Both the position numbers and the translations under genes were made by a program. From an uncultured Chloroflexus sp. (lineage in GTDB: Bacteria; Chloroflexota; Chloroflexia; Chloroflexales; Chloroflexaceae), in the NCBI RefSeq assembly GCF_937951745.1, contig NZ_CALFBQ010000001.1, positions 1 through 64,000 on the forward strand: a DNA stretch of 64,000 nt, given 5' to 3'. The notes under the pieces are model-generated. The model worked only from the letters and a program-made list of their open reading frames with translations. It ran no database searches and was not told the origin of the DNA. This document shows, piece after piece, positions 1-64,000 of this stretch (positions within the stretch are counted from its first letter, which is position 1; each line of letters starts with the position of its first letter).

Positions 1-118
1 CAATGCTACACACACAGAGGTGATTGATGAGCTGAATTTTGATAGTAACGCCTCAAAGTTAGAACCAGCAGATGCCGAGCGACTTGCCCGTAAGATCGGT
101 GAAGCTATTGGGTGTTGA
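1..118 (+). CDS. C-terminal end of an unidentified protein (partial)
   Basis: An open frame enters from the left edge and ends at TGA 116-118, giving about 38 residues rich in Asp, Glu and Ala and ending in ARKIGEAIGC. The piece is too short to assign to a family. It lies on the same strand as, and about 100 bases before, a CARF-RelE gene, so it may belong to the same CRISPR-accessory cluster. That is inference from position only. Confidence 0.4.
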   Translation, partial: NATHTEVIDELNFDSNASKLEPADAERLARKIGEAIGC

Positions 119-220
119 TCGTAAGAGTTAGAAAAAAGAGAGAAAGCGTCCGTAAGATTGGCAAAGGCAACGCCTTCGCCCACCCGCCTACAGTACCCTT
201 CACTCACCAAAGGAGTCCCT

Positions 221-1351
221 ATGTCTCACAAGCGACTCATCGTTAGCACCGTAGGCATCTCGGTCTTCTTGAACATCCTCGACCCGTCGGAGGGCGCTTG
301 GCGTCAGCAACTGAACCAAGCGGCTAACGCGCAGCAGTTGAGCAGCGATTTGGCAGCGTTTGCCGATGAGTTAATGCTGCGAGCGGCGGATCGCCTTCAG
401 CAAGGCGACGTAGCCGAGCGCCGGCGCATCAGCGCCGAGCTGAACGGTATCTATGGCATCTACAACAACAACCTAGAAGCCGGGAAGGCCGACACGCACT
501 GCCTCATCGCCACCGACACCGCATTGGGCCGCAAGGCTGCCGAGGTGATCGAAGACTTTCTCAGGGAATGTGACCTGAGCGTGTATGTCTACGTGCCTGA
601 AAAGCTGTCCACGGCGACGCCGGCGGCATTCTCTAACGGTATGAAAGCGCTCATCTGTTGGTGCGAGGAGACTCTGCCCAGCCGCCGCGAGGAGGGCTAC
701 CGCGTGATCTTCAACCTCACCGCAGCATTCAAGAGCCTGCAAGGCTATCTCAGCGTCATGGGAATGTTCTACGCCGACGAGATGGTGTACATCTTTGAGG
801 GCAGTGAACAGCTCGTGTCCATCCCAAGGCTTCCTATTCAGGTGGATTTCGCTGCCTTGCGCGACCATCGCGTGGAGCTGGCGATGATGGCCGAGGGCCA
901 CATCTTCCCCTGCGCGCAAGTGGCTACCATTCCTGACAGCTTGCTCGACATTGACGAAAAGGGCGATGCTTGTCTCTCAGGTTGGGGTCAGCTCATCTGG
1001 AGTCGCGTGCGGCATGAACTCTTGAGCAAAGCGCTTCTGCAGTTTCCGCGATTGCACTATGACGAATCCTTCCAGCGCGACTTTAAGCAGGCTGATCAGA
1101 AAGAGCGAGTAAAGCTGCAAGAAACCCTTGCGAAGGTTGCCCATCTGCTTGAATATCATGGTGGCAATACCGCTGCGCTCAAGCAAGATGGCGGCCTTCA
1201 GTATGACATTTATACTGGCAAGAAGACTAGCGATGGTCGGCCTATTGGTCATTTCAGAGTAAATCAAGGTCGGCGGGTCAGTTGTACGGCCAAAGATGGC
1301 ATCTTATACCTGCGCCGCTACGGTGAACATTCGATCAACGACAATCCTTGA
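221..1351 (+). CDS. CARF-RelE fusion, Cami1-like type III CRISPR ancillary mRNA interferase
   Basis: A protein of 376 residues. The N-terminal ~200 residues resemble the APE2256-type CARF family: an early STVGIS motif after the first strand, LIATDTALGR, and the second-half motif FNLTAAFKSLQGY followed by MFYADEMVYIFEG and IPRLPI. CARF domains bind cyclic oligoadenylate made by Cas10. The last ~104 residues look like a RelE/ParE toxin fold: YDESFQRDFKQ helix, LKQDGGLQYDIYTG, GHFRVNQGRRVSC, then ILYLRRYGEH. CARF-RelE proteins of the Cami1 type are known to cleave mRNA on the ribosome after cOA signalling. The start at 221 follows AAGGAG with good spacing; the frame is open 21 codons further upstream but has no comparable ribosome site. 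The usual TGGFK of the family is TAAFK here, so ligand binding may be altered. Confidence 0.75.
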   Translation: MSHKRLIVSTVGISVFLNILDPSEGAWRQQLNQAANAQQLSSDLAAFADELMLRAADRLQQGDVAERRRISAELNGIYGIYNNNLEAGKADTHCLIATDTALGRKAAEVIEDFLRECDLSVYVYVPEKLSTATPAAFSNGMKALICWCEETLPSRREEGYRVIFNLTAAFKSLQGYLSVMGMFYADEMVYIFEGSEQLVSIPRLPIQVDFAALRDHRVELAMMAEGHIFPCAQVATIPDSLLDIDEKGDACLSGWGQLIWSRVRHELLSKALLQFPRLHYDESFQRDFKQADQKERVKLQETLAKVAHLLEYHGGNTAALKQDGGLQYDIYTGKKTSDGRPIGHFRVNQGRRVSCTAKDGILYLRRYGEHSINDNP

Positions 1352-1359
1352 GGCTGCCT

Positions 1360-1788
1360 ATGATCGCAATTGAAAAGGCCCGCGACCTGCTGGCCGCTCA
1401 CGACTTCATCGAGTTCGCCCTTCTGTTCGGTTCCTTTGCGCGGGGGAAGCCGAAACCGTGGAGCGATGTGGATATTGCAATTTTTGTCGCGCGGCCCCTT
1501 GACCTCTTGGAGATCGGGCAGCTTACGGCAGCGCTCGAGTGCAGCCTCGGTCGGGCAGTGGATGTGCTCGTCTTGAACACTGCGCTCGAACGCCATCCTG
1601 CCCTCGCCTACAACGTCGTCGCCGAAGGCTCGTTGCTGTTCTGTCGCCGACGGGAAACGTTCGTAAATTGCAAGACTCATATCATACTGCGATATCTCGA
1701 TACGGCGTTCCTGCGGTCAATGGTTGCACGCGCCTTTGAAGCGCGTCTGAACGCCGGCCGCTTCGGCGCCGGAGAGACTCATGCGTGA
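1360..1788 (+). CDS. mntA: MntA-type nucleotidyltransferase (HEPN/MNT antitoxin)
   Basis: A 142-residue minimal nucleotidyltransferase. The signature GSFARGKPKPWSDVD contains the G-S-x10-D-x-D pattern that binds Mg-ATP, and VDVLVLN follows as the third acidic strand. In known HEPN/MNT pairs, MntA transfers AMP groups to a tyrosine of the HepT RNase and silences it. The ATG at 1360 is chosen over an upstream TTG at 1348 that overlaps the previous stop; a TGAGG sequence precedes the ATG. The gene overlaps the next one (hepT) by 8 bases, the usual antitoxin-toxin coupling, but hepT is damaged here, so this protein may now be an orphan. It sits between two CARF-type genes. Confidence 0.85.
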   Translation: MIAIEKARDLLAAHDFIEFALLFGSFARGKPKPWSDVDIAIFVARPLDLLEIGQLTAALECSLGRAVDVLVLNTALERHPALAYNVVAEGSLLFCRRRETFVNCKTHIILRYLDTAFLRSMVARAFEARLNAGRFGAGETHA

Positions 1789-2215
1789 ACGATTGTTGCG
1801 CCTCGAAGTGAATGTGCGCGAGCTGGCGCGTTTTCGCTAGACGTACACACGTGAGGACGTGCGGCGCGAGCCTCATTTGGAATGGGCGTTGCGGTATGGA
1901 CTGCTGGAAGCCATTCAGATAGTCATTGATCTGAGTTGCCATATCGCTAGTGCGAGAAATCTGGATGCGTCTGCCACAGACGCCGAACGTGTCGAGCTAT
2001 TGAGCCGAGCTGGATTAGTAAGCGGTGATGTGGCGAAAACGGTGGTGGGAATGGTTGGTTTGCGTAATATTCTCGTTCGCGAATACATTTCTGTAGACCG
2101 CAGTCGTTTGTACGATCTTCTTGAACGTCTGAACGACTTCGCATGTTTGCTGAACAAATTCGGCCCTATATGTAGTGGAGGTAACGTATGGGCGTCTACC
2201 ATCTCATGGGCCTAG
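1781..2215 (+). pseudogene. hepT: HepT-type HEPN toxin, interrupted by an amber codon and lacking the catalytic His
   Basis: From ATG 1781 the frame reads RLLRLEVNVRELARFR and meets TAG at 1838-1840 (codon 20), then continues in the same frame as a normal HepT (LEWALRYGLLEAIQIVIDL, VELLSRAGLVSGDVAKTVV, RNILVREYISVD). A CAG-to-TAG transition would explain the stop. The HEPN RNase motif R-x4-6-H-x-Y, normally RNxLVHxY, reads RNILVREY: His is replaced by Arg, which also needs only one transition. A restart at GTG 1859 could give a fragment of about 118 residues without the first helix. Both changes point to loss of toxicity. The reading frame runs past the start of the following gene. Confidence 0.8.
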
Positions 2216-3174
2216 GCCGCTCGCCCGGCACCGTCATCGGGCCGTTGACCTATCTGGCGCATCGTTACACGCGCTGGAACGCCGACGACCAGCGGTTCTT
2301 CGCCCGCTCCGGCGAGGCCCGCCAGCGACAGGCGGGCGAGAAGGTCGGCGATGTGCAGGCCATTGTCCTTTTTACCACGCGCGAGGTATTGGACGGCAAG
2401 GTTCTGGCTTTTGACTATGTGGACAATCCGCCCGGCCGCATCGCCAAAGGGCCAGAGGTAAAGGGCGGCCCTATGAAAGAAGTGCTGCACGCGCTGCTCC
2501 GCCGCGAGTGGCCGGCTATCAGCGGTGGTCGCCGCGAGGGCACCCTCTTCTGGTGCGAGGTGGACCGCCGCGACATCCGCAGCACCTACGAGCGGGTGGT
2601 GCGGGTGGTGGCCGCGTTGGCCGGCGTCGGTGGGCAGGGCAAGGAGATGTGGGCCAACCTGACCGGCGGCAACAACGTCATCAATGCTGCCCTAGAACTG
2701 GCCGCTATGCTCTCCGGCAACGTGGCCCGGCTCTACTACGTCCAAGCTGAGAATCAGGACGCCGAGAAGTGCGTGCGCTACACCGCCGAAGATGGCTATT
2801 GGGTGGACCTGCCGGTAATGCCGCTGGCGATCAGCCGCGTGACTCGAGCCATTCTAGACCTGCTTGACCCTCCAAAGCCGATCTCCGCCAAGGAGCTATA
2901 TGGCCGCTTGTTGGAGCATCCCGAACATTGGAATCTCATACAGGGTGTGGCCTTTGAGATCTTTGAGGAGGTTTACCTGAAACCGATGCGGAAGCAGGGC
3001 CTTATCGCCGAATCCGGCGGTGGCTACATTGTTGGCCCGCAGTGGGAGCTGGTTCAACCCTATCAGCAAATCTTGGAAAATGCGCGTCCAGCCGACCTTC
3101 CTATCGAGCCTATCGAGGCGTTGGCCAAGCAAGAGTCGTGGCTTGAGGAAGAGAAGGTACCGTTGAAGTTCTGA
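2188..3174 (+). CDS. CARF-like protein with C-terminal winged-helix-like region
   Basis: A 328-residue protein. The N-terminus VYHLMGLGRSPGTVIGPL and, ~150 residues later, WANLTGGNNVINAALELAA are the paired Rossmann-type motifs expected of a CARF-like sensor of cyclic oligoadenylates. After about residue 215 comes a compact helical segment (SRVTRAILDLLDPPKPISAK, then LKPMRKQGLIAESGGGYIVG) that reads like a winged helix, suggesting a ligand-dependent transcription regulator, but an effector or ring nuclease role is not excluded. A strong GGAGGT lies 6 bases before ATG 2188, and the start lies inside the damaged hepT frame. The assignment rests on motif pattern and on the CARF-RelE neighbour, not on a search. 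Confidence 0.55.
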   Translation: MGVYHLMGLGRSPGTVIGPLTYLAHRYTRWNADDQRFFARSGEARQRQAGEKVGDVQAIVLFTTREVLDGKVLAFDYVDNPPGRIAKGPEVKGGPMKEVLHALLRREWPAISGGRREGTLFWCEVDRRDIRSTYERVVRVVAALAGVGGQGKEMWANLTGGNNVINAALELAAMLSGNVARLYYVQAENQDAEKCVRYTAEDGYWVDLPVMPLAISRVTRAILDLLDPPKPISAKELYGRLLEHPEHWNLIQGVAFEIFEEVYLKPMRKQGLIAESGGGYIVGPQWELVQPYQQILENARPADLPIEPIEALAKQESWLEEEKVPLKF

Positions 3175-3526
3175 GATACGTGTGGCATACGGTTCGTCTC
3201 TTGTAATTAGGGCAGGAGTCTTTTCTGGGTGTTGAGAGTGGATACATTCGTGGCAAAAGGTTCTCTTCTCAGCTCCAAGGATCTTGGCGTCTTTACCCGT
3301 TGCTGCCCGCAGCTTGGTGGTTGACGCACGCGCAAGAAGCGTTGCAGGGATATGGTGTTCTCTCTGAACGTTTCTGTAACGGCTAAGGCGTGAAGTTCTT
3401 TTAGCAGTTGTGCAGTGCTGATCCTGCACGTATTGGTAACTCGCGCTCACACCCAAAGCGGCTGCTCTCGCGCACGCCACTGATCTCCCCTTTTCCGCTC
3501 GACAGCTAACTCATGCGCACAGAGAT
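3175..3526. other. Intergenic stretch without a recognisable gene
   Basis: About 350 bases between the CARF-like gene and the chemotaxis promoter. No frame on either strand has a recognisable protein pattern, and a minus-strand open frame here is mostly the complement of the preceding gene. The stretch marks the boundary between the defence patch and the signalling block. It could hold decayed mobile DNA, but nothing seen proves this. Confidence 0.5.
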
Positions 3527-3556
3527 TTGGTCAACCGCCACAAAACACGTTATAAT
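3527..3556 (+). promoter_or_regulatory. Sigma-70-type promoter of the chemotaxis cluster
   Basis: TTGGTC at 3527-3532 and a perfect TATAAT at 3551-3556 are separated by 18 bases. The first cheW start lies 41 bases after the -10 box, a normal leader length. Confidence 0.7.
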
Positions 3557-3596
3557 CGCCGGTAATGTCGCTTTTTCTGAAACGTAGCGATCAGGT

Positions 3597-4058
3597 ATGC
3601 AAACCTCACCGACCCAACCAGTTGCCAGCACCGCATACCTTTTGTTTCGGGTCGCCGCCGAGCGCTATGCGCTGGCTAGTGCGTCGGTGCGCGAAATTAT
3701 CCGCTGGCGATTGCCGACGCCGGTGCCGGGGGCGCCGCCGCTGCTGCCCGGTGTGATTAACCAGCGTGGGCAGATTTTGGCGATCATTGATCTGCGCTTG
3801 TTGCTGGGGCTGGTCGCCGCTGCGCCCGATCGCGCCACGCGCCTGATTTGGGTGCATCACAGCGGCATTGACGCTGCGTTGCTGGTTGATGCCGTGGATG
3901 ATTTGATCGCGATCGAGCCATCGCAGATCGAGCCGCCACCGGTGCATGTAGCCGGCCCGGCGCAACGAGTGATCCATGCCCTCTATCGCCATCATGATCA
4001 GCCGGTGGCAATTCTTGATCCGGCTGCATTGTTTGCGCTGGTGCAGGAGGCAGCGTGA
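3597..4058 (+). CDS. cheW: CheW-type chemotaxis coupling protein (first copy)
   Basis: A 153-residue single-domain CheW, matching the usual family length. Typical patterns are the first strand AYLLFRVAAERYALASASV with VREII, the central LPGVINQRGQILAIIDLR, and LVDAVDDLIAIEPSQIEPPP before the C-terminal strand PVAILDPAALF. CheW bridges receptors to the CheA kinase at the membrane. It is the first gene after a good promoter and overlaps the next gene by four bases (GTGA), indicating translational coupling. The ribosome site before ATG 3597 is weak. Confidence 0.88.
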   Translation: MQTSPTQPVASTAYLLFRVAAERYALASASVREIIRWRLPTPVPGAPPLLPGVINQRGQILAIIDLRLLLGLVAAAPDRATRLIWVHHSGIDAALLVDAVDDLIAIEPSQIEPPPVHVAGPAQRVIHALYRHHDQPVAILDPAALFALVQEAA

Positions 4059-4456
4059 TCTTGCTCATCGAAACCGTTGCTCGCCGGTACGTGTGCCGGC
4101 AGCACGACGTCGATAGCGTTGGTTTGGCCACTCAGGCCGATCACGACGAGCGTGGACGTCGCATTATTCGCCATCACCTAGGGCCGCTGCTTGATCCTGC
4201 TGATCCGCCGGCATTGAGCCGGTTGCATGCCCTCACGATTGGTTTGCGGCGGCGGGTGGTGGAATTCGTGGTGCCGCGGGTTGATCTGTTGGCTGAAACG
4301 CCGGTGATTATGCCGCTGGCGCCGTTTCTAGCGGCCCGGTTACGCTTGCCTTGGGCCAACGGGGTGGCTCTGCTTGATGATCAGCCGGTTATTGCCCTTG
4401 ATCTGCGCCGGATGGCTGCCGATCTCGCTTTGGGTCTTCGTTTGGCTCATGCTTGA
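4055..4456 (+). CDS. Short CheW-like protein (second copy)
   Basis: A 133-residue protein starting at GTG 4055 inside the stop of the first cheW. It is shorter and more divergent than CheW but keeps a recognisable frame: FVVPRVDLLAETPVIMPLAP, LPWANGVALLDDQPVIALDL. It probably acts as a second adaptor or competes for receptor or CheA contacts. Placement between cheW and the receptor gene supports a coupling role. The family call is moderate because the N-terminal half matches CheW poorly. Confidence 0.6.
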   Translation: MILLIETVARRYVCRQHDVDSVGLATQADHDERGRRIIRHHLGPLLDPADPPALSRLHALTIGLRRRVVEFVVPRVDLLAETPVIMPLAPFLAARLRLPWANGVALLDDQPVIALDLRRMAADLALGLRLAHA

Positions 4457-4465
4457 GGAAGCGTT

Positions 4466-5959
4466 ATGAATTCGGGAATCTCCGTTGGTTCGTCTGCTGA
4501 ACTCTCGGCCTTACGCGAAAATCGCGTGATGTTGCGCTGGTTAATCATCGTCAGCGTTGCGGTGCTGCTGGTCTTTTGGCTATTTGGGATGGTTTTGTGG
4601 TTCATGAGCCGCGTTGATCTGACCACCTTGGTGCTGGCTAGTCTGGTCACACTGGTTGGCCTTGCGATGTATGGTGTAGCAGCGTGGTTTGTCCGGCAAC
4701 AGCAAACTATTTTAGGCCGGCGGTGGCTCTTTTTGGCGATGGTGGCCGGCGCGGCGATGGTGCCCTTGCTGTTTGGCGGCGCTGATGGGGCGCGGGTTGT
4801 GGTGCTGTTTGTGCCGATTGTCACCGCCGGCTTGCTCGGTAGCGGGCGAGATACGTTGCTGGTCAGCCTTGCCGGGGTGTTGGTGTATGTGGGGTTGCTG
4901 CTTGCTGAGCAGTTTTCGCAGGTGCAACCGTTTCTTGAAGATAATGTAGTCATTGATTCGTTCTTTTTGATTCTGACGATCAGTGCGATCGGGACGCTGG
5001 CATGGCTTAGTAGCCGCGATTTGAGCCGGGCGCTGGCCGAGTCGCATTCACGCGCTGAAGAGCTGCTGCGCAATACTGAAACGTTGATGGAGAAGAATAT
5101 CCAGCAGGTTGAGTTGGGGAGTGAGCTAGCAGCAGCGGCAGCCGAGCTGCAAGCCAATTCGCAACAACAGGCCGGCGGCGCCAGCGAGCAGGCCAGTGCT
5201 GTCTCGGAAGTCTCGACGACAATTGAAGAGTTGGGCAGCACCGCTCGCCAAATTGCGCAAGCGGCCGAACATGTCTCGGAAGCGGCTCAGCAAACGCTTG
5301 AGCAACTGAGCAGTGGTCAAGAAGCAGTTGACCAAAGTATTCAGGCGATGGAACGCATCCGCCAGCGGGTGCAGGATATTTCGGCGCGCGTGCTTGGTCT
5401 GGGTGAGCGCTCGCAGCAGATCGGCGAGATTATCGATTTGATCGACGATATTTCGGATGAAACGCATCTGCTGGCGCTGAATGCAGCGATCGAGGCGGCT
5501 GGCGCCGGCGAATACGGTCGCCGCTTTGCTGTTGTCGCCGCTGAAGTCAAGAGTCTGGCTAATCGCACTTTGGCTGCCGCAAAAGAGGTGAAAGGAGTGA
5601 TTGCCGAGATTCGGCAAGCCACCAGCGCCGCAGTGTTAGCGGCTGAAGAGGGCAGCAAAGAGGTTGAGCGTGGCGTTGAATTGGCCCATCGCGCTGGTCA
5701 AGTGATGGACAACATCGTGATGGTGGCTGAGCGTACTGCGCAGGCTGCCGCTGAGATTGGACTAGCGACGGCGCAGCAGCAGAGCGCTAGCGAGCAGGTG
5801 GTCGAGACGATGCGCGAGATTGCCGAGGTGGCCCGTCAGTCGGCGCTCAGCGCGCGCCAGATGGCCGAGTCTGCCGCAAAGCTGACTGCTATCGCGGCCC
5901 GTCTGCACGGGATTGCGAATATTGATAATGATCGTCCCGCGCAGTGGCGGGATCGCTGA
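4466..5959 (+). CDS. Methyl-accepting chemotaxis protein with a six-helix membrane sensor
   Basis: A 497-residue receptor. Six hydrophobic segments fall between residues ~20 and ~190 with very short loops, so there is no large periplasmic sensor domain and no clear HAMP domain. A long coiled coil follows, with the signalling tip [20 protein letters not shown] and [15 protein letters not shown]. The tip begins [12 protein letters not shown], with His where most receptors have Asn. Such membrane-only sensors tend to report membrane or energy state, which is inference here. Methylation would be by CheR and CheB encoded four and three genes downstream. GAGGAAG precedes ATG 4466. Confidence 0.88.
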
Positions 5960-5965
5960 CAACGT

Positions 5966-8188
5966 ATGGATCTGACAAGTTTCTACGCCCAATTTCGTGA
6001 TGAGACGGCTGATAACCTGCGCGTCTTGAACGATGCATTGCTGGCGATCGAGGGGCAAGCTGGCGAAACGCTGCGTCGCAGCGAGTTAGATCGTGCCTTT
6101 CGCGCGGTACATACGATTAAGGGGGCGGCTCGCATGCTTGGTTTCGATCCGATCGCGCAGGTGGCGCATGCGATTGAACACGTGTTGGGTGAGATCCGTC
6201 AAGAACGGTGTACGCTGGATCGACCATTGGCTGATTTGCTGCTGCGCGGTGGCGACCTGATTGGACAGTTGGTGGCTGAGGCGCCCCAGATGCCGGCCCC
6301 GGCGCTGGCTGCCGTGCCTGAGATTGTGCAAGCGTTAGGCGCCGCTAGCCCGGCTGAGCCGGCAGCCGCGCCGTCATCACCACCGGCAGCCGCGCCGCAA
6401 CCACCGCCGGCGCTGGCTGAACCGGCACCGCGTGCAGCTCGCCAGACCGTGCGGGTACGAGTTGACCGGCTCGACCGGCTGTTTAATCTGGCCGGCGAGT
6501 TGGCGGTTAATCAGCAGTGGTTAGGAGAGGTTGGGCAGGAGCTGTATCGGTTGCAAGAGGCGGTGGAGCGCCAACAGCGCGCGGTGCAGGCGCTGGAACG
6601 GGAATTGGCCCGGTTGCGGTTTTCACCCACCCAGCGTCAGGCGCTGGATGCGCGTTTGGCGACGTTGCGAGACGCGCAGGCTGCGCTGGCCGATCTTGCG
6701 CAACGCCAGAGCGACCGGCTCGATCGCCATCTGGCTCGCCAGCAGATGCTGGTCAAAGATCTTGAGCAAGAGGTCATGGCAGTACGGCTGTTGCCGATTG
6801 CGACGATCTTCAATTCCCTGCCGCGCCTTGTGCGTGATCTGGCAGCGGCGACGAACAAGCAGGCGACGATCGAGATCCGCGGCGAGACGACCGAACTCGA
6901 CCGGAAGGTGCTGGAAGTGATCAGTGACCCGCTGGTGCATCTGGTGCGGAACGCGGTGGATCACGGGCTAGAAGCGCCGGATGAGCGGGTTGCCGCCGGG
7001 AAGCCGCCCGTCGGTTTGATTCAGATCAGCGCCGAGTCGGCTGGCAATGAGGTGCGCATCCAGATCCGCGATGATGGGCGTGGGATTGATCCCGAACGGG
7101 TGCGCCAGCGAGCGGTGGAGCTGGGGATGTTGGGCGCCGAACGGGCACGTCAACTTGATACGCAAGAAGCGCTGGATGTGATCTTCCAGCCGGGTTTTTC
7201 GACCGCCCGCACCGTGACCGAGATCTCAGGTCGCGGCGTTGGGATGGACATCGTCCGCGCCAATCTGATCGAACTCGGCGGGCAGGTACGGGTCGATTCA
7301 ATCGTAGGCCAAGGCACGACCGTCACCCTGACCATCCCGCTCACGTTGATCACTAGCCGGGTGTTGTTGGTGCAGGCTGGTCGCCAAATGTTAGCATTGC
7401 CGGCAGCGACGATTCGGGGTATTCTGTGGGTGCGGCGCGATCAGGTACAGTTAATCGATGGCCAACCGACTATTGCCTATCAACAGCAGACCGTAGCGCT
7501 GCTGTCACTGGCCGAACTGTTGGGCATGAACGTCGACGCGCCGCTCGTGCGCCATCCGCGTGCGCCGGCGCTGTTACTCAATGCGCGCCAACGGCGCATT
7601 GCCCTGTTGGTGGATGATCTCCTCGACGAGCGCGAGGCGGTTGTCAAACCGCTTGGCCCGCTCTTCGCCCGCCGTCCGGCCTTAAGTGGCGCGGTGCAAC
7701 TCGGTGATGGCGGTCTCGCCTTGCTGATCAATCCGCTCCAACTCATCGAAGGCGGCGCGCGGCGCGCGGCAGCGCTGCCAGTGCTCAGCCAGTCACTGCG
7801 CGATGAATCGCGGCGAGCACGCTTACTCGTGGTTGATGACTCGTTCACGACGCGCGAACTGCTACGCAGTATTCTGCAATCGGCCGGCTATGAGGTAACT
7901 GTGGCGATTGATGGGGCCGATGCGCTTGACAGGCTGCGTTCCACGACCTACGATCTGGTAGTAAGTGATATCGAGATGCCTCGTGTCGATGGATTTACCC
8001 TCACGACTCGGATCCGGCGCGAGTTAGCCCTCTCGGAGCTGCCGGTCGTACTAATTACCAGCCTTGCCTCTGAAGAACATCGTCGTCGCGGTCTTGAAGC
8101 AGGGGCGCAGGCCTACATCGTGAAGAGCCAGTTTAATCAAGACAGCTTGCTGAAAGTCATTCAGCAGTTGCTCGGCCACGAGGAGTAG
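5966..8188 (+). CDS. cheA: Hybrid chemotaxis histidine kinase CheA with C-terminal receiver
   Basis: A 740-residue CheA. The Hpt domain carries the phosphorylated His in HTIKGAARMLG (His49). A Pro/Ala-rich linker (about residues 115-155) replaces an obvious CheY/CheB-docking P2 domain. A dimerisation region enriched in Gln and Arg follows, then the kinase core with N-box LVHLVRNAVDHGLE (about 322-335), IRDDGRGID and ISGRGVGMD. A CheW-like domain spans about 470-600. A receiver fills residues ~618-740 with acceptor Asp668 in VVSDIEMPRVDG. The fused receiver, a CheAY arrangement, may act as a phosphate sink or feedback element. The gene is followed after two bases by cheY. Confidence 0.93.
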   Translation: MDLTSFYAQFRDETADNLRVLNDALLAIEGQAGETLRRSELDRAFRAVHTIKGAARMLGFDPIAQVAHAIEHVLGEIRQERCTLDRPLADLLLRGGDLIGQLVAEAPQMPAPALAAVPEIVQALGAASPAEPAAAPSSPPAAAPQPPPALAEPAPRAARQTVRVRVDRLDRLFNLAGELAVNQQWLGEVGQELYRLQEAVERQQRAVQALERELARLRFSPTQRQALDARLATLRDAQAALADLAQRQSDRLDRHLARQQMLVKDLEQEVMAVRLLPIATIFNSLPRLVRDLAAATNKQATIEIRGETTELDRKVLEVISDPLVHLVRNAVDHGLEAPDERVAAGKPPVGLIQISAESAGNEVRIQIRDDGRGIDPERVRQRAVELGMLGAERARQLDTQEALDVIFQPGFSTARTVTEISGRGVGMDIVRANLIELGGQVRVDSIVGQGTTVTLTIPLTLITSRVLLVQAGRQMLALPAATIRGILWVRRDQVQLIDGQPTIAYQQQTVALLSLAELLGMNVDAPLVRHPRAPALLLNARQRRIALLVDDLLDEREAVVKPLGPLFARRPALSGAVQLGDGGLALLINPLQLIEGGARRAAALPVLSQSLRDESRRARLLVVDDSFTTRELLRSILQSAGYEVTVAIDGADALDRLRSTTYDLVVSDIEMPRVDGFTLTTRIRRELALSELPVVLITSLASEEHRRRGLEAGAQAYIVKSQFNQDSLLKVIQQLLGHEE

Positions 8189-8190
8189 CT

Positions 8191-8550
8191 ATGCCAACCA
8201 TTTTGGTCGTCGATGATAGCCGTCTCGTCACCGATATTGTCAAAATGCGGCTCGAAATGTACGGCTACACCGTTCAGCTTGCGCATAGCGGTGAAGAGGC
8301 ACTCGAGGCAATTGCCGCCGAGCCGCCCGATCTACTGGTGCTCGATGTACAGATGCCCGGCATTGATGGCTACGAGGTGTGCCGGCGCATTCGCGAGAAT
8401 CCGGCCCTTGACGATTTGCGCATCATTATGCTCACCTCGTCGGATGACAAACGGGCTGCGTTTGAGGCTGGCGTTGATGATTATTTGAACAAAGACATCG
8501 ATCTCCTCAATCTGCCTAATCGGGTGCGGTTGGTATTAGATATGGAATAG
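8191..8550 (+). CDS. cheY: CheY-type single-domain response regulator
   Basis: A 119-residue receiver with the acidic pair Asp8-Asp9, acceptor Asp52 in LVLDVQMPGIDG and the Thr/Ser switch in IIMLTSSDD. No output domain follows. It starts two bases after cheA ends, so it is the likely diffusible output of this pathway. The usual Lys-Pro near the end of the fold reads NKDID, so the conserved Lys is kept but Pro is lost. The target could be a gliding or pilus motor; no such motor gene is in the window. Confidence 0.88.
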   Translation: MPTILVVDDSRLVTDIVKMRLEMYGYTVQLAHSGEEALEAIAAEPPDLLVLDVQMPGIDGYEVCRRIRENPALDDLRIIMLTSSDDKRAAFEAGVDDYLNKDIDLLNLPNRVRLVLDME

Positions 8551-8591
8551 CAGCGTAGCCAATCGGCGGCATACCCGGCGAGTAGATACCC

Positions 8592-9677
8592 ATGACCAAC
8601 CCGCTGCGCATCCTGATCGTTGATGACTCGGCGCTGATGCGGCGCTTGTTGCGCCAAATGCTGGAAAGCGATCCGGCTATTCGGGTTGTCGGTGAAGCTG
8701 GTGATGGCAAGACAGCGATCACGCTGACCGCCGAACTTCGCCCTGATCTGATCACGCTCGATGTGCGCATGCCGGTGCTCGATGGCGTCGAGACGACGCG
8801 CCAGATCATGGCTTACCATCCGACACCAATTCTGGTCTTATCGGCTGCGGTCAGCGGGAAAGACGCCAATACCTCATTTGAAGCGTTGGCCGCCGGCGCC
8901 CTTGAGGTCATGGAGAAGCCGAGCTTAACCGATAGTGGATCGCTTGACCATCTGCGCCGGATGTTGATCCGGCGCGTGAAGTTGCTAGCGCGGGTGAAGG
9001 TGGTCACTCATCTGCGCGGTCGCCGTCATCCACCGCCTGAAATCGGCAACGCGCTTGCTGACACGCCGCATCACGTGCGTAGGCCGCGGCTCGCTCCCGG
9101 TCAATTTCCAGTGATCGTGATTGGCGCTTCTACGGGAGGCCCCAAGGTTGTGCGCCAATTATTAGCTGGCTTGCCGGCGCAGTTTCCGGCGGCAGTGTTG
9201 GTTGTGCAGCATATTGCGCAAGGGTTTGGCGCCGGGATGGCCGAATGGCTTGCCGAAGCAAGTGCCATTCCGATCGAACTGGCTGCCGAGGGGAGGCCGG
9301 TACGCCCCGGCGTGGCCCTGCTTGCACCTGATCGGGCTGATATGTTGATTAAACCTGATGGGACGGTGCGGCTGAGCATGTCGCCGCTGCTGATCCAACG
9401 ACCATCGATCGATATTACCATGACCGCAGTTGCCGAATTGTACGGCGCGAGTGCGGTAGGGGTCTTGCTCACCGGTATGGGGCGCGATGGCGCAGTGGGC
9501 ATGCGCGCTATCCGGCGGGCTGGCGGGCTGACTATCGCCCAAGATGAGGCGAGTTGCACCATCTTCGGCATGCCGCGGGCGGCGATTGAATTAGGAGCGG
9601 CGGAACTAGTTTTGTCGCCCAATCAGATTCTTGCCGTGTTGCGTGAACGGTTCTCTGCTTCTGCGAGCATCGTATGA
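8592..9677 (+). CDS. cheB: Chemotaxis-specific protein-glutamate methylesterase CheB
   Basis: A 361-residue CheB with an N-terminal receiver (acidic pair at residues 11-12, acceptor Asp57 in ITLDVRMPVLDG) and a C-terminal esterase. The catalytic triad is visible as Ser in GASTGGPK, His in VVQHIAQGFGAGMAEWL and Asp in LTGMGRDGAVGM. It removes methyl groups from receptor glutamates when phosphorylated by CheA. Its stop overlaps the start of cheR by four bases, so the opposing enzymes are made together. Confidence 0.95.
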   Translation: MTNPLRILIVDDSALMRRLLRQMLESDPAIRVVGEAGDGKTAITLTAELRPDLITLDVRMPVLDGVETTRQIMAYHPTPILVLSAAVSGKDANTSFEALAAGALEVMEKPSLTDSGSLDHLRRMLIRRVKLLARVKVVTHLRGRRHPPPEIGNALADTPHHVRRPRLAPGQFPVIVIGASTGGPKVVRQLLAGLPAQFPAAVLVVQHIAQGFGAGMAEWLAEASAIPIELAAEGRPVRPGVALLAPDRADMLIKPDGTVRLSMSPLLIQRPSIDITMTAVAELYGASAVGVLLTGMGRDGAVGMRAIRRAGGLTIAQDEASCTIFGMPRAAIELGAAELVLSPNQILAVLRERFSASASIV

Positions 9678-11098
9678 CAGTGCCGCCTGAATCGCTGAGT
9701 ACCTTGCGCGATGTGTTGGCGCGCTACTGCGGCGTGGTGCTTGACGATGCGCGGCTGATGACGTTACGCAGCGCGATCGAACGGCGCGCCGAGGTAGTGC
9801 GGCGCGCGCCGGCACAGTACGTGGCTGATCTGGTGCTGAGCGCCGACCGCGCTGAATTACAACAACTGTCCGAGCTGTTGCTCAATCACGAGACAGTGTT
9901 CTTTCGGAATCGGCCCCATATTGAGGCGCTGCGCAAAACCTTGTTGCCCGCCTTGCACGCCACCTTGCCGCCGGGAGCGCCGATCAAAATCTGGAGTGCC
10001 GGTTGTGCGACTGGCGAAGAACCTTATTCGATTGCGATCGCCGCGCTCGAGGCGCTAGGGGAACCGCTGCCGCGCCCGGTCGAGATTCTGGCCACTGATC
10101 TCAGCGCCACCGCGCTTGACAAGGCGCGCCACGGCGTGTATCGTGGACGCGCGCTTGCTAATGTGACGCCAGCGCAGCGCGCGCGCTTCTTTGTTCCTGC
10201 CGGAGATGGCTTGGCTGTCCACGAACGGGTGCGCCGGTTGGTGTCGTTGGTGCAGCATAACTTGCTGGAACCCTTCCCGCCGGCTACACGCGGGACGCAC
10301 ATTCTCTTTTGCCAAAATGTGACCATCTATTTCTCGCTTGATACCTGCCGCGCCCTGATGGCGCGCTTCTATGACATTCTGGCCGACGGCGGCACCCTCT
10401 GCCTCGGTTTTTCCGAAACGTTGTGGAATATCTTTGACCGATTGCGTCCGGTTGCGGTTAATGGCGCGTTTCTGTACCGGAAAGATCCGCCACGGCAACG
10501 CGCAACAGTTGTGCCGGCAGATAAACGGCCCATCCAGTCGCCTCGATCGGGGCGCTTACGCCCCGCGACGCAATCGGTGACAGGTGCGCCATTGTTTACC
10601 GATGAGACGGTAGTGAACGAGGGCCGGCGCTTGATCGACAGCGGACAGCTTGAGACGGCGCTCGACTTGTTTTCCCGCGTACCGTTGGCCGGACGCCACG
10701 CGCCGGCAGTGTTGGCATTAGCGGCGCAGGCCCATGCTAATCGGGGCGATCTCGATCTGGCGCTGGCCGAAGCGCGCCGCGCCCTCGAATTGAATCCATT
10801 GGTCACTGAGGCGCACATCTTGCTTGGGTTGATTTACGAGCGGCAGCAACAACTGCCGTTGGCCATTCGCCATTTTGAACGGGCGCGCTATTTGAGCACC
10901 GAGTCGCCGTTGGTGGCGTTTCACCTTGCCGAGTGCTACCGCCAAACGGGACGGATAACGGATGCAGTGCGTGAATACCGGAATGCGGAGCGATTGTTGG
11001 CCGCGTTACCGCCCGATCACCTGCTTGAAGGTGTGGCTGCCCATTGGCTGGTCGAGAGTTGCCGGCGTTGGATAGACCGGCTCGAGGGAGAGCGTTAA
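9674..11098 (+). CDS. cheR: CheR chemotaxis methyltransferase with C-terminal TPR region
   Basis: A 474-residue protein. The CheR part has the helical N-terminal domain ending LLLNHETVFFRN, the S-adenosylmethionine site IWSAGCATGEEPYSIAI, and NVTIYFSLDT plus LGFSETLWN near its end. From about residue 310 onward there are TPR-like helical repeats (LALAAQAHANRGDLDLALAE, AHILLGLIYERQQQLPLAIR). CheR-TPR proteins are known and the repeats often tether the enzyme to partners. Position between cheB and an rsbU-like gene supports a role in the same signalling complex. The next gene starts immediately after its TAA. Confidence 0.92.
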   Translation: MTVPPESLSTLRDVLARYCGVVLDDARLMTLRSAIERRAEVVRRAPAQYVADLVLSADRAELQQLSELLLNHETVFFRNRPHIEALRKTLLPALHATLPPGAPIKIWSAGCATGEEPYSIAIAALEALGEPLPRPVEILATDLSATALDKARHGVYRGRALANVTPAQRARFFVPAGDGLAVHERVRRLVSLVQHNLLEPFPPATRGTHILFCQNVTIYFSLDTCRALMARFYDILADGGTLCLGFSETLWNIFDRLRPVAVNGAFLYRKDPPRQRATVVPADKRPIQSPRSGRLRPATQSVTGAPLFTDETVVNEGRRLIDSGQLETALDLFSRVPLAGRHAPAVLALAAQAHANRGDLDLALAEARRALELNPLVTEAHILLGLIYERQQQLPLAIRHFERARYLSTESPLVAFHLAECYRQTGRITDAVREYRNAERLLAALPPDHLLEGVAAHWLVESCRRWIDRLEGER

Positions 11099-12232
11099 AT
11101 GGCTGCCCGTAACGGTCGAGTGTTATCCGAACTCGTGATCCGGCGGCGGATGTGGCCGAGTCTCTTGGCACACCACCCGCGCAGCCTGATTACCGCACGG
11201 CGTAGCGCCGCGCCGCCCGATCCGCCACCGTCGCCGCCGATGCCAGCGCCGGTCATTGATGAAGCGGCCCAGCGGCGGGCGCGTGAGATCGAACAAGAAT
11301 TGCAATTGGCCCGCGATATTCAACAGGGCTTGTTGTTAGAGGCGGCGCCGCATCTGCCCGGCTGGGAAGTAACGGCCATTTCGCTGCCGGCTCGCGATCT
11401 TGGCGGTGATTTGTACGACTTTTTGCCGTTGGCCAATGGGCGGCACGGCATCATGATCGGTGATGTCAGCGGTAAGGGCTTGCCCGCCGCATTGCGCATG
11501 GCCGTGGCCCGCACCGTTTTTCGGCACGAGGCGCGCCGTAACGCTGATCCGGCGACCACGTTGGCTGCTGTCAATCGCGGTGTGTTGAGCGAGATTCCGC
11601 ATGGCATGGTGACCATGCTCTACTTGCAGCTCGAACCGCAGAGCGGTCTGATCTGTTGCGCTAACGCCGGGCATACCTTCCCACTGATAGTAACTGACGA
11701 GCTGCGTGAGCTGGAAGTCAGCGGGTTGCCGTTAGGAGTGGATCATGAGAGCGAATATGCCGAGTTAAGCGCCGCCCTTGCTCCCGGTGAGAGCCTGTTG
11801 CTCTATACCGATGGCCTGATCGAAGCCGAGCGCGCCGATGGCCAAATCTTAGGCTTCGAGCGGCTGGCCGCGTTAGTCATGGCCCAACCGCAGCGCAAAC
11901 CGCGCGCGCTGGCTGCTGCGCTCGTGCATGAAGTGCGGGCGTGGACAAACGGCGTGCTGAGCGATGATGTGACTATGGTAATCTTGCGGCGGCGCTTGCT
12001 CGATCTCACTGCGGAAATCCGCAGTGTCATCGCGGATGTCGTCGGCAGTGATCGACTCGAACCGTTATGGGATACCCTCTTCGCCGGTGATGTTCCGGCT
12101 GACGCCGAGGCATGGCGCGAACTGTTGCCCCGCCTACAAGCGCCGGCACAGGCTACGTTGGGACGTGGCCTGGCGCGCGAGTTGATCCAACAGATCCGGT
12201 TGACGTTAGATGATTACCGCGAGGTTGCCTAA
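11099..12232 (+). CDS. PP2C/SpoIIE-type serine phosphatase (RsbU-like)
   Basis: A 377-residue protein. A basic, Pro-rich N-terminus of about 60 residues is followed by a helix (REIEQELQLARDIQQGLL) and a PP2C-like phosphatase with metal-binding motifs RDLGGDLYDF, MIGDVSGKGLPAAL, ANAGHTFPLIV, LLLYTDGLIEAE and LSDDVTMVIL. A further ~70 residues after the domain have no clear assignment. This family dephosphorylates STAS antagonists, and a STAS protein with an RsbW-like kinase lies 2 kb downstream. It is the last gene of the chemotaxis transcript, directly abutting cheR, and is followed by a long hairpin. It has no receiver or GAF input domain, so control probably comes from a partner. Confidence 0.88.
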   Translation: MAARNGRVLSELVIRRRMWPSLLAHHPRSLITARRSAAPPDPPPSPPMPAPVIDEAAQRRAREIEQELQLARDIQQGLLLEAAPHLPGWEVTAISLPARDLGGDLYDFLPLANGRHGIMIGDVSGKGLPAALRMAVARTVFRHEARRNADPATTLAAVNRGVLSEIPHGMVTMLYLQLEPQSGLICCANAGHTFPLIVTDELRELEVSGLPLGVDHESEYAELSAALAPGESLLLYTDGLIEAERADGQILGFERLAALVMAQPQRKPRALAAALVHEVRAWTNGVLSDDVTMVILRRRLLDLTAEIRSVIADVVGSDRLEPLWDTLFAGDVPADAEAWRELLPRLQAPAQATLGRGLARELIQQIRLTLDDYREVA

Positions 12233-12242
12233 TCGCCGGGAT

Positions 12243-12284
12243 GGCGTGGTTGGGATAGGTGCGCGTGTTTGCCCCAACCACGCC
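12243..12284 (+). terminator. Hairpin after the chemotaxis cluster
   Basis: Perfect 12-base arms at 12243-12254 and 12273-12284 (GGCGTGGTTGGG and its complement) with an 18-base loop, 10 bases after the rsbU-like stop. There is no T tract, so it may be a Rho-assisted terminator or an mRNA-stabilising hairpin. Confidence 0.55.
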
Positions 12285-12401
12285 AATCGTGAAGAAAACT
12301 ATATACTGTCGTATACTTCTAAATGACGATTCTACAATATACGGAGGGCGAGGGGCATGTTATAGTAGAAATCAGCATCTATCTGGTCGCCAAGGTGAGC
12401 T

Positions 12402-13964
12402 ATGGCATCAACGAACGAACTCCAATTTATGCCCCTTGACCTTGACACCTTTAGCGGTAGCGAGCGTTTCATGACCGGCACACGGCTGGGGGCGGCGTTT
12501 AGTCAGGGGATGCGTTCATACCTGCGCGCGGCCTATGCCGATGCAATCGAACATTTCAAAGCGGCGCTCATTGCCGCGTATGTTGATGGTGAAGAGCAGG
12601 CCCAAATCTACGAGCGGGAACGGGCCATCATCTACCTCTATATCGGCAATTCGCTCGCGTTTCAGGATCATTGGGAAGAGGCGTTGCGCGAGTATCTTGA
12701 GGCAGTGCAAACCGATCCGCAATTGGCTGAAGCGCACTACAACCTTGGGGTAGCGTTTGCCGCGCTCGGCCAGATCGATCGGGCGATTGCCGCGTTTAAA
12801 GAGACGCTCGAACACAACCCCAACCTCTACGAAGCTCATTTTGCGCTTGGCCGCTGCTACCAGCGGATTGACGACGCCGGGAGGGCGTACATTCACTTTA
12901 GCAGCGCCTGCAACGCTCGCCCGCAAGCCGCCGAGCCGCGCTACTACATGGGCTTGATGCACCAGAGTCACGGTGCGCATGAATTGGCTCAGCGTTGCTT
13001 TGCCGAGGCGTTACGGGTTGAGCCGACCTTCGTCTCGCCCGAGCCGGTGCCCGACGAGCCGCTGGTCAACCGCAGTGAAGAAGAGGTAGCGCAGTGGTAC
13101 TATCGTCTCAGCCAAGCCCTTAAGCAACAAGGCTACGAAGAAGAGGCCGAGCGGATCTATCGTGCCCTCTTGCAATGGCGGCCACAAGAATACGCTGCCC
13201 GCTATCTGCTGGGCAACCTGCTTGCGCGTCAGCGCCGGTTTGAGGAAGCTTACGAAGAATACGAGCAGGTGCCGCCGCAACATCGCCACTATGTTGACGC
13301 GCGATTACGCATGAGCTCCATCTTGCGTTTGCAGAAGAAGCCGAAACAAGCCTACGAAATTCTCTTCGCCTGCGCCCGCCTCAATCCGCACCACGGCCAG
13401 CTCTTCTTGCAGATGGGCAAACTGCTCTACGACATGGGAATGAACGCGCAGGCGGCGCGCGCGTTCGAGCGGGCAGTACAACTGATGCCAACCGATGCGC
13501 AGGCTCACTACCTGCTTGGTTTCGTCTACAATTCGTTGGGGCGTGATACGTGGGCGCTGGCCGCGTGGCGCAAAGCCGTTCAATTAGCTCCTGATGCCCA
13601 TTCGTTACGCTTCGATCTAGGTTACATGTACATCCGGCGCGGTCGCTACGATCTGGCCGCGCGTGAGTTTCAACAGGTGCTTGAGCAATGGCCCGACGAT
13701 GTCGAAACCCAGTTTATGTTAGGGCTGTGCTATAAAGAATTGCTCGAACCAACCCGTGCCATCCCGTTGTTTGAGAAAGTCTTGCGTCGCAACCCGCGCC
13801 ATGCACAAGCACTCTATTACCTTGGTGCGTGCTATTTGCAGGTTGGCAATACCTCGTTAGGCAAGGCCTATCTCCGCCGGTACGATCATTTGGTGCGCCA
13901 AACGTCAGCAATGAATGGGGCAAGCCGGTCACGATCTCCTGCTCCCCCGCGGCTGTCCTCGTAA
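12402..13964 (+). CDS. Large tetratricopeptide-repeat protein
   Basis: A 520-residue soluble protein made almost wholly of TPR repeats, for example EALREYLEAVQTDPQLAEAH, YNLGVAFAALGQIDRAIAAF, YLLGFVYNSLGRDTWALAAW and LGACYLQVGNTSLGKAYLRR. No signal peptide or membrane segment is seen. TPR arrays act as scaffolds, and this gene stands between the che-rsbU cluster and the rsbW-STAS pair on the same strand, so it could organise the signalling proteins. That role is inference. Its own leader is about 115 bases long after the upstream hairpin. The ATG at 12402 has only a weak AAGG-type ribosome site. Confidence 0.8.
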   Translation: MASTNELQFMPLDLDTFSGSERFMTGTRLGAAFSQGMRSYLRAAYADAIEHFKAALIAAYVDGEEQAQIYERERAIIYLYIGNSLAFQDHWEEALREYLEAVQTDPQLAEAHYNLGVAFAALGQIDRAIAAFKETLEHNPNLYEAHFALGRCYQRIDDAGRAYIHFSSACNARPQAAEPRYYMGLMHQSHGAHELAQRCFAEALRVEPTFVSPEPVPDEPLVNRSEEEVAQWYYRLSQALKQQGYEEEAERIYRALLQWRPQEYAARYLLGNLLARQRRFEEAYEEYEQVPPQHRHYVDARLRMSSILRLQKKPKQAYEILFACARLNPHHGQLFLQMGKLLYDMGMNAQAARAFERAVQLMPTDAQAHYLLGFVYNSLGRDTWALAAWRKAVQLAPDAHSLRFDLGYMYIRRGRYDLAAREFQQVLEQWPDDVETQFMLGLCYKELLEPTRAIPLFEKVLRRNPRHAQALYYLGACYLQVGNTSLGKAYLRRYDHLVRQTSAMNGASRSRSPAPPRLSS

Positions 13965-14043
13965 CAATGGCAATACTCTGGTTCGTGTCATTCGTTACAC
14001 TACGCTGGGAAGCGAACCGAGCAACGTGCGTAGAGGCAAAAGC

Positions 14044-14472
14044 ATGCAACGAGTAGAGCTGCGTATTCCATCAATTCCGATCTTTGAACGAGTCGTGCGT
14101 GCAAGTGCTGCTGAAATCGGTAGTGCTGCCGGGCTGAGCCCCGAACGGGTCGAAGATCTGAAACTCGCAGTGAGCGAGGCGGTCAATAATGCGATTGATC
14201 ACGGCAACCGCGGTGATACGGCCAAGCTGGTTGGCGTGATCTTTGATATTGATGGCGATAAGCTTGAAATCCGGATCAGCGATCAAGGTGGGGGGGTGGA
14301 ACGGCTCGATTTCTCGCGGCATGTGATTGATGATGAACGGCTCGAGGCCGGCTACTTGCGCGGTTTCGGGATGTATCTGATTAGCGCGCTGGTGGACGAT
14401 TACGAAGTGGATTCATCACAGCAAGGAACGGTGCTCACGCTCCGTCTGTATCGGAAGGATCGGCAACAATGA
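14044..14472 (+). CDS. RsbW-like anti-sigma factor serine kinase
   Basis: A 142-residue GHKL ATPase of the anti-sigma kinase type: N-box LAVSEAVNNAIDHGN, ISDQGGGVERLDF, and RGFGMYLISALVDDY as the G2 region. Such kinases bind either a sigma factor or another target and phosphorylate the cognate STAS protein on Ser. The next gene, overlapping by four bases, encodes that STAS protein. The ATG at 14044 is preferred to an in-frame GTG-type extension reaching into the TPR gene because homology begins right at MQRVELRIPS. No sigma factor gene is in the window, so the output may not be a sigma factor. Confidence 0.88.
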   Translation: MQRVELRIPSIPIFERVVRASAAEIGSAAGLSPERVEDLKLAVSEAVNNAIDHGNRGDTAKLVGVIFDIDGDKLEIRISDQGGGVERLDFSRHVIDDERLEAGYLRGFGMYLISALVDDYEVDSSQQGTVLTLRLYRKDRQQ

Positions 14473-14795
14473 GCGACATTATTCGGCGCGAAGAGTTTGG
14501 TGATGTGGTGGTGCTGCACATCCTGACCACGAGCGTTGACGCAATCTCGGCTGCCGCCATTGCTGCTGAATGCCAAGAGATGCGTCCAATTACCGTGCTC
14601 GATTTTAGTGAAGTCTCGTTTATCAATTCAGCCGGTATTTCAGCATTGCTGAAATTTGTGGTGAATGCGCGCAAATCGGGGTATCAGCTTTTCGCAATGA
14701 ACGTAACCCCTCATCACCAAAAGATCTTCAAGATGGTTGAAATGTCACGATATATGCCGACGATTGAAGAACGCGATCTAGCGGCGTACCGTTGA
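14469..14795 (+). CDS. STAS-domain anti-sigma factor antagonist
   Basis: A 108-residue single STAS domain. The phosphorylation loop reads VSFINSAGISAL, with Ser54 in the position phosphorylated in RsbV. The usual Asp-Ser-Ser/Thr-Gly is Asn-Ser-Ala-Gly here. It starts inside the end of the RsbW-like kinase gene (ATGA overlap), the classic partner-switch arrangement. The RsbU-like phosphatase upstream is the probable enzyme that reactivates it. A short hairpin follows within seven bases of the stop. Confidence 0.88.
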   Translation: MSDIIRREEFGDVVVLHILTTSVDAISAAAIAAECQEMRPITVLDFSEVSFINSAGISALLKFVVNARKSGYQLFAMNVTPHHQKIFKMVEMSRYMPTIEERDLAAYR

Positions 14796-14801
14796 GGTAC
14801 G

Positions 14802-14819
14802 GGCGGACGATTGTCCGCC
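14802..14819 (+). terminator. Short GC-rich hairpin after the STAS gene
   Basis: Seven-base arms GGCGGAC and GTCCGCC around a four-base loop, directly after the STAS stop. No T tract is present, so termination is only suggested. Confidence 0.4.
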
Positions 14820-14955
14820 GTTCCCCATATCTTCGCTCACCCCAGATAACAAATTGAAGACTCCTCCGGATTGTAATGCACTGCAACCGTTTCCTCATAC
14901 GCGATCACCAATACGATATGGTATGATAATGGTGCAAACAATGAGGAGGCTTTGC

Positions 14956-15906
14956 ATGAGTTTACGAAAACGCACCGGTAAAGTGGGCGTGGTTGGTACG
15001 GGCATGGTCGGTACGTCCTTCGCATATGCATTGATGCAGCGTAGCCTCGCCAACGAGTTGGTGCTGGTTGATATTGATCATGCCCGCGCCGAAGGTGAAG
15101 CGATGGATCTTAACCACGGCTTGCCCTTCGTTCGCCCGATGCGGATCTACGCCGGTACATACGCCGATCTAGCTGGCGCAGACCTGATCGTCATCGCTGC
15201 CGGTGCCAACCAGCGGCCCGGCGAAACCCGCCTCGACCTGCTTGGCCGCAATGCCGCCATTTTCCGCGAGATTATCCCGGCCATTCTTGCCGCCAATGAT
15301 GATGGCATTATTGTGGTTGCCACCAACCCGGTTGACATTCTCACCACGATCGGCGCTCAGATCGCTGGCCCGGCAGCCAATCGGGTGATCGGGTCGGGCA
15401 CGATCCTTGATACCGCCCGCTTCCGGTACTTGCTCGGCCAACATTACGGGGTTGATCCACGTTCGGTGCATGCCTATATCGTCGGTGAACACGGTGATAG
15501 CGAACTCGCCCTCTGGAGCCTAGCGAATATCGCCGGTGTCCGGCTGGTTGATTTTGTCGGCGCAAATGGGCAGGGGTACGATCAAGCGGCGCTCGATGCC
15601 ATTCTCGAACAGACGCGCAATGCCGCCTATGAGATTATTAAGCGTAAACGGGCGACCTACTATGCCATTGGCTTGGGCTTGCTCGCGATTGCTGAAGCGG
15701 TGTTGCGCGATCAGCATACGGTGATGACCATTAGCAGTTTAATGACTGGCCAGTATGGCGTAACCGATATTGCGATTAGCTTGCCAACGATTGTCGGTCG
15801 CGATGGTGCGGAGGAGGTGCTCAATTTGCCCTTGTCGGAACAAGAAGTCGTGCTCTTCCAGCGTTCAGCCGCGATCTTGAAAGAGAATCTGGCTCACGTC
15901 AGTTAG
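14956..15906 (+). CDS. ldh: L-lactate dehydrogenase
   Basis: A 316-residue NAD-dependent 2-hydroxyacid dehydrogenase. The NAD site is VGVVGTGMVGTSFAYALM with Asp in LVLVDIDHARAEGEAMDL. The active loop GANQRPGETRLDLLGRN has Gln in the position that selects pyruvate (Arg there would favour oxaloacetate), so I call lactate rather than malate dehydrogenase. The catalytic His lies in VGEHGDSELALWS (about residue 178). ATG 14956 follows GAGGAGG with ideal spacing; an upstream in-frame ATG at 14854 lacks homology and a ribosome site. It probably ferments pyruvate in dark anaerobic life. It sits alone among signalling genes, and the reason is not evident. Confidence 0.92.
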   Translation: MSLRKRTGKVGVVGTGMVGTSFAYALMQRSLANELVLVDIDHARAEGEAMDLNHGLPFVRPMRIYAGTYADLAGADLIVIAAGANQRPGETRLDLLGRNAAIFREIIPAILAANDDGIIVVATNPVDILTTIGAQIAGPAANRVIGSGTILDTARFRYLLGQHYGVDPRSVHAYIVGEHGDSELALWSLANIAGVRLVDFVGANGQGYDQAALDAILEQTRNAAYEIIKRKRATYYAIGLGLLAIAEAVLRDQHTVMTISSLMTGQYGVTDIAISLPTIVGRDGAEEVLNLPLSEQEVVLFQRSAAILKENLAHVS

Positions 15907-15936
15907 GGCGAACCCAGCAGACGAGGAGAGTGCGCC

Positions 15937-16317
15937 GTGCCACCCACGATCATGGTTGTTGAAGATGATGCCGCAACGCGCCGATTGTACCGGTTTTTGT
16001 TGCGGAATAGCGGCTACAATGTCATCGAAGCCGAAGATGGGATTGATGCCCTTGAGAAGTTGGCGGTTCATGATTGTGATGTGATCATCACTGACATGAA
16101 TATGCCGCGTATGGGGGGGATTGAGTTTGTGCGCACGCTTCGCCAGAATCGCTCGCAAGTCTATGTCATTATGGTGACGGCCTTCGGCACTCCCGACACC
16201 GAGAAGAATGCCTTTCGCACTGGTGTGAACGAATATTTAACCAAACCGTTCGATTTTGATGAGCTTGAGCGGCGGTTGCAAAATTACTTCGCTCGCCGTA
16301 ATCAAGCAGAATCGTGA
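15937..16317 (+). CDS. Stand-alone receiver (CheY-like response regulator)
   Basis: A 126-residue receiver starting at GTG 15937 after GAGGAGAG. It has the acidic cluster VVEDDAA, acceptor Asp53 in VIITDMNMPRMGG, and the conserved LTKPFDF with Lys-Pro. No output domain is present, so it acts through protein contact. It lies 30 bases after ldh on the same strand and before the receiver-HD-GYP gene. The partner kinase is unknown. Confidence 0.88.
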   Translation: MPPTIMVVEDDAATRRLYRFLLRNSGYNVIEAEDGIDALEKLAVHDCDVIITDMNMPRMGGIEFVRTLRQNRSQVYVIMVTAFGTPDTEKNAFRTGVNEYLTKPFDFDELERRLQNYFARRNQAES

Positions 16318-16427
16318 GCGTCGGCGTCGCCCACGGGATGATCAGCGGCACTTTCAAATCAGCATGTTAATGGCAATATTGTCATCAGCTACGTCGCTAC
16401 TGTAGTCTTGGTGCAACGTTGGCATGG

Positions 16428-16449
16428 TTATACTACCCTTAGGGTAGTA
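16428..16449 (+). promoter_or_regulatory. Candidate -10 box overlapped by a perfect inverted repeat
   Basis: TATACT lies at about 16428-16433 and is overlapped by the palindrome TACTACCC-TTA-GGGTAGTA (16431-16449), 50 bases before the HD-GYP gene. A repressor bound there would block the start, or the element could form an RNA hairpin. The -35 region is weak. Confidence 0.4.
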
Positions 16450-16498
16450 ACTGATCATGCACTGCGCCTGCTTATTGTCGAGCTGAGGAGCCTCTCGT

Positions 16499-17974
16499 AT
16501 GGCGGATTATGCAAGTCCTGCTTCGATTACCCGCCCCCGGATCCTCATTGTGGAAGATGAGACCAATATCCGCGAGTTTTGCCGTCTCCTCCTGCGGCGT
16601 GCATATGACGTGGTTGTCGCCGAACACGGGCTGGCAGCAATCACGATTCTGCAACAGCAACCTTTTGATCTGGTAGTGACCGATCTGCAAATGCCTCACG
16701 TCGATGGCATTGCCTTGATCCATCATCTGCGCGCTCATTATCTCAATACCGATGTGATCGTCATGACGGCGAATGCAACGGTTGAAACGGCGCGTGAGGC
16801 GCTGAAGCTTGGTGCGCTTGATTACATCGCCAAGCCGGTTGATGCCGAGCAGTTGCAAAAAACGATCCGTACTGCGCTGGAGATACGCCGGATCCGGCAC
16901 GAGAAAGAACGGCTGTCGGATCTCGTGTTGATGTACCAGTTTAGTCAAGCGATCACTACCTCACTTGATATTGAAGAGCAGACCGCTCGCTTGGTCGAGT
17001 TCGTAGGTCGGCGGTTTGCGCCAATCCATATCAGCTTGTCGCTCGTTGATGCCGATGATGAGACCTTAGTCGTGCTCATCGGTTCCACTGCGGGTAATAA
17101 TCTGCCGTTGGTCAAGGTCGATGAACAGACGCTGTCCGCTGCTCATCGGCGCCTCGTCGCCTTACCTGCTACATCGCAGGGACGCTCGATCGAAGTGGTG
17201 TTGCGCAGTCGCGATCGGGTGATTGGCATGCTTGATCTGGCTCGCTCTGATGAACAACCGCCCTTTGATGCCGCCGAACGGCACCTGATCGAAGTCTTTG
17301 CGTCGCAGATCGCCGCCGCTCTTGACAATGCCCGCCTGTATCGCGCACTCAAAGATCAGCACGAGCAGATGATTGCGGCGCTGGCCGGCGCCATCGAGGC
17401 CCGCGATGCTTATACCTATGGCCATTCGCGCCAAGTCACGCGCTATGCAGTGCGGTTGGCAATGGAATTGGGGCTGAATGAGGCCGAGATTGAGCGCATT
17501 CGTTACGCCGGTTTGTTGCACGATATTGGTAAGATAGGTGTGCGTGATAACATCTTGCTTAAAGCAGGGCCACTCAATGCGACAGAGTTGATCCAAATGC
17601 GTCAGCATCCGCAGATTGGCGTTCGTATCCTCGAGCAGATCCGTGGATTGCGTGATGTGTTGCCGATCATCGCTGCTCACCACGAGCGGGTTGATGGCAA
17701 TGGCTATCCGCTGGGGCTGCGGGGTGATGAAATTCCGCTCGGCGCGCGAATTTTGGCAGTGGCCGATACGTTCGAGGCGCTGACTGCCGATCGCGCCTAT
17801 CGTGCCGCGATGGAACCGGAACAAGCGCTCCAAGTGTTGCTGCGGGGACGTGGTACGCAATGGGATGCAGCAGTGGTCGATGCGTTTGTGCGAATGATGA
17901 ACCGTGAACGGCTGTGGGAACAGTCGCCTCGCCTGCGCCAAGTCACACGGGTGCAGGCGCCGATTGAGTCGTAG
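16499..17974 (+). CDS. Receiver-GAF-HD-GYP protein, probable c-di-GMP phosphodiesterase
   Basis: A 491-residue protein. The receiver has acceptor Asp62 in VVTDLQMPHVDG and YIAKPVDA at its end. A GAF-like sensor spans about residues 150-290 (VLMYQFSQAITTSLDIEEQT to VFASQIAAALDNARLYRAL). The HD-GYP domain fills the C-terminus with the metal site LLHDIGKIGV, the partner motif HHERVDGNGYP, and VADTFEALTADRAYR. HD-GYP enzymes hydrolyse cyclic di-GMP. A GAGGAG ribosome site precedes ATG 16499. An MshEN-repeat protein elsewhere in the window (47.4 kb) is a plausible c-di-GMP target, by inference. Confidence 0.92.
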   Translation: MADYASPASITRPRILIVEDETNIREFCRLLLRRAYDVVVAEHGLAAITILQQQPFDLVVTDLQMPHVDGIALIHHLRAHYLNTDVIVMTANATVETAREALKLGALDYIAKPVDAEQLQKTIRTALEIRRIRHEKERLSDLVLMYQFSQAITTSLDIEEQTARLVEFVGRRFAPIHISLSLVDADDETLVVLIGSTAGNNLPLVKVDEQTLSAAHRRLVALPATSQGRSIEVVLRSRDRVIGMLDLARSDEQPPFDAAERHLIEVFASQIAAALDNARLYRALKDQHEQMIAALAGAIEARDAYTYGHSRQVTRYAVRLAMELGLNEAEIERIRYAGLLHDIGKIGVRDNILLKAGPLNATELIQMRQHPQIGVRILEQIRGLRDVLPIIAAHHERVDGNGYPLGLRGDEIPLGARILAVADTFEALTADRAYRAAMEPEQALQVLLRGRGTQWDAAVVDAFVRMMNRERLWEQSPRLRQVTRVQAPIES

Positions 17975-17983
17975 GCGGCGCTG

Positions 17984-18895
17984 TCAGATCACGGCCTCAA
18001 TGATGCGCGCGATGATAGCGAAGAGGCCGAGTATGACCAACCCGAATGTCACGATTCCCCCAAAGAATTCGCCAATCGTCGGTTTGGCTACGGCGACAGT
18101 TTCGACGGTCTGCACTGGGCAGTCTGCTTGAGCGGGCTCCACGGTCTGATCACGCTGAATGAAGCCGTGGGCAAGGCAAGCAGTGCCGTTGCGGTCACTG
18201 CGCAGCACATGGCGAAAGGCGATCGGTAGCCCGACGGCGGTGAAGAAGTCGGCTCGATCTTGCAATTGAAAGTGCAGGTGCGGTTCGCTGGAATGGCCAG
18301 AGTTGCCGCAGGCGCCGATCGGTTGGCCGGCGCGCACGGGTGTGCCGGGAGCAACGCACACACTGCCCTGCTGCAAATGGGCGTAGAGGGAATAGGCGTG
18401 CTCGTGATGTTTGATCACGACGTAGTTGCCGCGTAAATCTGGCGTGGTGATATCGATCCAGCCCGTGCCGGCGCGGGGATCGTCGCGAATGTTGTTGCGC
18501 ACAGCGACGACCACGCCATCGGCAGCGGCTAGCACCGGCTGCCCAAAAGCAAGGTAGTTGGCCGGTTGGCGCGGATCGCCGCGGTAGGTCAAACCGGTCG
18601 CTTCATCGACAATTACAAAATCATACGCATACCGCTGGCTAATAAGGCTCCAAGAATGGGATGTCTGGCGAGTGACTCCGCCGTTAAACACCTTCCAGCG
18701 TCCGTGAAACGGTAATTGCACGGCAAAGGTCTCATCATAGGCAACGCCGCGCCGGAGAGCACGCCATTGTGCCGCCACATGCCCGCTAGCTTGCCGGAGA
18801 GTAAGCGCGAAACCATGGATGTTGAAAAGGCTCCAAATCGTGATCGAAATGAAGTATGTAGCGATGACTCTGAGCGCCTGTAATGGGGTGTTCAT
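17984..18895 (-). CDS. M23 (LytM-type) peptidase, membrane-anchored
   Basis: A 303-residue protein. A hydrophobic N-terminal segment (IATYFISITIWSLFNIHGFA) gives export or anchoring, and a second hydrophobic helix (FFGGIVTFGLVILGLFAIIA) lies at the very C-terminus. The M23 core includes HSWSLISQRYAYDF with metal-binding His and Asp, YSLYAHLQQGSV, and HSSEPHLHFQLQ with the second His pair. These zinc enzymes cut peptide cross-links of the cell wall or serve as division regulators. It converges with the HD-GYP gene with only nine bases between the stops. Confidence 0.88.
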   Translation of the reverse strand: MNTPLQALRVIATYFISITIWSLFNIHGFALTLRQASGHVAAQWRALRRGVAYDETFAVQLPFHGRWKVFNGGVTRQTSHSWSLISQRYAYDFVIVDEATGLTYRGDPRQPANYLAFGQPVLAAADGVVVAVRNNIRDDPRAGTGWIDITTPDLRGNYVVIKHHEHAYSLYAHLQQGSVCVAPGTPVRAGQPIGACGNSGHSSEPHLHFQLQDRADFFTAVGLPIAFRHVLRSDRNGTACLAHGFIQRDQTVEPAQADCPVQTVETVAVAKPTIGEFFGGIVTFGLVILGLFAIIARIIEAVI

Positions 18896-19082
18896 ACGAT
18901 CTCCATTTCACTGCGGGGGCTGCTGATCGTGGTGTCCGGTACGTGTTGCCGTGACATTGTACGTTTAGGGCATAGGTTTTGTTGCACTAAGGCGGCGGAT
19001 TTGCGCTTGCGCGGCAGAAAAGGGCTGTGGCGGAGGCATCTCTAGGCAGACTGTGCTGACGCTGGGAACTGATGCTGTGCGC
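18896..19082. other. Divergent intergenic region
   Basis: Between the M23 gene and the promoter of the first glycoside-hydrolase-like gene. On the minus strand, TACAAT at 18961-18956 could be the -10 box of the M23 gene but has no clear -35. No ORF, RNA gene or repeat is recognised. The leader after the 19.1 kb promoter is long (about 165 bases) and also holds no gene. Confidence 0.4.
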
Positions 19083-19112
19083 TTGACGTTGAATCAGACA
19101 GGCGGGTATAAT
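19083..19112 (+). promoter_or_regulatory. Strong sigma-70-type promoter
   Basis: TTGACG at 19083-19088 and TATAAT at 19107-19112 with an 18-base spacer. It drives the gene starting at 19282 through a leader of about 165 bases. Confidence 0.75.
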
Positions 19113-19281
19113 CGCCGTGGCTCTTCACCGAGTATCGTGTCAGCTTGCATGTGATTTGCCAGTCACGTATCAGGAAAAGCTCAGTTCGGTTTCGGTGAGG
19201 ATTAGCTACTATGAACGAAGCAGGCTGATCACCGCGAGCCTGCCGCAATGGCGCGGAGTGATGAAGTAAGGGAGATTTTGC

Positions 19282-21084
19282 ATGACACGACGGATCCTTA
19301 CTGCGCTGGGGTTACTGGTACTGGCGGTTTCATTGCTGGCGTGGCCGCAGCCCGGCGCAGCGCAGGGCGGCGTGCCCGATACCTATCCGCCGTATCAGGC
19401 GCGTTATTTTCCCGAAACCGGGCATAGCGCGGTCAACTGGTTTCTAGAGGCATGGAAGAATACACCCAATGCGCTCTTCGTGCTCGGCTACCCGATCTCA
19501 GAGCCGTTTATCGAAGAGAGCTTTACCGAGCCGGGTAAGTTCTACCGCGTACAGTATTTCGAGCGTGCCATTCTTGAAGAGCACCCCGAGAATTTTGGCA
19601 CGCAGAATAATCGCTACTACGTTCTGGGCCGATTACTAGGCAGCCGTTTGGTACAGGGGCGCGAGAATGAGCCGCCCTTCCAGCGCGTGCCCGATCCGGG
19701 TGACGGCACATGGTTTGCCCAGACCGGTCACACACTGCGCAATGATCCGGCGCCATTCCGTACATTCTGGCTCAACAACGGCGGCCTTGAGGTGTTTGGC
19801 TATCCGCTCTCAGAACAGTTCCAAGAGCGTAATCAGGCCACCGGCGAAGTTTACTGGGTGCAGTATTTCGAGCGTCAACGTATGGAGTGGCACCCCGATG
19901 AGCCTGACCCCCGCTACCGCATTCTGCTCGGCTTGTTGGGGAATGAGTATCGCGATCTGCGCCATCGCACCAATCCGGCGTTTAACTATCGCCCGGCTGA
20001 CCAATCGCTACCGCGTCCGTTTATCTACGGTTTCAACGCTCATCTGTACGGGCAAGGTACTGCTTGGCAAGATCGCAATCGTGTCTTGCAGATGAGCCGC
20101 GACGCCGGTATCTATTGGATCCGCCAGCAGGTGCGCTGGATGGATTTGCATGATCGATCGGGTGCGATCTATTGGGCGGAACTTGACGATATTGTAGCTG
20201 ATGCGAACCGGCAAGGGGTAAATTTGTTGCTCAGCGTGGTTGCTGCACCGAGTTGGGCCACTGCTAATGGCAGTAACGGCATGCCGCGGCGCGAGAACTT
20301 TAAGGATTTCGCCTACTTTATGGGCGAAATGGCGAAACGCTACAAGGGGCGGGTGCAGGCCTACCAAATCTGGAACGAGCAGAACCGCGCCTGTGAGAAT
20401 GGTGGCGATTGTTCGCGCGATGGTGGCGTTGGCGGTCGAGTAGCCGATGCGAGCTATTACGTTGATCTGCTCGAAGTGGCGTACAAGGCGATTAAGGCTA
20501 ACGATCCGATGGCGATTGTGGTCAGCGGTGCGCCGACCAGCACCGAGACCAACAATCCGAAAATCGCACTGAGCGACACGTCGTATATGGCGTCGATGGC
20601 CGCGAATCCTAAGTTCCGCGCTAACGTTGATGTGATCGGAGTTCACCCCGGTGGTCAATACAATCCGCCCGACACACTCTGGCCCGACCGCCCCGGCCCC
20701 GGCCCGCAGTGGCGCACCAGCCGCGAGTTCTACTTCCGGCGGGTGGAAGATATTCGCAATGTGCTGGTGCAAAACGGCTTAGGCGATAAGCAGATTTGGA
20801 TCACCGAGTTTGGCTGGGCAACGCGCAACAATACCCCCGGTTACGAGTATGGTAACTCGATCTCGTTTGAACAGCAGGCCGAGTGGATTGTACGTGCATT
20901 CCAGATCGGTCGCCGCGAATATGCACCGTGGGTGGGGGCAATGTTCCTCTGGAACCTCAACTTTGCGGTGCCGTGGCGGGCGCAAGGGAATGAGTTGCAC
21001 GAGCAGGCGTCGTTTGGTGTGATCAACGGCGACTGGAGTCCGCGTCCGGCTTGGTTTGCCATTCAGGCAATGCCGAAAGATTAA
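19282..21084 (+). CDS. Secreted glycoside-hydrolase-like protein with two Chloroflexota repeat domains
   Basis: A 600-residue protein with a signal peptide (about residues 1-27, ending PGAAQG). Two repeats follow, at roughly 36-115 and 132-220. Each runs from an F-x-TGH motif through W and FGYP/LGYP to VQYFER and LGRLLG/LGLLG. From about residue 245 there is a clan-A TIM-barrel glycosidase pattern: candidate acid/base Glu366 in YQIWNEQN, VIGVHPGG, and candidate nucleophile Glu509 in WITEFGWA. The exact GH family is not clear (GH39/GH5-like). The substrate could be a cell-envelope or mat polysaccharide. GGGAG precedes ATG 19282. The downstream gene is a paralogue lacking the repeats. Confidence 0.8.
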   Translation: MTRRILTALGLLVLAVSLLAWPQPGAAQGGVPDTYPPYQARYFPETGHSAVNWFLEAWKNTPNALFVLGYPISEPFIEESFTEPGKFYRVQYFERAILEEHPENFGTQNNRYYVLGRLLGSRLVQGRENEPPFQRVPDPGDGTWFAQTGHTLRNDPAPFRTFWLNNGGLEVFGYPLSEQFQERNQATGEVYWVQYFERQRMEWHPDEPDPRYRILLGLLGNEYRDLRHRTNPAFNYRPADQSLPRPFIYGFNAHLYGQGTAWQDRNRVLQMSRDAGIYWIRQQVRWMDLHDRSGAIYWAELDDIVADANRQGVNLLLSVVAAPSWATANGSNGMPRRENFKDFAYFMGEMAKRYKGRVQAYQIWNEQNRACENGGDCSRDGGVGGRVADASYYVDLLEVAYKAIKANDPMAIVVSGAPTSTETNNPKIALSDTSYMASMAANPKFRANVDVIGVHPGGQYNPPDTLWPDRPGPGPQWRTSREFYFRRVEDIRNVLVQNGLGDKQIWITEFGWATRNNTPGYEYGNSISFEQQAEWIVRAFQIGRREYAPWVGAMFLWNLNFAVPWRAQGNELHEQASFGVINGDWSPRPAWFAIQAMPKD

Positions 21085-21090
21085 GTGATG

Positions 21091-21122
21091 ACGGAGATGT
21101 GCAGCACGCTGCGCATCTCCGT
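21091..21122 (+). terminator. Long hairpin between the two glycosidase-like genes
   Basis: Fifteen-base arms (21091-21105 and 21108-21122, one G-T pair) starting ACGGAGATG, seven bases after the stop codon. It is followed by a T-containing but not T-rich tract. Likely terminator or processing hairpin. Confidence 0.6.
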
Positions 21123-21180
21123 TCCGTCCTAGCCAGAGGAAGTGTCCTCTTGGTCACTATGTGATCGATTGAGGTTTGTT

Positions 21181-22521
21181 ATGAATACATTGTATGCACG
21201 GCGTTGGCAGATACTCATGCTTGTTTTCATGGTGGTGGCGGCGATCTTGGCTGCGTGTGGCAGTGAACCGGCTAGCCCGCCGGTGAGTAATGTGCCAACT
21301 GCGGCCATCGTTGCCACAACTGACACAGCAACGCTGCCGACCCCGGTACCAACGGCGGCGCCAACCAGCGTGCCGACCGCTGTAGCGGCTGAACCCACAG
21401 CGGCGCCGGTGGAACCGACGCCAGTGCCAATTAACCCCGATTATCTAGAATTCGGGATCGTCGGTCATCTTTACTACACTGACCGCGATCGCGTGTTGCA
21501 ATTGGCGAAAAATGCTGGGTTTGACTGGTTCCGTCAGCAGGTGGTTTGGATGGATATCGAGGACCCTGTTAAGGGTATCTTCGGTTGGGATGAGCTAGAT
21601 CGGATCGTTGACGCTGCCCACCGGTTTGGGATCAAGTTGTTGGTGAATGTCGTGCGTTCACCTACGGCCTACAATGCAACGAACGGCTTGCCCGATGATC
21701 CTGCAACCCTAGCCAATTTCCTCGAGCAGATGGTGCGCCGCTATGGCGACAAGATTCAAGCTTACGAAATCTGGAATGAGCCGAACCTTGCTGTGGAGAA
21801 TGGCGGTGAGATTGTGCCAGAGGATGTGGGGCACTATGTTGAGATTCTGAAGGCGGCGTACACCCGGATTAAGTCGCTGAAGCCGGATGCGATCGTGCTC
21901 GCAGCCGCATCGTCGTCGAGTGGGGTGACGAATCCGGCTATTGCGCTTTCAGATCAAGAGTTCTACCGCCTGATGTACACCTACAACAATGGTGAAGTGC
22001 GCAACTACTTCGACGTGCAGGCGGTACATCCGGGTGGCGCAGCCAATCCGCCTGATACCCTCTGGCCTGATAATCCAAGCTTTATCCCCGGCTGCACACC
22101 GGCCCCCGATCGCTGCTGGAATGACCACGAGACGCACTATTTCCGCCACGTCGAGAATGTGCGCAAGTGGATGGAACAGTACGGGATGGGCGATAAGGAG
22201 ATTTGGATTACCGAGTACGGTTGGGCGACACCGAATAACACGCCGGGCTATGAATTTGGTAACTACGTGACGCCTGAGCAGCAGGCGGAATACATCCGCG
22301 CGGCGATGTTGCGAGTCTACGAGAACTATCCGTTTGTCGGCAATATGTTCCTCTGGAATATTAACTTTGCCGTGCTCTGGGGCGAACAGGGGAATCCGAA
22401 CCACGAGCAAGCCGCTTTCGCGATCCTCAACCCGGATTGGAGTCCGCGGTTGTCGTATTTGCGCGCGCAAGACACGATTGCGCAGATCAAGACGTGGCAG
22501 GGCCGGTTTGTCGCGCCGTAA
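21181..22521 (+). CDS. Glycoside-hydrolase-like lipoprotein, paralogue of the preceding gene
   Basis: A 446-residue protein. The N-terminus is a lipoprotein signal with lipobox ILAAC, then a Thr/Pro/Ala-rich linker of about 60 residues. The catalytic-like domain matches the upstream protein: YEIWNEPN (candidate acid/base Glu200), VQAVHPGGAANPPDTLWPD, WITEYGWATPNNTPGYE (candidate nucleophile Glu345), NMFLWNINFAV. The spacing between the two Glu residues is nearly the same in both paralogues (145 and 143). ATG 21181 follows GAGGT; an in-frame upstream start at 21142 would ruin the signal. The enzyme is probably held on the outer face of the membrane, whereas its neighbour is released. Confidence 0.82.
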   Translation: MNTLYARRWQILMLVFMVVAAILAACGSEPASPPVSNVPTAAIVATTDTATLPTPVPTAAPTSVPTAVAAEPTAAPVEPTPVPINPDYLEFGIVGHLYYTDRDRVLQLAKNAGFDWFRQQVVWMDIEDPVKGIFGWDELDRIVDAAHRFGIKLLVNVVRSPTAYNATNGLPDDPATLANFLEQMVRRYGDKIQAYEIWNEPNLAVENGGEIVPEDVGHYVEILKAAYTRIKSLKPDAIVLAAASSSSGVTNPAIALSDQEFYRLMYTYNNGEVRNYFDVQAVHPGGAANPPDTLWPDNPSFIPGCTPAPDRCWNDHETHYFRHVENVRKWMEQYGMGDKEIWITEYGWATPNNTPGYEFGNYVTPEQQAEYIRAAMLRVYENYPFVGNMFLWNINFAVLWGEQGNPNHEQAAFAILNPDWSPRLSYLRAQDTIAQIKTWQGRFVAP

Positions 22522-22528
22522 TGCGGCT

Positions 22529-22608
22529 AGGGGCGGTTCATAGGTTCATAGCCCTGCTCTGTCCCTATGTCACTCACTGTTTCAGGGGTGGTTCATTGAA
22601 CCGCCCCT
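22529..22608. repeat. Inverted repeat of the TAGGGGC...GCCCCTA type
   Basis: Twelve-base perfect arms AGGGGCGGTTCA (22529-22540) and its complement (22597-22608), with an imperfect third copy near 22575-22585. It lies between converging genes and overlaps the stop of the minus-strand gene. Related elements occur at about 27.3, 52.9 and 60.2 kb. Confidence 0.6.
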
Positions 22609-23279
22609 ACCTTCACGCCTAATTTGGCTACTACCATTTCACCCCACTCACGCTCCAACTTACCGGCCAGCAGCCAGCCGGCGGGGTGGGGTTGCGCGAT
22701 CATGTCGAGCACTTTGCGGTACGCCTCTGGTAGCGGGAGGTCAGGCAGTATCCAGCCTTCAGCGGTTGGAGCAAGGCGCAGTGTTGGCGGATCAGGCAAT
22801 TGGCCATAAGCAGCCAAGATGGCTTCGTCGGCGGGCAGCGCCTGCCAGCCGGTGGCCGTGATGCGCAGATATTCAGCCGGCCCACGCCCGTGACGCCGGC
22901 GCACGATCTGGCCTTCTGGCAGTTCGAGCGCACCATCGGGAGTAGCTGGGAGGTTGCGCCAGCCGTTGGGGGCGGCTAGATCGAGCACGCTGAGTAGTTG
23001 CTTGGCGCTGATAGCGAGGCGGCGCAGCGGGCCAAGTTGGGTCGATGGCGGCGCGGGCAGGGCAGCGATCCGGTCGGGAATGGTCAGGGTGACGAAGCCA
23101 CGGCTAGCGAGCCGGCCAAGCAGACCGGCGCGCCGCCAACTGGTGAGGTGAAAATGAAACCCCGCGCGCTCGCCTTCACCGCGCAAGACAGGGCCAAGCG
23201 CCGGGTTGTGGATGAGGAAAAGGTTAGGACGGATCTCTTCAAAATCGGCGGGAGCGCCGGGACGGCGACGAGAAGCCAT
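22593..23279 (-). CDS. Uncharacterised protein
   Basis: A 228-residue protein beginning MASRRRPGAPADFEEIRPNL. It is rich in Leu, Pro, Arg and Ala, without signal peptide or clear membrane helix. Segments such as LGPLRRLAISAKQLLSVLDL and PLPEAYRKVLDMIAQ look like a compact helical protein. I do not recognise a family. A longer frame extends upstream, but the sequence there lacks protein character, so the ATG at 23279 is preferred although its ribosome site is weak. It lies downstream of ruvC and yebC on the same strand. The last codons and stop lie inside a palindromic repeat. Confidence 0.55.
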   Translation of the reverse strand: MASRRRPGAPADFEEIRPNLFLIHNPALGPVLRGEGERAGFHFHLTSWRRAGLLGRLASRGFVTLTIPDRIAALPAPPSTQLGPLRRLAISAKQLLSVLDLAAPNGWRNLPATPDGALELPEGQIVRRRHGRGPAEYLRITATGWQALPADEAILAAYGQLPDPPTLRLAPTAEGWILPDLPLPEAYRKVLDMIAQPHPAGWLLAGKLEREWGEMVVAKLGVKVGAVQ

Positions 23280-23400
23280 AGCGGTGATTGGGAATAGCCA
23301 CAAAGAGACGCAAAAAGTTAGTCTTAAACAAGTAATGTTCTCGTGCGTGTGATCGCGTGCATCGGCGAGAGACAAGCGCTGTGTTCCGGTGGCGGCCATC

Positions 23401-23898
23401 TCACGACGATAACCCGAACCGTTGCAGATTAGGCGCGGTATAAGCGTGACAAATCGCGATCGCGAGCGCATCGGCGGCATCATCCGGGCGGGGCACGGTG
23501 GTCAGGCCAAGGGTCAGGCGTACCATCTCTTGCATTTGACGTTTGTCAGCGCCGCCGTAGCCGGCCACCGCCTGCTTCACCGCCAGCGGCTTATATTCAT
23601 ACACCGGAATACCAGCTTGGGCGAGCGCCAGCAACGCCACCCCGCGTGCTTGACCAACGGTCAGCGCCGTATTGACATTCTTACCGAAGAAGAGTTCCTC
23701 TACGGCGGCGGTATCGGGGCGGAGGCGTTCGATAATAGCGCGTAGCCCGTTATAGAGCTGCAACAACCGTTCGGGCTGGGGCATACCGGCGGGGGTCGTG
23801 AGGGCGCCAGTCTCGATCAGGCGCAGATGACCGCCCGTGATCTCGACCATGCCCCATCCCATCGTTGCGGTACCCGGATCAATCCCAAGCGCGCGCAC
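23401..23898 (-). CDS. ruvC: Crossover junction endodeoxyribonuclease RuvC
   Basis: A 165-residue RuvC, the standard length. The catalytic acids are Asp7 in LGIDPGTATMGWG, Glu in AAVEELFFGKN, and the C-terminal pair in RPDDAADALAIA. It cuts Holliday junctions together with RuvAB, whose genes are not in the window. It starts 38 bases after yebC ends on the same strand; yebC-ruvC order is common in bacteria, so one transcript is likely. Confidence 0.95.
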   Translation of the reverse strand: MRALGIDPGTATMGWGMVEITGGHLRLIETGALTTPAGMPQPERLLQLYNGLRAIIERLRPDTAAVEELFFGKNVNTALTVGQARGVALLALAQAGIPVYEYKPLAVKQAVAGYGGADKRQMQEMVRLTLGLTTVPRPDDAADALAIAICHAYTAPNLQRFGLSS

Positions 23899-23936
23899 AA
23901 TTCTCCTAGTTTGTGATCACTGCTGCTGACCGCGTG

Positions 23937-24695
23937 TTATGAGTCAAAGCGAGCCACCAACTCGGCGGTAATATCGAGGTTAGAATAGACCTTCTGCACA
24001 TCGTCGAGGTCTTCGAGTTTCTCGATCAAGCGCAGAGCGGCCAGCGCATCCTTCTCATCGGGTTGGATGAGTGTCTTCGCGCGCATGATCTTCTCGGCAT
24101 TGCTAATCGGCACCCCTTGATCGAGCAACGCTTGCCGGATGGCGTTGAGTTGCGTCCATTCGCAATAAATTTCGAGCGTCTCGTCATCAACCACGACATC
24201 ATCGGCACCGGCGTCGATCGCAATCAATTGCAGCTCATCGGGATCGCGCTTGGTGGCGCTGAGGTCAACAGTAATCAAACCCTTCTGCTCAAACATCCAC
24301 GACACCGAACCGGGTTCGCCGGGGTTACCGCCATTCTTGTTGAAGGTCGCACGCACCTCAGAATTGGTGCGGTTGCGGTTATCGGTCGCGGCTTCGATCA
24401 AAATGGCAACGCCGCCGGGACCATACCCTTCATAGAAAATCTCTTCGAGGGCGGCTTCGTTTGATTTGCCCAAGCCGCGGTCGATCGCGCGCTGAATATT
24501 CTCATTCGGCATATTATTGGCGCGCGCCTTTTCCACTGCCAGCCGCAAGCGGAAGTTCATATCGGGGTCACCGCTGCCGCCTTCGCGGGTAGCAATTGTA
24601 ATATCGCGGGCCAATTTGGTAAAGAGCTGGCCGCGACGTTGATCATTCACGCCTTTGGTACGGCGAATGGTATGCCATTTCGAATGGCCGGACAT
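23937..24695 (-). CDS. yebC: YebC/PmpR (TACO1) family protein
   Basis: A 252-residue protein with the family hallmark [15 protein letters not shown], then [53 protein letters not shown] and [18 protein letters not shown]. Members have been described as transcription regulators and more recently as ribosome-associated factors that help translation of difficult motifs. A TATAAT on the minus strand (24743-24738) upstream could be its -10 box. It is adjacent to ruvC, as in many genomes. Confidence 0.95.
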
Positions 24696-24840
24696 AGGAC
24701 CTAGCCTCCTCAGTCATAGAAGGTTATACTATACCCAATTATAGCATGGTCATTGAGTGACGCTGTGTGGGTGGATCAATTTGGCTGGCGGTGGTGTTTA
24801 AGTAGACAGAATGGCGCACGGTTGCCGGCAGGAGAACGGT

Positions 24841-26976
24841 ATGAAACCTTTGATGACGGATCGGGTGCATTGTCTCCCCAACGACATCTACATTGTGACA
24901 ACAGCAGCCGGCAATGTATTGGTCAACAGTCCGCCGGAGAGCCTGAAATTTCTGTTAGCGCAGGGTTTGCCGCTCCCGGCGTATGTTATCTTGCCGCCAG
25001 ATGCGCCGGCGGGGAGCGAGCCCAGTTCGCGCGGATTTGTGCGGCGCGGGATCAACTACGCCAGTGTGGAATTTTTGATCTATGCCAACTTTTTTGGGCA
25101 GCAGCGCCGGATGACCTTGATTACGGTGACGGCGGCGCAGGCGCGGCGTTTGCGCACGTTGCTGAGCGAAACGATCAACGGCCCGGCAGCACTCGCCGAG
25201 TGGCCGGGGGCATGGTTGCAGCAAGAATGTGAGACGGTAGCGTTCTACCCGCCGCTCGGACGCGCGCCAACCGTTGATGATATGGTGTCGATTGTAGCAT
25301 TGGAGACAGGTGGTGGTGATCTAGGGCCGGTGCAAATCGAGTATGACGGGAGCGATTTTTGCTTCCTTGAGCACGGCGTTGAGATTGCGCGCCTTCCCGC
25401 CGTGATCAATAGTGTGGCCCACCCCTTGGCGGTAGCGCCGCCGCGACCGTTGGTGCGGCAGACGATCACGTTACAGTTTATTGGCGGGAGCGACGGGTTT
25501 GACCCGACCGGAATCACTACCTGTTTTCTAGCCTATCTAGGAGCTGGCCAACCGTTATTATTCGATGCGGCGGCCTATCTCAACGTGCGATTGGCGCATT
25601 TGGGCCTGTCGCCGCGCCAACTTGATTTGGTCATCATCTCGCACCTGCACGAAGATCATATTGCCGGTCTGCCAGAACTTATTCTTACCGGCGGCAAGCG
25701 GGTGCAGTTAGTGACGGCGCAGCCGATCTATCGCTCGTTGTTGCGCGTGCTAGGGGCTATGCTCGATCTGCGGCCGGCGGACGTGGCCGAATTATTCGAC
25801 TTCTACCCGCTTGATCCCGGCCAACCGTTGGACGTGCATGGCTACCGGTTTGAAGCGACCTATGCGGTGCATTCGATCCCGACCATTGCAGTGCGGGTAG
25901 GGGGGATCGGCTACTCGGGCGATATGCGCTACGACGAGGCGTGGTTAGAGCATCTGCATCAGAGCGGCCAGCTCAGCGCCGAGCGGCTGGCCGCTTTGCG
26001 CCAGTTTGCCGAAGGGGTAGAGGTGCTGGTGCATGATATGGGGGGCGGTGCCATTCACACGACGCCGACAGCGCAACTCTTGCGTGAGCTGAGTGCCAAG
26101 AGCCGGCGGTTAGTGTTGGCCCATACCAGTCGCCAAGATTGGGAAGTGGCTGATGAATTGGCTGGCCGGGTGGAAGTGGCGGTGAGCGGGCATGTGGTGG
26201 GGTTAGGAGAAGTTGTGGCCGATGACGAACAGCGCCAGCGGTTTGAGACCCTCACCATTTGCCCGATCTTTGCCCGCTTGCCGGCGGCTGAACGGGCGGA
26301 GCTGGCGGCGCAATGTGCAGTGCTCACCTATCCAGCAGGATGCACCATCGCCCACGAAGGCGATGGCTCAGACGGCAGTGCGTATGTGATCCATCACGGG
26401 ATCGTCGAAATCTTGGTTGGTGGCGAACCGGTGCGGTTGTTGGGGCGCGGCAACAGCTTGGGTGAGCGGGGGGCCTTGATCGGCGAACCGCGCACGAGCA
26501 CGATGCGCGCGCACAGCGAAGCGCAATTGCTGCATATTGCACCTGATCTGTTTACCGGCGTGGCGCGCCGGTTGGGGTTGCATGATGCGTTTGCCCGCGC
26601 CGAATGGTTGTGGCAACAACCGGCGTTGGCGCAGTTACCGTGGGCGACGTTACTCGATCTGGCGCTCGATGTTATGCCGCGTGCCATTCCGGCGGGGACA
26701 ACCCTGTGCCGGCAGGGTGAGCTTGGCGCAACCGGCTATTTGCTGGTGTCAGGGCGATTAGCGTTTACCGGCACGACGACCGGCACCAGCGAGCGAAGCG
26801 GCGATTGCTTTGGGATGCGCGCGGCATTGCGGGGTGAACCGTACCGGATGACGGTGATGGCGCTGACCGACAGCATAGTGTGGATGATTGACGCGCCAGC
26901 ATTGCAACGACACTATCTCATTTACCCCGACCTGTTGCTACACCTGCAAACGATCGATCGGTCGCAGGAGTGGTGA
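24841..26976 (+). CDS. Metallo-beta-lactamase-fold protein with two cyclic-nucleotide-binding domains
   Basis: A 711-residue protein. The first ~200 residues are a divergent domain (VHCLPNDIYIVTTAAGNVLV, then IVALETGGGDLGPVQIEYDG) whose opening recalls a decayed metallo-beta-lactamase strand. The middle holds the true metal site SHLHEDHIAGLPEL (His268, His270, Asp272, His273), YSGDMRYDE and VLAHTSR. Two CAP-like nucleotide-binding domains follow, at roughly 480-585 (FARLPAAERAELAAQCAVL, IHHGIVEILVGG, LGERGALIGEPRTSTMRA) and 595-711. AGGAG stands eight bases before ATG 24841; an upstream in-frame ATG at 24811 lacks this. It may be a cyclic-nucleotide-controlled hydrolase or phosphodiesterase; the substrate is unknown. 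Confidence 0.78.
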   Translation: MKPLMTDRVHCLPNDIYIVTTAAGNVLVNSPPESLKFLLAQGLPLPAYVILPPDAPAGSEPSSRGFVRRGINYASVEFLIYANFFGQQRRMTLITVTAAQARRLRTLLSETINGPAALAEWPGAWLQQECETVAFYPPLGRAPTVDDMVSIVALETGGGDLGPVQIEYDGSDFCFLEHGVEIARLPAVINSVAHPLAVAPPRPLVRQTITLQFIGGSDGFDPTGITTCFLAYLGAGQPLLFDAAAYLNVRLAHLGLSPRQLDLVIISHLHEDHIAGLPELILTGGKRVQLVTAQPIYRSLLRVLGAMLDLRPADVAELFDFYPLDPGQPLDVHGYRFEATYAVHSIPTIAVRVGGIGYSGDMRYDEAWLEHLHQSGQLSAERLAALRQFAEGVEVLVHDMGGGAIHTTPTAQLLRELSAKSRRLVLAHTSRQDWEVADELAGRVEVAVSGHVVGLGEVVADDEQRQRFETLTICPIFARLPAAERAELAAQCAVLTYPAGCTIAHEGDGSDGSAYVIHHGIVEILVGGEPVRLLGRGNSLGERGALIGEPRTSTMRAHSEAQLLHIAPDLFTGVARRLGLHDAFARAEWLWQQPALAQLPWATLLDLALDVMPRAIPAGTTLCRQGELGATGYLLVSGRLAFTGTTTGTSERSGDCFGMRAALRGEPYRMTVMALTDSIVWMIDAPALQRHYLIYPDLLLHLQTIDRSQEW

Positions 26977-27047
26977 GGCGCGCCGTAGCAGCGTGCCAGA
27001 AGCGCATTACGCTGCAGTTAGCGCACTGCGGTGTTTGCGCCAATCAT

Positions 27048-27076
27048 TTGACAAAGTAGGGGGAGCGTAGTATCAT
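27048..27076 (+). promoter_or_regulatory. tRNA promoter
   Basis: A perfect TTGACA at 27048-27053, a 17-base spacer and TATCAT at 27071-27076. The tRNA-Leu gene starts 26 bases after the -10 box. It probably serves both tRNAs, which end before a strong terminator. Confidence 0.8.
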
Positions 27077-27102
27077 ATGGTCGCGTCGGGAAACCGTGCC
27101 AT

Positions 27103-27189
<87 letters not shown>

Positions 27190-27192
27190 TAA

Positions 27193-27266
<74 letters not shown>

Positions 27267-27282
27267 ATAATCTATACTATTG

Positions 27283-27317
27283 CCCCTTCTTCACAATGGT
27301 GTGAAGAAGGGGTTTTT
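27283..27317 (+). terminator. Rho-independent terminator of the tRNA pair
   Basis: CCCCTTCTTCACA pairs perfectly with TGTGAAGAAGGGG across a four-base loop and is followed by five T residues. Confidence 0.92.
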
Positions 27318-27332
27318 CATGGAGTAGTGAGA

Positions 27333-27358
27333 TAGGGGCTGGTTGTAACCTGCCCCTA
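27333..27358. repeat. Palindromic TAGGGGC...GCCCCTA element
   Basis: Arms TAGGGGC (27333-27339) and GCCCCTA (27352-27358) with a further partly paired GG/CC step. It directly abuts the stop codon of the next minus-strand gene, so it may end that transcript. Confidence 0.55.
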
Positions 27359-27811
27359 CTAGCCTACGCGGGTGCCGCAGCTTGGGCAAAAGATCGCGGT
27401 GGCCGGCATCTGAAACCCGCATTGCGGGCATATCTTGGGGCCGGCAGCGGTCGGTGAAGCTTCACTGATCGGTACCGATTGCACGGTAGGCGCTGGCGGC
27501 GGCGTTACTGGGGCAGGCTCGATGTACACCTCATTCTGCGCCTGTTTCAGCTCTTCCTCACGGGCTACTAACGTTGCTCGCAGTTGATCAAGCTTTGCCG
27601 CTAATTCAGCCAAGGTGGGGGCATGAATCTGGCCGGCCCGTTGCAGATCGTAGGCCCGCTGGCCTAATTCCAACAGCTTCTGATCGATCTGGCGTCGCAA
27701 CTCGTTAATCTCCCCTTGCAAGCGGGTGGTCTTCTGAAACTTCTCGGCCTCGAATTTGGCCCGATCACCGACTTGCGAAATGGTTTTACTCAGTTGATCG
27801 AGCAATCCCAT
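27359..27811 (-). CDS. Coiled-coil protein with C-terminal zinc ribbon
   Basis: A 150-residue protein. The N-terminal ~95 residues form a long charged helix or coiled coil (FEAEKFQKTTRLQGEINELR, LAAKLDQLRATLVAREEELK). A Pro-rich linker follows, and the end is a zinc ribbon with two Cys pairs, CPQCGF and CPSCGTRVG. Such small proteins often organise membrane or signalling complexes, but no specific role can be given. A GGAG lies six bases before the ATG at 27811, preferred over the GTG one codon earlier. It stands alone beside the tRNA pair. Confidence 0.78.
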   Translation of the reverse strand: MGLLDQLSKTISQVGDRAKFEAEKFQKTTRLQGEINELRRQIDQKLLELGQRAYDLQRAGQIHAPTLAELAAKLDQLRATLVAREEELKQAQNEVYIEPAPVTPPPAPTVQSVPISEASPTAAGPKICPQCGFQMPATAIFCPSCGTRVG

Positions 27812-28022
27812 CACTATCTCCTTTCTATCGTTTGTCGCTAGCTTTAGTGTAGCATGCGGCGCAAAGCTCTTACCAGTTTGACGATCACGACGGCAATCTG
27901 GATGCGACGTAGCGCAACGACGACATGTAGTAGTCCTAGAGCAAAATCAACCCGTTGTACTATAGACGACGCGCGCAGCATGGCTCTACGATAACAGTGA
28001 CGTAGCCATCGTCCTGAACGCC

Positions 28023-28613
28023 GTGAGGTCTGCCGTGACAGCGATTATGCTTCAAACCCCACCTATTGATCCCCTCAACCAAATCATCACGTTGCTCGAT
28101 CAATTACGCCACCGGTTGCCATTTGCCGAAGAAGAGCTCGTACATCATACCCAGCTACAGGCAATCTTGGCTGAACAGCAAGAGCAAAGCGCGGCGGCAC
28201 TTGCGGCGTGGCGGGCAGCATTAGCGGTGCGTTGGGAGTGTGAGGTGCGCGCGCAACGCTTGTATGCCCATGTGCGCCGGCAAGTGATCGAGGTGGTCGG
28301 CACTGATGCGTCGTACTTGCAACTCTTTGAACCTGACTCGGCGGCGGGGGCGTTGACAGCGACCGATCTGCTCAATAGTTTACGCCGGCTGGCTGCGGTA
28401 CTAAGCTTGATGCATCCCCAACCGCCATTTGCTGAGCAGGCATTGGCAGATCTCACAGCGATGGCGGCTGAGTTGCAAGCAGCGATTATGCATACTGAAC
28501 AGTGTGAAGCGGAGCGACGGCGGGTACAAGCCGAACAACGACTGTTGCTGGAATTGTGCCACCGCTCATACCGGCGCACGCGCCACCGGATCGCTGAACA
28601 CTTGCGCGGGTAG
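28023..28613 (+). CDS. Uncharacterised helical protein
   Basis: A protein of up to 196 residues starting at GTG 28023; an internal ATG at 28047 (MLQTPPIDPLNQ) is an alternative start. It is nearly all helical and rich in Ala, Gln, Leu and Arg (LAEQQEQSAAALAAWRAALA, EQCEAERRRVQAEQRLLLEL), with no signal peptide, membrane helix or known motif. The end (CHRSYRRTRHRIAEHLRG) is strongly basic and could contact nucleic acid or lipid head groups. It converges on the PrsW gene with two bases between stops. I do not recognise the family. Confidence 0.6.
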   Translation: MRSAVTAIMLQTPPIDPLNQIITLLDQLRHRLPFAEEELVHHTQLQAILAEQQEQSAAALAAWRAALAVRWECEVRAQRLYAHVRRQVIEVVGTDASYLQLFEPDSAAGALTATDLLNSLRRLAAVLSLMHPQPPFAEQALADLTAMAAELQAAIMHTEQCEAERRRVQAEQRLLLELCHRSYRRTRHRIAEHLRG

Positions 28614-28615
28614 GT

Positions 28616-29602
28616 CTACACTGCCGGCACCTCAGGGGCGAGTTGCGCAATCTCGCGGCGCAGTTGATTGATGCGGGCGATAGTGTTGCGATGATTGCCG
28701 ACGCCGGTAGCGAGGTGGTGTTTCTTGTGGGCCAGTTCAGCGCATGCTTCATAGAAGCGGCGAGCAGTGGCGCTGCGCGTCCGGTTGCGAAGTTGGCCGC
28801 TGAATGATTTGGCTGCGAAATACTGCGATGGCGAGATAATTCCGGCAGAGACCTCTTCGGCCAAGTACGTTGCAATGTGATGCTGTTCGCGCCGGATTTC
28901 CCAGATCACTAACCCCAAAACGACCACCCACGTTGACCAGTCAACCAGCAGGGTGAGGCCGAGGCCGGTTAAGCCAAATTCACCGGCCAAAAAGACCGCC
29001 ATGGTATTGTGCAAGGCGTGAAGGCAGACGGCGAGCAGCCAGCCGGCAAAGGGCGAGATGAGGCGCACGATGCGGTTGGGGTGCAGGCGAGACATCGCTA
29101 ACCCTAAGCCGATCCATGCGGTATAGACGGCGTGACCCCAGCCGCCCAAAATCACTCTCAGGACAAAGAGCGTGATAAGACCGCCAAACCCATCCTCGGT
29201 ATAGCCGAAAAAGTAGAGGTAGAGCAGATTTTCGGTGGCCGCAAAGCCGAGCGCTGTGATCGCCGCATAGAGCATGCCGTCGAGGCGTGAGTCGAACTCT
29301 TCGGGGAAGGCGAACATAATGATGACGACGGCAATGCCCTTCAAGCTCTCTTCGACAAGTGGCGCGAGCAAAGTTGTGCCGGCCACTTCGGCCGAGGCTT
29401 CGCCGATAAAGATGGCTAACGACGCTTGGACTATTCCCGTCCAGACAATTGCGCCTAAGGTGGCGACAAACGCTCCCCAGAGAAACGCACCGAATAGCAG
29501 GCGGCGCGGCTCTTTTTCAAACCGGTCGAGCCAATAGGCGATGCTGGCGTAGATGAAGGCCGGCACGAAGCTTAGTACAGCCGCAGTGACGAACCCAATC
29601 AT
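28616..29602 (-). CDS. PrsW-family intramembrane metalloprotease
   Basis: A 328-residue polytopic protein with about eight hydrophobic segments. PrsW-type motifs are visible: APLVEESLKGIAV (E-E-x-x-K), FAATENLLYLYFFGY, GGWGHAVYTAWIG (H-A) and LHALHNTMAVF (H-x-x-x-H-N). PrsW in Bacillus cleaves the anti-sigma factor RsiW; the substrate here is unknown. The C-terminal ~90 residues are soluble, with charged helices (SGQLRNRTRSATARRFYEAC, INQLRREIAQLAPE), a cytoplasmic tail longer than the core family. Confidence 0.88.
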   Translation of the reverse strand: MIGFVTAAVLSFVPAFIYASIAYWLDRFEKEPRRLLFGAFLWGAFVATLGAIVWTGIVQASLAIFIGEASAEVAGTTLLAPLVEESLKGIAVVIIMFAFPEEFDSRLDGMLYAAITALGFAATENLLYLYFFGYTEDGFGGLITLFVLRVILGGWGHAVYTAWIGLGLAMSRLHPNRIVRLISPFAGWLLAVCLHALHNTMAVFLAGEFGLTGLGLTLLVDWSTWVVVLGLVIWEIRREQHHIATYLAEEVSAGIISPSQYFAAKSFSGQLRNRTRSATARRFYEACAELAHKKHHLATGVGNHRNTIARINQLRREIAQLAPEVPAV

Positions 29603-29663
29603 AGCACCTCCTCAAGGGCAGGGTATCCAGTTGCATGGGTTAAGTGGGGGCAGCGACTCTCAC

Positions 29664-29706
29664 CCCCAACCCCGCGCTTGGGCAGGGGAGCGGGTAGTGG
29701 TTGGGG
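29664..29706. repeat. Inverted repeat in the PrsW-hisB gap
   Basis: Eight-base arms CCCCAACC (29664-29671) and GGTTGGGG (29699-29706) around a GC-rich centre, in the 150-base gap between two same-strand genes. No gene is seen in the gap. Likely a terminator-like or dispersed intergenic element after hisB. Confidence 0.45.
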
Positions 29707-29752
29707 AATGAGCGCTCGTGGGGGGTTGCGCCCACTATCGATGAACGGAATC

Positions 29753-30370
29753 TTACAAGACCCCCTTCGTGCTCGGTACCGCGCCGCCGAGACGCGGATC
29801 GATGCGGGTGGCGGCATCAAGCGCGCGCCCGCAGGCTTTAAACAGCGCCTCGATCTTGTGGTGGTCGTTGCGCCCGTACAAGATCTGCGCGTGCAGGTTG
29901 AAACGGCCATGAAAGGCGATGCTCTCGAAGAGGTGCGCGATCAGGTCGGTGCCGAGCTGGCCCACGCGCGGCGTAACAAAATCGGCTTGCACCACGCAGT
30001 AGGGCCGCCCGCCCAGATCGATCGCTACCAACGCTAGCGCTTCATCCATCGGCACGAAGCTATGGGCGGTGCGGACAATGCCAGCGCGCGCGCCAAGGGC
30101 TTGATCGATGGCGCGACCCAAACAGATACACACATCTTCGGCGGTATGGTGCTCGTCAACATGCAGATCACCGTGGGCGCGGACGGTGAGGTCAAACAGA
30201 CCGTGGCGTGCCCACAAGGTAAGCATATGGTCGAGGAACCCGATCCCGGTTTGCACATCAGCCTGCCCGCTGCCGTCGATCGTTAGGGTCAGCGAGATAC
30301 TCGTCTCGCCGGTGATGCGATCGATGGTGGTGCGACGGATCTCACTCACTGCGCTGTTGGCTTCGCTCAC
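29753..30370 (-). CDS. hisB: Imidazoleglycerol-phosphate dehydratase
   Basis: A 205-residue HisB of the monofunctional type. The duplicated metal-binding pattern is seen in [16 protein letters not shown] with [14 protein letters not shown] and again in [16 protein letters not shown] with [15 protein letters not shown]. It dehydrates imidazoleglycerol phosphate in histidine synthesis. It overlaps the preceding mazG-like gene by 29 bases and is the last gene of the hisC-hisN-mazG-hisB set. Confidence 0.95.
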
Positions 30371-30668
30371 TGCTGAATCCTTCCGGGTAGCGGCGGCGCA
30401 ACTTCTCGATATTGGCCGCCATCACTGTGCCGAGCGATATGTCAAGGGTATCGCAGGCCAGCGCCACATACCACAACACATCGCCCAATTCTTTAGTCAG
30501 GGCGTCGCGGTCGAGCGGGTGGCCGTGGAAGAGGTATTTTTTCACCGTGTCGGCAAACTCGCCGGCTTCGCCATTGAGGCCAAGCGCAGCGTTCACCAGC
30601 CGCTCTTGGGGTGACAGGCCGGCGGCCAAGGTGCGCATGGCCAAGCGCTGATAGTCGTCGGCGTTCAT
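30342..30668 (-). CDS. MazG-like nucleotide pyrophosphohydrolase in the his operon
   Basis: A 108-residue all-helical protein. The metal motif is present as [18 protein letters not shown] and [11 protein letters not shown] (E-x-x-E ... E-x-x-D), with [12 protein letters not shown] at the end. This is the NTP-pyrophosphohydrolase fold shared by MazG and HisE. ATG 30668 begins one base before the end of hisN, and the 3' end overlaps hisB, so the gene is locked into the operon. It could clear noncanonical NTPs or serve the HisE step (phosphoribosyl-ATP to AMP); its motif looks closer to MazG-like proteins. Confidence 0.85.
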
Positions 30669-30669
30669 A

Positions 30670-31449
30670 CTACTCCTCACCAGTAATCAACGCTAAGAGT
30701 TCGGGCAAGACGTGGCGGTTGCTGCCAATGCCTTCGTGATGGTAGATCGTTGGCACGCCTTGCCAATCGGTATATGCACCGCCAGCCTCGGTCAGAATCG
30801 GCAAGAGCGCGGCGGCGTCCCACACATTCATTTGCGGATCGAGCGCGACTTCGGCGCGACCGGTGGCCACCAGCACATAGCCATAGCAATCGCCCCACGT
30901 GCGGAACAGACCGGCGCGGCGCACGATGCGCTGGAAGGCTTCGGCGCGGCCATACTGCTCGTAGCCGTGGGCAATTGTGCCGACGACCAGACTCTCGCGC
31001 AGCGACGAGACGTTGGAAACGCGGCATGGCCGGCCATTCCACGTACATCCCAAACCCTGCGCCGCCGTGACCATTTCGCCGAGGACGGGAATATGGATCA
31101 CGCCGAGCACCGGCTCGCCATCGCGGAGCAGGCCGATCAGGACGCCGTACAACGGCACACCGCGGACAAAACTCTTGGTGCCGTCGATCGGGTCGAGCAC
31201 CCAGCGAAAAGTGGCATGTTCGCTGCCGCTCAGACCATCTTCTTCGCCGAGCACCGCGTGATCGGGGTAGGCAGTGGTAATGGCTGCACGCAGGTAACGT
31301 TCGGCCTCGCGGTCGGCAATCGTCACCGGTGATTCGTCGGCTTTGCGTTCAATCGTGACACCCTGCTGGAAATAGCGCAGGGTAATCTGACCGGCTTCGT
31401 GGGCGATCTGACGGGCAAACACCAGCATAGATTCGAGCGATGCAGTCAT
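30670..31449 (-). CDS. hisN: Histidinol-phosphatase of the inositol-monophosphatase family
   Basis: A 259-residue member of the IMPase superfamily. The metal site is visible in LGEEDG and WVLDPIDGTKSFVRGVPLYG, followed by FRTWGDCYGYVLVATGRAE and MNVWDAAALLPILTEAGG. The pattern D-P-I-D-G-T-K-S-F and W-G-D-C-Y is typical of the HisN branch rather than general inositol phosphatases. It probably dephosphorylates histidinol phosphate, the step after HisC. Its start overlaps the hisC stop by three bases and the mazG-like gene follows directly, supporting the pathway call. Confidence 0.88.
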   Translation of the reverse strand: MTASLESMLVFARQIAHEAGQITLRYFQQGVTIERKADESPVTIADREAERYLRAAITTAYPDHAVLGEEDGLSGSEHATFRWVLDPIDGTKSFVRGVPLYGVLIGLLRDGEPVLGVIHIPVLGEMVTAAQGLGCTWNGRPCRVSNVSSLRESLVVGTIAHGYEQYGRAEAFQRIVRRAGLFRTWGDCYGYVLVATGRAEVALDPQMNVWDAAALLPILTEAGGAYTDWQGVPTIYHHEGIGSNRHVLPELLALITGEE

Positions 31450-32552
31450 TGCGACACCTCGGCGAGGGTAGCGAGCAGAGCATCAGTTTGGGCGGGGGTG
31501 CCAACGCTGATGCGGATATACCCATTGAGCAGCGGGGTGCGGTAATGGCGCACCAGCACGCCGCGCCGTTCGAGCGCGAGCTTGAGTTCGCGGGCATCGC
31601 GCCCCTCAACCCGGCAGAGGATAAAGTTGGCAGCGCTGGGAAAGGGGGTAAGGAAGGGGAAGGCTTGCAAACGGGTAGCGAGCCGTTCGCGTTCGGCGAC
31701 GATGGCTTGCACGCGCTGGTGCAATTCGGCGACCGATTCGAGCGAAGCGATGGCAGCAGCTTGGGCAGCCACCGAGACGTTATACGGCTGCTTAATCTTC
31801 CAGAGCTGCTCGATCAGCCAGCGGGGGAAGAGGCCATAGCCAACGCGCAAACCGGCCAAGCCGGCCCACTTGCTGAAGGTGCGCAGAATTGCCAGATTCG
31901 GATAATGGTCGAGCAGATCACTCGCACCGATCGGTAGCCTGCCCGGTTCGGCAAACTCGACATACGCTTCATCAACCACCACTAGCAAGGGCAATTCGAG
32001 GATGCGCAACAAATCGACGCGCGGCAGCGGGTTGCCGGTAGGGTTGTTGGGAGCGGTGAGGAAAATCGCCTTAGCACCTTGGGCAGCCGCCCGCTCGATC
32101 GCCGGTAGATCGAGGCTAAAGTCAGGCTGGCGGGGGACGGTGATCACCCGCCCGCCGCAGATCCCGGCGTCAAAGCGGTACATACCGAAGGTGGGCGGGC
32201 AATCGATGATCGCGTCGCCGGGGCTGATAATCAAACGCAATACGAGATCGATTAACTCATCGGCGCCGGCCCCGCAGAGAATCTCTTCAGGAGGGCGGCC
32301 CGTGTAGCCGGCTAGCGCCGCGCGCAGCGCAGTGTGTTCAGGGTCGGGATAGATATGGTACGTTGCGGTATGTTGCAACGCTGCTAACGCCGCCGGCACA
32401 GGGCCATACGGATTCTCGTTCGCGTCAAGCTTAACAATCTGCTCAACCGGCAAGCTGAGGCGAGCAGCGAGCACTTCGAGCGGCACTATCGGCGTATACG
32501 CTTCGAGATCGGCAATTTCAGGACGAATAAGGCCGGGCAAAACGGGCGTCAT
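31446..32552 (-). CDS. hisC: Histidinol-phosphate aminotransferase
   Basis: A 368-residue fold-type I PLP enzyme. Typical segments are KLDANENPYGPVP, YHIYPDPEHTALRAALA, LCGAGADELIDL, APNNPTGNPLP, VVDEAYVEFA, the PLP-binding Lys in LRTFSKWAGLAGLRVGYG, and the phosphate-binding Arg in YIRISVGTP. It converts imidazole-acetol phosphate to histidinol phosphate. The ATG at 32552 is chosen because family homology begins there; a longer open frame upstream crosses the divergent promoter. It is the first gene of the his set. Confidence 0.94.
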   Translation of the reverse strand: MTPVLPGLIRPEIADLEAYTPIVPLEVLAARLSLPVEQIVKLDANENPYGPVPAALAALQHTATYHIYPDPEHTALRAALAGYTGRPPEEILCGAGADELIDLVLRLIISPGDAIIDCPPTFGMYRFDAGICGGRVITVPRQPDFSLDLPAIERAAAQGAKAIFLTAPNNPTGNPLPRVDLLRILELPLLVVVDEAYVEFAEPGRLPIGASDLLDHYPNLAILRTFSKWAGLAGLRVGYGLFPRWLIEQLWKIKQPYNVSVAAQAAAIASLESVAELHQRVQAIVAERERLATRLQAFPFLTPFPSAANFILCRVEGRDARELKLALERRGVLVRHYRTPLLNGYIRISVGTPAQTDALLATLAEVSQ

Positions 32553-32596
32553 AATGATTGCTTTTGGTGAATGTGCTGAACTCGTCTTCGGCGAGT

Positions 32597-32631
32597 ATGA
32601 TACCACAGGCGCGGCGGCTGCGTGGTATAAT
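32597..32631. promoter_or_regulatory. Symmetric divergent promoter of hisC and fabF
   Basis: On the plus strand TGG-TATAAT ends at 32631; on the minus strand TGG-TATCAT reads 32605 to 32597. Both are extended -10 boxes lying inside one inverted repeat (ATACCAC at 32600-32606, GTGGTAT at 32622-32628). A dimeric regulator bound at the centre could affect both directions. No good -35 box is seen for either. Confidence 0.6.
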
Positions 32632-32667
32632 TCAGACCTTGAATAATTGCATTGAGGGAGGGACGCC

Positions 32668-34083
32668 ATGACCCCGCGAGCACTGGATCGGCGCGCAGCG
32701 TTGCGGGCCGAGCTGCTCGGTCTCGTGCGCGAGCATGTGCCAGATGAAGCGATTGAAGCACAGATCGAGGCGCTGCTAGCCGAGGTGCTGGCCAACGAAC
32801 CGGCGGTGGAACCGCAGACAGGAGCGAACGATCAGCAGCCGCCTGATCAACGGATTGTGGTGACCGGGATAGGGGTCGTCTCGCCGTTTGGGGTCGGCGT
32901 CGAGCCATTTTGGGCCGGATTAGCGGCTGGACGGAGCGCAATCGGGCGGATCACCTTTTTCGATCCGAGCGGGTATCCGTGCCAGCTCGCCGGGCAAGCC
33001 AACGACTTTCAGCCGCAGGCATTTATGGATGTGAAAGAGGCGCGGCGGATGTCGCGTGCCAGCCAGATGGCGGTGGCGGCGGCGCGCATGGCGGTGGAGC
33101 ATGCTCGGTTGCCGCTAGAGCGGATGGCACGCGATGAGATCGGCGTCTTGATCGCGAGCGGTACAACATCAATGCCTGATGTCGAGCAAGCGGCAGCAAC
33201 GCTCGTCCAGCGCGGGGGCATGAAGATCAGTCCGTTCTTTATTCCAGCAGCACTACCCAATATGCCGTCGAGCCAAGTTGCGATCCAGCTCGGGTTGCGC
33301 GGCTACACCACCTCGATTTGTACGGCTTGCGCAGCAGGGGCGCAAGCGATCGGCGAGGCGGCGGAAGTGATCCGGCGCGGCGATGCCGAGGTGATGCTGG
33401 CCGGTGGGGCTGAAGCGCCGATCACGGCGCTAAGTTTGGGGGCCTTCTGCGTGTTGCGGGCCTTGAGCACGCGCAGCAATGATATGCCGGAGCGGGCCTC
33501 GCGCCCGTTTGACGCGCTGCGCGATGGGTTTGTGCCGGGGGAAGGTGCGGCGGTGCTGGTGCTGGAACGGCTGAGCAGTGCGCAGCGGCGTGGCGCGCCG
33601 ATCCTCGCCGAGCTGATCGGGTATGGCGTCTCGGCGGATGCTTATCATGTGACTGCCCCCGATCCCGATGGCGAAGGGGCTGCGTTGGCGATGCGACGGG
33701 CCTTGCGGCATGCCCGGCTAGCACCGCAGCAAGTTGACTACATCAATGCCCATGCCACGAGCACACCGACTGGCGACATCGCCGAGACGCGAGCGATTAA
33801 GCACGTGTTTGGCGAATATGCCTACAGTGTGCCGATCAGCTCGATCAAGTCGATGATCGGCCATCTGACCGGCGCGGCGGGTGCGGTCGAGGCGGCGGCA
33901 ACGATCCTCGCTTTGCACCACGGCCTGATTCCACCGACAATTAACCTCGAACACCCCGACCCGGAATGCGATTTGGATTATGTACCGAACGTAGCCCGCC
34001 CGGCGGCATTGCAGGTGGCGATTTCCAATTCGTTTGGGTTTGGCGGGGTGAATGCCGTGTTGGCCTTCCGCAAGCTGCTGTGA
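32668..34083 (+). CDS. fabF: Beta-ketoacyl-ACP synthase II with an N-terminal helical extension
   Basis: A 471-residue condensing enzyme. The thiolase-fold core begins near residue 60 (RIVVTGIGVVSPFGVGVEPF). The catalytic Cys221 lies in CTACAAGAQAIGEA, and the two His residues are in NAHATSTPTGDIAET and SSIKSMIGHLTGAAGAVEAA. FVPGEGAAVLVLE and SNSFGFGGVNAVLAF are also typical. The first ~60 residues are an extra acidic helical segment (LLGLVREHVPDEAIEAQIEA) not found in ordinary FabF; it recalls an ACP-like or docking helix. It may act in fatty-acid elongation or a specialised acyl pathway. It is transcribed divergently from hisC. Confidence 0.88.
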   Translation: MTPRALDRRAALRAELLGLVREHVPDEAIEAQIEALLAEVLANEPAVEPQTGANDQQPPDQRIVVTGIGVVSPFGVGVEPFWAGLAAGRSAIGRITFFDPSGYPCQLAGQANDFQPQAFMDVKEARRMSRASQMAVAAARMAVEHARLPLERMARDEIGVLIASGTTSMPDVEQAAATLVQRGGMKISPFFIPAALPNMPSSQVAIQLGLRGYTTSICTACAAGAQAIGEAAEVIRRGDAEVMLAGGAEAPITALSLGAFCVLRALSTRSNDMPERASRPFDALRDGFVPGEGAAVLVLERLSSAQRRGAPILAELIGYGVSADAYHVTAPDPDGEGAALAMRRALRHARLAPQQVDYINAHATSTPTGDIAETRAIKHVFGEYAYSVPISSIKSMIGHLTGAAGAVEAAATILALHHGLIPPTINLEHPDPECDLDYVPNVARPAALQVAISNSFGFGGVNAVLAFRKLL

Positions 34084-34109
34084 TCTAACATCGGTTGGAT
34101 CACAGCAGC
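34074..34109 (+). terminator. Hairpin overlapping the fabF stop codon
   Basis: Perfect 12-base arms GCTGCTGTGATC (34074-34085, containing the TGA stop) and its complement (34098-34109). No T tract follows. It may end or process the fabF transcript before holB. Confidence 0.5.
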
Positions 34110-34134
34110 CAGAGATCCGGGCCGCCGTGGATAG

Positions 34135-34158
34135 AGAGCCGTACCACCGTGCGGCTCT
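34135..34158. repeat. Palindrome AGAGCCG...CGGCTCT
   Basis: Seven-base arms with centre TACCACCGTG, lying just before holB. The 3' half, CCGTGCGGCTCTA, is identical to part of the palindrome at 38925-38958, so both belong to one small dispersed family. Confidence 0.5.
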
Positions 34159-34173
34159 AGCCAATCAAATGCC

Positions 34174-35196
34174 ATGTGGGATATTTACGGTCACGAATGG
34201 GCTATTGAGCAGTTGCGCAGCAACATCCGGTCGAACCGGGTGGCGCATGCGTACTTGTTTGCTGGGCCGCCGGGAATCGGCAAATCGCTGTTGGCGTTGC
34301 GCATGGCGCAGGCGTTGAACTGCGAGCGGCAGATGGGCGATCCCTGTTTACAATGCCGGACGTGCCGGCGGATCGAGCGTGGCAGCCATCCTGATGTGCG
34401 AGTGGCTGGAATGGCGACGCAAGCGGCGGCGGCAAAGGCTGATGAGGCGGCGCGGCAGAAAGAGCTGAAGATTGCAACGATTCGGGAATGGCAGCGCGAT
34501 ATTGCCTTGCGGCCTTACGAAGCGGCGTGGCGGGTGTTGATCTTGCACGATGCCGAACGGCTGAGCGAAGAGGCGGCTAACGCGATGCTGAAGACGCTGG
34601 AAGAGCCGCCCGATTACGCGACGTTGTTGTTAGTGGCCCACAGCAGCGAACTACTGCCGACAATCGTCTCGCGTTGCCGGGTGCTGCGGTTGCGTCCGCT
34701 GCCGCGCGAGCAAGTAGCAGCGGCGCTGCAAGCGCGTGGCGCGGCGCCGGAGTTGGCCATAGAGCTCGCGGCATGGAGCGGGGGCCGGGTCGGGTGGGCG
34801 ATCAGTGTATTGGCCGATCCGGCAGCGCAGGCAGCGCGGCGCGAGCAGTTGGCGGAATTGATCGGGTTGGCTGAGCAAGATCTGAGCGCGGGTTTGCGCT
34901 GGGCCGAGCAGCGGGCGAAAGAGTACCGCGCCGGCGAGCAAGAGACGGCGCTGGCATGGCTGGAATTGTGGCAGAGCTGGTGGCGCGATGTGGTATACGT
35001 CGCCGCTGGGTGTGACGAAGCGGTGACGAACGTTGATCGGCGGGCCGAACTAGCGGCAGCGGCCCGGCGGGTCACGCCAGCGACGGCGCTGGCCTTCTTG
35101 CAGCAGATCATTGCTGCTGCCCAACAACTGCGCGAGAACGTCAACCCGCAATTGGCGCTTGAGCATCTTGTCTTGCATCTTCCGCGGGCGAAATGA
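34174..35196 (+). CDS. holB: DNA polymerase III delta-prime subunit (clamp-loader ATPase)
   Basis: A 340-residue AAA+ protein. Walker A is GPPGIGKS (31-38); a zinc module has Cys50, Cys58, Cys61 and Cys64; the Walker-B-like region is VLILHDAERLSEEAANAMLK followed by TLEEPPDYATLLLVA, and sensor 1 is LLPTIVSRCRVLRLRPL with the SRC motif. The C-terminal half is helical, as expected for the clamp-loader collar. It helps load the sliding clamp. A canonical Walker A is retained, unlike E. coli delta-prime. It sits alone between fabF and a converging NYN gene. Confidence 0.9.
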   Translation: MWDIYGHEWAIEQLRSNIRSNRVAHAYLFAGPPGIGKSLLALRMAQALNCERQMGDPCLQCRTCRRIERGSHPDVRVAGMATQAAAAKADEAARQKELKIATIREWQRDIALRPYEAAWRVLILHDAERLSEEAANAMLKTLEEPPDYATLLLVAHSSELLPTIVSRCRVLRLRPLPREQVAAALQARGAAPELAIELAAWSGGRVGWAISVLADPAAQAARREQLAELIGLAEQDLSAGLRWAEQRAKEYRAGEQETALAWLELWQSWWRDVVYVAAGCDEAVTNVDRRAELAAAARRVTPATALAFLQQIIAAAQQLRENVNPQLALEHLVLHLPRAK

Positions 35197-35213
35197 AGGT
35201 TGCGGTTGGGCGC

Positions 35214-35894
35214 TTATAAGTGATACCGCAACCGTTGCGACGCACCTTCTTCGAGTGAGATCAGGCGATTGGTGAACAGCATCGTCGTGAGCGCCTCGGT
35301 TTCGGCGGCGGTGAGTTGTTGTTTAGTCAACGAGGGCAGATGGTTGCGCAGCTTATCGAGCGTGCTGGGGCGTGAGGGCGTATGGTGTTTTAATCGTTCA
35401 ATCACCACCTCGTACAGCTCGTTTAATGACGGTTTTGCGCCGTTGGCAGCGAGCAGCGATGATGATTCAGGTGCGGCAGGCATCGCCGGAATTAATTGCT
35501 GGTCGTTGGCTGCGGTGTTCTTGCGCAAGAAGGGGAGATCATCAATGCTGGCCGAGCGATATACCTTTAGGCGCTTTTCGCGCAGATGCTGGATGAGCGG
35601 GTCGAAGCCGGTATCGTTTGAGACAATGTGAAAATAGGCGTTTGCGCCGCGTTTCACCAGTATGCCGAGATAAAACGCGATATGAAAATCCAGTGCATTT
35701 GCGCCGCTCGCGCCGATCTTTACGTACATCGCGCGATTACCCAGTCGCTGCATCGCATCGGCAAACTCGAACGGGATATGTTTCTGGTTTGCGCCAACAA
35801 AGGTGATGACGCGCACAAAGGAAAGGTTTGTGAGGGCGACGAGATTGGGTTGGACATTCTCGTAGTCGATAAGAATGTAGTTTACCGGTTGCAT
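35214..35894 (-). CDS. NYN/PIN-like nuclease domain protein
   Basis: A 226-residue protein. The first ~125 residues match a NYN/PIN fold: the opening strand NYILIDYENVQPN with the first acidic residue, ITFVGANQKHIPFEF, YVKIGASGANALDFHIAFYL and HIVSNDTGFDPLIQHLREK, which supply further conserved Asp residues. Such domains cut RNA with Mg ions. The C-terminal ~90 residues form a separate small helical domain (LNELYEVVIERLKHHTPSRP, LTKQQLTAAETEALTTMLF), perhaps for nucleic-acid binding. It is divergent from the ABC-kinase fusion gene and converges with holB. Its role could be RNA turnover or defence. Confidence 0.72.
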   Translation of the reverse strand: MQPVNYILIDYENVQPNLVALTNLSFVRVITFVGANQKHIPFEFADAMQRLGNRAMYVKIGASGANALDFHIAFYLGILVKRGANAYFHIVSNDTGFDPLIQHLREKRLKVYRSASIDDLPFLRKNTAANDQQLIPAMPAAPESSSLLAANGAKPSLNELYEVVIERLKHHTPSRPSTLDKLRNHLPSLTKQQLTAAETEALTTMLFTNRLISLEEGASQRLRYHL

Positions 35895-35919
35895 GAGAAC
35901 GTTTCCTTACTGGTGTGAA

Positions 35920-35928
35920 TGCTATACT
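35920..35928 (+). promoter_or_regulatory. Extended -10 promoter of the ABC-kinase fusion gene
   Basis: TGC-TATACT at 35920-35928, in the gap between the divergent NYN gene and the fusion gene. It lies within the longest possible open frame, which argues that the true start is further downstream, at GTG 35967 or ATG 35988. Confidence 0.5.
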
Positions 35929-35987
35929 TAGATTATAAGGATCACAATTGCCAGACTATTACACGAGTGAAAACTACAGCCACATCT

Positions 35988-37577
35988 ATGCGACCCTTGC
36001 TCAGCGTGCGCGATCTCCATATCGTCTTTGCCGCTAAGCCGATCCTCAGCGGGATCAATGTTGAGCTGCACCCCGGCGACATCTTGGGGGTGGTAGGTCT
36101 GCGCAGCGCCGGCAAGTCGGTGCTCTTGCAGGCGCTGGCCGGGATCTATCCGCCTACAGCGGGTGAGATACAGGTTGATGGCATCCCTTTGACGTGGGCA
36201 GCACAAACGGCGCAGCGACGCGGGATCGAGTTTGTGCCGCAAGCGCCGCTGCTGGTCGAAGTGATGCCGGTGCTAGATAATATCTTTTTAGGGCGTGAAC
36301 TGGGCAAATGGCGGCTCGATCCGGCGGCAATGGTGACTACGGCATACCAGTGGATCGAGCGGTTTGGTTTGCCGGGCAGCCTTGCCCACCAGCGCGCCAG
36401 CGATCTGACCGAAGAGGAGCGGCAGTTGGTGGCGTTGATCCGGGCCTTTGTGCGGCCAGCGCGGCTGCTGATCCTCGATGAGGCACTCTCGGCGTTGAGT
36501 TTTGCCTGCCAGCAGGCCGTCTTGCAGCACTTGCGCGAGCTGGCAGCGGCGCAGGCCGGCATGATCCTCAGTAGCGACGACCTCAATCTCATCTTTGCCA
36601 TCACCAACCGAGTGCTGGTGCTGTACCAAGGCCGGCAAGCGGCGTTGCGCGCCACTGCCAGCACGACACCGCGCGAGATCGTCGAGCTGATGGTGGGGTC
36701 GGTGCGGCAAGAGCGGGTCACGCCGTTGATTTGGGCCTTTGAGAACTACTATCAGGCGCAGCAACAAGCAGAACAGTTACGGCAACAGCAACTGCAACTG
36801 CAAAACAACCTCGCCGCGCAAGACTCGCTCAACCGTGAGCTAGTGCAACGGCTGCACGAGCAAATGGTGGCGCTCGATCAACTCAATCAGGCGTTGCAAG
36901 AGGCCCATCACCGTTTGATGCTCGAACGCGAAGCCGAGCGCAAGGTGTTGGCGCGTGAATTGCACGATCAAGTGATTCAAGACCTGCTCAGTTTCAACTA
37001 CCAGCTCGAACACGTCGAAGAGGAGATCGAGCAGGATGCAGCCTTGAGCGAACTGCAGAACATCCGGCGCGGGATTCGCGAGGTGGTGGCAGTGTTGCGC
37101 CAGATGTGCAGCGATCTGCGCCCGCCCACGCTCGATAGCCATGGCTTGGCGGCGGCATTGCGTTCGTTGGCAAGCCAGTGGAGCGATCAGACCGGGATTC
37201 AGGTCGAGTTGCTACTGGCCGAGCCGCTGGAACGTTGGCCGGAGACGATTGAATTGGCGGTGTTTCGGATTGTGCAAGAGGGCTTCAACAACGTGCGCAA
37301 GCATGCCGGCGCTACGCGCGTATTGCTTGAGGTGCGGCGCACCTCGGCAGCGGGGGTGATGGTGCGGTTGGCCGATAATGGGAGGGGAATGGTGACGCCG
37401 CCCGATTTGCAACGCCTCGCGGAACGGAAGCATTTTGGCTTGATCGGGATCAGCGAGCGGGTGTCGCTCTTGCGCGGTACCTTGCAGATTGGGCCATCAG
37501 TGTGGGGCGGGTTAGAATTGCAGATCGAGATACCCAATCCGGCACCGTTTCCGGCGGAAGGTATTGGCGTGAAGTAA
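35988..37577 (+). CDS. ABC ATPase domain fused to a NarL-type sensor histidine kinase
   Basis: A 529-residue soluble chimera (from ATG 35988; GTG 35967 is possible). Residues ~1-240 match the first ATPase half of sugar transporters: Walker A GLRSAGKS (37-44), Q-loop Gln85, Walker B LLILDE (160-165). The signature reads LTEEERQ (140-146) instead of LSGGQ, and the H-loop His is Asp197 (ILSSDDLN), so transport-type hydrolysis is doubtful. A Gln-rich coiled coil (250-320) leads to the H-box ARELHDQVIQDLLSFNYQLE with phospho-His326, LRPPTLDSHGL, N-box IVQEGFNNVRKHAG, ADNGRGM and HFGLIGISER. It has no membrane segment. It probably senses ATP state or docks on the sugar permease, and signals to the neighbouring regulator. 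Confidence 0.88.
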   Translation: MRPLLSVRDLHIVFAAKPILSGINVELHPGDILGVVGLRSAGKSVLLQALAGIYPPTAGEIQVDGIPLTWAAQTAQRRGIEFVPQAPLLVEVMPVLDNIFLGRELGKWRLDPAAMVTTAYQWIERFGLPGSLAHQRASDLTEEERQLVALIRAFVRPARLLILDEALSALSFACQQAVLQHLRELAAAQAGMILSSDDLNLIFAITNRVLVLYQGRQAALRATASTTPREIVELMVGSVRQERVTPLIWAFENYYQAQQQAEQLRQQQLQLQNNLAAQDSLNRELVQRLHEQMVALDQLNQALQEAHHRLMLEREAERKVLARELHDQVIQDLLSFNYQLEHVEEEIEQDAALSELQNIRRGIREVVAVLRQMCSDLRPPTLDSHGLAAALRSLASQWSDQTGIQVELLLAEPLERWPETIELAVFRIVQEGFNNVRKHAGATRVLLEVRRTSAAGVMVRLADNGRGMVTPPDLQRLAERKHFGLIGISERVSLLRGTLQIGPSVWGGLELQIEIPNPAPFPAEGIGVK

Positions 37578-37729
37578 CGCGAAGGCGCGAAGGGTAAAAC
37601 GTAAAGGCGCGAAGAACGCCGAGGACGCAAAAGTTATGATGCGGGGTATCAGGGGGTCTTAAGCCAAGCAGATGATATTCTTTGCGTCTTTGCGTTTTTG
37701 TATCTTTGCGTCCTTGCGGTATGGTGGTA
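37578..37729. repeat. Convergent intergenic region with short repeats
   Basis: The fusion-kinase gene and the response-regulator gene converge here. The left half has two copies of AAGGCGCGAAG (37582-37592 and 37604-37614) and GGACGCAAAAG; the right half has repeated TTTGCGTC and CTTTGCGTCCTTGCGG, largely complementary to the left. The arrangement can fold on itself and may end both transcripts. Confidence 0.55.
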
Positions 37730-38794
37730 TCACGACCGCTTGCGTCGCAACGCATCCTCTACCACCTGCCGCACGGTGGCCGCATCGAGGTCTTTTTTGT
37801 CGAGAAAAGCCAGCGCGCCGGCTTCCAACCCCAACCGGCGAAACTCGCGGTCAGGGTAGGCGCTGATCAAGATCGCCCGGATGTTGGGGGCAATATTTTT
37901 CACCCGGCGCAGGCATTGAATCCCATCGCCATCGTTCAAGATCACATCAATGAAAGCTAGATCGGGCGTGATCTGGCGGAGCAAGTGAGTCGCTGCATGG
38001 CAATCCTCGGCCTCGTAAAGCTGCGCTTCGGCGCAGGCCTTGCCGACCATGCGCTTGAGTTGGGCACGGTAGCGTTCGTTATCGTCGATAATCAGCACGG
38101 TCAGCGGGCTAGGGCCGGCTGGCAGTTCGCGGTTTTGGGCTGCTTCGTGGCCCGATTCGGCTAGCAATTCGGGATGGCGCAATGCAAACTGGTAGGCTTC
38201 GAGCCGGCTGCTCACGCGGATGGTGCGGTAGAGTGCGGTGAGGTGATTTTCAATTGTCTTGACGCTTAGATCCATCTCTTGGGCCATGCGGCGGTTGTCG
38301 TAACCTTGGGCGATAAGGCGGAGGAGATCGCGTTGGCGTTTGGTGAGGCTGATCGGCGAAGGGTGTGCCAACTGCGGCGCTGCTTGGATGAGACGGCTGA
38401 GGAGCGGGCTAGAGATCCAGTTGCCGCCGGCCATAATCCGTTGCACGGCTAGTTGTAGATCGCTGAGGGGTTGGTCTTTGAGGTGGTAACCGTTGACGCC
38501 GGCGGCGAGCAGGCCAACGACGTAAGATTGATCATCGTAGGCGCTGACGACTAAAATCTTCATCGCCGGATAATCGGCATGAATCTGGCGGATGGCGTTA
38601 ATCGGATCAAATTCCGGCATGGCCACATCTACCACCAGCAGATCGGGGTGATGCTGGGCTAGCGCAGCGAGTAGTTGTGGGCCGGTGGCCGCCTCACCGA
38701 CCACCTCAAAGTCAGGCAAGCCGGCAAGTGCAGTGCGCAAACCAGCTCGTACAACGGCATGATCATCGGCCAATACGACGCGGGTTGTTCCCAT
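37730..38794 (-). CDS. Response regulator with receiver-LuxR HTH-receiver order
   Basis: A 354-residue regulator. The first receiver (about 1-125) has Asp10/Asp11 and acceptor Asp56 in LLVVDVAMPEFD. The NarL-type HTH lies at about 150-210 (LTKRQRDLLRLIAQGYDNRR, MDLSVKTIENHLTALYRTIR). A second receiver (about 230-354) has VLIIDDNERYRAQ and acceptor Asp in LAFIDVILNDGDG, ending AFLDKKDL. Ordinary NarL regulators end at the HTH, so the trailing receiver is unusual. ATG 38794 is favoured because homology starts there. It is the fourth gene behind the sugar ABC transporter and faces the fused kinase, its likely phosphodonor. Confidence 0.9.
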   Translation of the reverse strand: MGTTRVVLADDHAVVRAGLRTALAGLPDFEVVGEAATGPQLLAALAQHHPDLLVVDVAMPEFDPINAIRQIHADYPAMKILVVSAYDDQSYVVGLLAAGVNGYHLKDQPLSDLQLAVQRIMAGGNWISSPLLSRLIQAAPQLAHPSPISLTKRQRDLLRLIAQGYDNRRMAQEMDLSVKTIENHLTALYRTIRVSSRLEAYQFALRHPELLAESGHEAAQNRELPAGPSPLTVLIIDDNERYRAQLKRMVGKACAEAQLYEAEDCHAATHLLRQITPDLAFIDVILNDGDGIQCLRRVKNIAPNIRAILISAYPDREFRRLGLEAGALAFLDKKDLDAATVRQVVEDALRRKRS

Positions 38795-38924
38795 CGCCCA
38801 TTCCCCACCATGGTTGACGTACCGGCGTGATGACGCCAAGGGATACAAATTATTATCGCCGAAGAAACGGCTGGGGGCAAATGGGCGGATGCGGGAGGGG
38901 GCGGAGCGGCGCGGGGGGCGGGCT

Positions 38925-38958
38925 ATCGTAGAGCCGCGCAGCCGTGCGGCTCTACGAT
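38925..38958. repeat. Perfect palindrome ATCGTAGAGCCGC...
   Basis: Thirteen-base arms at 38925-38937 and 38946-38958 with an eight-base loop, between the permease gene and the response-regulator gene. It shares CCGTGCGGCTCTA with the element at 34135-34158. It may attenuate transcription between transporter and regulator. Confidence 0.65.
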
Positions 38959-38978
38959 GGCATGTTTACCGCAGTCTA

Positions 38979-40178
38979 TTATCCCGCACGACCACGGCGG
39001 CGGGTGGTCACGTCGAACACCACGGCGGCGACCAATACCAAACCGCGCACGATGTACTGGTAGGCAATATCAATGCCCATCAGGTTCATACCGCTGGTCA
39101 GCGACACATACACCAGCGCGCCGATGATCGATCCGATCACATTGCCGACGCCGCCAGCGGCGGACACACCGCCAATGTACGCCGCAGCAATCGCGTCAAG
39201 CTCAAACAGGGTGCCGGCGGTGGTGGTGGCCGAGCGTAACCGCGAAGCAAACAAGATGCCCGACAAGGCCGAAAGTACTCCCATCGACGCGAAAACGATA
39301 TAGGTCATGCGCTTGACGCTGATACCGCTCAGCTCAGCCGCTTCGGGGTTGCCGCCGACTGCATAAATATGCCGGCCCAGCACAGTTTGGGTGGTAATGA
39401 AGTGGTAAATCGCCACCACTACCAACACGATCACCATCGTCCACGAGAGGCCGTTATAGCCGGCCATAATCCACGCCAGCAAGCCGATCAAGGCCGAGAT
39501 AAAGACCAGCTTGAGCACAAACATATCGGTGGGCAAGACCTCGAAATTGTAGGCCAGCTTCTTGTTGCGGCTGCGGATTTCGCTGATGACAAAGGCAACG
39601 ATGGCGAGCACGCCGAGGAAGAGGGTGAGGGTATGGTAGCCGGGCACAATGCTCAACGGCACATCAGGAATAAAGCCATTGCCAATCGCGTTGAAGGTCT
39701 CATCTTCGATAATAATCGTACCGGTGCCGGCGGTGACCAGTTGCAATGCGCCGCGATAGATGAGCCAGCCGGCCAGTGAAGCGACAAACGAGGGAATCTT
39801 CAACTCGGCGACCGGAAACGCCGTCAATAGACCGGCCAACCCGCCGAGAACCAGCACCATTGGCACCACCACAATCGTTGGCAGATCCCAGAAGCGGAGG
39901 GCGATCGCGGCGACTGCGCCAAGGAAACCGGCTAAAAAACCGACCGAGAGATCAATATGGCGAATGACAATGACCAATGTCATCCCAACCCCCAGCACCG
40001 CAATGTAGCCAGTCTGGTTGATCAGATTGCTGAGGTTCCGCGACGAGATAAAAATGCCGTTGGTTGTGATCGAAAAGATGATCATAATGACAAAAAGGGC
40101 GATGAACATGCCGTATTGGCGGATATTCTGCCCCAACGCCCGTTGCAAGTTCGCGACAAATGCTGCTCGAGTCGTCAT
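38979..40178 (-). CDS. Monosaccharide ABC transporter permease (XylH/GguB-like)
   Basis: A 399-residue membrane protein with about ten hydrophobic segments. Family patterns include INQTGYIAVLGVGMTLVIV, RHIDLSVGFLAGFLGA, LKIPSFVASLAGWLIYRGAL, the coupling-helix region GRHIYAVGGNPEAAELSGIS, and FELDAIAAAYIGGVSAAGGV. Its length and the long insert favour the XylH/GguB (MmsB) branch over RbsC. It follows the ATPase gene after 23 bases and completes a binding protein-ATPase-permease set. Expected substrates are aldoses such as xylose, arabinose, galactose or glucose; the exact one cannot be read from sequence. Confidence 0.92.
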   Translation of the reverse strand: MTTRAAFVANLQRALGQNIRQYGMFIALFVIMIIFSITTNGIFISSRNLSNLINQTGYIAVLGVGMTLVIVIRHIDLSVGFLAGFLGAVAAIALRFWDLPTIVVVPMVLVLGGLAGLLTAFPVAELKIPSFVASLAGWLIYRGALQLVTAGTGTIIIEDETFNAIGNGFIPDVPLSIVPGYHTLTLFLGVLAIVAFVISEIRSRNKKLAYNFEVLPTDMFVLKLVFISALIGLLAWIMAGYNGLSWTMVIVLVVVAIYHFITTQTVLGRHIYAVGGNPEAAELSGISVKRMTYIVFASMGVLSALSGILFASRLRSATTTAGTLFELDAIAAAYIGGVSAAGGVGNVIGSIIGALVYVSLTSGMNLMGIDIAYQYIVRGLVLVAAVVFDVTTRRRGRAG

Positions 40179-40201
40179 TGTCTCCTCCGCCGCGTTGTAC
40201 T

Positions 40202-41725
40202 CTAATAGTCAACCGCCAGCTCCATAATCTTTTCTTGGGTGGCTGCCGCAACCGGCAGTTCACCTTTCATTCTCCCGCCAGAGACGACGTAGATTCGGTC
40301 ACTCATACCCAACACTTCGGGTAGTTCCGACGAAATCATAATGATGCTCATCCCCTCTTCGACCAGCCGGTTCATCAACTGATAGATCTCGTATTTTGCG
40401 CCAACATCGATCCCGCGGGTCGGCTCATCAAGGATAAGTACATCGGGCCGCACAAACAGCCATTTGCCGAGGCACACCTTCTGCTGGTTGCCGCCGCTGA
40501 GATTGACGACCTGTTGTTCGATGGTGGGTGTTTTGATATTGAGCGATTTGCGATAGCCTTCGGCGACCTGAATCTCGGCATTGCGATCGATGACGCCATT
40601 TTTCGCTAACGCTTGCAGGTTGGCAAGAGTAATATTTTGGCGCACATCTTGGATCAAGACCAGCCCTTTGGCTTTGCGATCTTCGGAAACGTAGGCCAAA
40701 CCGGCGGCGATCGCTTCGCGAGGATGGCGGAACACGCGCTTGCGGCCCTTCAGCCACAACTCACCGCTAAGCCGATAGCCGGGTGCATTACCAAACAGAC
40801 TGAGCGCCAGCTCGGTGCGACCGGCACCCATCAGGCCGGCCAATCCGACAATTTCACCCTTACGCACTTGGAGATTGACATCGCGTAGCAAGTAGCGGCC
40901 CAACTCAGGCGCATAGACCGTCCAGTTCCGCAATTCCAGCATCACCTCATCACTGATCTGATGGTTGCGGGGGGGATAGATATTGGTAATCTCGCGCCCG
41001 ACCATATTGCGGATGAGCGCTTGCTCGCTCACCTCGCCGCTGTGCCCATCGAGGGTGCAAACTGTCTTGCCGTCGCGAAGGACGGTCACGGTATCAGCGA
41101 CCGCCAACACCTCTTTCAGCTTGTGTGAAATCAGAATGCAGGTTACGCCATGATCGCGCAATTCACGTAACAGATTCAGTAAATTCTCGCTGTCGTTCTC
41201 GTTGAGGGCGGCGGTCGGTTCGTCGAGAATCAGAAGCTTGACTTCACGGCTAAGCGCCTTAGCAATTTCGACCAGTTGCTGCTTGCCGACGCCGAGATCG
41301 CGGATTTTAGCGGCGGGATTGACATCTAAGCGCACTTTGCGCAACATCTCATTGGCGCGGCGGATGGTCTCGTTCCAATCGATCACACCGTTGCGACTAA
41401 TTTCGTGACCAAGAAAGATATTTTCGTAGACGGTCAATTCGGGCACAAGGGCCAATTCTTGATAGATAATGCCGATGCCGACTCGTTCGCTATCGGCGAT
41501 GCCAAAAAAGCGTTGGGGCTGGCCATCGATCAAGATTTCGCCGCTGTAGGAGCCATACGGATACACACCGCTCAGCACCTTCATCAAGGTTGATTTACCA
41601 GCGCCATTTTCACCGACCAGACAGTGGATTTCGCCGCGCTTGACGCTAAAGGTGACGTTATCGAGCGCGCGCACACCGGGGAATTCCTTGGTGATCTGGC
41701 GCATTTCGAGGATAGGGGGTTCCAT
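40202..41725 (-). CDS. Sugar ABC transporter double ATPase (XylG/GguA-like)
   Basis: A 507-residue protein with two ABC domains. The first has Walker A GENGAGKST, signature-like LGVGKQQLVEIAKAL, and Walker B LLILDEPTAAL with ISHKLKEV. The second has a degenerate Walker A GLMGAGRTEL, full signature LSGGNQQKVCLGKWL and LILDEPTRGIDVGAKYEIY. This one-good-one-degenerate pattern is normal for the carbohydrate uptake 2 class. It powers uptake through the neighbouring permease. Spacing to the binding-protein gene is 126 bases. Its first domain is the closest relative in the window of the ABC part of the fusion kinase. Confidence 0.94.
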   Translation of the reverse strand: MEPPILEMRQITKEFPGVRALDNVTFSVKRGEIHCLVGENGAGKSTLMKVLSGVYPYGSYSGEILIDGQPQRFFGIADSERVGIGIIYQELALVPELTVYENIFLGHEISRNGVIDWNETIRRANEMLRKVRLDVNPAAKIRDLGVGKQQLVEIAKALSREVKLLILDEPTAALNENDSENLLNLLRELRDHGVTCILISHKLKEVLAVADTVTVLRDGKTVCTLDGHSGEVSEQALIRNMVGREITNIYPPRNHQISDEVMLELRNWTVYAPELGRYLLRDVNLQVRKGEIVGLAGLMGAGRTELALSLFGNAPGYRLSGELWLKGRKRVFRHPREAIAAGLAYVSEDRKAKGLVLIQDVRQNITLANLQALAKNGVIDRNAEIQVAEGYRKSLNIKTPTIEQQVVNLSGGNQQKVCLGKWLFVRPDVLILDEPTRGIDVGAKYEIYQLMNRLVEEGMSIIMISSELPEVLGMSDRIYVVSGGRMKGELPVAAATQEKIMELAVDY

Positions 41726-41851
41726 ACACGCACCGCCTCATCATATGGATATGCCGTGAGGTGAGGAGAGGGGTTATCCTCTTGCGAATAGGCGTCATCG
41801 TTGGCTCAGATCGGGATGCGGCCATCCCGATCTGAGCGGAACAATTGCGGT

Positions 41852-42994
41852 TTACGGCAGATTGGTGAAGTCGCTGGCGCTATAGTAGCCGGAGTCGATC
41901 AGAGCAGCGCGCACGTTGTCGCGGGTGACGGTCACGACCGGCGACTGGATGGCAGGCACGTCGATCTTACCGTTATTGTAGGAACCGCGTGACGTAGGTT
42001 GCTTGTTCTCAAGCAGAGCGACCGCGGCGCTAATCGCATCCTTCACCAGCGTGCGCACATCTTTGAAGACGGTCATCGACTGGCGGCCATCGATGATGTA
42101 CTGCACCGACGCCTTTTCGGCATCTTGGCCGGTCACGAAGTACTGGGTCACATCCTTATCGGCGGCGAAGGCATCGGCGATCGCGCGGGCGGTGCCATCG
42201 TTGGGGGCGAGAATGTAGACCTTGCCCTTATCGGCGGCGCTAGCGGCGGTCAGGTTCGCCTCGGCAAGATTCTTGGCGGTGTTGAAATCCCAGTTGGTGG
42301 TGATCTGACCGAGGATCTTGGCCATCTCGTCGCGGGTAAGGTCAAGCTTGTTCTGCAACGCGACGGCCTCGCTCGAATTCTTAATCACGAAGGTGCCAGC
42401 GACGATCTTGGGTTGGAGCACCTTCCACGCGCCTTCAAAGAAGAGGAAAGCGTTGTTGTCCGAGGCAGCGCCAGCATAGAGGTAGAGTGGATTGCCGCTG
42501 CCGCTGGCATTATCAACCAGATATTGGGCCTGCTGCGCACCCACGGCGATACTGTCGAAAGTGACATAATAGTCAACGGCGTCGGTCTCGCGGATGAGGC
42601 GGTCGTAGGAGATGACCTTGACGCCGGCGGCGCGGGCAGCGGCGGCAGCCGCAGCGGCGGCGGTGCCATCGTGGGGGCAGATGATCAGCACTTTAATGCC
42701 CTTGGCGAGCAGCGCCTCGACATTCTCTTTTTCTTTGGCCGACGAACCTTGGCTAAAGAGGATTTCAACCTGATAGCCGGCCTGCTGCAACGCCTCGCGG
42801 AAGCGGGTCTCATCTTGGATCCAGCGGGGTTCATCTTTAGTGGGAAGGACGATTCCGACCGCGAGTTGCTGGCTGCTGCCGGTGCTGCCACCGGTGCTGC
42901 CACCGGTGCTGCCGCCAGTGTTGCCACAGGCGCTCAACAGGAAGGTAAACGCCGTCAACAACGACAATACGAACCACAAGGTCTTCTTCGACAT
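41852..42994 (-). CDS. ChvE/XylF-like sugar-binding lipoprotein
   Basis: A 380-residue periplasmic-type binding protein. The signal ends in lipobox LLSAC (Cys23), followed by a GGST-repeat linker. The binding fold begins QLAVGIVLPTKDEPRWIQDE and includes GIKVLIICPHDGTAAA, GVKVISYDRLIRETDAVDYY, PLYLYAGAASDNNAFLF and YFVTGQDAEKASVQYIIDGR, typical of the ChvE (multiple monosaccharide) group. It captures sugar at the outer membrane face and delivers it to the permease. ATG 42994 follows GGAGG; the longer frame upstream has no signal peptide. It is the first gene of the transporter operon and is divergent from the LAL regulator gene. Confidence 0.92.
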   Translation of the reverse strand: MSKKTLWFVLSLLTAFTFLLSACGNTGGSTGGSTGGSTGSSQQLAVGIVLPTKDEPRWIQDETRFREALQQAGYQVEILFSQGSSAKEKENVEALLAKGIKVLIICPHDGTAAAAAAAAARAAGVKVISYDRLIRETDAVDYYVTFDSIAVGAQQAQYLVDNASGSGNPLYLYAGAASDNNAFLFFEGAWKVLQPKIVAGTFVIKNSSEAVALQNKLDLTRDEMAKILGQITTNWDFNTAKNLAEANLTAASAADKGKVYILAPNDGTARAIADAFAADKDVTQYFVTGQDAEKASVQYIIDGRQSMTVFKDVRTLVKDAISAAVALLENKQPTSRGSYNNGKIDVPAIQSPVVTVTRDNVRAALIDSGYYSASDFTNLP

Positions 42995-43186
42995 CACAGT
43001 CCTCCTTGAACACGGCAAAGCTACACCATTGCGAACCAAGTCATTGCAGGGAACTTTCGCTGCCGGGTACACCTCCTTGTGTGCATGGCAACAACAATAC
43101 TGATGGCGCTATTGAACCATGCCGGTGCGAGCTTGCCCATCCCCGCAACCCTGAAAGCGACTAGGGAGTTACTCCTACTCGAGAAT

Positions 43187-43202
43187 TAGGGGATTTCCCC
43201 TA
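43187..43202. promoter_or_regulatory. Possible operator between the sugar operon and the LAL gene
   Basis: A small inverted repeat, TAGGGG-ATTT-CCCCTA, lies in the ~290-base divergent gap that otherwise shows no gene. Its position suits binding by the neighbouring LuxR-type regulator, but this is only positional inference. Confidence 0.3.
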
Positions 43203-43287
43203 CCACACCCCGTACTGCAATCGCCTGTGGTAGACTACATCACACAGCGACCAAGCAACCAACCACATCACCACTCGGAGATCGCGC

Positions 43288-46044
43288 ATGATGCCACTGA
43301 TGCGCACCAAATTACAGCCGCCTGAAGTGCGACCGTCGCTCCTTGCCCGGCCACGGGTCTATGAACAGCTCCGCCATGCCTTACACAGCCGACTGGTCTT
43401 GATCAATGCGCCTGCCGGGTATGGCAAAACGTCACTTTTAGTTGAATGGATCGAAGAAGGGCGCAAGGAGTGGTCGCACATTGGCTGGTTAAGCCTCGAT
43501 GCGACCGACAATGACATCCGGCGATTGTTTGCCTATCTTCTCGAGGCATTAACGAACATTCCGTTTGAACGTCGCGAGCGGTTGCGGGCCGTGATCAGCG
43601 CAGAAGTTGATCTTGACGCCGAACAATGGTTTGCCGAATTATTGAACGATCTGGCGGAAGTAGCTGGCCCAACGGTCATCATTTTTGATGATTATCATCT
43701 GATCAATGATGGGCAGATTCATCAAGCAATAACCTTCTTGGTCGATCATCTACCACCTCGGTGCCGGTTGATTATCGCCACCCGCAGCGATCCGCCGTTG
43801 CCGCTTGCGCGGTGGCGAGCGCGTGGGCATTTAGCCGAGTTGCGCAGTTTTGATCTGGCCTTTAATCCAGAAGAGGCGGCCACCTTTTTGTTAGAAGTAA
43901 TGGAATTGCCATTGAGCCGTGATCAGATCGTGACTTTGCTCGAGAGCACGGAAGGATGGCCGGCTGGTTTGCATCTCGCCGCGCTAGCATTACGGAGTCG
44001 ACCGAATCAGAGCGAGGTGGTTGATGAATTGATTGCCAGCAACCGGTATGTAGCCGACTATTTGATCGAGGATGTGTTTAACCAATTGCCGGCGCACCTA
44101 CAACAATTTCTCTTGCAGACCTCGATCCTTGACCGGTTGTGCGGGCCGCTCTGCGATGCCGTGATTGGCGTTCACGAACAGAGTGCGCCAAGCCAAAACA
44201 ACCAGTCGTACAGCCAGTTGGTGTTGGCCGAAATCGAGCGCAACAACCTGTTTCTCTTCCCGCTGGATGCCGAGCGGGTGTGGTACCGGTACCATCACCT
44301 GTTTGCAGATGTCTTGCGGGATCGGCTCGAGGCGGGCAGCAGCGCCGAGCACATCGCCATACTCCACCGGCGGGCAGGGGCATGGTACGCGGCCCATGGC
44401 ATGCTGACGCAAGCTGTCAATCACGCTTTGCGCGCGCAGGCGATCGATGATGTGGTGGCGATGCTGGAGCCGATTGGGTTGGCGTTTATTTCGCAAGTAG
44501 GGGAAGCGACCCTCCGGCGTTGGCTGCCGGAAATCCCGGAAGCAGCGTTTGAGAGCCATCCACGTTTAGCGTTATTGCGCGCTTGGCTGGCGGCGGCTGA
44601 TTATCAAGTTGAAGACGCGGCCCACTGGATTGCGGTCGCTGAGCGAGCGTTGGCGGGGGTAGCGAGCGGTGCGACGACGCCGATTGGGTTGATTGCCAAT
44701 CTGCGCGGCGAATTGAGCGCGGTGCGGGTGCGGTTGGCATTGTTGCAAGGGAATACCGAGCAGGTCATCCACGAAGGAAAGCAGGCCTTAGCATGGTTGC
44801 AGGCTGACAATCAGGCATTGCGCATGCGGGTGGCGAAAGATTTGGGCTATGCCTACCTTGCCCAACGTGATCTAGTGCGAGCCGAGCAAGCCTTCAGCGA
44901 GGCGAGCATCAACGGGTTTAACGCCGGTTTGCCTTACATTTCAGCGATGGCGACGGTTGATTACGCCTATACACTGGCATTACGCGGTTCGATTGGGGCA
45001 GCGATTAGCATCTGCCGCGATACGATCAACCAGATGTTACGGCGCAATCGCAGTCGCACACAACCCGGCATCGGCTTGCCGTTTTTGGCGTTGGCCGATC
45101 TGCATGGGTTACGGTACGAATTTGCCGGCGCGTTACCGGCCTTGGCTGAAGCCGAGAGCGCGATTAAATCGGGCCAAACCACGAGTTATTTCAACCTCTT
45201 GATAATGATGGCACGCATTATGCGTGCGCGCGGCGATGCCGACGGCGCGCTGCGGGTGATCCGGCAGGCACGCTTTTTAGCTCGCCAGCGCAACGTTGAT
45301 TGGGTGCTAGCAGTGCTTAATGGGCTGGAAGCGCAGATTCTGACGGCGCAAGGTGAATTCGACGCTGCCGAGCAACTGCTCGACGATCGTTTACGCAAGC
45401 CGGTGGAGTTTCGCTATATGCCGGTGGCGGCATTCTATGCCCGCGAGCATATCACCCGGGCAGGCTATGAATGGCGGCTGACCAGTGCGCGCGCAATCGG
45501 GAATGGGGAAGCTTTGCGGGCATTGGCGGCTGAGTTGGCCCAGCCGCACAGCGGCGAGATCTGGCAGGCGTTGGCGCCGCTTGATGCAGCTTTGTTGCGT
45601 GGAATGGCATTGGCGGCTGTCGGTGATGACGGCAGCGAGGCGCTGTTGACCGCACTTGATCTTGCGACGAGCGAGCGGATCGTAGCGCCGTTTCTTCAAG
45701 CCGGTGCGCCGTTACGACTCATGCTGTCGCAATTGGCGGCGCGCCAACAGCTATCGCCCTATGGCGAATATCTGCTCTCGTTGTTTGATGACGATGAGGT
45801 AGCGCCGGCAATACCGGCAAGTGCGCTGGCGTCTTCTGCAGCGTTGCCTGACCCCCTCAGCCAGCGTGAGATAGAGGTGTTACGTTTAATGGCGGAAGGG
45901 CGGAGTAACCACGAGATCGCTGCGACTTTGGTGATCGCGGTGAGTACGGTCAAATCGCACATTAACAGTATTTTCAGCAAGTTGGGCGTCGCCTCACGCA
46001 CGCAAGCAGTGGCGCGCGCGAGGCGACTAAGGTTGATCCCGTGA
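43288..46044 (+). CDS. MalT-like large ATP-binding LuxR regulator (LAL family)
   Basis: A 918-residue regulator. The N-terminal STAND-type NTPase has Walker [12 protein letters not shown] (about 41-51), Walker [30 protein letters not shown] and [17 protein letters not shown] long TPR-like helical region (about 350-830) would bind the inducer. The C-terminal HTH is [20 protein letters not shown] with [20 protein letters not shown]. MalT binds maltotriose and ATP; the ligand here is unknown, but the gene is divergent from the sugar ABC operon, which it may control. ATG 43288 or 43294 are both possible starts. Confidence 0.9.
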
Positions 46045-46152
46045 GAGCGCATCTAAAGCACACGCTCAACGGCGGTGAAACATCCTGCTGGCTAAAGAAG
46101 AAAAAAACCGTTCGAACCGTAAGCATCCGTGGCGAGCTGGGTCCTTTGGCTT

Positions 46153-47205
46153 TTAGCGGCGTACAATCTCGATCAGATCGCGCAGCATGGCTTGGCACGT
46201 CCCTAAGGGGCCATCTTCGAGGCTGCTGATCGTCGAGCGCCCGGCGCTATCGCTAGAGATCACGAAACCCATTTCGCCGTGGGCTAGCCGGGCCAGCGGG
46301 TGTTCGGGGCCAAGGACAGCGGGAGCTACCGATAAATCGTAACGTCCATCAGGCTGGCGCTCGGCGCGGGCAACCAGCGAGATACGACCGCCAGCCTGCC
46401 ATGCTGCGGCTAATTCGGCAGCCGTAACGTCACGAATCCCGCGTACCGTCACATCGGCCAGCGTCGTGGGCTGGCCGAGCACTGCGTTGGCGAAGATCAC
46501 CAGCTTGTTGGCGGCGTCCCAGCCATCGACATCGAGCGAAGGATCAGGCTCAACGATCCCCTGTCGTTGCGCTTCGGCCAGCGCAGTGGCGAAATCGGCG
46601 CCGGCGGCCATCTGTTCGAGAATGACCTGCGTGGTGCCGTTAACGACGAGCTCAGCGCGTTCGATCTGGGCACCGGCCAAATCGCGCCGGCCAAAGTTGA
46701 TAGTCGGCAAAGCGCCTCCTACCGCGCCAGAGAAACGCAAGGCTGGGCGGGGGCTGCGGGGCGAGAGATCGTCGGCCCAATCGCTTAGCGCAGCTAACTC
46801 GGCAAACGCCAGCACCAACGGCCCTTTGCTAGCCAACACGGCTGACTTGCCGCGGCGCAAAGCCGCTCGCACAATATCGAGGCCGGGCTGGCCATCGCGG
46901 AGGTTGGTCGGGGTAGCTTCCAGCAACAGATCATACGCAGCGGTTTCGGCCAGCGTGATCACATCGAGATCAGGGCGAAACGACGGCAAGGCCGCCACAC
47001 CCAACTTGCGCCGTTTGACATCAATAATCGCCGGGAGATCGAGACCGCCGGGATCAAGCGCCACGCCGCTCGAGTCGGCGACGCCAACAATGCGGAGATG
47101 AAAGCCATACCGGCGCGGCAGCCGGTCAGGATCGGCAACCAACATTTCGAGGAATGTGCGACCAATATTCCCGATACCGGTGAGAATAGCGTCAACCATA
47201 TCCAT
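46153..47205 (-). CDS. hom: Homoserine dehydrogenase, short form without ACT domain
   Basis: A 350-residue enzyme. The NAD(P) site is ILTGIGNIGRTFLEML. The substrate region includes GGALPTINF, ELVVNGTTQVILEQMA, EAQRQGIVEPDPSLDVDG and WDAANKLVIFANAV, typical of homoserine dehydrogenase. It reduces aspartate semialdehyde to homoserine for threonine and methionine. There is no C-terminal ACT domain, so feedback by threonine through that route is not expected. ATG 47205 has AGGAG five bases upstream. It converges with the LAL gene and is divergent from the MshEN-repeat gene. Confidence 0.9.
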   Translation of the reverse strand: MDMVDAILTGIGNIGRTFLEMLVADPDRLPRRYGFHLRIVGVADSSGVALDPGGLDLPAIIDVKRRKLGVAALPSFRPDLDVITLAETAAYDLLLEATPTNLRDGQPGLDIVRAALRRGKSAVLASKGPLVLAFAELAALSDWADDLSPRSPRPALRFSGAVGGALPTINFGRRDLAGAQIERAELVVNGTTQVILEQMAAGADFATALAEAQRQGIVEPDPSLDVDGWDAANKLVIFANAVLGQPTTLADVTVRGIRDVTAAELAAAWQAGGRISLVARAERQPDGRYDLSVAPAVLGPEHPLARLAHGEMGFVISSDSAGRSTISSLEDGPLGTCQAMLRDLIEIVRR

Positions 47206-47237
47206 AATCACTCCTATGCAACAGTGATACGAGCAGG

Positions 47238-47243
47238 TATAAT
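47238..47243 (+). promoter_or_regulatory. Candidate -10 box (TATAAT)
   Basis: A perfect TATAAT in the divergent gap between hom and the MshEN-repeat gene, about 120 bases before the latter's start. No clear -35 box is seen at normal spacing. Confidence 0.4.
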
Positions 47244-47362
47244 GATAAAACTATCTTCGAGAAATTCGTGTCGCGTGCGTTTATTGCTATGAGGACTGGG
47301 TTGCGGTGGACGAGTGCAAAGGATCGTCATCGCGCGGGGGAATTCTTTCGGGGTCTAAAACA

Positions 47363-48112
47363 ATGAAGACGTGTCCGATTCCGTGCGCTTTTGTAGCGTT
47401 GCACAGCAACGATATGGCGAGCATTCGTAAGCATTTGCTTGAGGGGAATCAATGCCGCGACGCTTGGGTTGCACTAAGCAAATTAGTGCAGGATGCTCGT
47501 CAACGAAAGGATTGCCTTGAGCGGGCAGCCATATTGGCGCCTGATGACGAAGAGTTGCAGATTGCGTATCTCGAAGCACGATTAGCGGTTCAGCCGGATG
47601 ATGTTTTTGCTCAGCAGCGGTTGAATGAAATTCGCACAATGCGCTTGTTGTCTGACGTCAAGACGCCTTATTTTCATGAACAACCTAAACCGCGCTTATT
47701 AGGCGATATCTTGGTCTCGATTGGCGCAATTACAGAAGCTGAACTTCAAGCGATGCTCGCTGAACAGCGGCGGGAGAGTCTGCTGAAATCGGATCGGCGG
47801 CTAGGCCAGTTGCTGCTCAAGCGAGGCCTGATTACGCCGGCGAAGTTAGCCAAGGCATTGATCATTCAGCAGCAAGAGCGAAGCCGGGCGCGCTCGGCGC
47901 CGCAGGTGTTGGGCGAGTATCTGGTGGAGCGGGGCTATATTACCGCTACTCAATTAGAAGATGTGCTAGCCGAGCAGATTCGGCTCGATCAGCAAGGCAA
48001 ACGGCTCAGCATTGGCGATTTGTTGGTGCGAATGCGTTTGATGTCGAAGGAAAAGGTCGATCAGGCGGCGCGAGAGTACGAAAACATTTTCTGGTCGAAG
48101 TTTAACTCGTAA
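47363..48112 (+). CDS. MshEN-repeat protein, probable c-di-GMP-binding adaptor
   Basis: A 249-residue protein (ATG 47363; alternatives 47306 and 47414). After about 110 residues of helical sequence come four consecutive repeats following L-G-x2-L-x3-G-x6-L-x3-L-x2-Q: LLGDILVSIGAITEAELQAM, RLGQLLLKRGLITPAKLAKA, VLGEYLVERGYITATQLEDV, and a degenerate SIGDLLVRMRLMSKEKVDQA. The second copy matches the known MshEN c-di-GMP motif at every fixed position. MshEN usually sits at the N-terminus of type II secretion or pilus ATPases, but here no ATPase follows. It may be a stand-alone c-di-GMP effector. A strong terminator ends the gene. Confidence 0.75.
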   Translation: MKTCPIPCAFVALHSNDMASIRKHLLEGNQCRDAWVALSKLVQDARQRKDCLERAAILAPDDEELQIAYLEARLAVQPDDVFAQQRLNEIRTMRLLSDVKTPYFHEQPKPRLLGDILVSIGAITEAELQAMLAEQRRESLLKSDRRLGQLLLKRGLITPAKLAKALIIQQQERSRARSAPQVLGEYLVERGYITATQLEDVLAEQIRLDQQGKRLSIGDLLVRMRLMSKEKVDQAAREYENIFWSKFNS

Positions 48113-48125
48113 GGGATGGTGTTGG

Positions 48126-48159
48126 GCCTGTGGCAGCAATGCTGCCGCAGGCTTTTTTT
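48126..48159 (+). terminator. Rho-independent terminator
   Basis: GCCTGTGGCAGC and GCTGCCGCAGGC pair (one G-T wobble) around AAT and are followed by seven T residues, 13 bases after the MshEN-repeat stop. Confidence 0.93.
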
Positions 48160-48279
48160 GTTAAGCCGGTCGCTCGGCAGTTGTCCAACAAGCGATTGAG
48201 TAGGCGTCTCTAGCCTAATATTGCCGCCGCAAAGCGAAACATCTGCCGCCCAGATTGCAGTGGAGGTAGGAATCGTTTT

Positions 48280-48313
48280 GCCTTTCCCTTTCGTTCTTGT
48301 CATAGGGAAAGGC
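48280..48313. repeat. Inverted repeat GCCTTTCCCT...
   Basis: Perfect ten-base arms at 48280-48289 and 48304-48313 with a 14-base loop, in the gap before the next gene. It may be a regulatory hairpin or a second terminator; no T tract follows. Confidence 0.45.
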
Positions 48314-48335
48314 TGCGCGCAAGACGGCAGCACGG

Positions 48336-48363
48336 TTGCTAGCGGCGACAAACATGCTACAAT
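48336..48363 (+). promoter_or_regulatory. Promoter of the polytopic-protein/glycosyltransferase operon
   Basis: TTGCTA at 48336-48341, a 16-base spacer and TACAAT at 48358-48363 preceded by TGC (extended -10). The next start codon is 30 bases downstream. Confidence 0.6.
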
Positions 48364-48392
48364 AAACCGGCCTATGCGCCATTAAACGCGAC

Positions 48393-50429
48393 ATGAAACA
48401 GATTGAGACGATAATGGTTGCAGATCAGCGCGCGCTTCCCCGTTCAGTAATCTGGTTAGCTGTGATCTGGCTGGCGGCGATCATCAGCATGGCTGTGCCG
48501 GGATTGCTCTGGTGGGCGCCGTGGTCGTTGCTAACCTCGCTGCTGGCGGTGCTCAGCGGTGCGCTCCTCTTTACTCTTCCCGGTCTCGCTGTCTTGCGTT
48601 GGTTGCATCCCGGCCCGTTGCTCTGGTTTGAGCGGTTAGCGTATGCGGCTAGCCTGAGTGGTGCTATCATTCCATTCCTGTTATTGGTGAGCGAGCCGAT
48701 TGGCTGGCGCTGGAACAGCCTTGCAGCGTGGTTGGTGATGATTGTCTTCGTGGCGCTAGCCCTCTGGCCAGTACCACGGATACATCGGCCAGATCGCGGC
48801 CAACGTTGCCTTATTGGATGGATGGTAGCTTGGCTAAGCGTGGCCGCATTAGCGGTACGCCTCTTCGCTGTGCGGGATGTGCCGGTAGGGTTGTTTGGCG
48901 ATTCTTACCATCATACCATCATTACCCAATTGTTGATCGATCATGGCGGCCTGTTTCAATCGTGGCAGCCATACGCACCGGCAGTGACCTTTACCTACCA
49001 CTACGGATTTCATGCAATAGCGGCATGGTGGCACTGGCTGGCCGGCATTCCTCCGACGCAGGCAGTGGTATTGGTTGGGCAAGTGATGAGCGGCTTAGCA
49101 GCGCCGCTGCTTTATTTATTGACGGCACGATTGACCAACTCTCGCTTGACCGGCTTGTGGGCGGCGGTCGTTGTTGGGTTTCTCAGTCTCTATCCGGCCT
49201 ACTACGTGAATTGGGGCCGATATACCCAACTGGCTGGGCAGACCGTCTTGCCGGCGGTAGCCGTAGCGTGGATGGAATTGATCGATGGCGCATTGTCGCC
49301 GCAGCGTTCGTGGCGATCTTTGGCGGCGCCGTTGGCATTGGCCAGCATTGCAAGCGCCGGATTAGCGTTTAGCCACTATCGGGTGGCGATCTTAGCAATC
49401 TGTTTTGTGGTGACGTATACGCTCGTGGCGCTGGGCCGATCAGGGCTAGTGGGCTGGCGGACGTTAAGGCGGTTAGGCGGCGCTGGCATATTGGGTGCAT
49501 TAGGGGCGGCGTTACTGGCATGGCCGTGGTTGTGGCGGGTGCAACAGGGCCAGATCACGCGCATGGCGGCACAGATTGTCACTACTGATGTTGAGACGCG
49601 CAATCCTATTGCTTTAGAAATTATCGGTGCGGCGTTCCAATATGGCCTCTTCCCGCTGGCAGCAATTGGTCTCATCAGCCTGCTGTGGCGGCGACAGAGC
49701 GGGGGGCTGGTACTGGCATTATGGGCCGGGCTGGTGTGGTTAGCAGCGAATCCGCAATTGCTCGGCTTAACCGGGCAAGGCTTGATTACTACCTTTGCCG
49801 TCTTGATCGGCGCCTATCTGGTCGTTGCGCCGGCAGCCGGTGCCGGGCTGCTGGCATTGATCCGGTTGGGGGTAATGATAACCAAACAGGCGCAACGGCG
49901 GCTGAGCGCGACGATGATCACCATTCAGATCGTAGCCGGCTTGGTGTTGGTTGGCTGGGGTGCGCCGATGCAAGCGGCAATGGTTGACTACGATTATCAA
50001 CTGGCCACACCAGCCGATCTCAAGGCAGCCGCATGGATTCGCGAGCACCTCCCGCCAGATGCGGCAATTTTCGTGAACGGATTTCCCGCCTACGGCGGGT
50101 ATGTGTATGCCGGCAGCGATGGCGGCTGGTGGCTCACATTTCTGACCGGACGTCGTACCAACCTCTTGCCGATGGCAGTGGGCTTTGAGGCGACTGATCC
50201 GCCAAATACGCTGCGCCTGATCGCCGAACAACATCAGGCAGTCCAGCGCTACCCTATCGGCAGCGCCCAAGCTGTGGCTGCGTTGCGCGCGTTAGGCTTT
50301 CACTATCTCTACAATGGCCCGGCGGCCAATCCATCTGGTGAATATCTCGACCCGGTACAGATCGATGCAGCGCCGTTTTACGAGTTAATCTACCGGCAAG
50401 ACGGTGTGAGTATTTGGAGAATCCGCTAG
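48393..50429 (+). CDS. Large polytopic membrane protein, GT-C-like
   Basis: A 678-residue membrane protein (ATG 48393 or 48414) with roughly thirteen hydrophobic segments and a soluble tail of about 130 residues. An early extracytoplasmic loop carries VPVGLFGDSYHHTIITQLLI with an acidic residue, and a later loop YPAYYVNWGRYTQLAGQ. The tail includes WIREHLPPDAAIFVNGF and GSDGGWWLTFLTGRR. This layout fits GT-C-type glycosyltransferases that use lipid-linked sugars, but no family is certain. The gene at 57778 encodes a relative with the same YY-x-x-WGRYTQL motif. Its stop overlaps the next glycosyltransferase by one base, so they are coexpressed. Confidence 0.7.
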   Translation: MKQIETIMVADQRALPRSVIWLAVIWLAAIISMAVPGLLWWAPWSLLTSLLAVLSGALLFTLPGLAVLRWLHPGPLLWFERLAYAASLSGAIIPFLLLVSEPIGWRWNSLAAWLVMIVFVALALWPVPRIHRPDRGQRCLIGWMVAWLSVAALAVRLFAVRDVPVGLFGDSYHHTIITQLLIDHGGLFQSWQPYAPAVTFTYHYGFHAIAAWWHWLAGIPPTQAVVLVGQVMSGLAAPLLYLLTARLTNSRLTGLWAAVVVGFLSLYPAYYVNWGRYTQLAGQTVLPAVAVAWMELIDGALSPQRSWRSLAAPLALASIASAGLAFSHYRVAILAICFVVTYTLVALGRSGLVGWRTLRRLGGAGILGALGAALLAWPWLWRVQQGQITRMAAQIVTTDVETRNPIALEIIGAAFQYGLFPLAAIGLISLLWRRQSGGLVLALWAGLVWLAANPQLLGLTGQGLITTFAVLIGAYLVVAPAAGAGLLALIRLGVMITKQAQRRLSATMITIQIVAGLVLVGWGAPMQAAMVDYDYQLATPADLKAAAWIREHLPPDAAIFVNGFPAYGGYVYAGSDGGWWLTFLTGRRTNLLPMAVGFEATDPPNTLRLIAEQHQAVQRYPIGSAQAVAALRALGFHYLYNGPAANPSGEYLDPVQIDAAPFYELIYRQDGVSIWRIR

Positions 50430-51589
50430 TGCGTCTGGCAGTTGTTGGCCCAACCTATCCGTTTCGCGGCGGAATCGCGCATTATACGACACTGCTGGTG
50501 CGTTATTTGCGCGCCGCTGGTCATACCACGTTTTTCTATTCCTTCACCCGCCAGTACCCGGCTTTGCTCTTTCCCGGTCGTAGCGATCGTGATCCGAGCC
50601 GTGCGCCGTTGCGGGTGGATTGCGAATACCTGCTCGATCCGATAAATCCACTAACATGGTGGCGTTTGGTGCGACGGGTGCGGGCCGATCGGCCTGATCT
50701 GCTGCTCTTACAATGGTGGGTGCCGTATTGGACGCCGAGCCTGACGGTGATTTCGAGCTTGCTCAAGCGCCCGCCGGCGACCAAGATCGCGATGATTTGC
50801 CATAACGTGTTGCCACACGACGGCGGCGGCGTGATCGACCGGCGATTGGCGTGGGCAGTGTTGCGGCGCGCCGATGCCTTAATTGTGCATAGCGAACTTG
50901 ATCGGTATCGTGCGCGGGCATTGATGCCATACGCAAAGATTGTCAAAGCGTTTTTGCCGACGTATGAACCGATCTTGCATGAAGCCGCCGCAGCGGCAAG
51001 AGCGTTACGTACAGAATGGCAAGTGCCTGAGCATCGCCGGCTGTTGCTCTTTTTTGGCTTTGTGCGGCCATACAAGGGTCTAGAGTATCTGATACAGGCG
51101 ATGGCGCATGTGCGAGCGCAGATCGATGCGCATCTGTTGGTGGTGGGGGAAATTTGGGGGTCGTTAGCCTATTATCAACGGTATGCGGCTGAATTTGGGG
51201 TGGCTGATGCGATCACGTTTGTGAATCGTTATGTGCCGAACGAAGAACTGTTGCCCATCTTTACGGCAGCCGATGTGGTTGTGCTCCCTTACATTTCGGC
51301 TACGCAGAGCGCAGTAGTGCAATTGGCTTTTGGGTTTGGCAAGCCGGTGATTACGACGAATGTTGGTGGATTGCCCGAAGTGGTGCATGATGGGGTCAAC
51401 GGCCTGATTGTGCCGCCGCAAGACGCCACCTCGTTAGCGCGCGCCATTGTGCGCTACTTCCAAGAGGATCTCGCTCCAATCCTGACCGCGAATGTGCAAG
51501 CTGCCACCGTCGAGCGGGCCGAATCGTGGCCGCAGTTGGTAGCGATTATTACCGAACTAGCGCGCGAATTGCAAGGAGTGACCAAGTAG
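50429..51589 (+). CDS. GT4-type glycosyltransferase
   Basis: A 386-residue GT-B enzyme starting at GTG 50429, which shares a base with the preceding stop; GGAGA lies about nine bases upstream. The N-terminus VVGPTYPFRGGIAHYTTLLV is the acceptor domain and LLLFFGFVRPYKGLEYLIQA opens the nucleotide-sugar domain. The GT4 E-x7-E region is represented by ISATQSAVVQLAFGFGKPVI and TTNVGGLPEVVHDGVNG. A retaining transfer to a lipid or polysaccharide acceptor on the cytoplasmic face is expected. The next GT4 gene overlaps in the same one-base way. Confidence 0.9.
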   Translation: MRLAVVGPTYPFRGGIAHYTTLLVRYLRAAGHTTFFYSFTRQYPALLFPGRSDRDPSRAPLRVDCEYLLDPINPLTWWRLVRRVRADRPDLLLLQWWVPYWTPSLTVISSLLKRPPATKIAMICHNVLPHDGGGVIDRRLAWAVLRRADALIVHSELDRYRARALMPYAKIVKAFLPTYEPILHEAAAAARALRTEWQVPEHRRLLLFFGFVRPYKGLEYLIQAMAHVRAQIDAHLLVVGEIWGSLAYYQRYAAEFGVADAITFVNRYVPNEELLPIFTAADVVVLPYISATQSAVVQLAFGFGKPVITTNVGGLPEVVHDGVNGLIVPPQDATSLARAIVRYFQEDLAPILTANVQAATVERAESWPQLVAIITELARELQGVTK

Positions 51590-52782
51590 TGCGGGTTGTC
51601 TTTCTCTTGCCGATGGGGATTGACCGGCCATCGGGCCGGCGCTATCTGAACATCGCCCGTGGTCTTGTCAGGCGTGGCGTGCGGGTGCGGTTGCTGGCGC
51701 TCCATCCCGATCTCGCCACGTGCGCTCAGCGTCGCTTCGTTGTTGATGGGGTTGAAGTCTGGTATGTCGGCCAGATGCATGCCCGTAAGGTTGGCAACGT
51801 GCCGGTACGGTTTAGCCCGTGGCAATTGCTGCTGGTGGTTGTGCAGGCAACGCTCGGTATGATCTGGGGGGTATTGTGTTCGCCGGCTGATTGGTATCAT
51901 CTTGGAAAGCCGCAGCCGATCAATGGCATGGCCGCGTTGATTGGGGTGGGCCTGCTGCGCCGGCAGCCCTTTCTGGTCGATTGCGATGATGATGAAGTGA
52001 CCGCCAACCGGTTGACTGCGGGGTGGCAACGGGCGGTGTTTGCCTTCTGGCAATGGTTGCTGCCGCGCTTAGCGGTTGGTTTGACGGTGAATACCCGTTA
52101 CTTAGCCGAGCGGATGGCGTGCGCTGGGCAACCGTGCGTGATTGTGCCGAATGGGGTTGACAGCCGTCAATTTACGGCGCCGCCAGTGGCGATCCGCGCG
52201 GCGTTGGCGGCGGCGTTAGGAGTATCTGGCCGGCCAGTAATCGCCTATGCTGGCACGCTAGCGCTGCATAACCATCCGGTTGATTTGCTGTTCGCGGCGT
52301 TTGGGCAGGTCGCTGAGCAGCATCCGGGTGCTGTCCTGTTGCTGATCGGCGGCGGCGAAGATTTGCCATTGCTCCAAGCGTATACGAGCCGGCAACCGTG
52401 GCGTGATCGGGTCATCTTTACCGGTCATGTCCCGTATCCGATGGTGCGCGCGTTGTTGTCGCTTGCCGATGTGAGTGTTGATCCTGTGCGCAATGACTCG
52501 GTCGCGCTGGCCCGTTCACCGCTGAAGATTATCGAGAGTCTAGCAGTAGGCGTACCGGTCATTACCGGCGATGTGGGTGATCGAGCCGAGATGCTCAATT
52601 TTGGCGCAGCGGGGATGGTCGTATTACCGGGTAACGTCAAGGCGCTTGCGAACGCGATTGGGGAACTGCTGAACGACCCGGCACGCCGCGCTGTGATGGC
52701 GGCAGCGGCGATCGCACATGCTCGACGGTATGACTGGGATCGGCTGGCTGAGCGGTGGATGGCGATTTATGATGCAGTGTAG
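51589..52782 (+). CDS. GT4-type glycosyltransferase (second)
   Basis: A 397-residue GT-B enzyme starting at GTG 51589, overlapping the previous stop by one base. It has VVFLLPMGIDRPSGRRYLNI at the N-terminus, a central LTVNTRYLAERMACAGQPCV with IVPNGVDSRQF, PVIAYAGTLALHNHPVDLLF, and the donor-site motif RSPLKIIESLAVGVPVITGD. The acceptor is unknown. Together with the upstream GT4 and the polytopic protein it forms a three-gene glycan-assembly operon closed by a hairpin. Confidence 0.88.
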   Translation: MRVVFLLPMGIDRPSGRRYLNIARGLVRRGVRVRLLALHPDLATCAQRRFVVDGVEVWYVGQMHARKVGNVPVRFSPWQLLLVVVQATLGMIWGVLCSPADWYHLGKPQPINGMAALIGVGLLRRQPFLVDCDDDEVTANRLTAGWQRAVFAFWQWLLPRLAVGLTVNTRYLAERMACAGQPCVIVPNGVDSRQFTAPPVAIRAALAAALGVSGRPVIAYAGTLALHNHPVDLLFAAFGQVAEQHPGAVLLLIGGGEDLPLLQAYTSRQPWRDRVIFTGHVPYPMVRALLSLADVSVDPVRNDSVALARSPLKIIESLAVGVPVITGDVGDRAEMLNFGAAGMVVLPGNVKALANAIGELLNDPARRAVMAAAAIAHARRYDWDRLAERWMAIYDAV

Positions 52783-52836
52783 ATCGTAGCACAACCCTGT
52801 GGGGGCCGGTTTGGTAAACGTTGTGTACAGCATAGC

Positions 52837-52859
52837 GTGCGGCAGTCAAACTGCCGCAC
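52837..52859. terminator. Hairpin between converging genes
   Basis: Perfect nine-base arms GTGCGGCAG and CTGCCGCAC around TCAAA. It lies 54 bases after the glycosyltransferase stop and before the end of the converging Kelch gene, so it could serve both directions. Confidence 0.6.
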
Positions 52860-52874
52860 TCCATATAACACGAA

Positions 52875-52901
52875 GTAGGGCCGCTTGCTAGCTGCCCCTA
52901 C
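52875..52901. repeat. Palindromic GTAGGG...CCCTAC element
   Basis: Arms GTAGGG (52875-52880) and CCCTAC (52896-52901). The right arm contains the stop codon of the minus-strand Kelch gene, as in the related elements at 22.5 and 60.2 kb. Confidence 0.5.
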
Positions 52902-54373
52902 TGGCCGGGAATAAAAATGACGTACAACGCGCGATATTCGCTCAATATCCCTTGGGCTTGAAGATTACCGACAAAATAGATGCTGGCATCGAGCAACACG
53001 GCATCAGGAAAGACTTGAGCCTCAGGAGGCAGCGGTGTGCGACTCCACGCATCGGCGGCAATATCGTAGGTCAGCCCTTCGCGTCGCTCACCATCAAATA
53101 CGAGTAGGGTGCTTGATAGCGCAATAGTAGCGGGACGGGCGATCGGTTGTGGTAATGGCGTGATTGCAATCCAGCGCCGGCTGGGATCGGTGCTTGGTTC
53201 AAGCCGCGCACTCTCACGCAGTGGGCCGTTGATGCCTTCGCCACCGATAACATACAGGCGACCGCCGGCAATGGCAGAGCCGGCATTGCGACGTGGTTGG
53301 GGCAAGGCTGGTCCCGTCTCCCACCGATCAAGGACGGGGTCATAGATAAACACTTCATTACGGATCGATGCGCCATCCCAACCGCCAATCAGGTATAACT
53401 GGCCTTCCCATGCTGCTAGCGTATAGCGGCTGCGTGGTGCCGGCAAGGCTGCGCCGGTATACCAGCGTTGTTCGCGCGGGTCATAGATTTCGAGCCGGTC
53501 GATCACGGCACCGGTGCTATCTTCGCCACCGGGGACGAAGATCAAGCCTCGCAACGTGATAGCGCGCGCATGGCTCACAGCGGTTGGTTTATCGGTCAAC
53601 GTCACCCAGCGGTTTGTCTCGGGATCGTAACGATCGACAGTAGCGACAATGCTGCCGTCGCGTTGCCCACCAATCACATACAGCCGGCGTTCAAGGTCAT
53701 AGCCGGTGAGGGCGAAATCATCACGCGGATCGCTGAGCGGTTGGCGGGTAAACCAGCGTTGTTCAGGGTTGAGAAGCGACGCGGCGGTGGGATTGACGGT
53801 TGGCGATGTGTTGCTCGTGGGGCGCGCATTCGCTACGAAGAGCGTAATGATTATCACCAACACAGCAGCTAGGCCGATCAGCCAAGGTCCGAAACGGGTA
53901 ATAGGGCGGAACGAAGCAGTTTGTGCCGTTACCGTTTCTGGGGCGTCTTGCCCGGCGATCGGAGGGTTGGGTGCTGGCATCTCAGGTGGCAAGGGTGTAG
54001 GCGGTGTCGATTCTGTGAGTACCGGCGGCGCAATGTCCGATGACGCTACGGTTGGCTTGCTCGTAGGAACTGGTACCTGATCGTGATTCGCTGGTTGGAG
54101 TGTGACAACTGGCGTCGGTTCGAGCGACGATGCCGCTTCATCAGTAGATGCCAGTCCTGCTTCCCCAACTGTCACGACTCCGACGCGGATCGCATATACT
54201 GTGGCCTCGGTACGCGACTCGACGCCAATCTTGGCGAAGATATTGCGTAGATGAACCTTGACCGTGTTGACGCTAATATTCAATGCGATAGCGATCTGCT
54301 GGTTGGTAGCACCGGTCGCGACCAGTCGCAGAATTTCGCGTTCGCGTTCGCTGAGTGGGCTTTCGTTTGTCAT
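52898..54373 (-). CDS. Membrane-spanning LuxR-HTH/Kelch protein
   Basis: A 491-residue protein with unusual order. Residues ~5-65 are a LuxR/NarL HTH (LSEREREILRLVATGATNQQ, LNISVNTVKVHLRNIFAKIG). A Pro/Thr-rich linker of about 95 residues follows, then one membrane helix (WLIGLAAVLVIIITLFVANA, about 165-185). The outer part is a Kelch beta-propeller with at least four to five repeats (LYVIGGQRDGSIVATVDRYD, LYLIGGWDGASIRNEVFIYD, LYVIGGEGINGPLRESARLE). The layout is that of a one-component membrane regulator such as CadC or ToxR, but with a LuxR HTH and a Kelch sensor. No receiver is present. It could link surface binding to transcription. Confidence 0.85.
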   Translation of the reverse strand: MTNESPLSEREREILRLVATGATNQQIAIALNISVNTVKVHLRNIFAKIGVESRTEATVYAIRVGVVTVGEAGLASTDEAASSLEPTPVVTLQPANHDQVPVPTSKPTVASSDIAPPVLTESTPPTPLPPEMPAPNPPIAGQDAPETVTAQTASFRPITRFGPWLIGLAAVLVIIITLFVANARPTSNTSPTVNPTAASLLNPEQRWFTRQPLSDPRDDFALTGYDLERRLYVIGGQRDGSIVATVDRYDPETNRWVTLTDKPTAVSHARAITLRGLIFVPGGEDSTGAVIDRLEIYDPREQRWYTGAALPAPRSRYTLAAWEGQLYLIGGWDGASIRNEVFIYDPVLDRWETGPALPQPRRNAGSAIAGGRLYVIGGEGINGPLRESARLEPSTDPSRRWIAITPLPQPIARPATIALSSTLLVFDGERREGLTYDIAADAWSRTPLPPEAQVFPDAVLLDASIYFVGNLQAQGILSEYRALYVIFIPGQ

Positions 54374-54408
54374 AATGGCATGAGTGATAAGTTTGCTGCT
54401 TTGCGTTG

Positions 54409-54417
54409 ATCATAACA
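54409..54417 (-). promoter_or_regulatory. Extended -10 promoter of the HTH/Kelch gene
   Basis: On the minus strand TGT-TATGAT reads from 54417 to 54409, 36 bases upstream of the ATG at 54373. The -35 region is weak, as usual for extended -10 promoters. Confidence 0.45.
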
Positions 54418-54507
54418 CATGCATCAGCGCCACCGTGCGAGCGGGAAGGTAAGACGTTGATTGCGCATCGGCGGTTTGGACGCTATGACGGCCTGCAAGC
54501 CTTCTCG

Positions 54508-54513
54508 TATAAT
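54508..54513 (+). promoter_or_regulatory. Candidate -10 box (TATAAT) of the 54550 gene
   Basis: A perfect TATAAT 36 bases before ATG 54550. No convincing -35 box at 16-18 bases. Its place supports the ATG at 54550 rather than upstream in-frame starts. Confidence 0.4.
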
Positions 54514-54549
54514 GAGGCAATATCATTTTTGCGTTTCAGACATGCCACT

Positions 54550-56835
54550 ATGATTGTACGCCGGTTGCGCCTTACAGTCCTGCTCAGCCTGATATCGGTC
54601 TGCTTATTGGTCGTCCAGATCGCGTCATTTCGCGTAGCGATGGCGCAACCGCCAGTTTCGCTCGAACTAGGCGCCCCCTTTGCTGGGCAATATGTGGTAG
54701 GCCAGTGGCTCCCGTTGCAGGTGACACTGCGCAATCAAGGGCTGGCGGCAGCGACAGTGACGGTGACGGCGACGCCAGCCGACAGTGCGATCCAATATGT
54801 GCGGACGTTGCGGTTAGCTGGGCAAACGCAACAATCGCTGTGGCTGTACGTCTTTCTGGCCCAGCCGGTGCGTGCCGTGTTTGTTACACTCGCCATCGAT
54901 GGCGTCATTGTGGATCGGCAAGAGGTGGCACTGCTGCTGCGACCGGTAGAACGGATGCGAGCAGTCTTAGGTCTGTCACCGGTAACAAGCGACCTGTTCG
55001 CTGCCGGTAGTTTACAGGTGACCAATCTGCCTGACCATTACCTCGGCCTGAGCAATCTGAGCGTGTTAGCTATGTTTGATCTGGATGCGCCATTGCTGGC
55101 TGCGCAACAAACCGCACTGTTAGCGTGGGTCTACAATGGCGGCCATCTGATTATCGGCGGCGGGCCAGCCGCAATTGCCCTGCAAGCAGCGTTGCCGCCA
55201 GCGTTGCACGCCGCGACGATCACTGGCGTCGCAGTTATCGATCGCGCACCATTAGTTGCTCTTGGCAAATCATTGTTGAATACGCCGTTGCTGGGCGTGC
55301 ATCTGGCGCCGGTAACCGGAGCACAGTACCGAGGCGATCCAGAGGCGCCTGCGTGGGTGGAATATGCAGTTGGTCGCGGACGGGTGACTCAACTCGCGTT
55401 TGCGCCGGAAGCGCTGGCCGATTGGGCCGGTCGTGAGCAATTCTGGACGGCGCTGGCGCAGCCGGTGTTGTTGGTGTCAACGCCAGTCGGCGCTAGTGCG
55501 CAAATCACGCCTTGGCAGCTACAAACGCTTACGCCGATGCTCGGTGCGCTGCCGCAGATCGCTATCCCGGCTTTTGCCGAAGGGTTGACGGCGCTCACGT
55601 GGTATGCGGTCGTGATAGTGTTGCTGGCGCTAGGGTTTTGGCGCTGGCGGCGCATGGTGCCGGTGGTGAGCTTGCTGGTTGTTGCGCTCATCAGCACCAT
55701 TGTAGGGTTGTGGTGGGCCAACGCGAACATGGCCCCAGCGTATAGCGCTTTGCAGATGACCTTAATCGAGGTGATCGATGGTGAACGAGCGCAAGCCCAG
55801 ACGATCAGCGTGATGCTGTCGGCGATGCCGCGGACGGAAACAATGTTGTTTACGAGTCCGGTGATTGCTCGCCCATTCATAATTGCTGGCAGCGATGGTT
55901 CGCCGGCGGACGGGAGTGAGAGCTTTGCGCAGATGACGACACAGCTAGAGCGGCAGTTAGCGCCTTGGCGAACGCAGGCTTTATGGACAACGGCAATCAT
56001 TCCAGCCCCGGCAGTGCGGGCGACGTTGGTGGTTGATCAAGGGCGGTTGCGGGTTGATGTGCAGAATGATAGCCAGTATACTCTGCGCGATGTCTTCGTC
56101 GCGTATGGAGATCAGTTGTTGTTCTTTGGCACGCTGCGTCCCGGCGCGCGCTCGGTCGCGCGTTGGCCGGCGTTGTTGGCCCCCGCTGTTGCTGGTTTGT
56201 CACTCGGTCAATTGGTGATCAAGGATTTGCAGGATAATGGCTTGCTGCTTGATGGCAACATGGAAAAGGAGACGCAAATCCGGGCCGCCTTGGTCGATGC
56301 GGCGGTAGCAGCGTTGCCTACGCGCTTTGATCCGGGGCCGTTTATGCTGGCATGGCTGGATCGTGATCCAACTGTGCTGGTACAACCCCCTATAGGGGCG
56401 GTTGAAACCCTCTTTATGATGCGACCGCCGATTCGGGGGCAAGGTGAACTTTCTCTACCCGTGGGATGGTTGCGCCTTGATCCTGCCGGCTCTGAAGCGA
56501 CCCCATGCCTCAATGGCCAAGGCGTGCAGTTGAGCGGCGAGACAGCCGAGATCCACCTACGCTTGCCGCCTGATCTGTCATTGCTACGGGCTAGCGCCAT
56601 ACAGGTACGACTCAGTCCCACCGACGCAACGAGCAATGTGAACCTCGCTCTGCGCGCTTACAATTGGGTAACCGGCGCGTGGGACACTCTCGTCTTCAAT
56701 CCCCTTTCAACAACGACCATTACTGATGCTGAACCGTATCTTCGTTCCGGTGAGGTGCGGCTCCGGCTCAGCGGCGGGCTTGATCGGCTTGGTTGCGTCG
56801 TTGCGACGGGTGGTGTGCAGGGAGTGTTGCCATGA
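54550..56835 (+). CDS. Uncharacterised exported membrane protein
   Basis: A 761-residue protein. A signal-like segment (LTVLLSLISVCLLVVQIASF) is followed by a beta-rich domain (PPVSLELGAPFAGQYVVGQW, VTLRNQGLAAATVTVTATP) and a Rossmann-like segment (LLAWVYNGGHLIIGGGPAAI). Two membrane helices stand in the middle (WYAVVIVLLALGFWRWRRMV and VVSLLVVALISTIVGLWWAN), with a further beta-rich domain after them. This layout resembles Gram-positive-style surface proteins coupled to ABC-2 permeases, but no name can be given. Its stop overlaps the next gene (ATGA), so the two probably form a complex. Confidence 0.65.
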   Translation: MIVRRLRLTVLLSLISVCLLVVQIASFRVAMAQPPVSLELGAPFAGQYVVGQWLPLQVTLRNQGLAAATVTVTATPADSAIQYVRTLRLAGQTQQSLWLYVFLAQPVRAVFVTLAIDGVIVDRQEVALLLRPVERMRAVLGLSPVTSDLFAAGSLQVTNLPDHYLGLSNLSVLAMFDLDAPLLAAQQTALLAWVYNGGHLIIGGGPAAIALQAALPPALHAATITGVAVIDRAPLVALGKSLLNTPLLGVHLAPVTGAQYRGDPEAPAWVEYAVGRGRVTQLAFAPEALADWAGREQFWTALAQPVLLVSTPVGASAQITPWQLQTLTPMLGALPQIAIPAFAEGLTALTWYAVVIVLLALGFWRWRRMVPVVSLLVVALISTIVGLWWANANMAPAYSALQMTLIEVIDGERAQAQTISVMLSAMPRTETMLFTSPVIARPFIIAGSDGSPADGSESFAQMTTQLERQLAPWRTQALWTTAIIPAPAVRATLVVDQGRLRVDVQNDSQYTLRDVFVAYGDQLLFFGTLRPGARSVARWPALLAPAVAGLSLGQLVIKDLQDNGLLLDGNMEKETQIRAALVDAAVAALPTRFDPGPFMLAWLDRDPTVLVQPPIGAVETLFMMRPPIRGQGELSLPVGWLRLDPAGSEATPCLNGQGVQLSGETAEIHLRLPPDLSLLRASAIQVRLSPTDATSNVNLALRAYNWVTGAWDTLVFNPLSTTTITDAEPYLRSGEVRLRLSGGLDRLGCVVATGGVQGVLP

Positions 56836-57731
56836 GAGCGGCGTTACGCGAAGAGTGGCAGCGGCTCATTCGGCGGCGCCGCATTATGCTGCTCTTCATC
56901 AGCACCGTACTGGTGATGTTGCTAACCGCGCAGGGAACGGGGCAACTGGCAGGAATGGCAACTCTGGCTGACTTGCCGCTCTTGAATGCGCAGATTGACC
57001 GGCTCTTTGCCACGAGTCTCTGTTTGGCGTTGCAGGGATGGGTGATGCTGCTTTCACCTCTATTGGCAGTGAGTGCTTATACGGTTGGGTTGCAGACAAA
57101 GCTGAACCCGATAGTCTTGTTGGCGCGCTTACTGGTGGTGTGGGCTGTGATGATCCTTGCGATCGGTCTCACTTTGCCTTTCTTTAGTTTGCTGCCGCTC
57201 TTTGGCAGTCTGAGCTTGCCGGAGATCGGGTGGGCGTTTGCCGTGATTGTCGTGACGGCGTTGCTCAGTGGAGCGTATGGTGTGTGTTGGGTGACGGTGA
57301 TGCGCAATCCGCCGGCTGCGTTGTTCTTTGCATATAGCGTGTTGGCGCTGTGGTTGGTTGTCGGGGTGTTGATCGCAGGTAGGGATACGCAACCCACGCT
57401 GCCGGTTGTCGTTGCCGTTGCGTTCAATCCGTTCGCGGCGTTGCTGGCGCCGTTGGCGCCGGCTTTCCCCCCTGATGGGCCGATTGCCGCCGATTTACAG
57501 AATTTGCTCCGGTTTACTCACGGGGTGGTTGATCGGGCAACGCCGCTCTACCGGCTCTATATAGCCGGGAGCGGGTTGCTCATCTTGGTGTTACTTGGGA
57601 TCGCGAGCTTTGCCGTTCACCCACAGCCGCGTCGTTGGCAGCGGTTTGATACGCTCTTCAGCATCGTGTGCGTGGTCTATCTGACAGCATTCTTCGCTTG
57701 GCGCGATTGGTGGAGCGTGGCGTTGCCGTAG
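56832..57731 (+). CDS. ABC-2-like multi-pass membrane protein
   Basis: A 299-residue protein whose cytoplasmic start (LREEWQRLIRRRRIMLLFI) is typical of ABC-2 permeases. About six membrane helices follow, with wide loops (IDRLFATSLCLALQGWVMLL, LLARLLVVWAVMILAIGLTL). No ABC ATPase gene lies next to it, so it either uses a distant ATPase or works only with the preceding exported protein, which it overlaps by four bases. The call is by layout, not by a specific motif. Confidence 0.6.
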   Translation: MRAALREEWQRLIRRRRIMLLFISTVLVMLLTAQGTGQLAGMATLADLPLLNAQIDRLFATSLCLALQGWVMLLSPLLAVSAYTVGLQTKLNPIVLLARLLVVWAVMILAIGLTLPFFSLLPLFGSLSLPEIGWAFAVIVVTALLSGAYGVCWVTVMRNPPAALFFAYSVLALWLVVGVLIAGRDTQPTLPVVVAVAFNPFAALLAPLAPAFPPDGPIAADLQNLLRFTHGVVDRATPLYRLYIAGSGLLILVLLGIASFAVHPQPRRWQRFDTLFSIVCVVYLTAFFAWRDWWSVALP

Positions 57732-57777
57732 GAACGTAATAGGAAACTTCAGCAGACAAAGCGCGCGCTCCGCCCTA

Positions 57778-59853
57778 TCACCTCCGATCAGATGCAACCC
57801 GATAGATCACCACTCCCCCTTCGGCAAACGCTACCTCGTAGCCGGGCCGGTGCGTAAAGAGTTCAGGCCGCAGCGGCCCGTTCGGTGAGGTGTAGATGTA
57901 GTCGATCTGCTCGGCGGCAATCAAGCGATCGAGATCGATCTCTTTCCCGTTCCCGACGTCGATGATCTGCTGGCTGCGTTGGCGTGTGGCCTGTACCGAC
58001 GTCACATCACCATACACAAACAGCGCCGGCGGCGTGCTGGTCCACCTCCCGGTGAGTGGCATGATCCACCAGCCGCCGTCGTTGCCGCGGGCGACTCCCG
58101 GCAGCCACGGCGCGGCGTTGATCAAGAAGCGAGCCGTAGGCGGAGTGTGATCGGCCACCCACGCGATCGCCCTCCGGTCAGCAGCCGTCGCCAAAACTGT
58201 CACCGGGTTGACAATCGCACGTTGCTGGTATGCCCCCCAGAGCGTGAAGCCGAGCAATGCCGCCACGCCAGTGATCTGCCAAAAACGGCGCTGGGCCGGC
58301 CAGATCAATACAACCCCGCCGCCTATGAGGCTGCTGAGGGGGAGAAAGAGACTGATCACGGCGATGTCCACCGGTAATAGCCAGAGGAAAGGCAAGCGCA
58401 CCGTTGCCGGGTTTATCGCTAGCAAGAGCAAGCCAACGCCGCTCCACAGCCACTTGCGCTGCGTGAGGCTGTAGAGGAGGACGGCAAGACCTGCCGGCGG
58501 CGCCAGATAGCTGATCAGCCACGGATTGGTCAGCACTGCCAACCCACCCACCCAGAGCATCAGCACCGCTGCGGCGGCTTGCCGGCGGGCCACGCCGAGG
58601 GCACCGCCGATCAAAGCTAGCGCCACTAACCATTCGTTTGGGCCGATCCACATCAGGTCGTAGCTGAGCTGGGCATACGAACCGCCGGTGGTGAGGCTTT
58701 GAGTGCCAGTCACTGCCGGCACGAGCACCCGGCGTAGCAGCAGCCACCACCATGGCGCAGCTAAGGCGACTGCAACTATTCCGGCCAAAAATGCTTGCGC
58801 TGCGCGTGTGACGATGGTGCGCCGCGATTGGCGCAAGCTCCATACGACGCTCTGGGCCGCGAGCAATGCGCTGCCAAAGACAAAGATGCGCATGTGAACG
58901 AGGCTAAGACCGGCGGCGATCAGTGCCGCCAGCGCCAGCCAGCCGGCGCGTTCGCGGCGGTGTGTCCTAGCAAGCCACTGATGCCACGCAATGGCCAACG
59001 CCACAAGCAGCAACAGGCCGGTCAGTTGAGTGTACCGGCCCCACGACACGTAATAAGCCGGCATCCACGAGATGCAGCCAACAACGGCGGCAGCCACGAC
59101 CGCTGCGCTAGGCCGTCGCCACCAGAGCAGCGCCAGCGCTGCGGCGGCCACGTTCTGCCACCAGTTGAGCAATTGCCCGCTCCAGAGCATCACGTCAGGC
59201 AATGCACCGCTGCTCAGGCACCAAGCCGCCGCGATCACCACGTGGTAGCCCCAGTGGTAAGGCATTTCGATTACCGGCAGATAGGGGGTAAGCGTCCACG
59301 GTGCGCGCCCGGTTTCAGCCGCGACCCGTACCATCAGCGCGTGATGCACCGAATCGACCCATGCCGGCAGGGCGAGATCGGCGATCTGTTCGGCGCGTAG
59401 CCACGCGCCGATTGCCAGCACAACCGCCAGCAGCCACGTCGCGGCGGATGGCCGTCCCTGCACGCCGGCAAGGTCGCACCACGCTGCCCCAATTGCCGCC
59501 AGTGTCAACAGGATGGCGCTAGTAGTGAGGGCGAAGACCGGCAATGACCCGCCCACCGCCGTGACCCACAGGTACACAATCGGCACGATGCTCAGGCTGA
59601 TACCCGTCCAAAGCGCGACCCGCAACAGCCACGGCGGGCGCGGGCCGGGCAAGCTGCGTTCGAGCAGGTACCCCGGCGCGATCAGCCACAAGCCGGTCGC
59701 TAACAGCACCCGTCCGGCAGGGAGCAAAGCCACTATCACTGCCAGCAGCAATCCACTCAGCAACCAGCGCCGGCCACCGCTGAGCGTGGCGAGCGATTGC
59801 TGATCGGCGGGATCAGATAGCGTTGGCGCTGAGCGAACGTCGTCTTCGTTCAC
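57778..59853 (-). CDS. Large polytopic membrane protein, GT-C-like (relative of the 48393 gene)
   Basis: A 691-residue protein starting at GTG 59853, which overlaps the preceding gene by four bases. About fifteen hydrophobic segments are followed by a soluble tail. The extracytoplasmic loop ALPAWVDSVHHALMVRVAAE carries an acidic residue and HH, and later come EMPYHWGYHVVIAAAW and MPAYYVSWGRYTQLTG, matching the protein at 48393. The tail contains DGGWWIMPLTGRW, again shared. Both are probably glycosyl- or polyprenyl-phosphate-sugar transferases of the GT-C class. A longer open frame reaching 60243 has no protein-like sequence before the GTG. Confidence 0.7.
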   Translation of the reverse strand: MNEDDVRSAPTLSDPADQQSLATLSGGRRWLLSGLLLAVIVALLPAGRVLLATGLWLIAPGYLLERSLPGPRPPWLLRVALWTGISLSIVPIVYLWVTAVGGSLPVFALTTSAILLTLAAIGAAWCDLAGVQGRPSAATWLLAVVLAIGAWLRAEQIADLALPAWVDSVHHALMVRVAAETGRAPWTLTPYLPVIEMPYHWGYHVVIAAAWCLSSGALPDVMLWSGQLLNWWQNVAAAALALLWWRRPSAAVVAAAVVGCISWMPAYYVSWGRYTQLTGLLLLVALAIAWHQWLARTHRRERAGWLALAALIAAGLSLVHMRIFVFGSALLAAQSVVWSLRQSRRTIVTRAAQAFLAGIVAVALAAPWWWLLLRRVLVPAVTGTQSLTTGGSYAQLSYDLMWIGPNEWLVALALIGGALGVARRQAAAAVLMLWVGGLAVLTNPWLISYLAPPAGLAVLLYSLTQRKWLWSGVGLLLLAINPATVRLPFLWLLPVDIAVISLFLPLSSLIGGGVVLIWPAQRRFWQITGVAALLGFTLWGAYQQRAIVNPVTVLATAADRRAIAWVADHTPPTARFLINAAPWLPGVARGNDGGWWIMPLTGRWTSTPPALFVYGDVTSVQATRQRSQQIIDVGNGKEIDLDRLIAAEQIDYIYTSPNGPLRPELFTHRPGYEVAFAEGGVVIYRVASDRR

Positions 59854-60167
59854 CGCACCAGCCAGAAGATCAGCCCGATGACCACGATCGCAATCACCAG
59901 CAACAGCGCCAGTAGCTTGGCCTGTTCGACCGAGCGGCGACGGGCTAGCAACGGGCGCGCTTCTGGAGCGTAGGGTACATCGGGCAACTCGCTGAGCAAG
60001 ATAGCTCCTAGCGCCATTGGGTTGGTGAACAGGGTCTTGACAAAGGTCGTCACCAACTCGCGGGCGGTGATCAGCGGCGGCGCCCAGTAGGCCTCTTCCG
60101 GCGTGAGTGGCCGTCCGGTGAGCGAGCAACGGAGTTCGGTGGCGGTCTCGTTGTTGCGCGATGGCAT
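59850..60167 (-). CDS. Small tail-anchored membrane protein
   Basis: A 105-residue protein. The N-terminal ~80 residues are soluble (ELRCSLTGRPLTPEEAYWAP, then RELVTTFVKTLFTNPMALGA), and a single helix (AKLLALLLVIAIVVIGLIFW) lies at the very end. ATG 60167 follows GAGGT. Its stop overlaps the GTG start of the GT-C-like gene, so it may be an accessory subunit of that enzyme. No family is recognised. Confidence 0.68.
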   Translation of the reverse strand: MPSRNNETATELRCSLTGRPLTPEEAYWAPPLITARELVTTFVKTLFTNPMALGAILLSELPDVPYAPEARPLLARRRSVEQAKLLALLLVIAIVVIGLIFWLVR

Positions 60168-60198
60168 AATGTACCTCGCTGTGGGTTTCACTCCGCCA

Positions 60199-60227
60199 GT
60201 AGGGACGTAGCGCCGCTATGTCCCTAC
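60199..60227. repeat. Palindromic GTAGGGAC...GTCCCTAC element
   Basis: Thirteen-base arms (60199-60211 and 60215-60227, one G-T pair). The right arm contains the stop codon of the minus-strand aminotransferase. It resembles the TAGGGGC family elsewhere in the window. Confidence 0.6.
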
Positions 60228-61384
60228 CTAATCCGGCGGACAAATCGCTCGATCCGTTCTAATGCCTCTTCGATCTTGTTCATCGCGGTGGCGTAACACG
60301 CACGCACGTAGCCGGCGCCACTTGGGCCGAAGGCGTCACCCGGCACGACGGCTACCTGTTCGCTGTGCAGCAACTGCTCGCAAAAGGCTTCACTGCTGAG
60401 ACCGAGATGGCTGATCTGCGGGAAGGCGTAGAAAGCGCCTTGCGGCTCGAAGGTGGGTAGGCCGATGCTGTTGAGACCAGACACGATCACCTTGCGACGG
60501 CGGTCGTACTCGCGCACCATCTCCTGCACTGCCTCTTCACCGTGCAAGATGGCTTCAAGACCGGCGTACTGGCTCATCGTTGGAGCCGACATAATCGCGT
60601 ACTGGTGGAATTTGCGCACGGCGGCAGTGATTTCGGCGGGGGCGGCCAGCCAACCTAGGCGCCAACCGGTCATCGCGTAAGCCTTCGAGAAGCCGCCAAG
60701 GAGTACAGTGCGTTCGCGCATGCCGGGCAGCGCCGCGAAGCAAGTGTGCTCGACGCCGTAGACCAGCCGGTCGTAGATCTCGTCTGAGATGACGATCAGG
60801 TCGTGGCGTTCAGCCACTGCCGCCACTTCCAACAACCGTTCGCGGCTGAGTACGGCGCCAGTCGGGTTGTTGGGATAGCCAATCAAGATCGCTTTGGTGC
60901 GCGGCGTGACCGCTGCCTCTAGCGCCGCACCGGTCACTTGAAAGTCGTCGGCGACGCTGGTCGGCACGTAGACGACGCGCGCATCGGCGAAGGTGACACA
61001 CGCTGGGTAAGCGACAAAGCACGGTTCTGGCATCAACACTTCGTCGCCGGAATCGAGCAGGGCCAGCGCTGCGCCAAGCATCGCTTCGCTGACACCAACG
61101 GTGATCAGCAGCTCGGTTTCGGGGTCGTACTGCACGCCGTAACGGCGGTTGAGGTGCTCGGCGAGCGCGATGCGCAGTTCGAGCAGGCCAGAGTTAGAGG
61201 TGTAGGCGGTGGTGCGGTCGATTGAGGCTTGGCCTGCGGCGCGAATGTGCTCCGGCGTGATAAAATCAGGCTCGCCGACACCGAGTGAGATAACGTCGGG
61301 CATGGTGGCGGCGATGTCGAAGAAGCGGCGAATGCCCGATGGTGGAACGGCGCGAATGCGCCGCGCAATGCGCTGGCTGATCAT
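60224..61384 (-). CDS. Class I/II pyridoxal-phosphate aminotransferase
   Basis: A 386-residue fold-type I aminotransferase of the I-gamma type: SLGVGEPDFITPEHIRAAG, TAYTSNSGLLELRIALAEHL, LIGYPNNPTGAVLSRERLLE, VISDEIYDRLVYG, the PLP-binding Lys in LLGGFSKAYAMTGWRLGWLA, and GAFYAFPQISHLGL. It most likely transfers amino groups between aspartate or aromatic amino acids and 2-oxoglutarate; the sequence does not settle the substrate. AAGGAG stands before ATG 61384, so the longer upstream frame is not used. It is divergent from the GT39-like gene. Confidence 0.88.
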   Translation of the reverse strand: MISQRIARRIRAVPPSGIRRFFDIAATMPDVISLGVGEPDFITPEHIRAAGQASIDRTTAYTSNSGLLELRIALAEHLNRRYGVQYDPETELLITVGVSEAMLGAALALLDSGDEVLMPEPCFVAYPACVTFADARVVYVPTSVADDFQVTGAALEAAVTPRTKAILIGYPNNPTGAVLSRERLLEVAAVAERHDLIVISDEIYDRLVYGVEHTCFAALPGMRERTVLLGGFSKAYAMTGWRLGWLAAPAEITAAVRKFHQYAIMSAPTMSQYAGLEAILHGEEAVQEMVREYDRRRKVIVSGLNSIGLPTFEPQGAFYAFPQISHLGLSSEAFCEQLLHSEQVAVVPGDAFGPSGAGYVRACYATAMNKIEEALERIERFVRRIR

Positions 61385-61444
61385 AGAGGCTCTCCTTCGT
61401 GGTATCGTGGCTGAGCGCCATTGCTCAGCGAGTTCTATCTTACC

Positions 61445-63865
61445 ATGAGACGTTCTGTATTTCGTTGGTTGCATTGGGTGACGATCGGCGCGCTGGCTGG
61501 TTTGCTGGCGCTCTACCTTTGGTATGCTGCTGAGCACGTTCGGTTGTTGCTCGCGTTCCCTTTCCCGCTCGATTACGGCGAAGGTCCGTTGTTGGCGCAG
61601 GTGAGCCGCTTGGCCGGCGGTGAACCGATCTGGCATTTGTATGCCGATCCAGCGCAGGAACCATTTTTGATTGTCAATTATCCGCCGCTGTACGTGTTGC
61701 TCAGTGCCGGTATGTCATCGCTCACCGGCGTGCCGTTGACGGCGGGGAGGCTGGTGGCGTTGTTTGGCGCGCTGGCAAGTATGGCAGCGTTGGCGGCGCT
61801 GATCGGGCGGCGCGGAGCATGGTTGGCGTTGCTCTGGCTTGCCATTCCGGTCGTGCGCGAGTGGATGCCGCTGATGCGGGTTGATCTGGTTGGGGTAGCG
61901 CTGGGGTTATGGGCGGTGTGGGTGGCTGGCCACCAGCGGCTGCCGCCGATCTGGCGCGGCGCACTGGCCGGTGTCTTGGCGGTTGGCTGTCTCTTGACTA
62001 AGCCATCGCTGATCGCGGGGCCGCTGGCTGCCGGCGTCTACCTGCTCGCCGGATGGATCTGGCTCCATTCCCACCCCGAATCGCATGCCCGCCACGCCTT
62101 GCAGTCTTTTCTCATTACTGGAGCTCTGGTTGGCGGCGGGATCGTGGCCGGCTTGGTATGGGCGACGGCGGGACGGTTTTTGTTGCACGTAGTGGCGGCT
62201 AACGCCAATCGCTGGGAGTTGGCGCTGGCGACTGATTTTTGGCGGCAGCAAGTGGCCTTACGCTGGCCGTTGCTGCTCACGGCCTTGATCGGCGTGGCGG
62301 TGGCGTGGCACACTGGGCAACGCGCAACCCTGATCCCGGCTCTCGCCTATCTGCTAGCCGGCACGCTCGGCGCGATCGGTGTGGGCAAGGTCGGCGCGTA
62401 TGCCAACTATTTTTTTGAATGGTACGCCGGGTTGATTTGGTTGACTGGGATAGGATGGCGTGCGCTGGCCGGTGATCCCCGACTGCGCCGGACTGGCGAG
62501 GCGGCGTTGGTCGGGTTGGGTGTGCTGCTGATCGCAAGCCTGCTCTACTACCCGCCACTGTGGGATGCCAACCGGTTACGCCCGGCTGGATTGATTGAAT
62601 CAAGCCCGCCGCGCTTTGTGCTAGGGCAGTATGGGGTATGGGCTGATGCGCAGCGTGAAGCAGCAGTGCTAGCAGCGTTGACCCGTACCGATGCCGCGTT
62701 GGCCGATGAAGCTCGGGCTGCTGGCAATATCATCTTCACCGATTTGCCCGGTCTTGCCAGCGGTGCCGGTGTTACCGCCCGCATGCCGGTGTTCGAGTTT
62801 CGCCAGTTGCTCGATCAAGGCTTGGCCGACCAGACTGCCATTCTGTACGAGCTGGCCAACGGTGAGTTGCCGCTGCTCTTGCTCGATTACCTTGGTAACT
62901 GGCTGACCCCAGAGATGATTGCGATCATTCGCCACCGCTACGCTCAAGACGGATCACTCGGCGTGATCGACCGCTACCGTCCAGTTGCCACCGGGCCGGC
63001 CCAGCCGCCATTGCAACCGGTGGTGGCAGGCGGGGTGCAACTGGCCAGCGTGCAACTAGCCCCGCCGCTCGGCGCAGCCTACGAACCCGGCCAACTAGTG
63101 ACGCTCAGCTTGCAGTGGCAGCGGATTGCGCCACATCCAGCCGACGGGTTGATCGTCGTGGTGCGAGTGCTCGTTGCCGGCGACCGCGTTGCCGCGCACA
63201 GCGAGTTGCCCTTGCTCTACGGGGCACTGCCGCCGGCGCGTTGGCCAACCACCGCTGCCATCGAGCACATGCAGCCGATCGCGTTGCCGCTCGAACTGCT
63301 GCCCGGCGCCTATCAACTTGCGGTCGGGTTGCGCGATCAAGCAGGAAATGACCTAATTGCGCCGCAGCCAGTGGCTACGCTGGCCGTTGAAGCGCAAGGC
63401 GGCGCCTTCTTCACCGAAACCGGCTACTTCGTGCCGGCACGCTTTATGCAGGCATGGGCCGAACTCGGCGCAGTCGAACGGGCCGGCTGGCCGCTCACGC
63501 CGGCGGTGCCGTTTGGGTGGGGATGGTTGCAATGCTTCGAGCGGGTATGTCTCGAATGGCGCGATGGCATGGTGCAACAGCGTGCCTTGGGCAGAGAACT
63601 CTACCTCGCCGAAACGATACGACATGCGCAGTGTAGTGATGGGACGCCGGCTGATCGCCTCTGCCCCGGCTACGCCGTGCCGGAAGAGCTGCTGGCCAAC
63701 CTTGGCCAACCGCTCAGCGGCGATATGCAACGGAACGGCTGGATTGTGCAATGGACGGAGTACGCCCGGCTGGAGCGCAGTGCCGATGGCGTGACCTTTG
63801 GCCTTGGTCGACTCGGCGACGAGACATTGCGCTTGCCGCCGGGGGTGCGTTATCGTTGGCCGTGA
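61445..63865 (+). CDS. GT39-like membrane glycosyltransferase with C-terminal Chloroflexota repeat domain
   Basis: An 806-residue protein. About eleven hydrophobic segments fill residues ~10-370. The first outside loop PFPLDYGEGPLLAQVSRL has the acidic pair expected of GT-C/GT39 enzymes, followed by IVNYPPLYVLLSAG. A soluble part begins near residue 385; a beta-rich segment (GGVQLASVQLAPPLGAAYEP, PLELLPGAYQLAVGLRDQAG) precedes a final domain (FFTETGYFVPARFMQAW, GWPLTPAVPF, LQCFERVCLEWRDG) like the TGH-FGYP-YFER repeats of the glycosidase at 19282. It probably transfers a polyprenyl-linked sugar outside the membrane, with the end domain contacting wall or glycan. Confidence 0.8.
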   Translation: MRRSVFRWLHWVTIGALAGLLALYLWYAAEHVRLLLAFPFPLDYGEGPLLAQVSRLAGGEPIWHLYADPAQEPFLIVNYPPLYVLLSAGMSSLTGVPLTAGRLVALFGALASMAALAALIGRRGAWLALLWLAIPVVREWMPLMRVDLVGVALGLWAVWVAGHQRLPPIWRGALAGVLAVGCLLTKPSLIAGPLAAGVYLLAGWIWLHSHPESHARHALQSFLITGALVGGGIVAGLVWATAGRFLLHVVAANANRWELALATDFWRQQVALRWPLLLTALIGVAVAWHTGQRATLIPALAYLLAGTLGAIGVGKVGAYANYFFEWYAGLIWLTGIGWRALAGDPRLRRTGEAALVGLGVLLIASLLYYPPLWDANRLRPAGLIESSPPRFVLGQYGVWADAQREAAVLAALTRTDAALADEARAAGNIIFTDLPGLASGAGVTARMPVFEFRQLLDQGLADQTAILYELANGELPLLLLDYLGNWLTPEMIAIIRHRYAQDGSLGVIDRYRPVATGPAQPPLQPVVAGGVQLASVQLAPPLGAAYEPGQLVTLSLQWQRIAPHPADGLIVVVRVLVAGDRVAAHSELPLLYGALPPARWPTTAAIEHMQPIALPLELLPGAYQLAVGLRDQAGNDLIAPQPVATLAVEAQGGAFFTETGYFVPARFMQAWAELGAVERAGWPLTPAVPFGWGWLQCFERVCLEWRDGMVQQRALGRELYLAETIRHAQCSDGTPADRLCPGYAVPEELLANLGQPLSGDMQRNGWIVQWTEYARLERSADGVTFGLGRLGDETLRLPPGVRYRWP

Positions 63866-63912
63866 AGGGTGAACACTTATTGTCATTGATTCAGAGGTGC
63901 TCTGATGCAACA

Positions 63913-63944
63913 AACAACCACGGCACGCATGTGCCGTGGTTGTT
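63913..63944. terminator. Perfect hairpin after the GT39-like gene
   Basis: Fourteen-base arms AACAACCACGGCAC and its complement around GCAT. It begins with an A-rich tract on the plus strand and ends TTGTT, so it could act for both the plus-strand gene and the minus-strand gene entering from the right. Confidence 0.7.
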
Positions 63945-63963
63945 GCCATCGTTTCGTTACCGA

Positions 63964-64000
63964 TTACCGAACAATAATCGCGCTGGCTTCGCGACCACCC
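63964..64000 (-). CDS. C-terminal end of a minus-strand protein (partial)
   Basis: Reading from the right edge, the minus strand encodes GGREASAIIVR followed by TAA (63966-63964). It is followed downstream by the 63913-63944 hairpin, as expected for a gene end. Eleven residues are too few to name a family. Confidence 0.4.
   Translation of the reverse strand, partial: GGREASAIIVR

Follow-up and report, generated by a model that had tools for sequence, protein, structure and literature searches.

A degenerate sugar-importer ABC domain fused to a histidine kinase in Chloroflexota: candidate kinase subunit of a receptor derived from an ABC importer

The fusion gene and its neighbourhood

The window analysed here is a stretch of 64,000 nucleotides from an uncultured Chloroflexus sp. 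(contig NZ_CALFBQ010000001.1, positions 1 to 64,000). It includes a gene in which an ABC ATPase domain is followed by a histidine kinase, close to a sugar uptake operon of the CUT2 class that was recognised by profile matches. The relevant features, in window coordinates, are the following:

35988 to 37577, plus strand: ABC ATPase-histidine kinase fusion gene, 529 aa and a stop, one open reading frame
36096 to 36122, plus strand: Walker A motif GLRSAGKSV, residues 37-45, kept (Lys in 97 of 98 fusions, one gap)
36402 to 36428, plus strand: degenerate signature DLTEEERQL, residues 139-147, with Gly replaced by Glu at 143 (Glu in 96 of 98 fusions, Gly in 51 of 54 controls)
36567 to 36590, plus strand: H-loop stretch LSSDDLNL, residues 194-201, His lost at 197 (His in 0 of 98 fusions, 54 of 54 controls)
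36963 to 36965, plus strand: phospho-acceptor His326, in the H-box (His in 50 of 50)
37730 to 38848, minus strand: response regulator REC-HTH(LuxR)-REC, likely start ATG at 38794
38979 to 40178, minus strand: CUT2 permease, GguB-like, canonical loop GGNPEAAELSGI, candidate docking partner
40202 to 41725, minus strand: ordinary CUT2 ATPase, GguA-like, both ABC halves in one chain
41852 to 43072, minus strand: CUT2 sugar-binding protein, ChvE-like
43162 to 43177, no strand assigned: possible weaker second copy of the operator, TAGGGAGTTACTCCTA
43187 to 43202, no strand assigned: exact copy of the palindrome, TAGGGGATTTCCCCTA, a putative operator for the regulator, located between the divergently transcribed MalT-like gene and the uptake operon
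43288 to 46044, plus strand: MalT-like AAA/TPR/LuxR regulator, divergent

The genes on the minus strand are transcribed in the order ChvE-like, GguA-like, GguB-like and response regulator, and the fusion gene is convergent with the last of these. The scores of the GguA/GguB/ChvE set against the NCBIfam models (NF040905-NF040907) lie below the curated cut-offs. The gap between the fusion and regulator genes (37578-37729) contains pieces of dispersed repeats, with 11 other partial matches in the same genome. No Rfam family matched positions 35000-46500 at gathering thresholds.

The frame of the fusion is already open from an upstream ATG at 35919. Its domains follow one another in the order ABC ATPase, long helix and NarL-type kinase, the pseudo-ATPase domain occupying residues 1 to about 225 and the HATPase_c domain extending to about residue 517. 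Pfam detects ABC_tran (4.5e-23), HisKA_3 (1.2e-13) and HATPase_c (4.9e-5), the last at 24.2 bits, slightly below its cut-off of 26.4. Among CUT2 ATPase profiles, the ABC part matches LsrA, XylG, YtfR and RbsA, in each case over their first half. Whereas CUT2 ATPases carry two ABC halves per chain, the fusion has a single ABC domain and then the kinase. The first-pass annotation had described a sugar-transporter-type ABC domain joined in one frame to a histidine kinase, and both parts of this description are borne out. A frame error between the domains can be rejected, since the fusion occupies one frame in 79 of 80 named loci (L082 has it in two) and in 19 of 40 other genomes (G016 has it in two). 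The two-frame copies, L045 (from G016) and L082, would reflect either assembly error or decay.

Among the aligned relatives, the kinase residues His326, Asn435, Asp463, Gly465, Gly467 and Gly484 are each present in 50 of 50 sequences. All residues looked for in the H-, N-, D- and G-boxes are thus in place, and the NarL-type (HisKA_3) kinase is judged to be intact. No membrane span was detected (no 19-residue window exceeds 1.6 on the Kyte-Doolittle scale), and the fusion is predicted to be a soluble chain.

A single-chain structure model built on 50 relatives shows a well-formed ABC domain, with block means of 83-90 except for two at 75 and 66, and an uninterrupted helix (residues 241-346) that enters the HisKA_3 phospho-acceptor region and is followed by the HATPase domain. 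As the pTM is only 0.48, the relative placement of the domains in this model is unreliable. All 50 matches listed by Foldseek for the model are ABC ATPases. Sequence searches of the PDB likewise gave ABC proteins, with no CUT2 sugar ATPase among the best 60 of 555 matches to the fusion profile or the best 60 of 127 matches to GguA; to judge from those best 60 GguA matches, the CUT2 class may be without a solved ATPase structure. A strongly conserved block, TP-x-IWA-(L/F)-ENYY (residues 245-264), marks the start of the long helix, and its Pro246 and Trp249 are found in 50 of 50 sequences.

Distribution and phylogeny

The genome from which the window comes has one full-length fusion, and all remaining matches in it cover one half only. 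Together with this genome, 41 genomes were searched, and 23 matched at E <= 1e-40: 20 have the fusion in one frame, G016 has it in two frames, and G037 and G040 have the kinase part only. Matches to the fusion were found in 29 of 158 genomes of the class (E <= 1e-80) and in 26 of 400 genomes of a phylum sample. A scan of 84,980 species yielded 126 stretches encoding the fusion, the best 80 of which make up the locus set; their titles name Chloroflexota or members of this phylum. The fusion is a Chloroflexota family.

From all loci, 98 distinct full-length fusion proteins were gathered, and 92 of these were placed in a tree built with a quick method. It separates a clade I of 38 rows from a clade II of 54 rows. 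The genus of the window lies inside clade I, among Anaerolineae and Thermoflexia, whereas its order is otherwise represented in clade II. This placement suggests that the fusion of this genus is a replacement acquired by transfer. Ornatilinea apprima has one fusion of each clade (L071 and L093), beside different transporters.

ATPase residues lost and retained

Residues were counted in the 98 distinct fusions and, for comparison, in the first halves of 54 double CUT2 ATPases encoded at the fetched loci. The H-loop histidine is present in none of the 98 fusions and in all 54 double ATPases. At residue 143, the position of the second signature glycine, 96 of 98 fusions have Glu and 51 of 54 CUT2 first halves have Gly. 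The catalytic glutamate, invariant in the double ATPases (54/54), is found in 43 of 98 fusions, 48 having Asp, and the position varies overall between Glu, Asp, Asn, Gly and Gln. With the glutamate kept in these 43, the fusion of the window among them, slow hydrolysis is possible. Residues of the nucleotide-binding site are retained: the Walker A lysine (Lys43) in 97 of 98 fusions, with one gap, the Walker B aspartate (Asp164) in 97 of 98 and the Q-loop glutamine in 95 of 98.

The fusion of the window itself has Walker A (GLRSAGKS), the Q-loop glutamine (Q85), Walker B (LLILDE) and an aspartate at position 197. The earlier observations that both Walker motifs are intact and that the H-loop histidine has become Asp therefore apply here and, for the loss of the histidine, throughout the family. 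The proposal that LSGGQ has become LTEEERQ is correct as a reading of the window, but it needed correction as a simple loss of LSGGQ: the first halves of working CUT2 ATPases mostly read LGVGKQQ and also lack the textbook motif. The telling changes are consequently the Gly-to-Glu replacement at 143 and the H-loop. Judged by these residues, the ATPase appears to be disabled in a systematic, family-wide way.

The ABC part has a dN/dS of 0.07-0.24 in five pairwise comparisons within the genus, some with dS near saturation, and on this measure it is evolving under constraint there. In structures of ABC importers, a groove beside the Q-loop receives the coupling helix of the permease. A segment that follows the Q-loop, N-[IVLM]-[FYI]-[LIV]-x-x-E, is shared by most fusions (82 of 98) and by nearly all CUT2 first halves (53 of 54), and it occurs in none of 19 other ABC ATPases read from the same genome as the window. 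No difference in this docking segment was seen between fusions of clades I and II.

Linkage to CUT2 transporters

A CUT2 binding protein or permease lies within 8 kb of the fusion in 70 of the 80 loci, and a relative of the regulator in 58. Many of the locus contigs are short, and a stricter subset was formed from the 36 loci flanked on each side by 5 kb or more. Within 8 kb, these include a binding protein in 32, a permease in 29, an ATPase in 33 and a regulator in 29. Conserved linkage to transporter genes, and to those of CUT2 type, had been named in the first-pass annotation as a test of its proposal, and other genomes thus show it. For comparison, the genome of the window (4.25 Mb) has 11 permease-family genes, so that by chance one would fall in a random stretch of about 17.6 kb in roughly 1 case in 20. 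The transporters at fusion loci are of several types: ChvE/GguAB, other double-ATPase and single-ATPase sets. In 11 loci, nine of which belong to clade I by the tree, the gene immediately upstream of the fusion is an ATPase-linked GguB. At the Herpetosiphon loci L117, L120 and L124, neither CUT2 genes nor the regulator are found beside the fusion.

A dedicated permease with an altered loop

At many fusion loci a second CUT2 permease, often accompanied by a second binding protein, directly precedes the fusion without an ATPase. For example, the order is regulator-permease-fusion in L099 (20 and 12 bp between the matched stretches) and in L083 (63 and 13 bp); L101 has the regulator and then permease-binding protein-fusion; L035 has binding protein-ATPase-permease followed by a second permease, a second binding protein and the fusion. 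In L035 and L101 the second set consists of a PF02653 and a PF13407 protein; their nearest NCBIfam models, ribose permeases and RhaS-like binding proteins, are matched far below the cut-offs.

In a permease tree of 81 rows, built with a quick method and with long branches flagged, one clade of 18 rows brings together 15 permeases that adjoin the fusion without an ATPase, two encoded a little further upstream, on the strand of the fusion (L037_11692 and L039_5558), and L099_1905, the sole ATPase-linked member. Within a loop that we take to carry the coupling helix, as in BtuC-type importers, the ATPase-linked permeases of the set share the motif GGN-AA-SG. It was scored in 17 fusion-linked permeases of the dedicated kind and in 50 ATPase-linked permeases, the latter including seven near-identical copies from one genus; the remaining 14 of 81 were unscored and left out. 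All three elements are kept in 50 of 50 ATPase-linked permeases and in none of the 17 fusion-linked ones (Fisher 3e-16, a statistic that ignores kinship). Taken singly, each element is present in 50 of 50 of the former, and GGN, AA and SG are present in 0, 0 and 4 of the 17, respectively. As the 17 belong to one clade, the loss may represent one or two events. The loop is retained in L099_1905 (GGNEQAAGLSGI) and in L083_6484 (GGNIEAARLSGV). Among the 14 permeases left out, three have GGN-AA-SG and most others a near form (GDN in L104 and L118, AG for SG in the XylH-like ones), and no such motif was seen in L123. Permeases from other places are looser, with GGN-SA-TG in L205 and GSN-AA-AG in L206.

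In a model of the L035 permease (pLDDT 85, pTM 0.83), where the loop covers residues 204-226, the motif occupies and adjoins two short helices (205-215 and 217-222) that are flanked by two long ones; the model superimposes on BtuC with Z 16.4 and rmsd 4.7 over 271 aligned residues. The motif losses of the fusion and the change in the permease loop mean that both sides are without what working pairs keep.

In the genus of the window and at most clade I loci, a dedicated permease is missing from the locus, and the loop of the GguB found there is canonical, as in a working transporter. A search of the genome of the window found only GguB at E <= 1e-20 as a relative of the dedicated permease, and no relative of the second binding protein at E <= 0.001; the same binding protein query finds relatives in other loci.

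The regulator and a putative palindromic operator

The regulator encoded at 37730-38848 on the minus strand has two receiver domains, and the aspartate of each is kept in 74 of 75 relatives. The protein is present in all six fusion-bearing genomes searched (that of the window and five of the genus g20) and in one of ten selected fusion-negative genomes of the family (three with a motif match and seven others); in these searches the regulator tracks the fusion. Three Herpetosiphon regions were read (L192-L194), and in all three the regulator lies beside a binding protein-ATPase-permease set, with the fusion elsewhere.

We collected 31 divergent intergenic regions, all distinct, between the regulator gene and the gene for a binding protein or second permease. 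The palindrome TAGGGGAWWTCCCCTA recurs in these regulator/transporter intergenic regions; with TAGGGGANNTCCCCTA as the pattern, 22 of 31 have it at up to two mismatches and 29 of 31 at up to three (shuffled means 0 and 0.6), the exceptions being L052 and L075. GGGGA-2-TCCCC occurs in 17 of the 31 regions and in at most 2 after shuffling. Direct repeats could be discounted, none being present in more than 3 of the 31 regions when shuffling gave up to 2. Since 97 loci held eight stretches twice, 89 are distinct, and 49 of these have a site at up to two mismatches. Of the 53 sites in distinct loci, 49 lie no more than 700 bp upstream of a regulator, ChvE-like or MalT-like gene.

The only exact copy in the window, TAGGGGATTTCCCCTA at 43187-43202, lies 115 bp before the annotated start of the binding protein and 86 bp before the MalT-like gene; the next best match in the window has three mismatches, and 0.9 such matches are expected at that looseness. 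The possible weaker copy, TAGGGAGTTACTCCTA, 25 bp away, has four mismatches to the consensus and two to the degenerate pattern. The MalT-like regulator (43288-46044, plus strand) shares this putative operator region and could be either a target or a further input. The genome as a whole has one strict site and seven at two mismatches, eight in all, against 16 for a reversed-pattern control; a regulon is not claimed from the seven looser sites, which are fewer than in that control, with the exception of the copy 25 bp from the strict site.

The strict pattern TAGGGGDWWHCCCCTA occurs in 16 of 158 genomes of the class (reversed control, 2 of 158). It is present in 13 of 29 fusion-bearing genomes and in 3 of 129 without the fusion; one of these three has the regulator and two do not. 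It is missing from the other 16 of 29 fusion-bearing genomes, including all six of g20 (Herpetosiphon). On the basis of the 58 of 80 loci with a relative of the regulator and of the palindrome that ties the regulator to the transporter promoter, the regulator at 37730 is likely to be the partner of the fusion kinase.

A probable receptor built from a sugar importer

It seems probable, though far from settled, that an ABC sugar importer has given rise to a receptor and that the fusion serves as its cytoplasmic kinase subunit. The features that point to a remodelled importer are read from sequence: the architecture, the family-wide losses, the linkage, the altered loop and the palindrome. The ABC domains of the kinase dimer would dock on a CUT2 permease dimer, where they would replace the ATPase. 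The arrival of a sugar-loaded binding protein would then cause the permease to move, and the dead ABC domains, binding ATP without turnover, would pass this movement down the helices and thereby alter autophosphorylation of His326. The phosphate would pass from the kinase to the regulator, which would bind TAGGGGAWWTCCCCTA and set expression of the sugar-uptake operon. In many relatives the permease and binding protein would be the dedicated second set. The broader proposal, for which the chances are about even, is that the whole binding-protein/permease/ATPase importer has become a multi-subunit transmembrane receptor that senses extracellular sugar without transporting it, the ATPase serving as the input domain of the kinase and the coupling loop of the permease having changed to match.

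For the genome of the window, the partner would have to be the ordinary permease at 38979. It is the candidate because the searches of that genome revealed neither a dedicated permease nor a dedicated binding protein, and docking of the fusion on it is a hypothesis. The partner could be GguB, another permease or none, and this is the weakest step for the window. The first-pass annotation had envisaged an ATPase half turned into a sensor docking on this permease in place of, or alongside, the real ATPase. The idea of such a sensor gains from the CUT2 linkage and the likely regulator partner. The annotation further proposed that transport state is coupled to phosphorylation; what is relayed may instead be the occupancy of the receptor by its ligand. 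Docking alongside the ATPase fits many relatives less well: where the fusion has its own ATPase-less, loop-changed permease, docking in place of the ATPase appears the better fit.

Under a doubtful but serious alternative, the fusion would share the ordinary GguB with GguA, bound either beside it or in alternation, and would report transport activity much as BceS reports that of BceAB. This reading has the same docking partner as the receptor explanation in the case of the window, and the two are not mutually exclusive. Clade I, the window included, mostly has only GguB at the locus, and the 11 loci with an ATPase-linked GguB directly upstream of the fusion, nine of them in clade I, would suit a reporter of flux. 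However, many relatives have a separate permease, and GguA has both ABC halves in one chain. A double-half ATPase of this kind should already occupy both sites of the permease dimer, so that both should be filled.

It is unlikely that the ABC domain is instead a cytoplasmic sensor of ATP (energy) or a dimerisation module that never contacts a permease, its linkage to transporters merely mirroring the genes that it regulates. Such a role would agree with the retained ATP-binding residues, the lack of a membrane span, the Herpetosiphon fusions that lie away from transporters, and the failure to find a dedicated permease or binding protein in the genome of the window. It accounts poorly for the conserved CUT2 segment after the Q-loop, for the permease-fusion operons without an ATPase, in some of which the permease and fusion matches are no more than 12-13 bp apart, and for the change, in those same permeases, of the loop expected to face an ABC domain. 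That the ABC part is a decaying, functionless remnant is highly improbable: the motif losses, the variety at the catalytic position (Glu, Asp, Asn, Gly or Gln) and the two copies split over two frames would fit decay, but not the near-invariance of the Walker A Lys and Walker B Asp (97/98 each), the Q-loop Gln (95/98) and the new Glu143 (96/98), nor a dN/dS of 0.07-0.24.

Relation to known transporter-kinase systems

The likely source of the ABC domain, the permease and the binding protein is a CUT2 importer of the GguA/GguB/ChvE or RbsA type. Unlike the ATPases of such importers, the fusion has one ABC half, without the H-loop histidine and the signature glycine, and a kinase takes the position of the other.

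Transport proteins have been joined to kinases elsewhere. The ammonium sensor kinase Ks-Amt5 of Kuenenia is described as coupling ammonium to histidine phosphorylation, binding it without translocation (PMC5764959). The fusion resembles it, as far as that account goes, in that a histidine kinase has taken over a transport protein for sensing (PMC5764959). Ks-Amt5 contains a whole membrane transporter in the kinase chain, whereas the fusion has only the cytoplasmic ATPase domain and would work with a permease and a binding protein as separate subunits. CbrA, an SLC5-STAC histidine kinase and regulator of carbon use, is presented as a 'transceptor' that transports histidine (PMC13022988). It too joins a transporter and a kinase, but there a secondary transporter is in one chain with the kinase, and the abstract mentions no ABC domain (PMC13022988). 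In contrast to both Ks-Amt5 and CbrA, the fusion has no membrane transport domain in the kinase chain. BceAB-BceS is reported as a sensory complex of an ABC transporter and a histidine kinase that controls the transporter's own genes (PMC10314905, PMC8534201, PMC6978683), and transporter parts and a kinase are likewise proposed here to control transporter genes. In the Bce system, as outlined in these sources, the kinase is separate, with two membrane helices, and the transporter is active, whereas the fusion is a single, predicted soluble chain with a dead-looking ATPase. As these sources describe them, none of Ks-Amt5, CbrA and BceAB-S joins a dead ABC ATPase to a soluble kinase. No description of the fusion was found in the open-licence PMC literature, a scope that leaves aside most subscription papers and gene-database annotations.

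Transporters turned receptors are already known for single-chain carriers. If the explanation preferred here, a receptor built from an importer, is true, the binding-protein/permease/ATPase machine can also run as a signalling receptor. The dead ATPase domain and the altered permease loop would form a natural pair that separates the contacts needed for transport from those needed for signalling, and, for the Chloroflexota system, a regulator, an operator and a promoter can be named.
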